Under the pieces are notes generated by a model. That model saw nothing but the letters and a program-made list of their open reading frames with translations. It ran no database searches and was not told the DNA's origin. Source: Entophlyctis helioformis (Eukaryota; Chytridiomycota; Chytridiomycetes; Chytridiales; Chytriomycetaceae). Taken from it: DNA of 64,000 bases. Location of the stretch: positions 62,001 through 126,000 of the forward strand of contig JAHLKH010000014.1 of NCBI GenBank assembly GCA_025526915.1, in the 5' to 3' direction. Numbering within the stretch: the stretch's first letter is position 1; the number at the start of each line of letters is the position of its first letter. Positions 1 through 64,000 of the stretch are shown here, in pieces. The translations under genes and the position numbers were made by a program.

Positions 1-1447
1 GCGACCAATCCTGTAAGCCACTTGCATGCTAAACTTGCGCATTGGTGCACATGCATTGCACATTCCTCACTCATGCATGGCATGACAGGGCAAGCTCAGC
101 TTCTACGCCTCGCAGCGATTGCTCAACATCATCAACGCCAACAATCTGTTCACTGACCAAGGCTACCAGCTGTTCGCGTTGTCAGCTTGATTGGGGCAGC
201 GGTACCTGTATGGCGCGTCCAGTATCTGGTTGATCTCAGAGACTTTCGTATAAGCTCGAGTCCAACTATGTGCTCTCCTCTGGCATGTTCAAGCTGAGCG
301 TGACTTTCAGCAGTGGTATGCATGCAATGACTCTGCCATGCGCACTCTTGACCAGATCAACTCACAGTGCTTGTCTCTTGTGTCAGGTTTGCTGATCGAC
401 TTGCCAAGGCTGCTGACATCCACAAGCCATCGCATTCAAGACAGCAAAGCATGCCGATCCAGGCGTCAAGCCTGGCGAGAGAGCCTTTTGGGATCTGCGC
501 TGCCATGCGTACTGCACGCCATTCCTGAATGCACGGGTACGCTTTCTCTGTATCTGGATGCCCATTGACATGACCGCCATGCTGCTTGATCGCCATGCTG
601 ATTGCACTGGATGGCATGGCATGGCGTGGCATTCCACAGAAGGTCAAGGCCAAGCGGTTTGCCATGCGCTGCAGCGCATGTCTGATCGCGGACAGCTCTT
701 GAGGGCATCATGAAGCTGGCAGGATCGACCACTGGAGAGCGTGCATCCGATGCGTCTCAAGGCCGCTGTGACAAGCCAACAGAGAAGGACATTCCCGTTG
801 TCTGGGCATTTGGCATCGACTTTACAGGTCAAGGTGGCGGCACGCTGTGTTTGAGAAGTTCTCATCAGGCATCTGCGGTCGTCTGGATATGCCTATGTGC
901 GTCTGATATGCCATCCATCCATCCATCCATCCATCCATCCATCCATCTGTGCACCAACTGACACACGATCATGCCACACACCACACACACACACCACACA
1001 CACACACACACACAGATCTACCGCTGCAACGAGAACCTGACCAGCCAGATGTGCCCGCAGTGCAAGCAGCGGATCCCATACGAGAACCGCACCAACCTGC
1101 GACGCTACGAGTGCATACCATGCAAGACCGTCTACCACCGAGACGTGCTTGGAGCCACCAACATCGGGATGGTTGCACTGTGGCATCTGCTCTTTGGACA
1201 CCGGCCGCTCTACTTGACGCACACGCCACCTGACAGCAATCCAGCCACGCCAGAGTACCTTGCAGACATTGAGGCAACTCATCATGACATCCAGTGGCGT
1301 GCACAACATCACATCATGCTGCTCGCGACACCGCCTGATCAGCCTGTCGTCCAGCAGCCTCCGTCACCCGATCTGCTTCCCTTCAAGTTGCACGTGGCCT
1401 CATGGGATCAGATCATGCTGCCATGTCTGCCAACAACAACACTTTGA
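1..1447 (+). CDS. Fanzor-like (eukaryotic TnpB) RNA-guided nuclease, 3' part, left-truncated by window
   Basis: The last exon (about 1016-1447, after a CA-repeat ending in an acceptor-like CACACAG) encodes the C-terminal signature of Fanzor/TnpB nucleases. It reads E-N-L-T-S-Q-M followed by CPQC, then R-R-Y-E-CIPC about 20 residues on, then YHRDVLGATNI. The two CxxC pairs would form the zinc ribbon, and the Asp of HRD would be the RuvC-III catalytic residue (family knowledge). Upstream pieces join in phase: 240-315 to 463-536 (ending RAFWDLRCHAYCTPF), a piece at 89-185 (KLSFYASQRLL) and one near 710-831 (PVVWAFGIDFTG), the likely RuvC-II neighbourhood. The exon near 640-700 does not close cleanly, so the gene is either intron-rich or decaying. 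About 90 residues follow the RuvC-III motif before the stop at 1445-1447. The N-terminal half lies outside the window. An IS605/IS607-type element remnant is the main alternative. Confidence 0.72.
911..948. repeat. (CATC)n microsatellite
   Basis: About nine CATC units in tandem, lying in the presumed last intron of the Fanzor-like gene. Confidence 0.9.
972..1014. repeat. (CA)n-type microsatellite next to a splice acceptor
   Basis: An imperfect CA/CCA tract runs up to the acceptor-like CACAG that precedes the Fanzor zinc-ribbon exon. It would serve as an unusual pyrimidine-poor 3' intron end. Confidence 0.85.
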
Positions 1448-1465
1448 ATCGGGGGACCTCCCGAT
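1448..1465. other. Short inverted repeat just after the Fanzor stop codon
   Basis: ATCGGG (1448-1453) and CCCGAT (1460-1465) are perfect reverse complements around a six-base loop, starting one base after the stop codon. It could be a transcript-end hairpin or part of an element's right-end/guide RNA scaffold. Only the pairing itself is seen. Confidence 0.4.
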
Positions 1466-1660
1466 CGACCTAACGGGTCACTTCAATAGAAGGTGAGACC
1501 CTTGTTGGATGTGCCATCGCCCGCCTGTCGTCGCATGCTCGTTGCTGACTCGAACCTCCCATCGTGTGATATCTGGGTTGCATCCGTCGCCTCTTGCCAC
1601 GAATTTAATTCCAAAATCCTTGGTGTTTGTTTGAATATCGTCCCGTCAATCAAGCCCATC

Positions 1661-4431
1661 ATGAACGGCATGGTGTGTGCTCCTGTGCCTCTGTGCTCGT
1701 GTGCCATCTGTCGAGTGCTCCTGTGCTTCAGCAGACAGAGAAGCGGCCGGTGGCAGGCTGTTGGTTCTTGATGCAATGGTCCAAGTGGGTCCTTTCAGGG
1801 GCAGTGACTCTGCAGCCGTCCTACAACATCGTCGCGGTTCATGCCGCACAGGACCGTTGTGGGACCCTGGCTCGCTCAGATCACGGTCGGCTGGACCGTT
1901 GCGGTCCTGCTCGAGCTGCTCGAGTAGTTGAGCGGCTTGAGCAGCAGCAGTTGTGCGCCACCTGCCAGCCGGTCTGCACCATGTTCACCATCCGCCGACC
2001 GCCGACCACCTACCACCGACCGACCGCCGCCTGCTGTTCGTCCTCTCGGCGGCTCAGATCGTCTGCCTTGGCCGCCTGCTTGCTCCGTCCAAGCCAGACC
2101 CACGCCGGACCGCTGCAGACCGCCACAGCTCCGCCCGCCTGCACGCCGCCCTCCATCCCCACTTCCAATGCCGCCCGCTGCAACAGACCCGCCTGTGCTA
2201 ACCGTGCCCTGCTTGTGTGTCCAGCAACCCCAAGTCATTATCCTCAGAGAGGGCACCGACACCTCGCAGGGCAAGGGCCAGCTGCTGTCCAACATCAACG
2301 CCGCCATGGCGATTGCCGACACCATCCGCACCACTCTTGGCCCCCGCGGCATGGACAAGCTCATTGTCGACTCCAAGGGTACATGGCCTGCCTCCATCTC
2401 GTCCCTTGGATCCATTCATACTGACCACGCTCTCTTTCCTGTTCCGCCCGCCCGCTCGCCCATCCGCACTGACTTGTCTTGCATATGCACGCTCACGTTC
2501 GTCTTGCATCAACTGCCGCCCGGCATCAAGGCTCCGTCACCATCTCCAACGACGGTGCTACCATCCTCACGCTTCTGGACATTGTGCACCCTGCTGGAAA
2601 AGCCATTGTCGACATCTCCCGTGCACAGGATGCCGAGGTTTGTCTGCCGTGGACTCGGAGGCGTTTGCTAGACACGATCCTGCACACTCACATCTGCAAC
2701 CCTGCTGGATCTACACCATGGATTCGTCTGGATGAATGCACAACATGGGAATGCTGGATGCGTCTGGACAGGTCGGCGATGGCACCACCAGTGTCACACT
2801 GCTTGCTGCTGAATTCCTTAAGGAGGTCAAGCAGTATATTGAGGAGGGCGTCTCACCCCAGATTATCATCAAGGGCTTTAGACGCGCTTCCGTGTTGGTA
2901 GGCTCATGCATTCATGCACTCCATCATTGGTGGCATGTCTGCTTGTCATCGGACGGCTGACGCTGATCTCTCCCTTTGCTCTGGCGCTCGCATGCGTTTC
3001 CAGGCAGTGAACAAGATCCGTGAAATGGCTGTCCAGATCGAGCGCAAGAACGAGCTGTACGCCTCTCTTGTCCACTCTTCACTTAATGCCATGCTGCCAG
3101 ACGCTGATGCTCCTGCCCTCGATGCCATGTTACAACAGCGAGTTCCGCCAGCTCCTTGAAAAGTGCGCATCCACTGCCATGTCGTCCAAGCTCATCCACG
3201 GCCAGAAGGACTTTTTCACCAAGATGTGTGTGGATGCCGTGCTGAGCCTCGACCAGGTTGAGCTCAACGAGAAAATGATTGGCATCAAGAAGGTTGCTGG
3301 CGGTGCCATGCAGGACTCGCTCCTCGTCAACGGTGTTGCATTCAAGAAGACGTTCTCGTACGCCGGCTTCGAGCAGCAGCCCAAGAGCTTTGTGAACCCC
3401 AAGATCATCTCGCTCAACGTCGAGCTTGAGCTCAAGGCCGAGAAGGACAATGCCGAGGTCCGCGTGCAGGAGGTTTCCGAGTACCAGGCTATTGTGGATG
3501 CCGAGTGGTCCATCATTTACGAGAAGCTTGACAAGATTGTGGCGACCGGCGCCAAGGTTGTGCTCTCCAAGCTGCCCATTGGAGACCTCGCAACGCAGTT
3601 CTTTGCCGACCGCGACATTTTCTGTGCCGGCCGTGTTGCTGCGGACGACCTGAACCGTGTCGTGCAGGCCGTTGGCGGTGCGATTCAAACGTCAGTCAAC
3701 GATATCCAGGAGCACCATCTCGGCACGTGTGCCAAGTTTGAGGAGCGCCAGATTGGTGGCGAGCGCTTCAACGTGTTTGAGGGATGCCCTCTTGCCAAGA
3801 CATGCACGCTCGTACTCCGTGGTGGTGCCGAGCAGTTCATTGCCGAGGTCGAGCGCTCGCTCCACGACGCCATCATGATTGTCCGCCGTGCGATCAAGAA
3901 CAAGTCTGTGGTTGCTGGCGGCGGTGCCACCGAAATGGAGCTGTCTACGTACCTGCGCAAGTATTCGCGCACGGTCGAAGGCAAGCAGCAGATGATTATT
4001 GCGTCGTTTGCCAAGGCGCTCGAGATCATCCCTCGCCAGCTTTGCGATAATGCAGGCTTTGATGCTACCGACATTCTCAACAAGCTCCGCCAAAAGCACA
4101 CCCAGGGTAAGCTAGCCATGCCTTTAGGCCGTGCTGTGTAGATGATTCGAACGAATGGCTGATGATGCGCACGACACTGTTCAATGCTACAAACTGTCCA
4201 GGTGGCATGTGGTACGGCGTGGACATGAACAGCGAGTCGATTGCCGACAACTTTGAGCAGTTTGTGTGGGAGCCCGCACTGGTCAAGATCAACGCGATTG
4301 CGTCCGCCACGGAGGCTGCGTGTCTGATTCTGTCAGTGGACGAGACGGTCAAGAACCCGCAGTCCGAGGCACCCCAGGCCGGCCCGCCAATGCGCGGTCG
4401 TGGCCGCGGCCGCGGTATGCCCCGCCGCTAA
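1661..4431 (+). CDS. CCT7: T-complex protein 1 subunit eta (CCT7)
   Basis: Subunit of the cytosolic TRiC/CCT chaperonin that folds actin, tubulin and other proteins with ATP. Seven exons follow the family end to end: 2225-2378, 2531-2637, 2772-2897, 3004-3056, 3139-4106 and 4202-4431, plus an unproven start exon. Visible motifs are [37 protein letters not shown] (ATP site), the long apical/intermediate exon with AVVDAEW-like and [12 protein letters not shown] stretches, [11 protein letters not shown], and a C-terminal GRGRGRG tail. An intron with a CTAAC branch at 2198-2202 and acceptor at 2224 precedes [12 protein letters not shown]. The best start is therefore a 12-base exon at 1661-1672 (MNGM) followed by GTGTGT and a 552-base intron, but this is not certain. 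All later junctions keep phase. Length and residues look fully functional. Confidence 0.97.
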
Positions 4432-4873
4432 TGCTCGACAGCTGGTTGCTCCATGTTCGTGGTTGTGGTCTGATGATCTGCGGTGCGATTGGGAATGAAG
4501 AGCATGGTAGCGATGACAGCGAAGGGCAAGCTTGAGGTTGCGCAGCAGCATGGACGGCATTCATTGCAGCAGATCAGGGTCATGGCCATTTGCAAGGTGC
4601 AGTCCAGGACTGAGGAATCATTGGGCAGGAGCCCGAGAGAAGCCGTGAGCCTGATCGGTGATGCTATCGCTTCAAGCACGGCAGGCCAACACCAACCATG
4701 CGTTCCTGCCTTGCTTGGACAGGCGATCAAGGCATGGCAAGGCGAGGCATGGCATGGCATGGCACAGATGCCACCTTGACAAGATGAAAACAGTCAGCAA
4801 TGAGACCAGCGACGCCATTTATTGTACAGTCGGGGGAGACTTGTATAATCTAAAGTGGCAGGCTCAAAGCACA
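4432..4873. other. Intergenic region, mostly inside duplication unit A
   Basis: Sits between the convergent ends of CCT7 and the S1/P1 nuclease. From 4533 it is near-identical to 43438-43773. It contains short GGCAAGGCATGG-type iterations around 4730-4765. No coding signal is seen. Confidence 0.6.
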
Positions 4874-5428
4874 TCAGCGGCGAGCGCGGCGAGGAGCGCA
4901 GGTGGCAGCAATGCGGTTGATCCAGTCGGCAAGACGGTATCCGCCCTTGGCAATCTGGATGTCGACAACAGGGAATGCCTGGCGGTAGTAGTTTGTGCCA
5001 AAGTTCTGGTTGGGGTTGGCATCGTATGCGGGCCACACAACCGTGCAGTCGTACTTGTTCGAGTCGACGGCCCAGTCAATGGCAGCGAGCGAGTTGCCAT
5101 AACGCGACACGGCAGTCAGGCTGCTGGACGAGATCCACGAAGGAGCCTGCGAGGCGTACACGCCGGTCTTGATGCGTCTGACGAGGAACGCGACGTAGTC
5201 GGTGAGCGAGCCGTTGAAGTCCTGGATACGCTTGACGGGACTGTTACCGACGGCGACGAGGGGGCAGCGATGGGCAGTAACAGAACAGTTGGCATGGTCA
5301 GTTGGCATGGATTGCATTGCATGGACTGTGTCGAGTGTGTGTGAGCATACATGGCAGTGTCCCAGGCGGCGTGCAGGTTGGTGTTCCTGGAGTCGAAGCG
5401 AATGTCGGCATCATTGCCACCGCGGTCT

Positions 5429-5476
<48 letters not shown>

Positions 5477-6359
5477 CCAGACACGGTCAGCAACCTCTGC
5501 GCATGGTGCACCAGCGTGTCAAGTGCATAGACAGCGACAAACAGCGACAGACAGCGACAAACAGCGACAGACAGCGACACTCACCACGGGCAGAGGCGTG
5601 CAGCGGCTGGGTCACATCGCCAACAAAGTGAGCCAGGAACTTGACGGCATCGGCCTGGGCAGCCTTGGATGGCGTGCGAGCACCACACGAGGCGATGGCG
5701 GTGTAGTTGGCGACTGCGCCAATCAGGCACTTGCCTTTGGCGGTGATACAGCAGCATGTCAGCTCAGGCTCGACGCTCGAGGCGCAAGAGGAGCAGGCAG
5801 GAGGAGCGGTCATGCGAAGCAGGCAGGAGGGTTGGGGGATGCATGGTGCAGAGCGGGGCACAGGGACGGTGCAGATGCCGTGAAAGCCGTCATCGTGTTG
5901 CATGAATGCATGCATGCCCAACTCACCATCCGTGCAGTCGCGCGACTCCTTATAGCCGCAGACGGCGGGGGGACTGTCGTCAAAGTCAACATAGTGCAGG
6001 ACCTTGGAGAATGCGTACTTGGACTGGCCCTTGATCTGGTCGGCCCAGGTCTTGAGTATCGAGTGCCGTCGGCATGGGTTGTTGGCAGGCGAACGACGGA
6101 GGAGGGGCAGCCAGTCAGCGACTGGCGATCAACAAGTGGTGTGCAACCATGCAGTTGGTGCACAATGATCACATGCGGCGCTTACGGTGACGGACGAGAG
6201 CGAGGCTCCATCGAGGACGTTGGACACAAAGGCAGCACCCTGAGCGGTCAGGAACTGCTCGGCAACAAGGCCGACGGCCTGGTGGGCATCACCGCCCCAA
6301 GCGAGGGCGGCAGGTGCAGAGGACAGCACAAAGACGGCGGCAGCAGCAACGTTGATCAT
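4874..6359 (-). CDS. Secreted S1/P1-family nuclease, copy A
   Basis: Zinc-dependent endonuclease for single-stranded DNA/RNA (S1/P1 family), probably secreted. Five exons on the minus strand: 6359-6186, 6050-5927, 5762-5585, 5426-5351 and 5240-4874. Exon 1 starts with a signal peptide (MINVAAAAVFVLSS...ALA) and the mature protein begins WGGDAHQAVG, the N-terminal Trp and His being zinc ligands in the family. Later motifs are LHYVDFDD, KFLAHFVGDVTQPLH, GGNDA, NLHAAWDT and IAKGGYRLADWIN, covering the other expected His/Asp ligands. Exon lengths equal those of copy B at 43774-45275. One oddity: joining exon 2 (phase 1) to exon 3 at the only clear acceptor leaves a one-base phase mismatch, the same in both copies, so that junction is not resolved. 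About 305 residues, normal for the family. Confidence 0.92.
5431..5471. repeat. (GA)n microsatellite in nuclease A intron
   Basis: About 20 GA units next to the exon 4 acceptor (a CT-rich tract on the coding strand). The equivalent in copy B (44353-44408) is an interrupted GA/GGA array, so this is the fastest-diverging part of the duplication. Confidence 0.9.
5527..5580. repeat. Tandem GACAGCGACA-type repeat
   Basis: About four copies of an imperfect 12-14 base unit (ACAGACAGCGACAA) lie in the third intron of nuclease A. Copy B has a shorter version near 44475-44500. Confidence 0.75.
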
Positions 6360-6739
6360 GGTTGAGTGGTTGGCGAGGGTTCAGAGAGGAGCTGGCCGGG
6401 TCGCCTCTGGGTTTTATGCACGGTGACGGCCGGCATCGCCGGGTTTATCTGGCGGCCAATCGTTGGGGTCGGCCCAGACCACGTTGACGCGACCCGTGTT
6501 TTGTCCGCGTGGGACACCACGTGATACTGTGCATGACTCGCCGAGGCTGAGGGCCAACGTCGGCGATGCAATGACTTTGGACGAATGCCGATGCGGGTGG
6601 AGTGCAGGTGCTGTTGCACGCGCCGTTGAGTGGTGCACAGGCGGTGCGGGTCGCGAGGGTCAGGCGGGTCGCGAGGGGTCGAACACAAACGAATTCATTC
6701 AAACACAGCTGGCAACATATGGCCAGGCAAGCCAAGACA
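6360..6739 (-). promoter_or_regulatory. Upstream region of nuclease A, with TATA-like motif
   Basis: 380 bases between the nuclease start codon and the stop of the TMEM198-like gene, both on the minus strand. A TATA-like CATAAAAC (complement of 6411-6419) sits about 55 bases before the ATG and is kept in copy B near 45328-45335. A CACGTG E-box-like site lies near 6521. No gene is seen. Confidence 0.45.
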
Positions 6740-7938
6740 TCAAGCCTGCGACATCTCGGGCTTCTTGGCAACGAGTGTGTGCTTTGCGTGGTACTTGACA
6801 AACTGCACAAAGATGCCAAGGAGGGCAACCAGACCGAACCCGCCAAGCATCAGCGCCTGAGGAAGACCCTCGAGAGGACGCAGCTCGTGCTGGAACACGG
6901 CGTTGTAGACGGCAGCTCCAAAGCCCGTCTTGGCAAACCGGTCGATGCCGACAAAGAAGCTGGCAGATCCCACAACCGCCGTGCTGACAATGACGATCGG
7001 CACTTGGAAGAGATGCACGAGCACGGCGCCGAGGAGAGCCATCGAGCCAAAGAAGATGTAGCGGCCAGGCTCGGCAGCGAGGACTCCGACAGGGAACTGG
7101 AGGATAAATGCGGCAAGAACAATTCCAAGCAGAGCGCCAATGACGTACACCGCAAACGTCCAGATGCACTGAAAGAGCAGACCACCAACGATACCCGCGG
7201 CGAAGAAGATGATGAGCACGATCCATTCACGGTTGCTGCCAAGGGAAATGGTGTTGCGCGACTCGAGCGCATGAACGATTCCATAGCTGAGCAGGCCGAA
7301 CGTGTAGAAGCCCGTGATGAAGATCATTGTGCGGAGCATGCTTTGGCCATAGAACACAAAGGTGATGCCCGTGATGATGAGAATGATGGCCACGACGGTG
7401 GAGTAGATTGACGTTTGGGCAAACTCTGATGGAAGGCAAAGGCGGTGGCGACACATCATTCAGCTTGGTCAGTTGGCTGTTCTTCAAGCGGCCGCCAATC
7501 TTTGCAGAGCAATAGTCCAAGTGCACTGCCAACAGCATTGCATGACCCACCCTTCAGGCCGCTGTTAAGGCCTTCGAAGGAGGTGGCACCTGCGGTGCTG
7601 TTCGTGGTCGCGTTTGCCGACGGGGCTGTGTCGCCGGCAGCCCTCAAGACAGTGGCGAGCGCTGCCGACGGCTGGTTGACGAGCTCGGCGGGCGTTGACT
7701 GATAGACAGAGGGGTTGAAGGATGCACCCTGGACACCTGGATGGACGTTGCTGCTCGTTTCGGTGCGATGATGGACCTGGACTGAATTGTCCACGCCAGA
7801 CAGCGGCTGGGTCACCACGCCAGAAGGGAGGTATTTGGACAAGTCAACGACGGCATCGCCGTTGGCAGCCATGGCGGCACTGGCCTGCACGTGCAGCAGA
7901 GCGACGGCAGCGGCCAGGAGCAGTGGACGGAGATGCAT
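6740..7938 (-). CDS. TMEM198-like (DUF4203) seven-pass membrane protein with signal peptide
   Basis: Two exons join cleanly in phase: 7938-7551 and 7425-6740, with a 125-base intron holding a CTGAC branch. The first exon encodes a signal peptide (MHLRPLLLAAAVALLHV...) and a Ser/Thr-rich lumenal stretch with sequons. The second encodes about seven hydrophobic segments such as YSTVVAIILIITGITFVFYG and WIVLIIFFAAGIVGGLLF, with glycine-rich helices typical of the TMEM198/TM7SF3-like domain. About 357 residues. The biochemical role of fungal members is not established. The 3' third of exon 2 is duplicated as a fragment at 45679-45981. It diverges from the KIN1-like gene across 146 bases. Confidence 0.8.
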
Positions 7939-8084
7939 GCTGTGCAGGGGTATTGGTATGAGAGTTGGATCTGAGGGAAGAGCTGAAGGGGAAACTCCGA
8001 CCCACGATTTCACGAAACATTTTCCCCCACCAACAGCATTTGGTCCCTCGGTCGGAGCCGCAAGCACGTTGGAACCAGTTCTGC
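7939..8084. promoter_or_regulatory. Divergent promoter between TMEM198-like and KIN1-like genes
   Basis: 146 bases between two start codons that point away from each other, so the promoters must be shared or overlapping. No clear TATA box is seen. Confidence 0.5.
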
Positions 8085-11615
<3,531 letters not shown>

Positions 11616-12010
11616 TGCATTCCATCCTTGTTCATGGTGTCACATGGCTGGTATCTTGTACGCGTTGGTTGGGCTCACTGGATGACTGCATGTATGTGTG
11701 AATGAACTTGGCTGCGTGGACACCTAGTCTGCTGGTTTCAAACATGCCCTAGCCGTCGTATCTACGTCCCAATGTGCCATCAGAGTAATGTCGAGCTCTC
11801 AAGGGCATCTCCAAATCGGCAGGTGCGATGCTGTACATTCATTTCCGCGTCTAGCACTTGACAGAACACGCCCCAAGCGTAAAGACCTTGATCAGCGTGC
11901 CAACGACAGCAGCAGTCGATCAGTAGCCCAGCAGCGTGTAGTGGCGATCCTGGCCCATTGGAGCGGGTTTACAAGGGCGCATCGCAATCGTTGGCTTGGC
12001 TTCTTGCTGG
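11616..12010. other. Intergenic region between convergent genes
   Basis: Shared 3' flank of the KIN1-like gene and the minus-strand membrane protein. No coding, RNA or repeat signal is seen. Confidence 0.5.
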
Positions 12011-12955
12011 TTATTGTTGAGTATGGTGCAGCGGCTTGCCTTGTTCTGATACCATGTCGAGCGTGTTCGCAGAGGGAGCAATGCGCTGAAGAGCAGTATC
12101 GCTGAACACGCCGAGAGACACACTGTGCCGTTGTGCCACCTCTGTCGCTGGTATGCTGATGATGTGCCGCCGCTCTGACAACGGGTGGAGTGGCGGCTGC
12201 TTCCTTTTGCCGCGTCTTGTATGGATGCACCAATAGACGAGGAACGCAACGAGTCCCAAGCAGACGGCGGCGCCAATGAAACTGCCAACCACGACTTCGA
12301 GTCTGAGGCCAGGTGTTGCTGATATGGATGCCGATGCAGATGCTAACGGCGAAGGCTCATTAGTCAAGAGCGCTCTCGATAAAGAGGGTGCTGCACCTGA
12401 GACGGAAGCGGCGGTATTGACGAGGTCGTGGCCAACACGGCGGACCGACGCGTCGTCATGGATGGGTGCCTCTGCATTGGCAAGTGCACACTGGGCCTGG
12501 AACGAGCAAGCGAGCAGGACCGTGTCTTGTCCATCCGTCACGGCGATGTGTGCGCTTGTAACAACCCGCGAAGGCTCTATGGCGACGCTTGCATCGACGA
12601 GTTGAAACGAAGCAGCCATGCCGGACAGTGAGTTGCCTGAACACACAATGGTTTGTTGTTGATCGTCTTCCTGTGTTGATGGCTGCCACTGGCACGACAC
12701 TTGATGGTCAGGCGGCGAGGCACTGGATGAGCCGACTGGGCTGGAGACCAGAGACAGCGATAGATCGGACGGGAACTGCAGAATGGCGTGCAGTTGCGAC
12801 GCTGCTATGGGGCTGTCCGACACCAGAGCGAGGGCGACATTCAGCTGCTGGATCGGTGGCGGGTCGTTGCTGCTTTCTCGACTTGCAAACAGCGATGTTG
12901 TGAAGCAGCAGTCGTCGGCTCCTTCACGACCAAGATCGCCATCTGGCTGCAGCAT
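12011..12955 (-). CDS. Single-pass membrane protein, unrecognised
   Basis: One open exon. The first in-frame ATG is at 12955-12953; the frame stays open upstream to about 13070 without another ATG. A Ser/Ala-rich domain of about 230 residues is followed by one strong transmembrane helix (VVVGSFIGAAVCLGLVAFLV), a basic stop-transfer stretch (HTRRGKRK) and a short tail. This is type I topology, yet no signal peptide is visible, so an upstream exon is probably missing. It is divergent from the TSC13-like gene with only 96 bases between start codons. Similarity to fungal cell-surface sensor proteins (large Ser-rich ectodomain, one helix) is an inference from shape only. Confidence 0.55.
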   Translation of the reverse strand: MLQPDGDLGREGADDCCFTTSLFASRESSNDPPPIQQLNVALALVSDSPIAASQLHAILQFPSDLSLSLVSSPVGSSSASPPDHQVSCQWQPSTQEDDQQQTIVCSGNSLSGMAASFQLVDASVAIEPSRVVTSAHIAVTDGQDTVLLACSFQAQCALANAEAPIHDDASVRRVGHDLVNTAASVSGAAPSLSRALLTNEPSPLASASASISATPGLRLEVVVGSFIGAAVCLGLVAFLVYWCIHTRRGKRKQPPLHPLSERRHIISIPATEVAQRHSVSLGVFSDTALQRIAPSANTLDMVSEQGKPLHHTQQ

Positions 12956-13051
12956 GTCGGACGCAGTGATGCTCAATCCGCCCTGCCAGCTGTCCTCCGA
13001 GTCGTTCTCTTCTTGATCTGGCCGCTGACCTCTTTCACCATCTCGCGTATT

Positions 13052-14683
13052 ATGATGGTCGCGATCCGGTCAAAGGCGGGCAAAACCCTCATCGAGGCTC
13101 TTGACCTGGACACCTCCAAGGGCACGGTGGACGATGTCTGCAAGGCCATTGCCAATGCAGGTAAGCGGCCAGCAAGCTGTATTGCCAGCTACATGCCTAG
13201 ACTGCTGTACCGTGCTCGGCACTCTGCTGTTGACGTGCACTCGCATCGCCGGACTGACCCTTGCCACGCCGTGCTTGTGTGCAGTGCCCAAGTACACCAT
13301 CCCTCGCCAGCGTCTAACTCTCCAGCGTGCGTCCATATCACCCCATACAACAGCCCTGCCTGCTTTGGGCGCTCTGCCACTCACCGCCCACTCGCTATGC
13401 AACCCTGCTGCTTCGTCGGCCTGCTCCCACTCGTTCGCTGTGCAGGCCCTGAGGGCGTCGTTGTGCTGCAGCGCGGCGAGCAGCTCGCCAAGTACCAAAT
13501 CAAAAGCGGCGAGACCATCTTCTTCAAGGACCTCGGTGAATACAAATACGCCGCTCGACAGAACATTGCCGCACGCCGCTGCGCTGCACGCTGCATGCTG
13601 CATGCTGCATGCTGACTCTTGCCGTGCGCATGTGCGAGAACAGGCCCGCAGATCGACTGGACAACCGTCTTCCTCATCGAGTACTTTGGCCCGATCATCA
13701 TCCACCCGCTGTTCTACTTTTTCCCAGAGTACATCTACGGCCAGGCTGCTGTCGATGCCAACCCGAACCGCACCATTGTCCAGCAGTAAGCCAGTCTCGC
13801 ACGCATGCCTTTACGCTTCCCTCGCGCTGACTGAGCATCAACCATGCTGGCCGGCCCGCTGGCTTGGCAATGCAGGATCTCGCTCATTCTCTTCATCCTG
13901 CACTTCATCAAGCGCGAGTTTGAGACTGTCTATGTGCACCGCTTCAGGTATGCATGCACGCCCCTTCAGCCTGCAGACAGATCCGGCATCTGCCTTGGTG
14001 CTGACTCCAACCCAATCGGCCAGTAACGACACCATGCCCTACCGTAACCTCCCCAAGAACTGCTTCCACTACTGGGTCCTGGGCGGCTTCATGGTCGCCT
14101 ACCCTCTCTACCGTCCCGGCTTTAATGGCGGCTTTTTCACGGCCCTTGCTTCGCCTGCCATCCTTCTGCCGCTTCTTGGCCTCTGGGTGTTTGCCCAGGT
14201 GTCGAACCTCAAGACCCACTACATCCTGCGCAACCTCCGTCCTCCTGGCACTCGTGTCCGCAACGTGAGTTATTCTCGGCTGCCTGTTTCCACGCGGCAT
14301 TGCCATCACTTGATTGTCTGACCCCCGTGCTCTCTTGCCCGTGCCATGCAGATCCCTATGGGCTATGGCTTCAACCTGGTCAGCTGCCCCAACTACTTTT
14401 TTGAGATTCTGGGCTGGGTGATCGTCTCTCTGATTACTGGCTCCATTGCAGGTTGGTGTCGCATGGCGCTGCAGACTGCTTGTCTTTCTCAATCCAAACA
14501 GCTCAATGCGACGACACGATGCCAACTTATCATTTGCCCTGGATCGCGCTAGTTTGGGTTTTTGCCCTTGCTGGCGCTGGCCAGATGTACCTCTGGGCTG
14601 TCAAGAAGCACCAGCGCTACAGAAAGGAGTTTGGCGACAAGTACCCCCGTCGTCGCAAGATCCTTATCCCGTTCCTTCTCTAG
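13052..14683 (+). CDS. TSC13: Very-long-chain trans-2,3-enoyl-CoA reductase (TSC13/TECR)
   Basis: Last step of the ER fatty-acid elongation cycle, reducing trans-2-enoyl-CoA with NADPH for sphingolipid and very-long-chain lipid synthesis. Eight exons keep phase throughout: 13052-13160, 13285-13326, 13446-13535, 13644-13785, 13876-13947, 14024-14264, 14352-14451 and 14553-14683. An N-terminal ubiquitin-like stretch is followed by hydrophobic segments. The C-terminal steroid-5-alpha-reductase domain shows FIKREFETVYVHRF, MPYRNLPKNCFHYW and MGYGFNLVSCPNYFFEILGW, the conserved cofactor-binding block, and the basic C-terminus KYPRRRKILIPFLL. Length (about 308 residues) matches the family. All introns are short (55-120 bases). 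Confidence 0.94.
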
Positions 14684-14801
14684 TGCCAACCTGGTGCTGG
14701 CTGGGCATCTGCAAGGAAGCGAGCTCGTCATGGCCAGCTTTCCCTTTGCTTGCCGATCCGCGCCACATCCATTCATGGGACCATCGTCATTGCTCGTTGT
14801 G

Positions 14802-15502
14802 TTATTGCTGAACCTGTTGCAATGCGCTTGCTGTTGGAATGAAGTCGGTGGCTTCGGTGGACGCGATGGATAGCCGTCCAGCACTCAGCGCAAACAGAAA
14901 TGGCGACGATTGCAGGACTGACATGCGGCAGCTCGCGCCGTTGTAGTCTGCGTACAGGGCGATTGCGCTCGCCACCATTGTTGATGTCCTGCGTTGCGAG
15001 CAGTTTTCCAAGTCAGATCTCTCGTCACAACAGCACAGAGTCCACTGCTACATACTCTGCAGGTGTCCGGATCCATGCCTTGCGGTCTGCGTCGTTGTAG
15101 TGAAGCACGTCGACTGTCACTGCTGTGCCGACGATGCCGAACGATTGTCGGAGAGCAAGCACAACAGCGTTCTTGAACGAGACTTCGTCAAAGTCGCCGG
15201 GCGGCCCAAGCGAGCTGCCAAACTCTCTGCCAACGCATACGCCAGTCAGCAGCGTCCACGATGCACGAAAGCCCCAGCCAGTATCAGCACGGCACGGCAC
15301 GGCACGGCACAGGACGCCTTACACTTGAACTGCCATGTATGTCCATGCATGCGTCGAGACGGTTGTCCTCGTCGTTGTTGTTGTCGCATGAGTTTGCATT
15401 ACACGCAGAGATCTCGTTGTCGCCTTTCATGGAAGACGAGTTTTGCGCCTCGAGGCACTCCTCCGCCAGAATGCAGGCCGCAGTGGCAGCCGGCATGTCC
15501 AT
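14802..15502 (-). CDS. Probable RNase P/MRP small subunit, POP5/RPP14-like
   Basis: Minus-strand reading shows FKNAVVLALRQSFGIVG followed by VDVLHYNDADRKAWIR (about 15220-15060), then MVASAIALYADYNGASCRM and SVLQSSPFLF (about 14980-14900). This follows the POP5/RPP14 fold order: helix ending in FG-x-x-G, a beta strand with the xIR motif, then an alanine-rich helix followed by the CR strand. A first exon with an acidic Asn-rich stretch (NSCDNNNDEDN) is possible at about 15430-15310 with a GTAAGG donor. The junction between the xIR exon and the last exon does not close in phase with canonical sites. The family call therefore rests on motif order, not on a finished gene model. It is head to head with, and its first exon may overlap, the DEAD-box gene. 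Confidence 0.45.
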
Positions 15503-17439
15503 CGACTCCGCACCACTGCGTTCTCATACTCTACAGCGTCAGATGCCAAACGCCCACCCAGTGCCGGGTTTCCGAGCGACCTTGCACCGCAGCTGTTGGC
15601 AAACCTCAACGCCAGCGGGATATCCGCTCCAACAACCATACAGACCAAGGTTGGCCCAGTGATCGTTTGGTGACTGCGTCGCAGCCATCCAGGCACTGCG
15701 CTCGCTGCTGACCACCAAGCCATTTGTGTTTATGGAATGGCCAGGCATACACACCCATCCAAAGCGGCAAGCATGTCATCCTGACTGCCGAAACTGGGTC
15801 TGGAAAAACACTTGGTGAGACCGACCCGCCTGGCGTTTGGAGAAAGGCGCATGTGGATGGCTGACTAGATCTCTTGGCGATGCACATGTGCAGCGTACCT
15901 GGTTCCGTTGTTGAACAGCCTGCTGGATGCCAAGACTCGCGAAGAGGACGCGACTGCCAGCCAACGCGACCCAGTCCGTTCAGACAACAACAGCCAGCCG
16001 CAGACACTCCACGACGAAAATCGCCGCGGCTTCTTATCCTGGTTCCTTCGCACCACCTACAGTTGCAGGTGCTCAAGACAATCGGAACGCTGATCAGAGG
16101 TCCCCAGGGGCGGTTGCCGCTTTCGTGCACCATGATTCCGCTGCCGTTTGGCGTTCCCGAGTCACGACTGTCGAACCCAGACATTGGCATTTCAACGGTA
16201 GGCGCTATCCAGCAGCACTACAAGAAGACCAAGGATCTCCAGGCCTTCTTGGAGCACACGCACGCAGTTGTCATGGACGAGGCTGATTGGACGGTTGCAG
16301 ATGCAGCTGGAGAGCGGCTGCTCGATCGAGTGCGCGCCATCTCCAAAAAGCGCCAGCCTGGCAACCCGTTGCAGCTGGTTTTCTCAGCAGCTACCCTTGC
16401 CCCGATCAAGTCCAAGAATGCACAGAATCCCAGGGCCGTCATCTGGAAGGCGCTTCGAGACATTGCCACAGTCAGCACAGACTCGCTTCACACTGTGTCG
16501 CCGCGTATTGCTGAGCGATTCATTTCCATGCCGACTGAAGCAGAGGGCGATACCGAGAAGGAGTTTGCTGCAAAGCTTCAAGCACTGCTGCAGATTTTGG
16601 GCGAGACTGTAGACGATCTGCCTCTTGCGTCTCCGTCTGTTCCAACTGCACCAACTCTCTCCTCGGCCAACACAGCAATGCATCCCAAGCGATTTGGGAA
16701 ATGGCTTGTGTTTTGCGGCACAAGCCATCGAGCAGAAAGCGTCGGCAAAGAGCTGGAAATGGCGTTGCTGCAAGGAAGAGACGGCCAAGCTCGAATGCAG
16801 CGTGGCTTGACGTCCGTGCGCGTGGTGCATGGCGACATGGAGAAAGCGTCCCGATCGCAGACTATCCTGACATTTGCAGAAAAGACTGCCGGTCCACACG
16901 ACGCTGCTGCGGCACCGTCCATGTGCGATAGCAGCAACGAGATTCATATTCTGGTTGCAAGCGATGTGGTGGCACGCGGCGTTGACTTTCGAGACCTCAA
17001 CCGGGTCATCCACTTTGACTTTGCAAAAGACGCGGCCGAGTACCTCCATCGTGTTGGACGCGTTGCACGCGATGCCACAATGGCCGGCGACTGTACGTGT
17101 TGGATGAGGAGCTGGTTGCTGATGCATTTAACAAGCACGAGTCTAACGCTGCGTTACGCACCTGCATGTACATGAACAGCGATCGGGTTTATCATGGCGC
17201 GAAACGTCGAGCTTGCCAAGTGCATCGAGGAGGCGTCAGGTGGATCCACAGGTGTCAAAGACCCGCGTCTGCTTAACCACAACCAGTATGCAGCCGACAT
17301 GATGATGGAGCCGCGCATTGGAGACGACATGGCTGGTGCAGACAACGGGCAGGGCTCTGCTCTGACTGACGGCCAGACAGCTGTTGGCAAGTACCCTCTA
17401 ACAGGCATTCTGAGCCGAAAGAGAAGCTTCTCCAAATGA
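15443..17439 (+). CDS. DEAD-box RNA helicase, probably mitochondrial (MRH4-like)
   Basis: Exons: about 15443-15649, 15745-15814, about 15899-17095 and about 17178-17439. Motifs: Q-motif region FPSDLAPQLL...PTTIQTK, motif I AETGSGKT, motif Ia region LLILVPSHH, motif II MDEADW, motif III VFSAATLA, motif V VASDVVARGVDFRD and motif VI HRVGRVAR, with a C-terminal GFIMARNVELAKCI and SRKRSF tail. The N-terminal region is basic and ends in RTTAFSYS, resembling a mitochondrial presequence. The start is not resolved because no ATG lies in that frame. The last intron has GTACGT, a CTAAC branch and AACAG. Between motifs I and Ia the frame breaks by one base near an AAAA run at about 16017 with no intron. 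One missing A would restore it. Role by family: ATP-dependent RNA remodelling; MRH4 acts in mitoribosome assembly. Confidence 0.85.
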
Positions 17440-17567
17440 AGGGACATCGCTTACATGTGCCCCGCTAACATGCACATTCGATCTACCCATAGATCACGTG
17501 ACCAAATTCGAAATCCGGCTTCCATTTGTCAATTGCCGGCGAGAGCTGAGTTGACGGCACATTCGAC

Positions 17568-18626
<1,059 letters not shown>

Positions 18627-18725
18627 TCCATCACCACGATCTCGGCCATCGCTGCGTGTCTCCTTTTGTCTTGGTGACGATGACGGTTCTACAATCAATG
18701 ACACTTTTTCCAAGCCATCATCCAT

Positions 18726-21591
18726 TCATTGTTGCGCAGCAGTCGAGGCAGCAGCAGCACCAGCAGAGGCAGAACCAGCACCACCAGCAGCAGCATCAAC
18801 CGCGTCAGGCGCAGGTGCTGGCGCAATGGCAGACGCGGTCGAGTCAAACAGATCCTTCTTGAGGAGCGGCAGATACTTGTCCACAGCTGCCCATGTCAGA
18901 TCCCACAGGCTCGGCTCTTGCATTGGGTCCTGCGATGGCGCGACAGACGACGGCGATGTGGGGTGCAGGACGCCTTCAGATGCCAGCACAAGCAGCAGGT
19001 TCTTGAGAGACTCTTGAACCTGCATGCCCTCGACTGCAACCTCGCGCTTCTGGCGGCTGCCAGCCTGCAGCAGCTCGCCGGCATACTGCAGAATGCGGAT
19101 CCATATCCGCGGCATCTCCTTGCTGCTGAGCAGATGCGACAGGAACCGCAGGTAGATCTTGGAGACAAGACCCATGGCGCGTGCCCGTGTCTCCTCAAAG
19201 CCCAGCGGGTCCATGCGGTAGACCTCTGCCTTGAGCAGCTCGTCAAGCAGCGGGAACAGCACATTGTCAAAGCAGTCCACACGCGCTTCAACAGCGGCTG
19301 GCCCATTGCCAAGACCAGCGTCGAGCTCGGCGGACAGCAGACTGCGCTGCAGAAGCGTCAGTGCCTGCTGACGCAGATCGCGAGAAGGATGGTAGCAGAG
19401 CTGGCCCAGTCCAGACAGCACCGGCAGCCAAAACTCGAGCCAGGCTGATGGTTGCACGCCACGCGCGGTTCAATCAGTTAGAAACAAGCAGCCAGAGACA
19501 CGGTTCGTTTGGCCCGTCTCCACTTACCACGCTGCTTCTGAATCCCAGCACCTTCGACCAGCTTGGGTATGATGGTTTGCAGACCAAAGAGCATCTCCAT
19601 TGCGCTCAACGCTCGATCCAGCGGGCTTGCCTGCGTCGACCTGCAAGTCTCATCTGATCAGCACCTAGTCGCCTTCAAGCATAGCGAGCCAGACCCACGC
19701 ACCGCAATCCCAACAGATCGCCGCGTGCCGGATTTGGGCTTGAGCTGGAGTCTTGCGTCTTGGATGGTCGCGAATCCAAAGACGCCGACATGCGCAAGGG
19801 CGAGCTCTGGCTGCTGGTCGCAGCACCCCCGGCAGTCGGTGCGCCACCAGTCGACGATCGAGGCGTGTCAGACAGTGCCACGGTATGGCTGCCTGGCATG
19901 ACTGCCGACACGCTTGTTGCCGTCACAAACGAGATGAGGAGATCGACACATTCCCCAAAGTTTTCAGACGTGACGGGCGAGTCTGGATGGCTGGAGATGA
20001 GCATGCACGCCGCCTCAAACGCAAACGGTGCCGCTGTAGGATGGCTCGATGTCGCCGACATGAACCACAGCATTGTCTGCCAGCGCTGGGGCGACTTGGA
20101 CATGATTGAAATGTCCAGCTTGATAACCGCCAAAAGACCGCCATGAGGCTCTCTGCAACGCCGTTGAGAGACTCGTGGGGGAACCGGGCGACCTTGTCGA
20201 GGAGCGCAAAGATCTCGGTCTGAACCTCATCCTGTGCAAACGAGTGGGCTGAGTGGCTGAGGTGGCATGCAGTGAACGTGGTCGAATGGCGAGCCTTACC
20301 GCATGCAGCAGTCGAAGAAGGAGCCGCAGCACAAACGAAACGGACCGCTCCACAAACGGAACAGGAATCACGCCCGCGTTGTCGAAGATATGCGCCAGGC
20401 TGGCATTGACAAGCGGCCACAAGATGTGGATCCGATCACGGTTGCGCATCACAATGCTGAAGAGCAGCTCCAGATAGAGCGCTGCAGGCTGGGCAACTTC
20501 GTACTCAGCGGGCCGTGGCGGGGCAGAGGGTTCGACAGCGTCCGTGTCGCCATGGACCGCGTCATTTGACGAGACCTTGGTGTAGAACGAGCCGATCATG
20601 GCAGCCGCAAGGTTTGTGAGGGCAGCGTCTTCGAGAAACCTACATGTTGAACAGAGCGTGCATGTGTGAACGTGCAAACTGTAAAACCAGGACGGCAAGG
20701 TCAAGCGGTGCAAACTTGCCTTGTGTCAGCAATCAAGTCTTCAATGCGGCAGGCAGCAACGCTCTCTCTGGCCATGCGTTCATAGACTGGATCGTCAGCT
20801 TGCCCCTCAAGCTCCTCATTGTCGTAGCCGAGCGGCGAGCCGAGAGAAAGGAACTGTGACAGCGTCGAAAAGATGCCAGTTTCTTTGCGCGTTTGGGTGG
20901 TGGCTGCAGCCTGCCGACTTGCCAATGAGGCAAGCTTGATGCGTGGGATTGTAATCTGCCCGTACGAGAAGTGGTCTGCAAGGTGGAGCGGCGTCGGAAG
21001 GAGGTAGTGCAAAAAGAGATTGCCAATAGCCGCGATGAGCTGTGCGTTTGCCAGCCATCAATTATAGGCAGTCGTTCGTTGACAAAAATCCAGCGCAATG
21101 TTAGTCAGCACACTTCTGATGAAGATGATCGCAAGACAACTCACACTGGCCCACGACTCGCGGATGGTGTTGCCGTAGTCGCTGGCAAGGTTGAACACGA
21201 GGACCGCTGCAGCCTGTGCTCGGTAGTTGCGACCGATTTCCAGCACCCAGCGATCTGACTTGGCGGCAGCAACGGATGTGCCCGAAACACCACGTTGCTT
21301 GCGTCGGATCAAAGGGGCGTCCTCGGCATTGCTTGCACTCACGTCTGCCACCTCGTTTGGCGGGGCAGAAAGATGAGAGGCTGCTACCATGTCGCGCTCA
21401 ACAGGAAGAGTGCGGCTCGGCTTGTTGAATCCTGTCATGCGAACGAGCGAGATGACGATGTAGTCAAAGACTTGCGTGAGGCTGTGATGGGCAGCCAGAA
21501 TGGCGCAGTGTTGAATCCCAGCAATGGCCTTTTGGAGCGACATGTGATCCTCGGCATTATCAAACGCTACACACACCACACACACCACACA

Positions 21592-21636
<45 letters not shown>

Positions 21637-21656
21637 ACACCACCACACACACACCA

Positions 21657-21696
<40 letters not shown>

Positions 21697-24600
21697 ACAC
21701 AAAGAAAGGGTCAGCAATTCCAAGCCATGCACGAGGTTGCCGCATGTCGCATGTCGCATGCATGCATTGCAATCGGCGAGAGTGCCTGACGAGCTTACTG
21801 TAAAAGATTGCCGCAAGCATCGGCCCCCAGACAAGCACAAACATGTCCTTGTCATAAATGTTGGTGTCGCGATTCGACAGCTGTGGGATTGAGGACGAGC
21901 GGGCCAAGATCTCGCGCCACTGGTAGTTGAAGCCAAGTTCTCCGCCATGCTCGTCGCCAATCACAATCGCATTGGACTTGATGGCATCGTAGATGCTCTT
22001 TAGGTAATCAAGGGAAAAGTCCTTGCCACTGTTGAGGCCACGGACATTGCGCGAATAGTCTTGGAACGTCATGCGGCGCTGGAAACCAAGCCATCCGTAC
22101 TGTCAGTTGTGGACTGGCTTACAAGCAGCAGGAAAAAGTACGGCACACACCTTGACCTGCGGGTTGTGTTGGTCCGTGTTGAGCATGATGATCGAGAACG
22201 CGAGCACGGACGTATCGTCCTCGGTGTTGATTTCACGTGTCGTGTCATCTGGGGAAGATAACATTGTGCCAATCATGCCTGAGCGTGCTGTCCTGTGCAT
22301 GCGTTGCCGATTACATGCATATGCATGCAAAGCTCACCTGCAATCGATGCAAATACCACTTGGAAAAGGCTTCCATGATGCGCTCAATTTGCTGAGCCTC
22401 ACCGGGAATGCGAAACTTTTCAAGCAGCAGACGCAGCGCCTCATCAATACGTTTCTGAATGGGCATGCGCAGCCATGTCAGTCTCCATGCACACTATGCA
22501 AAGAAACATATGCACTGCTATGCCAAACGTACGCCATGAAAATCAAACATCTCAACAAAGTGTCGCAGTGTCTCGGTACGGTCCGGTTTGGCAAGATACT
22601 CGCCCATGAACGTCTTGCTCAAGTTGGGTGTTGTAGCCAGGAAGCGTGCCATTGCCTCGGGCGTCGAAGGATCCGGCAAAAATCCATGCTCTTGGAAGAA
22701 CTTGATGCCGTCCTTCAGCGACGCGTTGAACTTGCGCGCACCTTCAATCATGACGCGTTTGCGTTCGCGGTTGAACAGAAGCATTGGTGCGGTGTAGCTG
22801 CCGTCCGTTGGTGGCGAATACGGCTGAGACAGGCTTCCGCGGCGCACAGACTGAGGGGCGTGGCATGCACTGGTTGGCAACCACACAGATGTGCACGATA
22901 CAAGCCGGCCAGCAAGCAAGACAGCGATGGTGCGTACCTGCGGCTCGAATCCATAGAATGGGATGCGCTCGGGAACACGGCCAGTCATGTTGCGGCGATC
23001 GACCAGCCGGCGAAGAAAGAGCATCAATCCATCAAAGCAAAGACTCTGGTGCACAACGGTCGTTACTGGGCCGCCAGGCGTGGCATCCGGGAACGCATAC
23101 TAGACAAGGGCCACGGAATCCAGGTTGGTGAATGATCAGCATGTCTTGATGTCTGCAAGCACCACCGACCTTTGCAAAGAATCCAATCAGCTCTTCAAAC
23201 AAGTGGCTTTTAGCCTGCATATCGCCATCGTAGTTGAGATAGAGGTCCACAAAGAAAGTGGGCGACTGCGCAAACTGCAAGAGAGTCTCGTGATACAGCT
23301 CGCGCACTTCGCCGACAATAATGTCATTGCCGAGACGCTGTGGTGCAGACGTGGGTGACATGGTGCTGCGCGGCCGCGCATAACTTTGAAACGAGCCGCT
23401 GGGAGTCAGCCAGTCCTCAATGTCCCATCCGACAACGCCAGCCTGGCACTTTTCCATCAGGAACGCCAGCAGCCATTCCTGTGTGGGACCAGATGCTCGC
23501 GACACGTGTTGAAGAGTGCTGCAAGCGTCTTCAAGGTTTGCGTAAGCAGCGAGAGTGTCTGCCACGACGGTGGATTGGTGAATGTGGTGTTGCAGTTGGA
23601 CAAGATCTTGGCAGGCCAAACCATCAGCAGTTAGCCATCAATGGGACAGTGACGCGATGCAGCAGGCTTGCCATACACACCATGAAGAGAAACTTGCAGA
23701 GGTCGTTGGTGATAAGGCCCTTGAGCGTGACGGCCATGCGCTGGATGCCGTGATCGAGGTCCTCGCCAAACGACTTCTTTGGCACGTCATTCGCAGAACC
23801 ATTAGGGCGAGAGCCTTTTCCTGCTTCTGATGGGGCTGGCGGCTGTGGCGGCGTCGAGGGAGCACGTGCTTCGTCGTTGGTAGCAGCAGCACTGACTGTG
23901 GGTTCCTTTCTCTCGACAGATACAGCCTTCTCTGGCGAGTCTGGCACAAGCGATGTGAGCTCTGCCAGGCTTGATGCATCATCGCCTGGCGGATTGGCCA
24001 TGTCGCCGGTCATGAGAGGACTGCCGACCTCGACAATGGGCGGCGCACCATCCGCGTTGATCAGGCCGCCATTGGCACCAACACTGACGACTGCCGCAGG
24101 ATGGTCTGTCATGATCTTCATCTCGCCAATGGCTGCAGCTGAAGCGTCAACTTGGTCAGTGTCGTTAGCCGCAGTGCTTGCGCTCTTGGGCCTCTGGCGG
24201 TTTCGCTCGCTGACCAGGAATCCGAATCCGATCCACTTGGACAGGGACTTGCCAGCAACCTCAAAAGCACGGCGAAGTAGACGAAGCGAGAGGATACGGT
24301 GGAGGCTGTCCGTGTGCATCTTGTTGCGTGGATCGACAAGAGAGACAAGGACGCGAATGATCTCCAGGATGGCTGGCAGGCCAAATGGCTGACTGACCGT
24401 GCCAGCCGGTGATGCGGTAGTGTCTGCAGGCATGGTTCCTTGCGCATGGTGCGACTGCTGCGGTGTTCCAGACCCTGGGCCGTCCAAGGCTCCCGCCTCA
24501 AGCATTTGCGAGGCAGACGCGCTTGGCGTGCCTTCAGTGGCAGTGGCTCTAAACGGACTGACGGGCTCTTCGCCAACGTTGGATTGCCTGTTGCGGCCGC

Positions 24601-26172
24601 TTCTCGACATTGGGGACTTGCTAGGCAGCAGATCACGGTGCTCCATCTCCTTTGTGATGACGACAAGTCTGGCATGCAGATACAGTTTGATCGGTAAGTC
24701 TAGCGCATCGAGCAGCGAGCACAGACAGCATATGCCAGTCCTAACCGCTCAGACGCTGCTTGAACAAGCACAAGAAGAGTTTCCTCGGCGGATTTTCGGA
24801 GCAGTTCTTTAGCCCAAGCAGCAAATGCAAAAGAGTCAGCTCGGCATGCTCAAAGAACGGCTATGCATTAACAGATGGTTGCATACGCAAGCATACGTAC
24901 CACTGATTCGGTTCTGGAAGTGCATGCCAAACGCGACTTCGACCATTTCACACAGAGACTTGTCATCGACCGACTTTTTACCAGCATCCGAGAGGATGAT
25001 GATGCGCAGGAGACGAAGGATGCGTGACAGAACAACCTCGTCCGAGACCACGTCAGTCGCTTCAAACTTGCAGCGCGTGACGGCATGCGTCAGAGCCGAA
25101 ACAGCACGCGGCAGGTCGGGGTGGTGCGGATCTGGCAGTGGAGCGTAGCCAAGAGCAGCATTTGACGGGAGAGCAGACATAATCAGCACAGGCCGTGAGG
25201 CTCATGGCGGCGAGCTTTCAATGGCGAGAAAGCAAGGCAAGCCAAGGCAAGGCATGGCCCGTACCCAGAATGCGGTAGTTGATGAACTTTTCAACGCTCT
25301 CCAAGGCTGCACCAGTAATGTGCCCAGTTGTGTCGCCGCTCTTGATGACCTCCAAGAACGGTTCAAGGAGATGAACGGGATCCAGATCGCGCAGGTCTGT
25401 TGTGACAAGGCGAGCCATGTGGATGGCAGGCGAGTGTGCAAGTGTCAGTGGTGGTGCTAGTGAAAGCTTTGCAGTGGCGCAACACGCACTCTGGATGACC
25501 GTCAGCTGAGCCTTGAGCTTTGCGAATCCTTGCAGCAGAGGGCTGTCCTGAGGCGTGCAACACAGACAGATGGGCATGGAGCGGCGTCAGCATGTGGTGC
25601 ATGCAAGGCGAGTTGCCAGCCCAACGGCCGGTGCAAGTGCCAGTGCGTGCAGGCCAGCGAGGAGGCTTGCGAGCGCCAGCATCGTCAACGCGAATCCTCA
25701 AAGGAGCACTGGCGCAGGCCGGCTGGCCGGTTGGCTGGCAAGCTGGCTGGCAGCCGAACGGACTGACCTGCAGGGGCGGGAACGGGCCAGCGCCCAGCAT
25801 GGGGTCGCGCAGGGCGGCCTGCAGGGCAAACTGGCGCACATGCTCGAGACCCGCGCTGTCACGCAGCGAAACGTCGGCCAGGTAGTCGTAGTCGGACAGC
25901 GGCGTCGGCCTTGGCGGCGCACTGCTGCTGCCACCTGCGCCGTCGCGGTCTCGGTCTCGGTCTCGGTCCCTGTCCCGCTCGCGGTCTCTGGCCGAGCCGC
26001 CGGCCGAGTCGCTGCGCTGGAACCGGTCGATGCTCCAGCGCTGGTTGCGGCGCATGGTGCTCGTCACAGCGACAATCTCGCCAGATACGACGTGGCTCCA
26101 CACGAGCTCGGGACGGTAGCGGGCCGCCGTTGTGGCTGGCGGCGCGGCATCCGGAAGCCCCAGCGGAATCAT
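18726..26172 (-). CDS. GBF1: Large Sec7-domain ARF guanine-nucleotide exchange factor (GBF1/Gea/GNOM type)
   Basis: Activates Arf GTPases at the Golgi for COPI vesicle formation. The gene has many exons on the minus strand. The first starts at 26172 (MIPLGLPD) and reaches the family signature SGEIVAVTSTMRRNQRW. The DCB domain spans about 25768-24746 (LDPVHLLEPFLEVIKSGDTT; SDEVVLSRILRLLR). The HUS region lies at 24640-23100 (NDLCKFLFMV, VDLYLNYDGDM). The Sec7 domain covers about 22840-21790: SLKDGIKFFQEHGFL, then EKFRIPGEAQQIER, whose Glu is the catalytic finger, then AFSIIMLNTDQHNPQVK. HDS regions follow (KAIAGIQHCAILAAHHSL; EMPRIWIRILQYAG), ending at 18726. DCB-to-HDS order and EMPRIW place it with GBF1/GNOM rather than BIG/Sec7. 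One intron (about 21566-21712) is a long CA/TG repeat. Exon limits 25768-26172, 25490-25547, 25265-25396 and 24901-25200 keep phase; others are approximate. Confidence 0.93.
21566..21704. repeat. Long CA/TG microsatellite within an ARF-GEF intron
   Basis: About 135 bases of imperfect (CA)n and CCACA units on the plus strand. On the coding (minus) strand it reads as a GTGTGG/GTGTGT tract between the Sec7 and HDS1 exons. Confidence 0.93.
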
Positions 26173-26578
26173 TGAAGTTGGGCAAGTTGGGATCTGTAGC
26201 CCGCATGCCATGCCATTCCCAAAGCGTCAGCAGCCAGCATCGACGGCTGGTGGGCGACGCACATCTGCGAGCATGGCAACCTGCAAGTATGTGGCCTGCT
26301 CGATCGATCTGGAGAGTCCCTGATACATCAACGATGCAGGACATGGCTGGCTGGCTGGCTGTCTGGCCGTGGCTGATGCCGTCAAGAAACGTCTGTGTGG
26401 CTGGATCGTGGCCGCCGGGCGACTGCGCCAAGGAGAGCGGCCGGTGTCCAGAGAGCAGATGCTGCACTGCGATCATCTGGGCCATCAGTGAGTGCCCACC
26501 CCTCAGCACACTCTCAACCCCAGGCTCGACCAATTCCGCGCTTTACCAGCGACTTCACCATCATCGACCGACTGCACC

Positions 26579-27611
26579 ATGACCACCAGATATCAGCCGC
26601 TGACCATGGAGACGGGCCAGCAGCCGGCCAATCCGTCGGGCACCACGCCGCTGCTTGCTGCGGCTGCGACGGCCGTGACGGGCGGCAGCAACGGCTCCGG
26701 CGGCAACGGCGGCGGGAGCCACAACTTCCACAGCGGACCCCGGTCGCCATTCTACTGCGCGACGGTGTTTGCCGACTGCGGTGCTGCAATGTCCCGCTCG
26801 GCTGCCCGTCTTGACCCTGTTCGGCAGCAGCTGGTCGGCTACGTGTCGGGTGCCCTGGTAAGCACTGCCGCCTGGCCTTTCTCTCCGCCGCCCGCTCTCT
26901 GCCCGTGTCTCGCTCTCTCTATAGCGGCCGTCGAGCATGCGCTGCAATGCTTCACTGGCACGGATGATGGCCAGAGCATACATCTAACTGGCCACCTGCA
27001 TTGCGCTCCCAGTTCTCCATCGGCTGGTGGCTCTTCATTGACGGCATCGCCTTCAATGCGTCTCGTGCCGACAAGATCTCCGTCGTCCAGATTGGCTTTG
27101 AAGACTGGATCCCCGGCATCATCTCGACCCTTGCCCTGATCATGTAAGAAGGACCCTCATGAGCTGCAGGCACTCCTGGACGCGCTTGCCGCCGATCCAT
27201 CATCGCTGACTGGTGCAATCCTCACGGCGTCGGTCAGTGTCAACCTTATCGATCGCGAGACGCTGAGTGCAGACGACTTTGCATACTCTGGCCAAAATGT
27301 CGCCTGCAAGGCTCGTGCGTGTGCCTTTCTTGGTGTCACCATGGCACTTGGTGCTCTTGGAGGTGCTCTGGCCGTGCTGAGCCTCAAGTTTATCATTCCT
27401 GGCGTTTCGGGCGATGCCTTTTATGTCGGCCAGTCCATCACCCTGCAAAACTTTCTCATCTTCTTCAGGTAAGCATGCTGCCCTGTGCCAATCTCGCGTG
27501 CAAGTCTCACTGACACTGCGTATCTCTCGGCCTCTTGCCCTTCATGCTCACAGCTCCATGGTGCTTTGGTTTGGCCGAAACCACTCTGACGAGGGCGGCA
27601 TCGCCATCTAA
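26579..27611 (+). CDS. VPS68: TMEM50/Vps68-family (UPF0220) membrane protein
   Basis: Four exons in phase: 26579-26857, 27013-27143, 27238-27468 and 27554-27611. After a Gly/Ser/Asn-rich cytosolic N-terminus of about 55 residues come four hydrophobic segments: QQLVGYVSGAL plus FSIGWWLFIDGIAFN, then WIPGIISTLALI, then FLGVTMALGALGGALAV, then ITLQNFLIFFRSSMVLWFGR. This order, with GWW-x-x-ID and QN-x-LIFF, is the TMEM50/UPF0220 signature. Yeast Vps68 works in endosomal sorting and forms a complex with Vps55; the same job here is inferred. About 232 residues with a longer N-terminus than usual. It diverges from the ARF-GEF gene (406 bases between starts). Confidence 0.82.
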
Positions 27612-27741
27612 GCAGATGCATCGTCAGTTGGATGTAATTTTCCTGCACATTCGGTCGCCTCTTCCTCTCCTTCATTTACTCCATGGGCTGCCCATCACAC
27701 CCAATCGAGTTGATCCGTTCATCTTCCAGCAACTTCCCACT

Positions 27742-30700
27742 TCAACTGCTCTCTTTGGTGTATTGATGGAACGCTTGAGAATCCTCCCATTCGTCCATGG
27801 GTAACAAACGCATGCCTGATGCGTTGGTCCAGATGGAATCCACTGCAGCTGCCTGGCCGCGACTTTGTGGCTGTCCCCAGTACAGTCGACGGTACTCGCC
27901 CATTGGCTTCCGTGTCAATGTCTCAATAGCCGCTACTTGCTTTCGCTTGCGTAGCAGTTTCTGCGGCACATAGGCAGTTTGGGGTATGGCTGGAGGAATC
28001 AGCCCTCCAACGCCAGACTTGCTGCGGATGGCAGAGACGGCCGACCGACGCGGTTTGATAGGTGGTGGTGCTTGAGTTGGCGGGGCGGCTGGTGTAAACG
28101 GTACCAGATCTGTGGCCTCTGTTGGTGCATATGGAAACACGGCATGCGATTCGTGACCATATGGCGTCATCAACATCACAGGATGGACGGGCCATCCGTC
28201 TTGCCACGTTGTCTGCCACATTCCAGGCATCTCTTGCCAATTGTGTATTGCCGGGCCAATCAAGCTTGCTTGGTAGCCGTCCGTGTCCACAAACGGATAT
28301 GGCCACAACGTGCTGTCGATCCAAACACCATGCTCCTGATGCGCTGGGTATCCGTACATATTCATGTCGCCGAATCCGTGTCCCCCCTGTGGCGGGTCCA
28401 AGATAGGTGCCACACGTGCACTGGCTTCATCGCTTGTTTGTGAAGGAAGACTGAGCGAAACGCGTCGATGGTATTGACTATGTTCTGCGATGCTTTCCAT
28501 GTCGCCACTGCTGGATCCATCCGAGTCCATGTCGATGAAAGCGTCGCCCCAGTACCTGTCACTGCCGTCATGCATTTGCGACTGGCCATTGCTCGATAGT
28601 GACTCTTCGTCCGAGGTGGCCTCAAAAACTGTGGATAGGCCGCGCGAGAGCGGAGCATTGTTTGCCTGATCCAGCGGTTTGCCAAACGGGCTTCTGGCCT
28701 GACCGCCAGATGAGGAGAGTGCCAAGGGTGTCTTGAGATAATACGGCGACGTTTTAGGTCTTGTCTTTGTCTGCAGCCGTGATGCCCTGTCTGACGTTGC
28801 CCCTGATTTGCCTGCGACTGTTTCCAGACTCGCAAACCAATCTGACGGGGGAGATGCCGTCACAAACGAGGATGCCACCGAGCCAGGTCTTGGCTTCGTG
28901 CGAACACTTGTGCTTGATGCACCGCCGATAGGATCGCGAAATGACAGGCGTCGGACAGACTTGGGTGGCTGCTCCTGTGTCGGAGAAGAGACCGATGGAG
29001 ACGAGACCAGCATTGGAAGTGCTAAGGGCTTGCGAAGAGATGGCGAGGTTGACGGCCGTGACTGTTGCGGTGGATTTAAATGCCTAAAGTGGCGATAGAC
29101 GCCAATGTCGAAATGCATGGATGGGTTTTTGCGAAATGCAGAGGCGTAGCCAGACGCTGACGACGAGCTGGCCGACACCGATCGGGATGGCCAGTTGGAG
29201 GAATCAAACAACGGGAGGAGCGGCGATCTGCGATGGCGCTTCTGCTGGCCAGTTTGGGATGAAGGAGTCGCCACGCGACTGTCGAGGCCCAAACCAGTCG
29301 TGCGACTACCCAACTCGGCTTGTGCACTTGGTGGAGGCACAGCGCCATGAACTCGCTTCTTCAGAATAGACCGAGGCCGAGAGCATGGCGCATCTGGATT
29401 CAACTGGACATCGGCAGCTTGTTGCACTCGCGCCACCTGCAGGTCGGCTGGTGCAGAGAGTGGCCGAAAATGGGTGGGTAGTGCCGGTGTGGCATCCGAT
29501 CTGTGCTTGTCAGATACTTGCGCATCATTCGCTGCAACCGATTCATGGCGGGGCAGCATTGCATCGCCAGACCCATCGAGAGCGCCAGCCAGGCTGTGCC
29601 CATGGCCCGGCTCGGTATCGGCAGGCTTCAACGACTGCTTCACGATTGGTTGCGGTTTGTCGGCCGCCCATTCTATGCCTTCTGGGCTATTAAGTCGGGC
29701 TGTGAGCAATGCTGGCCAGATTCAGAGCGAGAATCTTCAGCATCAACGGGATCGGCCTTTGCTTGCCAAGGCTCTTGTCGTGATTGCGATGCAGCAGCTG
29801 ACGCGTGCCGAGTTCCTCTGTCGATGGTGGGATCTGCCATCTCTGCTTGCTCTGTCTGAACACCAGAGTCGCACAGTTGCAAGCCTGCATGCAGCGAGAT
29901 GAACAGATGAGAACACGGCGAATGCACCAGCATCAGGTATTGGTCACCGAGTCACGTCACCTTTTTGTGCTGCAGGCTCGTCAGCGGCACCATGTCCGGC
30001 AGCGGCCACTTGTGTTTGGTCGATTTGAATGGCTGCGTTGTGTGTTGCTGCTCCGGTCAGAGATCCGTCGTCTGTTTGTGCAAACTGGGTACGCATTGGC
30101 TTATGGGCAGCGAGTATTGAGTCTTGCTTGAATGGTGCGCTGGCCATTGTCTGGGTTGAAGCCACGCGAACATGCACAGCGCGTGCCGGCACCTGATCTC
30201 GAGGTGGAAGGATCACCTTGAATGGCCGAACATGGCTTGAATGGGGCAAGGCCATGAACGTGAACTTTGCATGTGCAGAGACTGGGCTGACCATCTGGCT
30301 CGGGATTCCCTTGGACAGAAACGCCTCGATCTCTGGCGGCTGTGAATGCATGATGCTATGCCTCATGCTCAGCACAGACTCTGGTGCATCCATATGATGG
30401 TACAGTGCAGGATTCACACTGGAGATGGTGTCAGCGTGCGAACGGGATAGCGGCTGTATGGACGAGGGCATCGCCGGTTGCGTCATGGATCGCTTATGCA
30501 GTGGAGGCCCATGGGTAAGATACCGCCCTCCAAACGAGGCGTGGCGGGATGCAACGGGGCCATAGCTGCTATACTCGTCAATGCCCACGACAAAGCCGTC
30601 CTGGACCAAAGGTGCGTGATTGACAAAGCGTTGCAGGAGCAGCTCTTTTGGAACTGCAAGTCGGGCCACGACGCTCTTGCTTGACGACTCTGAAGCGAAC

Positions 30701-31545
30701 ATGTCCTTGAGCTTACCGCGCCTTCGTTCATCAATCAGCGTCAATGCACGCGACTCTGACGCTGGCTGGTCAGTCCTCACAATACGAGAACTGCCGTAGA
30801 GATGGCCATCAGCGAGAGTGCGGGAGCGGCGGCGGCGGCGACTCGGATGCACTGGCGATGCGTGTTCCAAGACTGCAGCTGAGATGTGTCCACTGTCCAT
30901 TGATGGGGCAGTCCACTCGGTACTATTCAAACCACGTGCGGACTGCTGCTGGCGAACTGATGCTGCTGCTGCTGGGCCAGGATGCGTATTTAGGCCTGCC
31001 GCAGATGCACCGTAGCCATGCCCAGCGGCTTGTCGTGTGCTCGAGACCGTGTCGACCGTATGGTGCCGAACTCTTGGGCGATGTGCTGCGTTTGGCAAAA
31101 CATGCGCGGGCAGCTTGATGATTTCAGCTGCAGGAGGGATCGCAGGCTGAGCCATGTGCGGACGCGCAAACGAGTCGTGGTCCGCGCTCTGCCGAGAGGC
31201 ATCTGCTTGGCGAGTTGCTGCCGATGCTTCTTGCTGGATGGCTGCTTCTGGACGGATGGGTTTTGTAGGCGATCTTGCATCAGGTTCCAAAGATGGCAAT
31301 GGCGGCGCAGCTGTTGCATGTGAAGAGGTGGATACATCGTTGGCGGTGCTTTGCAAGTGCTGGTGCGCGCGTCTGGACGATCGCGACATTCTCAGAGGCG
31401 GAAATCGCTGAGCGTACTCGCGCACCGTGTGGCTGTCATCATCAAGCAGTGTTGTATCGTCAACAGAGACCTGATGGTAGAGCTCGTGCAGCTTTGTCTG
31501 CAGCTCGGCAGCATTGTTGGATGGGGTTTGCGACGGGTTTGCCAT
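27742..31545 (-). CDS. Large disordered protein, unrecognised
   Basis: Two long open blocks on the minus strand, 31545-29944 (533 codons from an ATG) and 29709-27742 (655 codons), probably one gene. The region between them (29943-29710) has a GTGACG donor-like site after KG and a possible small middle exon (DSGVQTEQAEMADPTID), but the joins are not resolved. The product is rich in Ser, Ala, Pro, His and Gln. It has basic patches (PSRRRRRSRTLADG; LRKRKQVAAIETL), a PRSILKKRVHG motif and an acidic stretch (FIDMDSDGSSSGDMES). An HPxFKVIL-like hydrophobic strand occurs near 30200. No catalytic domain or membrane segment is visible. The composition suggests a scaffold or nuclear protein, which is a guess. 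Confidence 0.6.
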
Positions 31546-31788
31546 GATACTGTGAAGCTGCAGAGGTTTCGCGGTCAGGTCCAGAACTGCAGGCAGAAGC
31601 AGAGTCGCTCACTTCTGCACACTTTAAAATACCGACCTCCACGTAAGCCACTCCAAAGCAACAGAAATTTGCAATCCATTCATTGGCTTCATGATTGAAT
31701 GTGGAATGTGGGCCATGCCAAAAGAGACGTGGCTGTGGAGAGGTGGGGGCTGAACAGAGGACGCGTAAAACCAAACGACACGCAAGGC
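31546..31788. other. Short spacer downstream of SDHA, upstream of unrecognised gene
   Basis: Contains the 5' flank of the 31545 gene and the 3' flank of SDHA, both minus strand. No other feature is seen. Confidence 0.4.
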
Positions 31789-34720
31789 TTAGTAGACACG
31801 CGCAACTGGGGGCACAGACTTGACTTCGTTCTCGTCCAGGGTGGTGTCAATGACGGGACGGTACTCGAGCTTGACGTCGCCGGTGGCATTGTCAAAGTAG
31901 GACAGGGTGTGCTTCATCCATTCCTTGTCGTTGCGGTCCTTGTAGTCCTCGCGGGCGTGGGCACCGCGCGACTCCTTGCGGGCATGTGCAGAGTGCATGG
32001 TCTGGACGGCGTTGACCATCAAGTTCTGGAGCTCAAGCGTCTCGATCAGGTCGGTGTTCCTGGGAGGGGGTTTGCCGCATCCAGAAGGGTCAGTTAGAGG
32101 GACGCCAGCAACAATCGCATCCAGCACAGCATGCTTGCCGGCTGTCGGACATGCAACCGAAAAAGCTCACCAGATGAGACCGCGGTCGGTCGTCTTGAGG
32201 TCAGCAAGCTTCTTGGCAACCTTGTCAATCTTCTCGACACCCTCGGCAAGCGACGACTCGGTACGGAACACGGCGGCATCGGACTGCATGGTCTTTTGCA
32301 TCTCGAGACGGACAGCGGCAGTGGCATTTGCACCGTTGGCGTAGCGCAGCTTGTCAAGATTGGCGATGGTCTCTGCGCCAGCATCCTTGGGCAGAGGCTT
32401 GTGGGGAGTGCCAGGAGTGAGCGTGTCCTTGATGTGGAGGGCAGCAGCACGGCCAAAGACGACAATGTCGAGGAGCGAGTTGGCTCCAAGGCGGTTGGCG
32501 CCGTGCACAGACACACAGGCGGCCTCGCCGGCGGCATACAGGCCAGGGACAACAACGTCCTTGCCGTTCTCGTACTTGATGACCTCGCCGGTGTAGCGGG
32601 TGGGGATTCCACCCATGTTGTAGTGGACGGTGGGCAGGACAGGGATGGGCTCCTTGGTGACATCGACACCAGCGAAAATGCTGGCCGTCTCAGAAATGCC
32701 AGGGAGACGCGACTTGAGGACCTCGGCGGGGAGGTGGCTGAGCTGGAGGTAGATGTGGTCCTTCTCCGGGCCAACACCGCGACCCTCGCGGATCTCCAGG
32801 GTCATGGAACGGGAGACGACGTCGCGACTGGCAAGATCCTTGGCGGTGGGGGCGTAGCGCTCCATGAAGCGCTCACCCTGCGAGTTGAGGAGGTAGCCGC
32901 CCTCGCCACGCGAACCTTCCGTGATGAGACAGCCAGCGCCGTAGATGCCGGTGGGGTGGAACTGCACAAACTCGAGGTCCTGCAGGGGAAGGCCGGCACG
33001 GGTCACCATGGCGTTGCCGTCACCCGTGCACGTGTGGGCAGAGGTGCACGAGAAGTAGGCGCGTCCGTAGCCACCCGTGGCAAGAACGGTCTTGTGCGAA
33101 CGGAAGCGGTGCAGGGTGCCATCCTCCATGTTGAGGGCAATGACGCCGCGGCACTCACCTAGACAAAGGCGCACGATGCAGCAGAGTCAGTCTGTCGGGT
33201 CTTGGCGGGCATACAGGACATGCAGCACTCACCGTTCTCCATGATGAGATCGAGGGCAAAGTACTCGATGAAGTAGGTGGTGTCGTAGCGGAGCGACTGG
33301 CCATAGAGCGTGTGGAGCAGAGCGTGGCCTGTACGGTCAGCAACAGCAGCGCAGCGGTAGGCCTGGCCGCCCTTGCCAAACTTGAGCGACTGGCCACCGA
33401 ACGCGCGCTGGTAGATCTTGCCGTCCTCGGTTCGCGAGAAGGGGACGCCAAAGTGCTCGAGCTCGATGACGGTCTGGGGAGCCTCGCGACACATGTAGTG
33501 GATGGCGTCCTGGTCACCTGCAGACGCGGGGCCGGCAGCAGCAAGCCGACGTGCGATTCAGTGGATGTCCACAGATGGCCGCAGACAGGTCAGTCAAGGT
33601 GCGTGCCGAAACAGATCGTGGCTTGGGGACAAGCGATCGGAGCCGAGCCACGGCGGCGGATGGTCCACCGACAGCATGCAGGATGGATGCCAGGATGCAG
33701 AGGGTGGATGCCTTACCGAGCCAGTCCGAGCCCTTGACGGTGTCGTACATGTGCCATCTCCAGTCGTCCTCGGTCATGTTGCCGAGCGCAGCGTTGATGC
33801 CGCCCTGGGCCGCAACCGTGTGCGATCTGGTGGGGAACAGCTTGGTGATGCAGGCGGTCTTGAAGCCCTCCTTGGCCAGGCCAAAGGCGGCGCGCAGACC
33901 AGCACCGCCGGCACCGACCACGACGGCGTCGTAGGTGTGGTCGATGATGGGGTAGGCGGTCGAAAGCGGCGTCTGTCGTTGACGATGCGATGCAATGTGC
34001 GATGCGATGTGCGATGCGACGGGCGAAGCGCACATGCATCGCCATGAACCGAGACAGGCGGTGTCAGTCTCGAACACAGGGCGGCGGGGAGGCAGGGAGG
34101 GTGGATGCAGAGGCAGGCGGCTGTGGGCAGACGCAGTCGGCAAGTGCCTCTATACAGACGGACAGACAGGCAGACAGACAGACAGGCAGACAGGCCGGTG
34201 CAGATGCGCACGCAGCAGACGCACAGACACGAACCTCGGCGGCAGACGCACGCAGCGGCTGGCTGGTGGTGATCCTCATCGGGGCGGCCGTCGCCGAGAA
34301 GGCGCGAACGGGAGCTGTGCAGGCGAGGGGGCAGGCGAGGGGCAGGCGGTGCGGCAGGTCAGCGGCACGGCCCGGCGTTTGGGCAGCCGGCCGGCTCGTG
34401 TGAGCTCGTGTGTGCTCTCGCGGGCTCTTGTGCGCTGGCTGGCTGGCTGGCTGGCCGTCCTGCACGTCCACACGCAGACACGCCAGCCAGCCGGGCCGCT
34501 CAACCCCACACGGGCCGGCACACGGGCCAGCACTCGGCGTCAACGCATGGGCAGACGCAGACCAACCAACATACCACGGCGTGCAGAGGCCTGCGGAACG
34601 GCCAATCCAGCAGGGGCATGCGGCCACGGCAGGCGTCAGCACGGGTTCCATGGCACCAGAGACAGCCCGCACAGCCAACTCACACGGACGGCGTTTGCGG
34701 CAGCGCGGATGCCAAACATT
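31789..34720 (-). CDS. SDH1: Succinate dehydrogenase flavoprotein subunit, mitochondrial (SDHA)
   Basis: Complex II / TCA-cycle subunit that oxidises succinate to fumarate with covalent FAD. Six exons all close in phase: 34720-34687, 34314-34235, 33972-33717, 33517-33233, 33158-32171 and 32059-31789, giving about 637 residues. The first two exons encode a mitochondrial presequence ([11 protein letters not shown], then VRAFSAT with an RxFS cleavage pattern). Then come the dinucleotide fold [17 protein letters not shown], the FAD-linked His in [12 protein letters not shown], the substrate loop [33 protein letters not shown] and the C-terminal [16 protein letters not shown]. The first coding exon is only 34 bases and is followed by a 372-base intron. 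Its start lies 63 bases downstream of the HRD3 stop codon on the same strand. Confidence 0.98.
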
Positions 34721-34783
34721 GCGTCGATGCGGGGGAAAGTGCGTGCCCGGCCTCACGTGAAGACATACGGCATGCGGATTCAT

Positions 34784-34801
34784 TCAGTCGAGCTCATCTG
34801 G

Positions 34802-34844
<43 letters not shown>

Positions 34845-37800
34845 GCGGTGCTCTGAGGGGCTTGCGGATCGCCCTCTGGCCTCGCTGTTGGGCGCTGCCG
34901 AAGACGTGCCTCGGCTGCATCGTCAACCAGCGACGCCTTGGGCTGCACAGTCGTCAGAGACGACGCGACGCCAGATCCAGATGCTACCGACGACGACGAC
35001 GCAGTCACGACATCCGACGCAGTTGGATCCGCAGCTGGCACATGCTCAACCGGCTCGCGTGCAGCTGTCCCAATTGGTGCAACTGTCCCAACTGGTGCAA
35101 CTGGTTCTGCTGGCGCGGCTGTTCTGCGCGCAGATCGCGCTGCCTCAAGTGCCGTCTCGGCTGCTCGGATCCGCTCTCTTGTTGCGCGTGCCTCTTCCAG
35201 AAGTGCCATCTGCTGGTGAGCCACCCGCTGCTGCCAAAAGTAGAGGCCGGCCATGCACACAAAGAATCCGATCAGAACAGCATTGTCAAACACCTCGTTG
35301 GCTGCTGCCATGTCGCCAGGTGCTGCTCCGACCGGCGATTGCGTCACAGGCGGAGTGAGCGGCGGTGAAGACGCAGGCGTCTTGTCGGTTCCCTTGGCTT
35401 GCAGCTTGGCTGCAGGGCCGCCAATCAACTGGCTGACCATCGAGATGGGATCGAGCAATAACGACACGGCTCGCTTGACCATCAGGTTGAGCAACGCAAT
35501 GTTGACTGGCAGGTATGCCGATGGATTGGTGGCCAGCGATCGGTCATACCACCGCTTGGCAAGGTGGAAATCCTGCGAGGAGGTGCCAACCGCATACATC
35601 AAAAGGATTGCATCGTGAGCGTCAGCACACAATGCCGCGACCGCTTGAACGGACAGACATCTCTGCGAGTCAACAGCCGCCTATGCACTTGCCTTGGCAA
35701 CCCCAATGCCATGCTCGTGCATGAATCCAAGGTTGAACATGGCAATGGACGAGTACTCGGCGTCGGCTGCGACCTGGTAGTATGTTGCTGCCTTTTCGTA
35801 GTTGGGAGGCTGGACACGCGCGTTGGCCAGAGTTGTGGTTGCGCTTGTCCACTGTCCAATCCACGAGAGCCATCCACTCGTCTCGCCCTGCTCCTGTGCG
35901 ACTCGAGACTCGCCCTTTGCATCGTCTGCGCTCTTGTCTGTGCCTGCATTCTCGCCACCATCAACTGCGGCAGATGCACCTGCAGCTGCACCTCCACCTG
36001 CGACGGGACTGCCTGGCTTTCCTTTGCCAATGCCAAGCCCGTAGTAGTAGTAGTCGCCCATCTTCACACGAGCATCCTCGTTGCCCTGATTGGCCGCACG
36101 GCTCCAGAGCGAGATGGCTGCCTCGTATGGATCCAGCCGAGTCTGCGGGCTGGGCACGTAGAACAACATCGAAGGAGTCTGCGGCGTGTAGATGCCTTGG
36201 TCGAGCAGCCAAGCCGCATTCGTCTGGGCCGTCTCGTATCCGCGCTCTGCCGCAATGACGAAATGCGCAAGCGCCGTCTCCATGTCTCCCCTTGCATACG
36301 CTGCGTCTGCCTCCAACAGAGCCGTATCGTGCCAGTCGCCCTTTTCAGCGACATTCTTGAGATACTGTCACACACAGGGCCATCATATTGCTCGGGTGAG
36401 TACTATGGACTGTGCAGTCAAAAAGCGCAGACACTACGAGCCGATGGCCATTGCAACAGCTTACCGTCAGGGCAGCCTTGCAGTTGGTGGCCACGCCATT
36501 GCCATGGAACAGCATCTGGCCCAAGTGGTAGTACGCGAGAATGTTGCCTTGCTGGGCGGCCTTGGTCAGCAGCCCAGAGATGCGCACGGCATCGATACGC
36601 GTAGCCTCTGGTGTCGGCGCACGAGCGACAGTAGCACGTTAGATCAACCAGACGCGCACCAAGCCATGCGCGGATCACTTACTGAGCAGATGTTCGGCCA
36701 GATTCACCATGCCATCCACATTCTCGCGGCTGACTGCTTCTGCCAGATACTTGAGTGCCTTGGCTTCGTCCTTGGCCAGACCAGCCTCGCCATGCATGTA
36801 CATCATGCCCAGCCCGTTGTAGCTGGCACCGTTCTCCAGCTTGATTCCAAACTCGAACCACTTGCGTGCTGCCACTGGATCTGCAACGACACCTTCGCCG
36901 CGCCAATGCATGGTGCCAATGTATCCAGACGCCTTGGCGGCAGCGTTGGCTCTTTGGCGCAAAATGGGGGATGCATCAGCAGCTGTTGCAGCTGTCATTC
37001 CAGGATGCTGCTTTGCAGCTGACTGGAAGAACTGCAGCGCCTTGGAATAGTCCTTGGCAATCGTCTCGGTTCCTTGGTAGTACAGCTGGCCGACAAGCAG
37101 CTGTTCGAGCGCATGCCATGAGGCCATGTCAGAACCGACCAAAGCAAGCAGCGTCTGATGGCGGGCCTTGCAGCAACGCAACAGACAGACACAGACGCGA
37201 GCCACCAACCTGAGCCGACGCGTCGCCCGTCTCGGCCTGGAGGCGGTAAAAGGTAAGAATGTCGTTCTGGCTGAGCGCACCTGGCGCACCTTTGCGTTTG
37301 CTGGGATTGCCGCTGCCGCTGGCACCTTCGCCATAGACACCGCCCAGCTTGCTTGGAAGGCTGACATGGGCAGGTGGAATCGTGCGGCCGCCAGGCGGGC
37401 CGTTTCGGTAATGCTCAATCACTGCAAGAGGGCAAGGCAGAACGCGTCAGACGAGTGGCCACAGCCGCACGGATTGGGCAGACGAGAGCACAAATGGGAA
37501 CGCACCGGTCGATGCAACACGGCCGTAATGCCAAGCAGCATTTTCGCAACTCTTGGGCATGCTTACGCCGGCTGCATGCCAGTAGCCAAGCGTGTGGTCC
37601 GCGAGAACGTCCTTTCCAAGTGCTGCAAAACTCATGTACACCAATGCCTTTGGATAGTTGCGTTCGACGCCAAGACCCGTGGCATAGAGCGTGCCAACCA
37701 TTCGCTGTGCCGTGGCATTTCCAGTCTGCGCAAGCGCCATGTAGTGGCCAAAGGCTGCAGTGGCGTTCCGAGGACAGCCAAACTTGCGGTACAGACGCAT

Positions 37801-38724
37801 ATCGCCAAGCGTCACAAGAGCGTCGGCATTCCCATGCTTGTACGCCGCCGCAATCAGCCACTCGATCGCCTTGGTGCGCTGAGTGGGAGGCGCATCCGAA
37901 CCGTCAATGGTCTGGATGCTCATCGTGTCAACGTCAACAAGGGCAGGATCGTCTTGGATTGCAGCTGCAAAGGCCTCCTGAATACGGCCACTGTGGCCAT
38001 CGTTGTGGTCTTGCTTGAAGTACTCGTCCACCTTGCGGTCCAGGTACATTGCAAACTGGACAAACTGCGGCAGGATCTGGTTGAGGACTGCCGTGAGGGC
38101 ATCTTGAATTAGCTCGTTCAAGTCTTCGAGCTGCCCGTTGGCCTCAAAGATCTTGCCAAGGACACCCTTGCTGGCGACCTTGGAACCCTTTGAGGCTATC
38201 GGCTTGCCGTCGGCACCTAGCGCCGGTTGGACTGGCTCGAGCGACTGCAGCACATCCACGGCAGCCGAGAACAAGCGGGATCCTTCGTCTGATGCGCAGT
38301 GTGGCGGCGCAGCCATTGGTGGCAAGCGCAGTCCGGGTCAGTCCAACCGACCGTCAGCGAGCAGATGAGCGGATAGGCACTGGACATCCACCAGACGGCT
38401 CGATGGCAGAGCGCCCTGGGTGTGCGAGCAGTGGGGCGGCAGGTACCTTGAGCGGCTGGTGCGGCAGGAACGGCCGCCGGATTGTCGTGCCGCAACGGCT
38501 GCTGCTCGGCCAGTGCCATCGACGCAGCCGTCAGAACGACGAGGAACACCGAGGAAAGGGTCGTCCAGCTCAGCGAGCGGCATGCTGTCGTGCGTGCAGC
38601 GAGCACAGGGCAGGGTTCAGTGTCGTGCAGACAGGCGGTCGGCGCAATAGCAGCGCCAAGCTGTCAGCGGCTGCCTGCACTTGCACGTTCATGTGCTTGC
38701 ACACTGGGTACCTTTGAGACGCAT
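34784..38724 (-). CDS. HRD3: Hrd3/SEL1L, Sel1-repeat adaptor of the ERAD ubiquitin ligase
   Basis: ER membrane glycoprotein that recruits misfolded substrates to the Hrd1 ubiquitin ligase. A 13-base first exon (38724-38712, MRLK) is followed by 38584-38447, which completes a signal peptide (SSVFLVVLTAASMALA), then 38288-37506 and further exons to 34784. Many Sel1/TPR-like repeats are visible, for example AQRMVGTLYATGLGVERNYP, GQLYYQGTETIAKDYSKAL, YNGLGMMYMHGEAGLAKDEA, YYHLGQMLFHGNGVA, AMFNLGFMHEHGIGVAK and DFHLAKRWYDRSL. A transmembrane helix (NAVLIGFFVCMAGLYFW) lies near the C-terminus, followed by a coiled-coil-like charged segment, low-complexity acidic Ser residues and the end NPDELD. The long cytosolic tail is unusual. 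Start codons of this gene and the FBF1-like gene are 51 bases apart. Confidence 0.92.
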
Positions 38725-38775
38725 CTCGGCGTTCACCAGCGTTTGCCAACGTTTGACCACACACGCCAACGCCAG
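38725..38775. promoter_or_regulatory. Very short divergent promoter (HRD3 / FBF1-like)
   Basis: Only 51 bases separate the two outward-pointing start codons. Core promoter elements and both 5' UTRs must overlap the coding exons or use upstream sites inside the partner gene. Confidence 0.5.
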
Positions 38776-41700
38776 ATGGACGACTTTGACGATTTCGACG
38801 ACATCCTTGCGCTCAGCAGCGACAGCGACGACGGCGGAAAGGGCAAGGGCAGGCCCAGGAACAGGACAAAGAGCAGCAAGAGCGACAAGAGCAGCAAGAG
38901 CAGCAAGAGCGTCGCAAGCGCCAAGAACGGCGAGGCGTCTGGTGTTGCTGGTTCTGGCTCAGGCAGCGGCGCGTTTCTCGCTTCGCGTTCTTCTGGCGTT
39001 GCTGGCGACGCGTTCGCCAGCACCACGCCCAAGGCTGAATCCAGTGCGGCAGCCCCCTCGGTACCTTCATGGCTGTCGTCAGGGACGGCTGCTGCTGAAA
39101 AGGGTGCCGGCGGCACCAGTGCCTTTCCCTCGGCAGCTGCGCCATTGCCCCAATTCAGCGGCGTTCAGCAAAAGTCTGCTGCCAAGGACATGGATGACAT
39201 GGACTCGGCTCTGTTTGGAAAGTCCCTCGGCGCGAACCGCGCATCCCTGGAGCAAACCGCAGAGCAACCACCTCGTCTGGCAGCACAGGACTCAGCGATG
39301 GCATTGCATTCGGTGCTGCGCCTGTCGATGCAAAGCCCACGCCTGCATCGCTGTCATCGCAGCAGCACTCTACATCATCAAGCCCGTTTCCATGGGAGTC
39401 GCCAGAAAGAGGCATGTCTGCGGCTGGAAAGTCATCGGCCAGCATCCTTGATGGAGACAGCTTGCTGAGTGCTGCCATGGATCGAGGCCGTGGTCGCCGC
39501 CAGCAAACCCAAACATCTGCTGGACAAGGCAGATCAGACCAAAAGGTAAGCACGCTGTCTGAAGTCGTGCGCCATGCCATGGACATGGCGCCTGTTGTAT
39601 CTATCTGACTTTGGCCACCGCCATAGAAGCCTGCTGCTGAAGAAGAGGGAACAGATGACGACTTGTTTGATATGCTGGGTCTTGGAGATGCCAAAGCCAA
39701 GCGCAAAGACAAGGATATTGTGGCACCGTCTTTCCTGGCACGAGACCGTGCCTCGACTGTCACTGGAGCTGGAAGTGGATCTGAACCTGGATCTGGGTAC
39801 CAGCCGACATTGTCCACCTTTGGGATTGGAAGCAAGCCGACAGGATCGACTGGAGCCTCACCAAGCTCCGCGGCGTTTGTGCCCAGCGGCATGCCCGACC
39901 AGCCGACCCGTCAACGGCAGACATCACTTGGAGCCACGGCGTCAGCGTCAGGTGCATTGCGAGTTGGTGGCGACTCACCCATCTCGAGTGCGCATACAAC
40001 TTTTATCCAAAACGCGACTGCAAAGACTAGCGTCGATCCACCTGCTCCAGGCTTCCTTGCAGGATCAGCACCTTTGCGATCTCAGCACTCTCCAGTCAAT
40101 CTACCGGCTGGAAACAGCCGCGGAAGTGCATTTAAAGCAGACGACGATGGGCTTCCGTCGTTTCTCCAAAACTCGAGCGGGAACGCGAGTGGCAGGCCTC
40201 GTGGCCGTGGATCAATTGCAGCGCCAGCATCGACGGGCAGGTCAATGGCGCCGGATCCTATGGACCTGATTGCTGGACTCATGGGCGGAGCGTTTGGTGG
40301 CGCGTCGTCAGCCAGCGCAGCACCGGCCAGCCGAGCCAGTAACGCCAATGCAAGCACAGCAGCGCAAGACCCGCCTATCAGCCTTCCTTGTAGGTTCCTG
40401 CATGTTCCACTCTCGACTCGATCAAAGCCTTGGCTGACTGTTTATGTGGGCTCGACCTTGGCAGTCTTGAACGCAAAACCGCGAGTTTCAGCTGCAGATA
40501 CTGCAGCAGCATCTGCAAAAGAGCCAAAGCCCGCCGAGACTACTGCAATGCCAAGCATTTCGTCGCAAGTTGAGCGTGCTCCAGACTCAACTGCTGCAGC
40601 CCATACAGCACGCCAAACAGAAGAGACGCGCCAAACGTCTGCAGATCAGCCGGCATCGTCGCTCGCAGCTCACCAACCAAAAGGCAACCAAAGCCCCCAC
40701 AGTAAATCGATACATAAGCAGCAGTCTAAACAGGTATGTTCCTCCAGAACAGTCCCATGCTCGCTGAATACTTTCTGCGTGTCTCACCTCCTTATCCTCT
40801 CGACGTAAAGTCACTGAGTGGGATCAGCAAGTCGGAATCACTATCGTCCATCGCCATGCTCAGCGACACGGACGACGAATCAGAGCCGGCAGAGTCACCT
40901 GCCGTTGCCGAGAAAGCGAGCATCAAATCTGGCGCGTCTGGTGGTCGCTCCAGCGGACGATCCAAACAACAGCAGGATGGCGAGATGCAGATCAAGGTAC
41001 CAATGCAAACACACGATTCCACATCATCGTGCATGTATCTCACATGCTCAATCTGTCCATGCTAGCTTGACGAGATGCAAAAGAAGCTGGATGATGCGCA
41101 GCTGGAAATCGCAAGGTTGTCCAATGCCGTAAGGGAGGCGGAAACCAAGGTTTGCTTTCAGCCTCAGAGGCCAGGCAATGGTGGAATGCCAAGATGAAAG
41201 TTTGCATGCTCTATCCATCAACTGATCTTTGAGTATCACAGGCTCTCCAAGACAAGGTTGAACGCGAGGTTGAGCATGCCAAGGCACTGACAGATGTGCG
41301 AAACGAGCACGAGACGGTCATCACGAGGCTCAAAGAGCAGCATCAAAGTGACATGGATGCGCTGGAACAAGACATCAACGCAAAGGTGCATCTTGCACTG
41401 TATGAGTGGTGCTGCCCTGCGCTGAAATCTAATGCCTTGCATCTCAACAGGCCGAGCGGATGTTCAAGCTGCAGCTGTCAGAGGTCCAAGTGCAGCATGC
41501 CAAGGAGCTGGGAGATCTTAAGCAGCTTCATCTGGAAGAGGCAAGTACGAGCTGCCGGATTCTTAGGATCAGTGAGTGACCGATGCTTCAAAGAACACAT
41601 ACTGATAGCCTGGCGCTCCAATGATGTCCCCACAACAGATCCAGCAAACGATATCCAGGACCGACAATGCAAGGCAGATACAAGAGCTGACTGGCCGCAT

Positions 41701-43378
41701 GGAGAACAACACCAAAGCCATGGACAGCCTGCAAAGCAAACTGGAGGCCGACCACGTATTAAGCCTTCAGCATCGCGAAGATGCCGTCACGCAGCGAGAG
41801 TCTCAGATGGCGCAACTTCAAGAGCAGCTTGCCAGAGACAAGCTAGCTGCAGAGGCTGAGCGGCTCAAGGTCAGTCGGTGTGGCAATTGCAACCGCAGGA
41901 CATGCTCGAGTGCAGGCCGAAAAGCGCGATTGACTTGTGATGACGGTGGCGATGGAAACAAACAGGCACAAAGCATGATGGAAAGAATGGAGTCTGTGCT
42001 AATGGAGACGAAACGAAAGCAAGAGGAGGAGCTCGAGTCTATTTACCGCGACCGTGCACGGCTGTCGGAGCAGATACAACACGTCCAGCAAGAGCGCGAC
42101 ACGGCATCCACAAAGCTGCAACAGGAACGCTCTCAATTTGCCGTGGAGCGCGAGGCGTGGGAAGCCGACCGACGACGCATCATTTCCCAAGTGACCGAGG
42201 AGCGCAAGCAGCTCTCTATCGAAAGAGCAGAGTTGGCGTCTCTGGAGCGCATGAACCGGCAGCTTCGCGAGGAGCTTGCATTGACCAAGCTGCGCGAAGA
42301 CGACCGGCATGCTGCCGACAAGCAGGTGCTGGAGAGAGACATTCAGGCCCTGCATGCGCGCTTTGCAGAGCTTCATCGGAGAGAGGCAGAGCTGCGTGCC
42401 GAGAAGCTGCAGGTGGACGGGCTGCGGATGAAGCTGGAGATCCAGGAGAGCGTGTTTGAGCGTGAACGAGAGAGCACTGAGCAGCGCGTTCGGCAGGCTG
42501 CCTTTCTGTACGGAGAAGCAGGTGAGTTGCATGCCCGCTGGCAGGTAATCTGTGGCGGCTACTGATGTTGAAGATGCTTCTAGCCCGGGAGGGACACCAG
42601 GCCAAAGCAAAGCAAAGCGAGGCCGAAGCCATCCAGCGGCAGCTTGAAATGTCGAGACTGGAGGTACGAATGACTGCTGGATGACTGCCAGATTTCCGTC
42701 TACGCGAGTTGACGCAAGGTCGACCGTGTCCGTTTGCAGTACGAGGGTCACAAAGCCCGACTCCAAAACGAGCGAAAGCAGTTTGTTGCAGAGCGTGTTG
42801 CATTGGCAGAGATGAGGAACCAAGCCCTCAAGCGACAGCAGATCAAGACGGGCCTTGCAGGCGGAGCCACGCCAGCAGCACACTATCTGGAAGATGCTCG
42901 TGACGTAGATGGTAGCAGTCATCAGCACGCACTCGCAAATGTCGAAGCCGCTGCCTCAATACCGTTTGGCTCGTTTAGCAGCAGGGGCGGTGTTCATCCA
43001 AACGCAAATACTGCGGCAGACGATCTAGTCCTTGACGTTAGGAAGAGAAGCAGGGCAGGGCATGGCGGAATGGTCTACGCGCCAGAAATGTATGGGCAGC
43101 CAGGACCAAGCCCATGGACGGATCTATCGAAGCTGGCCGATCATCGGATGCTCGGACAGCAGAGTGTACAGAGCACCAAAAGCAGCAAGGCTCTTGGCCA
43201 GAGCCACGACCATGGCAACACCAAAGAGTCGAGCGTTGAGCGCGCTCTTGTCCGGCGTCTCAATGACTACGTCGTGTCGTGGCACCGGGTGAGTTTGTAA
43301 TTGTCGGCTGGCATTGATGGCGACATTGCTGACACCATGTGTCTGCGGTGCGTGTGATGAGCACAGAATAGAAAATGA
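38776..43378 (+). CDS. FBF1: FBF1-like ciliary transition-fibre coiled-coil protein
   Basis: The acidic N-terminus (MDDFDDFDDILALSSDSDD) leads a long disordered region with TDDDLFDMLGLGDAKAK, comparable to the DDIMATLGFGD-type stretch of FBF1. From about 40990 a heptad-rich coiled coil runs to about 42860 over several exons (EQHQSDMDALEQDINAK; SRTDNARQIQELTGRMENN; RREAELRAEKLQ; RLQNERKQFVAERVALAEMR), in the same order as vertebrate FBF1. FBF1 sits at the distal appendages/transition fibres of basal bodies. Here that implies a flagellated stage. The final intron is GTGAGT (43289) to CACAG (43366) with a CTGAC branch, giving the end WHRNRK. Frame breaks without an intron occur near 39245. The coiled-coil match is my reading of motif order; generic coiled-coil similarity is the main alternative. 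Confidence 0.58.
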
Positions 43379-43773
43379 ATGGCAGCATGCATGCACAAGA
43401 CGCTCACGGTCATCCGCCATTGTCTGTGTGACAAGCGTGAGGTTGCGCAGCAGCATTGACGGCATTCATTGCAGCAGATCAGGGTCATGGCCATTTGCAA
43501 GGTGCAGTCCAGGACTGAGGAATCATTGGGCAGGAGCCCGAGAGAAGCCGTGAGCCTGATCGGTGATGCTGTCGCTTCATGCACGGCAGGCCAACACCGA
43601 CCATGCGTTCCTGCCTTGCTTGGACGGGCGATCAAGGCAAGGCAAGGCATGGCATGGGATAGCACAGATGCCACCTTGGCAAGATGAAAACAGTCAGCAA
43701 TGAGACCAGCAACGCCATTTATTGTACAGTCGGGGGAGACTTGTATAATCTAAAGTGGCAGGCTCAAAGCACA

Positions 43774-45275
43774 TCAGCGGCGAGCGCGGCGAGGAGCGCA
43801 GGTGGCAGCAATGCGGTTGATCCAGTCGGCAAGACGGTATCCGCCCTTGGCAATCTGGATGTCGACAACAGGGAATGCCTGGCGGTAGTAGTTTGTGCCA
43901 AAGTTCTGGTCGGGGTTGGCGTCGTATGCGGGCCACACAACCGTGCAGTCGTACTTGTTCGAGTCGACGGCCCAGTCAATGGCAGCAAGCGAGTTGCCAT
44001 AACGCGACACGGCAGTCAGGCTGCTGGACGAGATCCACGAAGGAGCCTGCGAGGCGTACACGCCGGTCTTGATGCGTCTGACGAGGAACGCGACGTAGTC
44101 GGTGAGCGAGCCGTTGAAGTCTTGGATGCGCTTGACGGGACTGTTGTCGACGGCGACGAGGGGGCAGCGATGGGCAGTAACAGAACAGTTGGCAGGTCAG
44201 TTGGCATGGTCAGTTGGCATGGTCAGTTGGCATGGATTGCATTGCATGGACTGCGTCGAGTGTGTGAGCATACATGGCAGTGTCCCAGGCGGCGTGCAGG
44301 TTGGTGTTCCTGGAGTCGAAGCGAATGTCGGCATCATTGCCACCGCGGTCTGGAGAGAGAGAGAGAGAGAGGAGAGGAGGAGGAGAGAGAGAGAGAGGAG
44401 AGAGAGAGGCCCGACACGGTCAGCAACCTCTGCGCATGGTGCACCAGCGTGTGCATGCTCTCGTCAAGTGCACAAACAGCGACAGGACAGACAGCGACAC
44501 TCACCGCGGGCAGAGGCGTGCAGCGGCTGGGTCACATCGCCAACAAAGTGAGCCAGGAACTTGACGGCATCGGCCTGGGCAGCCTTGGACGGCGTGCGAG
44601 CACCACACGAGGCAATGGCGGTGTAGTTGGCGACTGCGCCAATCAGGCACTTGCCTTTGGCGGTGATACAGCAGCATGTCAGCTCGAGGCTCGACGCTCG
44701 AGGCGCAAGAGGAGCAGGCAGGAGGAGCAGTCATGTGAAGCAGGCAGGAGGGTTGGGGGATGCATGGTGCAGAGCGGGGCACAGGGATGGTGCAGATGCC
44801 GTGAAAGCCGTCATCGTGTTGCATGAATGCATGCCCAACTCACCATCCGTGCAGTCGCGCGACTCCTTATAGCCGCAGACGGCGGGGGGACTGTCGTCAA
44901 AGTCAACATAGTGCAGGACCTTGGAGAATGCGTACTTGGACTGGCCCTTGATCTGGTCGGCCCAGGTCTTGAGTATCGAGTGCCGTCGGCATGGGTGTTG
45001 GCAGGCGAACGACGGAGGAGGGGCAGCCAGTCAGCGACTGGCGATCAACAAGTGGTGTGCAACCATGCAGTTGGTGCACAATGATCACATGCGGCGCTTA
45101 CGGTGACGGACGAGAGCGAGGCTCCATCGAGGACGTTGGACACAAAGGCAGCACCCTGAGCAGTCAGGAACTGCTCGGCAACAAGGCCGACGGCCTGGTG
45201 GGCATCACCGCCCCAAGCGAGGGCGGCAGGTGCAGAGGACAGCACAAAGACGGCGGCAGCAGCAACGTTGATCAT
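43774..45275 (-). CDS. Secreted S1/P1-family nuclease, copy B
   Basis: Paralogue of the 4874-6359 gene. Exons 45275-45102, 44967-44844, 44682-44505, 44349-44274 and 44140-43774 have exactly the same lengths (174, 124, 178, 76, 367) as copy A. The signal peptide, the WGGDAHQ start and all motif blocks (LHYVDFDD, HFVGDVTQPLH, NLHAAWDT, GGYRLADWIN) are intact. The only coding difference I noted is NPNQ in copy A against NPDQ here. The intron 2/exon 3 junction shows the same one-base phase mismatch, and here an extra C before the acceptor removes the read-through frame seen in copy A. That supports a real intron at this place. Both copies look functional. By family it degrades single-stranded nucleic acid outside the cell. 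Confidence 0.9.
44188..44235. repeat. Tandem GTCAGTTGGCATG repeat
   Basis: Three to four copies of a 12-14 base unit (GGTCAGTTGGCAT) in intron 4 of nuclease B. Copy A has only one to two units at 5290-5315, so the array expanded after duplication or contracted in A. Confidence 0.8.
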
Positions 45276-45678
45276 GGTTGAGTGGTTGGCGAGGGTTCAG
45301 AGAGGAGCTGGCCGGGTCGCCTCTGGGTTTTATGCGCGGTGACGGCCGGCATCGCCGGGTTTATCTGGCGGCCAATCGTTGGGGCCGGTCCAGACCACGT
45401 TGACGCGACCCGTGTTTTGTCCGCGTGGGACACCACGTGATACTGTGCATGACTTCGCCGAGGCTGAGGGCCAATGTCGGCGATGCAATGACTTTGGACG
45501 AATGCCGATGCAGGTGGAGTGCAGGTGCTGTTGCACGCGCCGTTGAGTGGTGCACAGGCGGTGCGGGTGCGGGGTCGGCGGGTCGCGAGGGTCAGGCGGG
45601 TCGCGAGGGTCGGAGGGTCGAACACAAATGAATTCATTCAAACACAGCTGGCAACATATGGCCAGGCAAGCCAAGACA
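45276..45678 (-). promoter_or_regulatory. Duplicated upstream region of nuclease B
   Basis: Matches 6360-6739, including the TATA-like motif (complement of about 45328-45335). It differs by a small tandem expansion of a GGGTCGCGAGG unit near 45572-45615. So copy B carries its own promoter. Confidence 0.5.
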
Positions 45679-45981
45679 TCAAGCCTGCGACATCTCGGGC
45701 TTCTTGGCAACGAGTGTGTGCTTTGCGTGGTACTTGACAAACTGCACAAAGATGCCAAGGAGGGCAACCAGACCGAACCCGCCAAGCATCAGCGCCTGAG
45801 GAAGACCCTCGAGAGGACGCAGCTCGTGCTGGAACACGGCGTTGTAGACGGCAGCTCCAAAGCCCGTCTTGGCAAACCGGTCGATGCCGACAAAGAAGCT
45901 GGCAGATCCCACAACCGCCGTGCTGACAATGACGATCGGCACTTGGAAGAGATGCACGAGCACGGCGCCGAGGAGAGCCAA
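45679..45981 (-). pseudogene. Truncated TMEM198-like fragment (C-terminal 100 codons)
   Basis: Matches the 3' end of the complete gene (6740-7042), from SMALLGAVLVHLF to the stop. It lacks the signal peptide exon and the first membrane segments because the duplication ends at 45980. It is open, but nothing upstream could express the normal protein. Confidence 0.88.
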
Positions 45982-46030
45982 TCAGCCGCGCACTCTCGGG
46001 CACAAACGCCGGCCAATCAGCGGCGCACTC
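45977..46030 (+). promoter_or_regulatory. Duplicated CCAAT-box promoter element
   Basis: GCCAATCAGCCGCGCACTC (45977-45995) recurs as GCCAATCAGCGGCGCACTC (46012-46030), 19 bases with one mismatch and 35 bases apart. It lies 44-97 bases before the ATG of the oxygenase gene, consistent with two NF-Y/HAP sites. Confidence 0.65.
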
Positions 46031-46073
46031 TTGAACCACTCGCTCCCACTAACTCCTTCCCTCCACGAACGAC

Positions 46074-47817
46074 ATGGCGACGACGGTGCTGCTCCCCTCC
46101 ATCAACCTTGTGCCCTTCCTCGCCGACCCCACGTCGGAGGCGGCCATTGCCGAGTGCAAGAAGGTGCACTTTGTCTGCTCGCTTGCGTCTTGGCCGCTCT
46201 GCCGCCGTCGTGCCGGCGTTTGCTGGCGTTTGGTGCATGCAGCTGCTCCACACCAAGGCTTTCCACGGCTCGCTGACTCGATGCGCTGACTCGATGCGCT
46301 GACTCGATGCGCCGGCTCATTGCAATGCCTACTGACCCGCCTCGCCTGCTGCCGGCCGCCGTCTGCAGGCTGCCGAGGCCATCAAGACCTACTCTGCTTT
46401 TGCCGTCCTTGACCCCCGTGTGTCCGAGGCCGAGAACTCGTCGTTCCTCGACACGCTGGAGGACTACTTTGGCCAGGACGATGACGTCAAGCGCCAGGAC
46501 TGCCGTCCCGAGGTGCACTACCAGGTCGGCGCGACGCCCGAGAACACCGAGGAGCCCCGCTGCGGCCGTGACGACGACTGCCTTGAGCTCGTCTCCAAGG
46601 CATGTTTTGTCGGCAGCGTCTGTGATCCCAGCGCTGCCTGTGATCGCCGTGCCTTCTCCTTGCGTGTGTCGTCTGACCTGTGCTGCATCCGATCCTGCTC
46701 ATTTCGACCCCGACTGGCTTGCTCATGTGCCCGCTTGTGCGCCTGTGTCTGCGGCCACAGATGACGGCCGAGGACAAGCCCTACGACTTCTCGCAGCCCG
46801 ACAAAAAGTGGCGCTTCGTGAGTGCTGCGCAGTTTGCTCATGCGGCTGCTGAACTTCCATTAACGCGATCCTCGTGACTGGCCGCTCGGTGCATGCATGT
46901 GTTTGCTTGTGAGTCAGTTCTGGCGCATGGGCGAGCGTCCTCCCAAGACCGAGTTCCCGCAGCTCAACGCCGCGCCTGTGATTCCTGCTGGCACGTATCC
47001 TGATCTGGCACGGCCCGGCCCTCTGCTGTGCACGCGAGCAGACACTGACGCGACTGGCCTCCCCGTCTCCAACCACAGCCATTCCCGACTGGACTGACCG
47101 CATGAACCACTGGGGCAACCGCATGCTCGATGCCGTCAGCGTCGTCTCCGAGATGGTTGCCGTCGGGCTTGGTCTTCCCCGCGACGCGTTCCTGTCGCGC
47201 ACCAAGTACGGCCCCCACCTCCTTGCCCCCACCGGCTCTGACCTGGGCAAGTACAACACCGTTGGCGACGTTCTGGCCGGTTTCCACACGTAAGCAGGCG
47301 CCTCTCTCGCTTTTTGGTTTCTCTGCCACTGTCTCATCATTGAGCATGCATGCATGTGCGCATGCATCCACCGATCCATCTCACGCCCGCTTGCTGTGGC
47401 CAACTTGACAGCGACCTCAACTTCCTGACCATCCACGGCAAGTCGCGTTTCCCGGGTCTGCACATCTGGACCCCGTCTGGCCAGAAGCTGCTCGTCAAGA
47501 TCCCCGACGGATGCCTGCTCGTCCAAGCCGGCAAGCAGATGGAGTGGCTCACTGGCGGCCACGTGCAGGCCGGCTACCACGAGGTCGTTGTGGTTCCCCA
47601 GACGCTTCCGGCCATTGAGCGCCAGCGCGCGGCTGGCCGTCCTCTGTGGCGCATCTCGTCGACGCTCTTCTTCCACATGGCGTCGGACACGATCCTCGAG
47701 CCGCTCGAGCCGTTCCGCAACGAGGAGAATGTGAAAAAGTACCCCGCCATTGCCACGGGCACCCAGGTGCAGGTCGAGCTCGGCTTCATCAGCCTGGCTG
47801 CCAAGACCGAGGAGTAA
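46074..47817 (+). CDS. 2-oxoglutarate/Fe(II) oxygenase-like protein (isopenicillin N synthase-like fold)
   Basis: Six exons: 46074-46163, 46369-46599, 46761-46817, 46918-46990, 47079-47289 and 47412-47817. The C-terminal core shows the Fe ligands HTDLNFLTIHG (HxD) and TGGHVQAGYHEV (distal His), plus RPLWRISSTLFFH, where Arg and Ser should bind 2-oxoglutarate. The start MATTVLLPSINLVPFLADP fits the family N-terminus. Two introns start with GC rather than GT (46600 GCATGT and 46991 GCACGT), chosen because only these keep phase. Substrate unknown. About 355 residues. Its promoter abuts the end of duplication unit B. Confidence 0.78.
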
Positions 47818-48007
47818 CATCGCAGCATCCACATCCTTCCAGCCGTCGAATGAAATCCCGTCTCCAAGTTGACTTTCCAACGGTTCATTGTCAATGCCAT
47901 GGCCCTTGAACGGCCACATTGGGTGGTCGCACGCACGTGGCCGCGCTTCTTGAACTGAACCAGACACAGCGCGGCAGGACGGAGCAAGCCCAGCGTGCTC
48001 GCCATGC

Positions 48008-50455
48008 TCACAACCGCAACGTCTCGGGCCGTGCACCGTGCCCAACCTTGTCGCCAACCTTGCCGCCCTTTTCGACAATGGTGGCCTGCATGCGGCTCTT
48101 GCCCTTGGCAGCAACAGCGTCCTTTGTCTTTTTGCCATCCGACACGATCGTGACGTTCTTTTGCCCCATGAGCTGGCGCACGGCGCTGTCCTTGGCAGCC
48201 TGTGCGCTGGTGACGCCCGTGGTCGCCTCGCGCAGCTTGCGTGCCTGGTCGCGCTCCTTGCGTTCTTTTTGCGCCTGGCGCTTGGCCTTGACGCGCAGCT
48301 TGCGCTTGTCGGCAGCCTCCATCTCCGCCTGCGACTTGGCCACGCGGCCATCGTACACCTCCTCGGGTGCAGCGAGTTTGGCGTCCGACACGGTCGCCGG
48401 CGTGACTTCCTCCATCTGGATGGCCGGCACAGTCGGCGCGGGCAGGACTTCGAGCTCGAGCGTCGCGGGCTTGGGCGTAAAGTGCCAGTTGGAGAGCGCG
48501 TCGAGGTCGTGGCAGAGCGTGCGGAACATGGTCGTGATCTCGTCGTGCTTCTTCTTGAGCGCCTCGTCCTTTTCTGTCGGCGCCGACTTGTTGGACTGGC
48601 GCATAAACTCGTCCTCGTAGACCTGCGCAAGCGACTTGCTGCTCTTTTCGTCCATGAGCTCCATGCGACGGTTGGGATCGTACACTGTGTCCTTGGGCGG
48701 TGCCTTGCGAACCACGTCGTCCCATGCTCTGTCCTTGATGCGCTGGATGATCAGGTCTTGCAGTGACAGCGTCGACTCTTCCGTGATGACGGGCACGGGT
48801 CTGGCTGCGTGCTCGACCTCTAGGGACTCTTCCAGAAGCGAGTTGAGCGGGCGTGCCTTGGACGTCACTTCACCCTTGAGAGCCCAGGGCTTCTCGCGCA
48901 ATGCCTCGGCCTCGAGCGCGCTGATGGTCTTTTGCATCTTGGCCTGCTGCTTTTCGAACGCAGACATGGGTCCCTCGGGAGCACCCTCCTTCTCGTCCTC
49001 CTCGTCGTCGTCAAGAAGACCCTTGGGACGGCGATCGCTATCCTGGTCATCGCCAAAGTCCTTGCTCTCGTCTTCGTTGACGTCGTCCATGTATTGAGCC
49101 TCGTCGCGATCCTGCCATGTCGGACGCTTCTTGACAGCCTTGCCCTTGGGCTTGCTCTCGGCAGGTTCGAAAAAGTCCTCGTAGCGGATATCTGCCATGC
49201 GCGCATGCGTCCAAGCCAAGCCATTGGTCAGCCCGACAGCCAGCCAATCCAACACAAGGAGCAACAACGCACCGTTGGCATTGTCCTCTGCATTCATCAA
49301 TGCATCCTCATCCTCATCCTCGTCCTCCAAGTTGCCGTTCAGCAAGTCTGTCCATCCAGATCACAGCAACACTGCCAGTTAGACACGAGACAGTCATGTA
49401 CTGCCACGAGCAACGAGACCCAAGTTGCCCACCAGACTCGAATGCAAACGCGTCGTCCTCGTCGTCGTCCTCGTCGTCCTTTTCGTCCTCTCCACGCGAT
49501 GCGCGGCGAGCCACCTTCATATCGTGCTTCTCGCCCATTTCCGCAAACCGTTCCATCTCCTCGAGCGAGAAAAAGTCGTCGTCAACAACAGATCGCTTGC
49601 GCTTGGGAGCCGACAGAGCGTCTCCGGATGAAACGCCCTCTTCCTCGTCGGCCTCGTCCTCGTCAGGCATGTCGGCCTCGAACTCGCCTTCGCCTTCGTC
49701 GTCGTCAATTCATCATCATCGTCGTCGCCGGCCAACTCGACGTCCTCGTCATCTTCATCTCCCTCGTCCTCCTCGCCCTCCTCGTCTTCATCCGCCATGT
49801 CTTGGTCGTCCACCTCTTGATCGTCCTCGGACCCAGCCTCCACACCGTGCTCCGTGCTCTCGAAACTCGAGTCAAAGTTGTCCTCGAGCTCATCGGCGCT
49901 CGGAAAGTCGGGCGCCTTCTCGGCAAGGAATGCCATGAGCGGCTCGTTGAGCAGACGGATCTGCTCCCACACCTGCTCGGCATCGAATCCCTTGGTGTAG
50001 AGCTCGGGCAGGGGAGTCGTCTCGAACGGCTCAAACGTCTTGGCTGTCAACCCGAGTTCAAGGCATGATGGTCAGCAAGCGCATTGGTGGATCTTGCTCT
50101 TTGGATGGCTGGCTGGCTGGACGGCTGGCCGGCCGTTGCATGGAATGCCGTGCGACCCAACTGCAGCGGCCCGCAGACGCTCGCCGTGCAGGACATGCGT
50201 GCCGCCGTGCCGTCTGCGTCGCTCCCATGGCAACAACAAAAAAGAGCAAGACTCACTCATGCGAAAGAGCCAAGCGGCCGTCTCGAGCCATGCTGCCGAA
50301 TGGTCGCCGTCCTGCGCAAGGAAGGGCAGCGCATTGAGGGCGGCGGCGTCTGCCAGCTGGGCAGGCGCAGTCGAGCGCAGCTGCTGCCGCACCGCTGCGA
50401 CCGTATCGGTTCTGCTCTCGCTGCCTGCGAGGCTGCTCACGGTCAATTTGGTCAT
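48008..50455 (-). CDS. MPP10: MPP10, U3 snoRNP / SSU processome protein
   Basis: Needed for 18S rRNA processing with U3 snoRNA, IMP3 and IMP4. Exons: 50455-50257, 50043-49433, 49347-49273 and 49191-48008. The N-terminal PELYTKGFDAEQVWEQIRLL is the family signature. Then come long Asp/Glu runs, VVDDDFFSLEEMERFAEMG, IRYEDFFEPAE, DPNRRMELMDEKSSKSLAQV, LDALSNWHFTPKP and a Lys-rich C-terminus. All match MPP10 in order. In the acidic run near 49705 the frame breaks by one or two bases (a GAT-repeat context) with no intron. Otherwise phase is kept. Expected nucleolar. Confidence 0.93.
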
Positions 50456-50487
50456 CTACCGAATTGAGGTGTTTGTGAAAAAAAATT

Positions 50488-53400
50488 TCATTCAGATCGC
50501 GATGTCGAGGCGGTGGCCAGCAACACGTCCAAAGCAATGCGTCCGTCGGATGCCTGCACGGCGGCGCGCAGATCGTCCATGGACACACCACTGGCCATCT
50601 CGACAGAGAACAGGCCGCAGTCAATGCCCGCTCGGCGGGGCTTGGCATCGGCAGCACGCTTGGATGCCGGCTCGGACGGCGTCTTTTTCGGAGAGCCAGC
50701 AGGTGCGTCATGGTGTCCGGCTTCAAACGCCTTGATGCTCGGAATGCGGACGCCAACCCGTGCACGGTCCCACGAAAAAACAACCATGACGGGTCCATCT
50801 GGTGATGCAAGATTGAACCGAGAGATGTCGAGGCCAGCGACTGCCGCCGATGCACGCTCCAGAGCCTCGTCAAGAGAAACCGGGCCAGCATGCCTTTTGT
50901 GGGGATGCTTGCTTGGCAGAGATCGTCGCCGCGGGCAGCGTTGGGCAGCGGGCTACCAAACATGTTTGTGTCTGCCGACTCTGCGCGCGAGTGGCTGTAG
51001 TCATTGGCATGATCAGGCACAGTCGATGCCGACGCCTCAGAGCCCTGGTCAGATGCCACGCGCAACATCTTGCTTGGGGCATTCGCTCGTCCTGATCGGC
51101 TGCAGCATCTGACAGCACTCGCTTGGCAGGCTTGAGCGTGCTATACTCGTGCCCAAAGATCACTGCAGCGTCATCTGTTTGCCGTGCCACGCTCGTGTCA
51201 GCACACATGCACCTTCTTAGCCATGCCAGTGTGGCCACTCACCAATAAAGGCATCGTCGGTGTCGACAATGTCAAAGTCGCATGTGTTGCCGACAACACC
51301 CTCGTCGGAATAGTGCAGCAGAACATCGCCAAATCCAAGCGCAGGCCGTGTGACATAGGACGGAATACCAAATTCGCGATCAGCTAGAAGCTGCACCTGC
51401 GCGTCTGGCACCTTGCCAACAAAGGTAAGCGTATCCATGGGATCCTTGGCGCTGGAAGCCGTTGACGATCGGTTGGCAGCTCCAGCCCCAGTCGCAGCTC
51501 GGCCGGGAACCGTGTTTGGCACGCTCGGCGTTTCCGACAGAGTTGATAGTGCACCGGAGCGATGCGCGTCTTGGAGCACAGACGTAACCATGCGCAACTG
51601 CGATAGCGACATCATCTGCGAAACTGGCGGCATAGCCAGCGTTGAAGCAGCGGCGGCGGCCACGTTCTTGGTATCGTGTTGGATGCTCGCAACTCCAACT
51701 AACATCGTGTTGGCTGCACCTGAACCGTCATGAGGCGGTAAGGCAGTGGCAGGAGACACACCGACAACGATGGGATCGGCTTGTCCTGAACCTTGCGCCA
51801 GGCTTTGCCGATGGTCTTCCGTCTTGACGGCCCCAAGGGCTGGCGATGTCGAGGTCATGTGCTGCTGCTGCTGCTGCTGCTGTTGCTGTTGCAAGTTGGT
51901 TTGACTAGGCGTCGCATTGCCCACTGGGTAGCTTTGAGGCGTGGCTGGAGATGGTGCCGAGTGCATCAGCGGCGTTGTGACTGGCAGAGGGCTCGCTGTC
52001 ATCATGGCGGTGGCAGAGGCATTGCCGGTTGACGCGTTTGTCTCGAGGATGGTGCAGTATTGCTTGTACTTTGTCAGGTGGATCTGGGCTGTGTCGAACA
52101 TCTCGGGAGACAGATAGTAGATGCCCTGTGGAAGTGCCTCGATCTGCTCGGTAATCATTTGTTTCTGATTCGTACGGAAGCATTATCCGCAGAGCGCTTG
52201 TTAGTCGACACTGGGATGGTCTGCATGTGGTGTCCTGCGTGATCCACTCACCATCGAAAGCAGCTTTTTCAGCTTATCCGGCTCAGTGTCGCCAACTTGT
52301 TGCTTGATCACGGCCGCAAAGTGGTCAATCATATGGTACAGTGGCAATATCTGCTGGATCTGCTCAGATCAGGGCCGAGAACGGTGGCATCAGTCAGCAG
52401 GCTGATGATAAGATGCACCGACGTTACACTCTGGCGTACCTTTTTGCTGACCATCTTCTTTTGAGGGTCAGTCAGGTTGAGGGGACTCAGCCGGACACTA
52501 GGTTGGGAGGCTGCGTGTGCCAAGAAAGAATGTCAGCAAGCGGGCATGGATGAGTCCAAAGGAGAAGTCAAGCATTGTGGCGGACCTGCTGGAGCCTTGG
52601 CCTGAGCGCCAAGGTAGACGGAGCCCGGGAGGGGGATGAAATGGAATGCTGTTGCTGCTGTTGCTGCTGCTGCTGCTGAGTAAAGATGGGTGTGCTTGAA
52701 TTGACCATGGGCGATGGGCCAGGGCGGAAGAGCTGATTCTGCTGAATGGGTGTCATTCCAGAAGCCAGCATTGGGCTGGCAGTCGAATGCATGCCGCCTT
52801 GCTGCTGCTGGAGCTGGGAAAGCTGGGAAAGCTGCTGTTGGTGGGCCGCATTAAGTGCCATGCCGCGAAACGGTGCATTTGCAGGCAAGGCCGGCGACGC
52901 GCTCGGAGCGATTCCGCCAAGACGCGAAGCCTGCTGCATCGCATGCTGCTGTTGCTGTTGCTGCTGTTGCTGCTGAAGCTGTTGCTGCTGCTGCTGCTGG
53001 AACGGATTGGTCTGCTGGCCCATCAGCTGGCTGTTTAGCATGTTTGCATTTCCAACGCCTTGCAATCCCTGCTGGCTCATGAGAGCATCTATCCACACAG
53101 TCACCATCCATTGAACGATGAACGCAACACGTTAGCGACCGAAACAGCCGCCGACAAAGCTATGCGTCCATGCAGTGCGCACTCTGGGGATCCAGCCGCC
53201 TCTTGATACTCGTAATCTTTTGCTGGAGCATGGCCGCATACGTTTCCTAGTACCATGTCTGCACGTCAGATCAACCCGTGCCACAGCATGCACATGGCAG
53301 CAAGACACAAGCGCTGCGGAAACAGAGTGCATGAGGCGTGATGGACTGGCATACATAGGAATCTGCAGTCTGGTAGATCTTGGACTCGAAGCCAGCAGCC

Positions 53401-54001
53401 AAGTCGTTGATCCTTTCTTCTGGATGGGTCTGATTCGGCGGCACTCCCATACGAACGACTTCGATGCTGGATGTGCCGATCGACCAAGTATGCACGTGTG
53501 CAAAGAGACAAGGCAGACAAGAAGTCAGTGGCGTGGCCACAGCAACGGACATGGGCAGCCGGCCGGCAGCCGACCGATGTCCAGGCGAGTCTGATGGGAT
53601 GGCCGGTCGCCTTACAGATGGGCCACCGTCTCCTGTCGTGCCTTGTCAGAGATGGATGCACGCCAGTTGGCGTTGCTGTTCAGGCCAGCGCCAGTGTTTT
53701 GGCCAGGGGTCTGGCTGGCGCCGCCGACAGTGGAAAGAGACGACTGCTGCTGGTGTTGCTGCTGCTGCTGCAAGAGCAGTTGCTGCTGGAGCTGCTGGAA
53801 CTGTATCGACTGAAGGTGCTGGGCCTGCTGCTGCTGGAGCTGTTGCTGTTGCTGCTGTTGCTGGCCGGTGAGAGGCTGGAAGAGGCGCTGTTGAGCCTGC
53901 TGCTGTTGCTGCTGCTGCTGTTGCTGCTGTTGCTGCTGAAGCTGCTGCTGCTGCTGCTGGAACATGGCAAGCAGCTGCGGATTGAGGTTGCTGTTGTTCA
54001 T
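50488..54001 (-). CDS. MED15: Mediator subunit 15 (MED15/Gal11), KIX domain and polyglutamine tracts
   Basis: Tail-module Mediator subunit that binds activators. A start at 54001 (MNNSNLNPQLLAMF) is possible, though an upstream exon cannot be excluded. Several Gln runs precede the KIX domain, which begins NANWRASISDKARQETVAHL (donor GTAAGG near 53611). KIX continues in exons at about 53470-53350 (HPEERINDLAAGFESKIYQT) and 53222-53160 (ETYAAMLQQKITSIKRRLDP). More Gln-rich exons follow at 53107-52568 and 52158-51217. The latter start EALPQGIYYLSPEMFDTAQI and end near FGDVLLHYSDEGVVGNTCDF, with a C-terminal part reaching 50488 (MVVFSWDRARVGVRIPS). NWR-x-x-x-x-x-xAR and FE-x-KIY are hallmark KIX residues. 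Exon joins in the C-terminal third are approximate. Confidence 0.78.
51860..51895. repeat. CAG/CAA polyglutamine tract in MED15
   Basis: Ten consecutive Gln codons on the minus strand (CTG repeats on plus). Further tracts lie at about 52655-52682, 52945-53005 and 53752-53962, the last with runs of up to about 15 Gln. Confidence 0.9.
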
Positions 54002-54118
54002 CAGGTCTGTGGATTGCACGGCAAGTGGTGGTGGCAGATGCAGCCTGGAGAAGAATGATGGTTCATTGACACAAAGGGGAGGGGGACAGACGCATAAAGG
54101 GCACGCAGCAGGCGGTGA

Positions 54119-55968
54119 TCAGCGGCGCTCCTGGCGCTTGGTCTCCTGCTCCACCCGCGCGTACAGCATGTACAGAGCCTTGCTGACGGCGTCAGGCATG
54201 CCAGTGACGGTGATGACGCGACGACGCACGCCTGGCTGGGGATCGCCAATCTTGATCTGTAAGACATGGTATCAGTCGGCCATCTCTTGGCATCGCATCT
54301 CATTCGACCGCATGATACGGGCACAGCGCGCCAACAACAAGGTGCTTCTTACCTGGCATCCAGACGACGTGCGAATCTCGTTGATCTTGGCGCCGCCCTT
54401 GCCGATGATGCACCCACAAACTCGTCGGGGATCGTCATCTGCTCCGTCTTGCTGTTGGCTCCATCGCCGCAAGCACGCGGGCGTCGCCCATGTATCCACC
54501 GCCTGTGACTGGCCCGCTGCCAACCCTGCATTGGCACTACCGCTGTTGCCAGCACCTGCGTTGCCACCTGCACTGCCTGCGGTCGGCATGGCAGGCATGC
54601 CCGGCATCATGCCCGGCATCATTCCGGGCATGGCATACGGATTAAAGTACGCGCCACCAGGTCCAGGCACCATGCCAGGCATGCCCGCAAAGAATCCTGT
54701 TGTGGCGGCTGCGGCTGTCTGGTTGCTGGCTGTGCCGCTTGCACCCGAGCCTGCACTGCCTTGGCCGCCATACGGATTGGCGCCGGGAAAAGGGGGGTAT
54801 CCAAAAGAACGAGCTTGCATCGCCTGCATGTTTTGCATGGCCTGCATGCCAGACATGCCGGGCATGCCCATGCTCATGCCGCCGGGCAGAGCCATGCCAG
54901 GTGCGTAGCCCATGCCCATGCCCAACCCATGCCCATGCCATTCCAGCAGCAGAACCCGGCGCACCATACGACGCCATGGGAGCCTGTGGCACATAGAGCA
55001 CGGTGTTTGTCGTCTTGTCCGAAAACTCGCCAATGAGATATCCAATGCGGGTGATGGCCGTCTGCAATGCAAACGGCGTGCCCGAGATGGCAAGGAGACG
55101 CTCGGTGGAGTTGGGCATGGGCTCCGCCTGCGCAAACAGACGGCAGCCCGAGATCTCTTGCAGCTCGCGGATACGGAAGCCTTGCTTGCCAATGATGACG
55201 CCAATACGAGCCTGGGGCACAAGCATCCGGAACGTCACTAAGCGACTCTGAGGGTCGGCCGGCATGGAGCTAACGGTGCCGTTGGGGCCGTTGGTCAGGT
55301 TGGCTGCGAGAGCGGGGTCTGTGGCCTGCATGGTCGCAGCCAGCTTGGCAGCAACGAGCGTGAATGCACGCGCATTCGTCTCTGGCGTGCCCGTCACGCT
55401 CATGATGCGGTCGGGAGCGCCTGGAACCTGGCCCGAGACGGTGACGCGGGAGCCGCTGTTGTCGCGCACCTCGGCCACATGCTGGCCGCCCTTGCCAATG
55501 ATGACGCCGGCCTCCTTGGCCGAAATGAGCACACGCATGCGCACATTCTTGAGCTCGCGCTGTGCCGCGTCGAGGATCTTGGCGCTGAGGCTCATGCTCG
55601 GATCGACGCCGGTGACGTAGTCGTCGGCAGCGCCAGGGGCCCGCCGATCATGGAGCCCGACGGATCAAACATCATGGAGCCGTTCACCTGCATGGTGCCC
55701 TTGAGCATGGTAGGCACGCCCGGGAGATGCTGTTGTGGGTGCATGTCGCTGGTGGGGTGCGAGGCGTGATGGCTGTGTCGTCGTCGGCGGGCAGCGGCGA
55801 CACGGCCTCGTCCTCTGCCACGGCCAGCGAAATGGCGGGCACGTCGTCGGTCGCCTGGCGCTTGAATCTGGACGAGCGGCCGGCTGTGGGCGAGCTTGCA
55901 TCCGAGGCATTGTCGTCGTCGAGCGTGCGCTTGCGGTCGGGCGACTGCTGCGAAGTGGTGCTGTTCAT
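54119..55968 (-). CDS. Three-KH-domain RNA-binding protein (PCBP/hnRNP K-like)
   Basis: Binds C-rich single-stranded RNA/DNA by family. The start at 55968 (MNSTTSQQSPDRKRTLDDD) leads an acidic/basic head with an RFKRQ patch. KH1 has ISAKEAGVIIGKGGQHVAEV, KH2 has VPQARIGVIIGKQGFRIREL, and KH3 has CIIGKGGAKINEIR then IKIGDPQPGVRRRVITVTGM. Between KH2 and KH3 is a Gly/Met-rich stretch of repeated MPGM units. The last intron (donor GTAAGA at 54353, acceptor TTACAG before IKIGD) is clear. The frame breaks by one base at about 55755, 55640, 54945 and 54413. The last lies at the conserved FVG-CIIGKGG junction of KH3. Either the assembly has dropped bases here or this copy is degenerate. Confidence 0.82.
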
Positions 55969-56669
55969 GGCTCACGCGGCTGTGTTGGTATACTGCGAGG
56001 GCTGGAGAGGAGACTGGAGAGAGACTGGAGAGAGACTGGAGAGAGACTGGAGAGGGTGGAAGCCAGCAGACGCAGCAGCGGACATGGAGGGACGAGAAAG
56101 GGCAGGCAGGCAGGCAGACAGATAGACAGATGGATAGATAGACAGCAGCAGCAGACAGACAGACAGACAGAGAGGGCATGCACAGTCAGGCAGGTGGAAC
56201 GGCAAAGGCACACACACCGACACAGGCAGGCAGGCACGGACAGGCAGGCACGGACAGGCAGGCACAGCACGCACAGCGAGAGAGAGAGAAGAGAGAGAGA
56301 AGACAGAGGCACAGGCACAGGCACAGACGCTGGAGGGCTGGTGGAGGGCTGGTGGAGGGCTGGCTTGGAGGGCAGAGGCTGGTGGTGGTTGAGTGTGTGT
56401 GTGTGTGGTGGCTGCGGGTGCAGTGGCGCAGTGGAGGGCAGAGGAGTGGAGGGCGGGAGTCTGAGTGGATGGCTGAGTGGGGAAGGCGGGATTCAGCGAA
56501 ATTCCACTTTGACGTTGAGCCCGACTTCCAAGACCCGATCTGTGAGCGCACTCTCGCTCGCCTCTGCCCAGACTGCGCGGCACTGACCCGGCAGCACAGC
56601 CCTTTGTCTGTCTCGCACCTGCTCGCTGCTTGCATCCGTTCATCCATCCATCCGTCCGTCCATCCATCT
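55969..56669. promoter_or_regulatory. Repeat-rich divergent intergenic region
   Basis: Lies between the KH-protein start (minus) and the large repeat-protein start (plus). It holds a 12-base tandem array (AGAGACTGGAGA, about four to five copies, 56006-56058), CAGACAGA/GATAGACA iterations (56105-56175), a GGCACGGACAGGCA array (56220-56265), a GA tract (56277-56303), three GGTGGAGGGCT units (56335-56362) and a GTGTGT run (56393-56408). Much of it stays open as an ORF, which looks accidental. Confidence 0.65.
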
Positions 56670-59600
56670 ATGAGGAGAAGATCGATTATTGCGCTGCCGC
56701 CCGCCGTCAACAGCACCGCTGGCAACCCAGCAGAGCCGGCCGGCGACCCACAGGACTCTGCCAGCCTCGAAAAGGACGACGTGCTGCCCAAGCCGCTGCC
56801 GGCTCGTCGCAGACCCTCAATCCTGACGGGCCTGCAGTCCTTTATACACGACCGGCAGGTGCGACTCGCCGCCGTTGTTGTTGCGCCGTCCAGCCGTCCG
56901 CATCCATCTGACACTGACCTGTTGTCGCTCTTCCTGCATGTCCTTGGCATGCCGTCTGGCTGCACGGTTCCCACTTGGTCTGCTCCGCTCCGCGCTTCCA
57001 TCGATCCACAACAACAAAACACGCGTCGCCGCACTCGAACGCGTCACGGCTTGCGCAACAACAAACAGAACGCAAAGCCATCAGCCGCTCCTACCGACGG
57101 AGAGACGGCAGCAAGCGGTGCACATCCTCCTCCCTTGTCGCACACGGACCAGCGTCGCGAGAGCATCGGCGCTGTGCCTACTTTGGCTGCTCGTCTGCGG
57201 TCAACCATCAGTCAGCTGCGTGGCAACACTGGCGTCGCCAGTTCGTTCATGGCCTCGGATGCCTCGAGCGATGGTCCCTTGGAAGACCACCAAGCCTCGC
57301 GTGGCAGCGGAAGCGGTGCTCCTTTCACAAGCCTTGTTCGCCGGTCGCTTGGTGATGTCAAGGGCATCCGATCGCACGCTTCCAACAGCATGGAGTTTAA
57401 TGGATCAGAGTCATCGCAGTCGGTCGCATCACTCGCCTATCCATGGCATGCCAATTCTTCCACATCGGTTGGGAGCAACGACATGGACAGCGAGAGTTGT
57501 GTTGCTGGCTCCATGGAAGGAGTCTCAAAGCCCCAGCCAGGACCGTCTGGATTCATGGCCCGCTGGCGGAGGCGGTCAAGCAAGAGCAGCGTCCAAAGCA
57601 GCGTCGCAAACAGCTTTGCTGACCTTGATGCTGCCATGACATCTTCAACAACAATCGCACAGGCATCAACATCAGCTGGAGCAACACCATCAGCCGAAAA
57701 ATCCTCACAGGGTACAGGCATGTACATGCCTGTGAGGCGAATGTCTGCGACAGTCGAATCCACTGGCTCCAACCCACCACCAGCTGCCCAAGCGAGTGCT
57801 GCGAGTGCCCAGCCAAGGACTCGCGACATGAATATCCCCATTAAGCGCCGCAAAGACATTTCCCGGCTGCTGGGAGTCGATCAGGTTCCCACAGTCCAAG
57901 GTGGGCCAGCTATGGCTGACATGGCAAGAACCCCGCAATCGTCGCAATCTCCTCTGTCGCCATTGTCGCCATTGTCTCCCACGTCCGTCAGCACGTCCAT
58001 GTCGGCCATGGACTCGTATTCGCGCTCCAGAATGACACTAGACAAGAGCAGCAATGCATCGGTATCGTACGGGTATGGCGGGTCAGAGTCTGGACAAGGC
58101 AGCAGTGCCCATGGCAGTGCCAGTCTGTTTGGACTTGGCTTTGGGCTTGGGCGATCTGGCGGCAATCGCGTAACCAACAGCAGCGGATTCGGCAGCAGTA
58201 CCGATAGCACCGACCCTTTCCAGCATCCGCAACACAGACACTCTGGAATCCAGCGCAGACAGAGGTCATTCGGAGATCAACTTGTGGGCTCGCCCGTTGC
58301 CGATATTGGCATGAATTCGGCCGAGTTGAGCGCAAGCATCAGCAGCGACGTCGAGCTGGACGAGCATGACTTGTACTACAACAACGTGTTTGACGGATCA
58401 GGCACCATCAGCCCGGCCGACGACGCGCTCGACCATGACAGTGATCAGGATGCAGCACCACGACGTCGCCGCAAAGACCTCGTATCGCATCTTGGCTCGC
58501 ATTCCACGAGCCGTCCTGGCCAAGCCAAAACAACAAATATCCAGGCTCAGCCTCAGACAGCGCAAGTCGAGCCAAGGCGCAAATCCAGCATCACAGGCAT
58601 GTTTGCAATCCATCCACTTGGATCGCGACGCAAATCCAAGGGCCGCGACAGCACCGAAAGCATGCCGGTCAATCATATGGGAGAGTCAGAGGCTGCCCAA
58701 GAAGCCAACGACGTCATTGCAGACCAGCTGCTCAACAAACGGCATCGCAAAAACTTGGTCGCCATGCTCGGATTCGACTCTGCCCAACGCAGCAGCCGTC
58801 AAAGCCGTCGTGCTCCATTGCAAGGCAGCGGTGTGCCCATGTCCAGCAACGCGCAGGGTGATTCGTACCATAGCCAAACCAGTGACCACATGAATACCAT
58901 CGAGGACACTGGCGAGATGTCGGTGTCACCAGGCGATGGTAGCGGCTTTTCGGCAATGTACAGAGCTGTTCGAGGCGTGCTCGGTGCATCATTATCGTCC
59001 CATTCGCAGTCCAACTCACGCTCCCACTCACGCTCTCACTCACGATCCCACTCACGATCCCACTCGCGTAACCAAGCCGCGTCATCTGGTGGCTCGTCAA
59101 AGGCGTATGAGGAGACGGACAGAAACATGTCGCATGCATCTGCGTCTGCATCTGGCGGACTGCCACCAGCAGCCAAGCGCATCCACACCAAAAACATTGC
59201 TGCGCATCTGGGGCTGGGCGAGGCCTCGGGACCATCCAAGATCGGCCGGCCGCTCGTCCTCGACGAGCACACGGACGACCCAGAGCTGCAAGAAGCGCTG
59301 GCCGTCATCAACGAGTACATGTCGCACGGCCACACCTCGGATGCAACGAGCCAAGCCAAGGTGTACAAGGAGGCTGTGCGCAAGGTGCGCAAGGTGCTCG
59401 GCAATGCCAAGTCGCGTCTTCAGCATACAGTGCAAACGGTGCGCGGGGGCGGACAGCCCTGGTCGTTTCCACACGGGCGTCGTCGGGCGGGCAACTCTGT
59501 GTCGGATCCTGGCATGAACGCGTTCATTGACAGCGTCGAGCGCAGGCTGGAGCTCGAGGAAGAGTACGCGCGCCAGGAGCAAGTCGACAACATCTACCGC

Positions 59601-62541
59601 GAGACGCTACGCAAGCTGCAGCTTGAGCCAGTGGTGATTCCCAAGTTTGGAGGGGCTGGGCCGGGATCCAGCCAAAGCGATCTTGGCGAGAGCCACGAGA
59701 GGCTCGCACAACGGCAGCCACACGACGGCAGGGTTCATGGCACGGTGGCTAAAGAGCCCTCTCTGTGGAGCATGGTCAGTGGTCGGCTGTCGCAACATGC
59801 TGCTCCCAAGGCACTCGAGTCACAGCTGCGATCGCGGTCGCCATTAGGAGCCACTGCAGACTCTGCGGACGCTGCGTACGAACCAAGTGGCCATGCCGAG
59901 GTCGGCAGTGGGCTTGAGGATGAGCCGGACGAACCAGTTCAGTACGCCACGTCGCGTTTCAGGGTCGTGGATCTGATTCGGTCGCCGACGCTGACATGGG
60001 ACGATCTGGTTCTGGACGCGAAGCGGCAGGCCAAAGTGTATGCGGGCGAGTCCCAGGCAACCCTTGCATACATGACGCCGCGCGGATCGCTCGCTGTGCC
60101 GATTCCCGACGGTCGTCCGAGCCAGAGCTGCCTCCGAAACAGTGGCGCAACACGCAGGGGCGTGGAGAGCGGCAAAGACCGTGCGCATCCGCAACAGCCG
60201 CAGACACAGGGCAAGGCAGGGCTATCGGACGAGCAGCTGCAAAAAAGCCATGCCAGCTATGCAGATGCGCGAGACTCGATTGCAACGGTTGCCACGCCGC
60301 GCTCGTCCATGGTGGAAGGATACGCAAGCGGCAACACGGGCAGCACTGGCGAGGCAGGCGAGCCTAGCAAGCAAGGCAAATTCAGCAACAGTCTCTTCAT
60401 GACGGCGCTGGCCAACAACCACACGCTGCAAGCATACATTGCAACTGGGCCGGCCGACACCATGGTGGATCTCACGGGCCACGAGTTTCTGGCTACAAAG
60501 GGACATCCGGACAAAGTCAGCAAGCCCGTCGACGAGCCGGGAGTGGATGTGGATGTCCTTCTTGCCAAGATCCTCGGTGACGATGATTTCAAGCGCACGC
60601 TGATTGGCGACCACCTCCTGTTCAACCAAGAGGCGCACCCCGACCTGTTTGGCGAAGCCGAAGGGCTGCCGTTGATGGCAGAAACCCGCGAAGCGTTGAA
60701 CGGACATCGCAGACACGGCAGTCGCGGAGACAGCAGCAGCCGCAGAAGCAGCCAGGGCAGCTCCGACGCCGAGTCGATCAGTTCATTTGTTGATCGCGGG
60801 CCGTCATGGAACGACTTTGTGCACTTTACTCGGCCGCTGGACTCGCCATACTTGGGCATCCGCAACGCCTCTGCAGTTGGTGGTGGTGGTGGTGGTGGTC
60901 GGCGACGCGGGCGTAGATCTGGCAGTGCGGAGGCCGTCGCATCGCAACCAGCAGATCGAATGTTGGGGGTAGCAGCATGGCAGGCAGCAGCAACCAGGGG
61001 GACCGCGGCCAGCCACACACAGACGGCGAAGCCAGCGATTTCGACTCGGATGCAGAAATGCCCAGGCCAGGCGTGCCGATCATTGTGCATGAGCACTGGG
61101 ACGGCGAGCAGAGTTACCGCGACGACGGTGCCAGTTTCGTGGGCCAAGACGACCAAGACGCGGATCCCCACAGAGACCAGATGAACAACATCGAGGGTGA
61201 AGCCGGCGATGCTGGCAACGACGCCTATGTCTATTCGTTTGGCGAGTCTGACTCGGACTCGGATGACGGGCTCGGCGACCATCCACTGCATCGGTCCAAC
61301 AGCGAGGCGTGCGATCTGTTCGAGTTGGAGCTGCTCTTTGAGCAGCACCGACGCCGAGCGCATCGGGCACGCAAGATGATGGCGGGCAGCACACCGCAGA
61401 CATCAGCCTCGTCACAACCGACGCCTGGACAGTGGCAGCAGTATGTCACCAGCCCGACGGGCCAGCTTCGCGAGGTTCTTGCCAGCGACCGCGGGCAGCC
61501 GTCACGAGGGCGAGTGGCTGGATCGCAGTCTGGGTCTGCACAAGGACGCGCAGATGGAATGCAGAGCAGAGGATGACCAGAGCCAGACCGACTCGCCCTT
61601 CAACGACAGCAAGCGGTCATCTGTGCAGAACGTTGGGCCGTCGCAACTCGAGGCGGCGAGCATGGCCGCGGCAGAGTACTATGCGACCAGCGGCGCGCAG
61701 ATCCGGCCGCACGGCATCGCGCGAGCCTCGCTGAGTCCCACGGGCAGCAAAGGGCAGGGAATGTCGGCATCGGCAGACTTGCGCATCCAGTCGAGCGGCA
61801 GCGTTGGCGGGTCCATTGGATCGCGACGTGACGACCAGCAGCAGCACCAGCCAGAGTCACAGGCGCAGACAGCAGCGATCCTGGAAGCGCGACGACAGCG
61901 GAACAAGATGGGGCTGCGGTCGATTGACAACTTTTTGAGCACGCACCAGTCCGCGATTGGGCCAGACAGCGTACCCGAGCACACGTGGGACGAGCTGGCC
62001 GGGCTAACGAATCTGTCGAGCACGTCCGAGTTCCGCAACCTGATTGGCTTTATCTTTGGCGATCACGGGAGTGGCAGTGGCCACCGGGGGAGCGTAAGCG
62101 CAGCCTCTGCGACGGGCGGTGGCGGCGGTAGTGGCGGGATGGCGGACGGTGGCGACGTGTTTGTGAACGGCATCGGTGCCGACGAGATGGTTCCGTTGGG
62201 GGCAAACGGGCGGCGACAATCGCTGGCCGTTCCACTGCTGGCCGACGGCGGCAGATCGCGCCGGCAGAGCATGGCCGATCCAGGCCAGCAGCGCGACCAG
62301 CCATCCAACGACCAGGAGGAGCACCACCACTTTCAGTCGATGGATGGCGGCGAGGGGTTTGACTACACGTACGAGGAGATCTGGCCGGCCACCGACGATG
62401 TGCGGCAGGCGTGTCTCGAGGCAGGCGACTCGTGCTCGTCGTCGGACATGTCGTCGCCGTGCGTGTCCATGGTTGCCGACGACGCGAATGTGGCTCAAGC
62501 GCTGGCCGAGGCGGTGGCCACCGAGATGCGCAGACGGCAGT
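56670..62541 (+). CDS. Very large disordered protein with four short KRxxK(D/N)-LG repeats, unrecognised
   Basis: Start proposed at 56670 (MRRRSIIALPPAVN). The frame is open to 61184, then two one-base frame breaks (about 60975 and 61500) lead to DAYVYSFGESDSDSDDG and finally to the stop near 62541. The protein would be near 1,950 residues, Ser-rich. A short motif recurs four times: IKRRKDISRLLGVDQ (57838-57882), PRRRRKDLVSHLGSH (about 58458-58503), NKRHRKNLVAMLGFDS (about 58732-58779) and KRIHTKNIAAHLGLGEA (about 59173-59223). RRPSILTGLQ and RRKSSITGMF form a second pair. An SRSHSRSHS array lies at 59005-59070. A more ordered acidic C-terminal part has LANNHTLQAYIATG and FKRTLIGDHLLFNQE. No enzyme domain or membrane helix is seen. 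An intron between about 56862 and 57080 is possible. Confidence 0.62.
59005..59072 (+). repeat. 12-base tandem repeat encoding Ser-His-Ser-Arg
   Basis: Five to six units of TCCCACTCACGC-like sequence, in frame within the large repeat protein. Confidence 0.88.
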
Positions 62542-62999
62542 GAGTGTGCTGCATCCAATAAACGAGCGCTGATTGCTGCGTGTTGTTTTACAGAAGCAGC
62601 GGCCTCGACCGTGTCTGTGCGGCGCAGCCCCATGGCGATACCGATGGCCATGGCGGCCCGTCCGTCACCCGCCGTCACCCGCTGGTGAGTCACGATGATG
62701 CAAAGCTGATGCGGGCGGTGCCCGAGAGCATTGGCGGACGGGCAACTGACTCGCGGCTGACTCGCAGGCGGCAGCAGCCAGCGCGCAGCCGCCACATAAG
62801 ACGCAGCCAGCCCCGCTGGCGAGCAGGGTCCGCACACGCCGAGCCGCCTCCCTCCCGCACACCTCTGCATGCTTTCTGAACCGACCGCCGAAACTTGGCC
62901 CAACCACCACAAGATCACGACCGCAGACGCGGCCTCCCTTGCAACACACACACCACACACACAACCGCACCACTCACACCAGCCCCTGCAGCACCCGCC
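62542..62999. other. Intergenic region before CBS-domain gene
   Basis: 458 bases with ACAC repeats near 62945-62968 just before the ATG. Open frames here have no codon pattern or similarity that I recognise. Confidence 0.5.
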
Positions 63000-64000
63000 A
63001 TGTCCAACGACCTGCACCAGCTGCTCACATCCATCACCTGCGGTGCGCTGGTCAGCCAGGCGTCCGACCTGCGCTCGCCGTACACCTCGCCGCTGCATGC
63101 GCCGCCCGAGCACCCCATCTGCCTCGACTCGGAGCTCACCGTGCAAGAGGCCTGCGCGGCGCTCGCCCAGCACAAGATTAGCTCGGCGCCCATCTACAAC
63201 GCCGAGCAGGGCGGCTTCGTGGGGCAGATCGACTACCGAGACGTCGTGGCCTATGTGCTCACCATCATGCACAAGGTTCCGCACGACAAGCAGCAGTCGT
63301 TTGACGCCGACATGGTACGTCTCTCTGTGTGTGTGTGCGTGTGTGTCTGTGTGTGGTGGCATGGCTGGCTGGCATACCCTTGTCTGCACCTATGCCCATG
63401 CCATGCCCGTGCCCATGCCCGTCCTTGCCCATGTCTATGCCTGCCAGGCTGCCAGGCCTTGCACACACCGCCTTCCCTCGCTCCCATTGTCCCACGCCGT
63501 GCAGAGCATCCCCACTAACCGCTGTTCCAACCATGTACACCGTCACGCATTTCAACCCATGCAGGATGTCAAGGACGTGGTCAAGCGCGCGCTGCAGCAG
63601 GGCCACGGCTCGGTCCCTGTGCGGCTGCTGTCCAACATGAGCACCAACAACCCGCTTGTCGTTGTGGATGCGTCGGCCCCTGTGCTGGACGCCGTTGAAG
63701 AGTTTGTGCGCGCCAAGGTGCATCGCGTCGTGGTGCTCGACCGCAGCGTCGAGGGCAAGCCGACGTTCCTGGGCGTCCTGTCGCAGTCGACCGTTGCCGC
63801 GCTCGTGGCCACCAAGCTCGGCAAGCTGTCCCGCCACCGCCCGAGCGAGGCCACCTGGCCCATCGGCGACACGTCGATTGGAGACCTCAACCTGGTGCAG
63901 GGCGACGTCATCTCGATCTCGCCCGACGACTCGGTGCTCGAGGGCCTGTACCAGATGCACGAGCAGCGCATCTCGTCGATTGCCATTCTCAACAAGACGC
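63000..64000 (+). CDS. CBS-domain protein (AMPK-gamma/Sds23-like), cut by right edge
   Basis: Exons 63000-63314 (start MSNDLHQLLTSITCGAL) and 63565 to beyond the window, joined in phase 0 by an intron with GTACGT donor and GCAG acceptor. CBS pair 1: CLDSELTVQEACAALAQHKI, SSAPIYNAEQGGFVGQIDYR, then NPLVVVDASAPVLDAVEEFV and KVHRVVVLD with FLGVLSQSTV. A second pair begins at VISISPDDSVLEGLYQMHEQ. Such Bateman modules bind adenine nucleotides in AMPK-gamma-like proteins. The C-terminus is outside the window, so AMPK gamma (Snf4), Sds23 or a standalone four-CBS protein cannot be told apart. Confidence 0.83.

Follow-up and report, generated by a model that had tools for sequence, protein, structure and literature searches.

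Fanzor nucleases are among the closest described counterparts of the protein treated here, and the passages of PMC10711439 that deal with their active site place the catalytic glutamate six residues ahead of the zinc ribbon, find DPG nearly exclusive at RuvC-I, use a search pattern of 120–160 residues from RuvC-I to the glutamate, and mention a separate TnpB clade that has the same alternative glutamate together with D-hydrophobic-G. Other passages of that paper put the copy number of some Fanzor transposons in the hundreds, and report a three-stem fold, TIR and TSD included, for Fanzor1 guide RNAs (PMC10711439). PMC3627910 describes Fanzor elements that belong to no known superfamily and have patterned target duplications. 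For studies of the role that Fanzor-type nucleases play in their transposons, the chytrid Entophlyctis helioformis offers a natural test bed, with a compact genome, well over 100 related copies in several subfamilies, RuvC exons that read through, 1-kb derivatives with the 3′ region, and readable borders. A second point of comparison is provided by the Academ transposons, which encode an XPG-type nuclease and have target duplications of 3–4 bp; to our knowledge, no Fanzor-type nuclease is known in Academ.

The window analyzed here, a stretch of 64,000 nucleotides, comprises G000:C14:62001-126000 of the Entophlyctis helioformis genome (29.6 Mb, 482 contigs). In all likelihood, the genome contains a high-copy, intron-rich DNA transposon with a Fanzor-like nuclease of the TnpB family, and the stretch at the left edge of the window is what remains of the 3′ end of a copy that is dead (Table 1). 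The anatomy of the element is a composite, pieced together from stretches of several copies rather than read from one copy intact over its full length.

Table 1. Parts of the element copy at the left edge of the window, and the adjoining gene (window positions).
Feature	Position	Strand	Basis and remarks
Upstream Fanzor-gene exon, 3′ end	1..12	+	donor GTAAGC at 13; sibling comparison; remainder in C14:57419-62000
RuvC-I exon, decayed	89..315	+	227 nt vs 233 in siblings; in-frame TGA 188-190
Second RuvC exon	387..536	+	150 nt vs 151 in siblings
Third RuvC exon	640..896	+	257 nt vs 261 in siblings; broken frame
Last exon	1016..1447	+	NENLTS with alternative catalytic glutamate, CxxC...CxxC zinc ribbon, RuvC-III D (YHRD); PF07282, ORF
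Three consecutive hairpins directly 3′ of the stop codon	1446..1497	+	alignment, pair counts, folds of eight sibling forms
Conserved 3′ non-coding end, candidate omega-RNA scaffold	1448..1640	+	genome matches; 3′ boundary common to sibling loci
Downstream host gene, first coding exon	1661..1672	+	read from sequence; 20 bp past element end

The Entophlyctis family resembles Fanzor1 elements such as SPu-1 of Spizellomyces punctatus in its zinc ribbon, in the glutamate six residues before CxxC and in the RuvC-III aspartate, and it is likewise transposon-borne with inverted ends, target duplications and the high copy number seen in some of them (relevant passages of PMC3627910 and PMC10711439). 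It differs in having DWG instead of DPG, and in an extra FEN/XPG-like domain. Furthermore, 183 residues separate DWG from the glutamate, which lies outside the 120–160 residues of the Fanzor pattern; as insertions are reported for Fanzor1s, this is a weak mark against a Fanzor. The first-pass annotation had named the gene a Fanzor, and this identity stands as far as the superfamily and the glutamate are concerned, but not with respect to DPG, and the additional nuclease-like domain is atypical of Fanzors. Since the glutamate is present and DWG fails one Fanzor fingerprint, we call the protein “Fanzor-like”. The pair of DWG and alternative glutamate is found in the D-hydrophobic-G TnpBs, but these are described among TnpBs in the passages concerned (PMC10711439), whereas the Entophlyctis gene is nuclear, intron-bearing and fungal, and the likeness is one of motifs. 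Phmmer and profile comparisons with the solved Fanzors gave no match at E up to 10 except in the TNB region (E 0.1–0.7), where one match was to the TnpB-like protein L79. Academ, as generally described, shares the combination of a transposon with an XPG-like domain, but its 3–4-bp duplications contrast with the 8 bp of the Entophlyctis element. In the account given of MCi-2, an unclassified Fanzor element of Mucor circinelloides, variable 5′ parts are likewise joined to a constant, Fanzor-bearing 3′ part and the target duplications are patterned, as ATAATTNNNN(N) in MCi-2, but these are 11–12 bp long and there are no recognisable TIRs, as compared with the 8-bp duplications and 6-bp ends in Entophlyctis (PMC3627910, in part). 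High copy number alone is not new, since the passages cited above already report hundreds of copies for some Fanzor transposons (PMC10711439); what is unusual, as predicted from the sequence, is the additional nuclease-like domain together with an active site that departs from DPG. The word XPG is absent from the main text of PMC3627910, PMC10711439 and PMC10432273, and Entophlyctis is not mentioned in the main text of the Fanzor papers queried, including PMC10711439.

Predicted nuclease parts of the gene

By its motifs and its profile match, the last exon is a member of the TnpB/Fanzor nuclease superfamily. As the first-pass annotation had reported, E-x-x-TS-x-x-CPQC, RRYECIPC and YHRDVLGATNI follow each other in one open frame of the window (962-1447, +), in which the exon proper (1016-1447) encodes NENLTSQMCPQC...RRYECIPC...YHRDVLGATNI; the spacing from the glutamate to the first cysteine is six residues, the CxxC gap is 16, and 6 residues lead to the aspartate. 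The superfamily signature that had been read from these motifs was borne out by an HMM search: PF07282 (Cas12f1-like TNB) matched the window exon with an E of 2.1e-9 and 37.8 bits (cut-off 26.3), and a spliced sibling with an E of 3.3e-11. In 15 sequences, the pN/pS of the zinc ribbon was 0.38, and the other two reading frames gave 1.6 and 1.1.

The predicted gene contains at least ten GT-AG introns. Four RuvC/TNB exons with the same splice sites form one frame in three of the seven parsed copies (L012, L027 and L014), while L025, L018, L022 and the window copy have these exons without read-through, and L028 lies outside the parsed set. The JGI protein model P0009 agrees in the first two of these splices. 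The RuvC D-E-D of the three read-through copies consists of the D of GIDWG/SFDWG, the E of NENLTS and the D of YHRD, and RuvC-I is DWG in all eight copies with an unbroken motif, of nine found. The Ka/Ks median of the RuvC-I exon is 0.44 (7 sequences), and, judged by such substitution ratios, the nuclease exons are under purifying selection. We infer that the family protein would have nuclease activity and would be guided by RNA.

The upstream exons encode, in this order, HVD.LS, HVDG, EAD.CIA, DSD and, mostly, (N/T)D(Y/F), and the acidic residues of the first four motifs are invariant in five subfamilies, with N at the last site in one. This is the order of the acidic motifs in the FEN/XPG 5′-nuclease family. 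Pfam XPG_I_2 matched four of five members, the best with an E of 4.9e-4 and under the curated cut-off, and a six-frame search with PF12813 recovered none of the element copies. The Ka/Ks medians of three exons of this domain are 0.20, 0.33 and 0.30 (10, 3 and 7 sequences). Structure models built from seven JGI proteins were of low confidence: the first had XRN1 at the top, and a closer look at its matches showed EXO1 and FEN1 alongside unrelated folds that scored just as well, and the second gave no clear fold match. We call the N-terminal domain FEN/XPG-like; it is probably a 5′-nuclease, which would either be fused to the RuvC part or be encoded by a separate gene. In the coding middle part, the pieces tested contain no recognised domain. 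By eye, the annotated protein P0008 (395 aa) joins the N-terminal domain of the transposon to an unrelated, copia-type polyprotein-like part, and this chimera is either a nested insertion or a mis-annotation.

The 3′ end and its candidate guide RNA

Three hairpins 3′ of the stop codon suggest a candidate guide RNA, a plausible omega-RNA. In 36 distinct sequences, which come from 82 matches of which many represent one copy twice (two more were unparsed), 97.8% of the cells pair. Two pairs are altered on both sides (6 cells); among 500 shuffles, none reached 6 cells, and 123 reached two pairs. The stem-loop that forms the third hairpin varies from copy to copy, and the eight folded forms have z-scores of −1.6 to −5.7. 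The folding stability of the whole 3′ region is no better than that of shuffled sequences, a consensus structure computed from 67 3′ ends is weak with an unfavourable covariation term, and Rfam gave no match in five loci.

These folding results bear on an alternative that deserves attention, namely that RNA guidance has been lost, that the 3′ end is only a transposase-binding and termination region, and that the RuvC protein aids transposition in some other way. The weak folding of the whole region and the few compensatory changes, two pairs being a number that 123 of the 500 shuffles reach, are what one would expect in this case, but the position of the 3′ end is the one where TnpB/Fanzor guide RNAs lie, and the Fanzor1 guide RNAs were reported with three stems, TIR and TSD included (PMC10711439, passages as above). 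The third hairpin, moreover, is maintained despite sequence change, and the nuclease exons show the purifying selection described above. We consider a loss of guidance unlikely, and prefer to read the hairpins as part of a candidate omega-RNA.

Copies, ends and mode of movement

In a genome search with PF07282, all 150 scored candidates, out of 205, were above the cut-off, so that there are at least 150 zinc-ribbon exons and the zinc-ribbon signature is not a matter of chance. An exon about 5 kb upstream of the zinc-ribbon exon has 143 matches in the genome, among which at least six copies are split into two, and its true copy number is therefore slightly lower. The 21-base 5′ end occurs 90 times at up to three mismatches (67 times exactly; 0 in the reversed control), and at the 3′ end all 40 scored genome matches, among 204 candidates, have 87–100% identity. 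A second group, recognisable by about 50 bp of extra 3′ tail (GGCCATTTGCCGGC...CCCACCCCT) at 79 places (e.g., L017:4660-4710), has a different N-terminal part and, in three copies, a 5′ end beyond the 4 kb searched. With about 7 kb per copy, the family is estimated to make up about 3% of the genome. Protein searches for relatives returned no match, 8 matches and 3 matches, all 11 of them from Entophlyctis helioformis, and a scan of viral contigs found no relatives of the element among them.

Among the 19 copies with both ends in the lists compared, for which a few ends had to be extrapolated by some bases, 13 measure 7.2–9.8 kb, with a median of 8.96 kb. Of the remaining six, three are about 1.0 kb long and the others 11.6–15.9 kb, the latter possibly because they carry insertions. 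In the 1-kb derivatives, both ends are retained together with the zinc-ribbon exon and the 3′ region. The element starts with GGCCCGG... and finishes with ...ATATCGGGCC, the termini being the 6-bp GGCCCG/CGGGCC. Target duplications of 8 bp (at least 7 junction bases in common) are present at 13 of the 22 paired ends whose two flanks the script could read, as compared with 13 of 462 mismatched pairs; the script detected none in the other nine, and two further duplications (C138, C102) were seen by eye. Two pairs, C272 (L085)/C18 (L087) and C436 (L079)/C35 (L016), have common flanks on both sides and therefore represent duplicated host segments or alleles and not independent insertions, which reduces the independent count to 11 of 20; as the flanks are identical, the 1-kb forms of C35 and C436 are a single insertion. 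Among 28 left flanks, 27 have A/G at position −12, 19 have A at −11 and 15 have A at −10, and the 8-bp duplication tends to read N-R-A-A-N-N-N-N.

A LINE-like spread by retroposition, with a fixed 3′ end and 5′ truncation, had been the initial reading, as some copies, including that of the window, have no 5′ part and the 3′ end is constant, but it was given up in view of the precise 5′ end common to 90 copies and the target duplications with their fixed length of 8 bp; the introns are kept, both ends are present in the 1-kb derivatives, and some of the apparent truncations are probably later insertions, so that we regard retroposition as highly improbable.

The C60 element carries, at its 5′ end, a tandem array of about five 28-bp units, CCTGGTGGAATCGCTGTGATTGGTCAAT (L043:2247-2388), each with an ATTGG (inverted CCAAT) box, and the number of units varies between element copies. 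By its sequence, this repeat appears promoter-like; the monomers of LINE-1 are comparable promoter-like tandem repeats. The first ~1.5 kb of the C60, C9, C219 and C172 copies (L043, L046, L047, L048), apparently non-coding, is 91–93% identical between subfamilies, and the coding part behind this leader only about 72–78% between the same four; the higher identity of the leader would be accounted for by exchange between subfamilies through recombination, or by selection on the leader. An intron of the C292 copy contains an insertion of about 170 bp that starts with TGTAACGGATGC and is flanked by CATGATG (L041, ~1134-1305), and a related piece adjoins the C58 copy (L038, near 843-906); the insertion is probably a short non-autonomous transposon.

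As the element leaves an 8-bp duplication, it most likely moves as DNA, and this movement would involve a factor beyond those recognised: in the coding pieces scanned, Pfam gave no match over the cut-off to a transposase or recombinase. Since no transposase was recognised, the FEN/XPG-like domain could be part of the transposition machinery, or it could trim 5′ flaps during joining. The 3′ end would be transcribed into an omega-RNA with the adjoining host sequence as guide, the nuclease would cut the empty allele or the donor site, and the break would be repaired on the template of the occupied copy, so that an element is restored or added and the copy number stays high. The 1-kb derivatives may be mobilised in trans. 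The most far-reaching version would give the transposon two nucleases, a flap nuclease of the FEN/XPG-like kind and an RNA-guided one of the TnpB type, which jointly serve its mobility with no classical transposase involved; in this version, DWG with the alternative glutamate marks a second, independent eukaryotic capture of TnpB outside the DPG Fanzor clade. We put this forward as a speculation that is decidedly more likely to be wrong than right.

The copy in the window

By alignment with the sibling L022, the contig could be followed leftward to a recognisable start of the element at C14:57419, some 4.6 kb outside the left edge of the window, and the genome-wide list of 21-base 5′ ends has no entry on contig C14; the window copy therefore lacks its first part. 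Introns were located at 13-88, 316-386, 537-639 and 897-1015 by sequence reading and sibling exon lengths, in agreement with the intron-rich gene that the first-pass annotation had expected. The upstream exons that it had joined in phase do exist, but they fail to join: single-base losses have occurred in the three RuvC exons, whose lengths fall short of those in each of the three read-through siblings (Table 1), and the TGA of the first sits where siblings encode V-G/S-I/F-D-W-G. In the last exon, the C-terminal tail is variable and the stop TGA lies at 1445-1447.

Barring an assembly error at 89-900, the TGA in RuvC-I and the shortened exons leave this copy unable to encode an active nuclease, and its sequence is that of a dead 3′ end, 5′-truncated and frame-broken. 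RuvC-I is thus lost, and the description as a dead relic applies to the copy and not to the family; what had been proposed as a candidate programmable system is a broken copy of a high-copy transposon. That it should be a single, possibly active Fanzor gene placed by chance in a housekeeping region is hardly credible, even with an intact last exon that has all zinc-ribbon and RuvC-III residues, in view of the in-frame stop, the shortened exons, a sibling alignment that begins only at C14:57419 without a 5′ end on C14, and the many further copies in the genome.

The locus had been taken to end at 1447, but the element reaches 1640, where it stops without the terminal GGCC that its siblings have, and the ATG of the next gene follows 20 bp further. 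This gene, which we take to encode the CCT eta chaperonin, looks like a housekeeping gene, in keeping with the setting that had been noted.

Insertion targeting of 5′ leaders was considered and dropped, as the enrichment of ATG frames in right flanks is not significant against random positions: 16 of 35 right flanks scored, whereas the opposite strand of these flanks gave 7, the left flanks 2 of 9, and random positions in the window 1266 of 4000 (right flanks against random, p 0.058; 0.21 and 0.11 at two other score limits), and longer flanks include oppositely oriented genes. Individual copies end 5–45 bp ahead of an ATG frame of the same direction (L013, L016, L051, L058, L065 and L069), and the same arrangement is seen in the window at 1641-1672.
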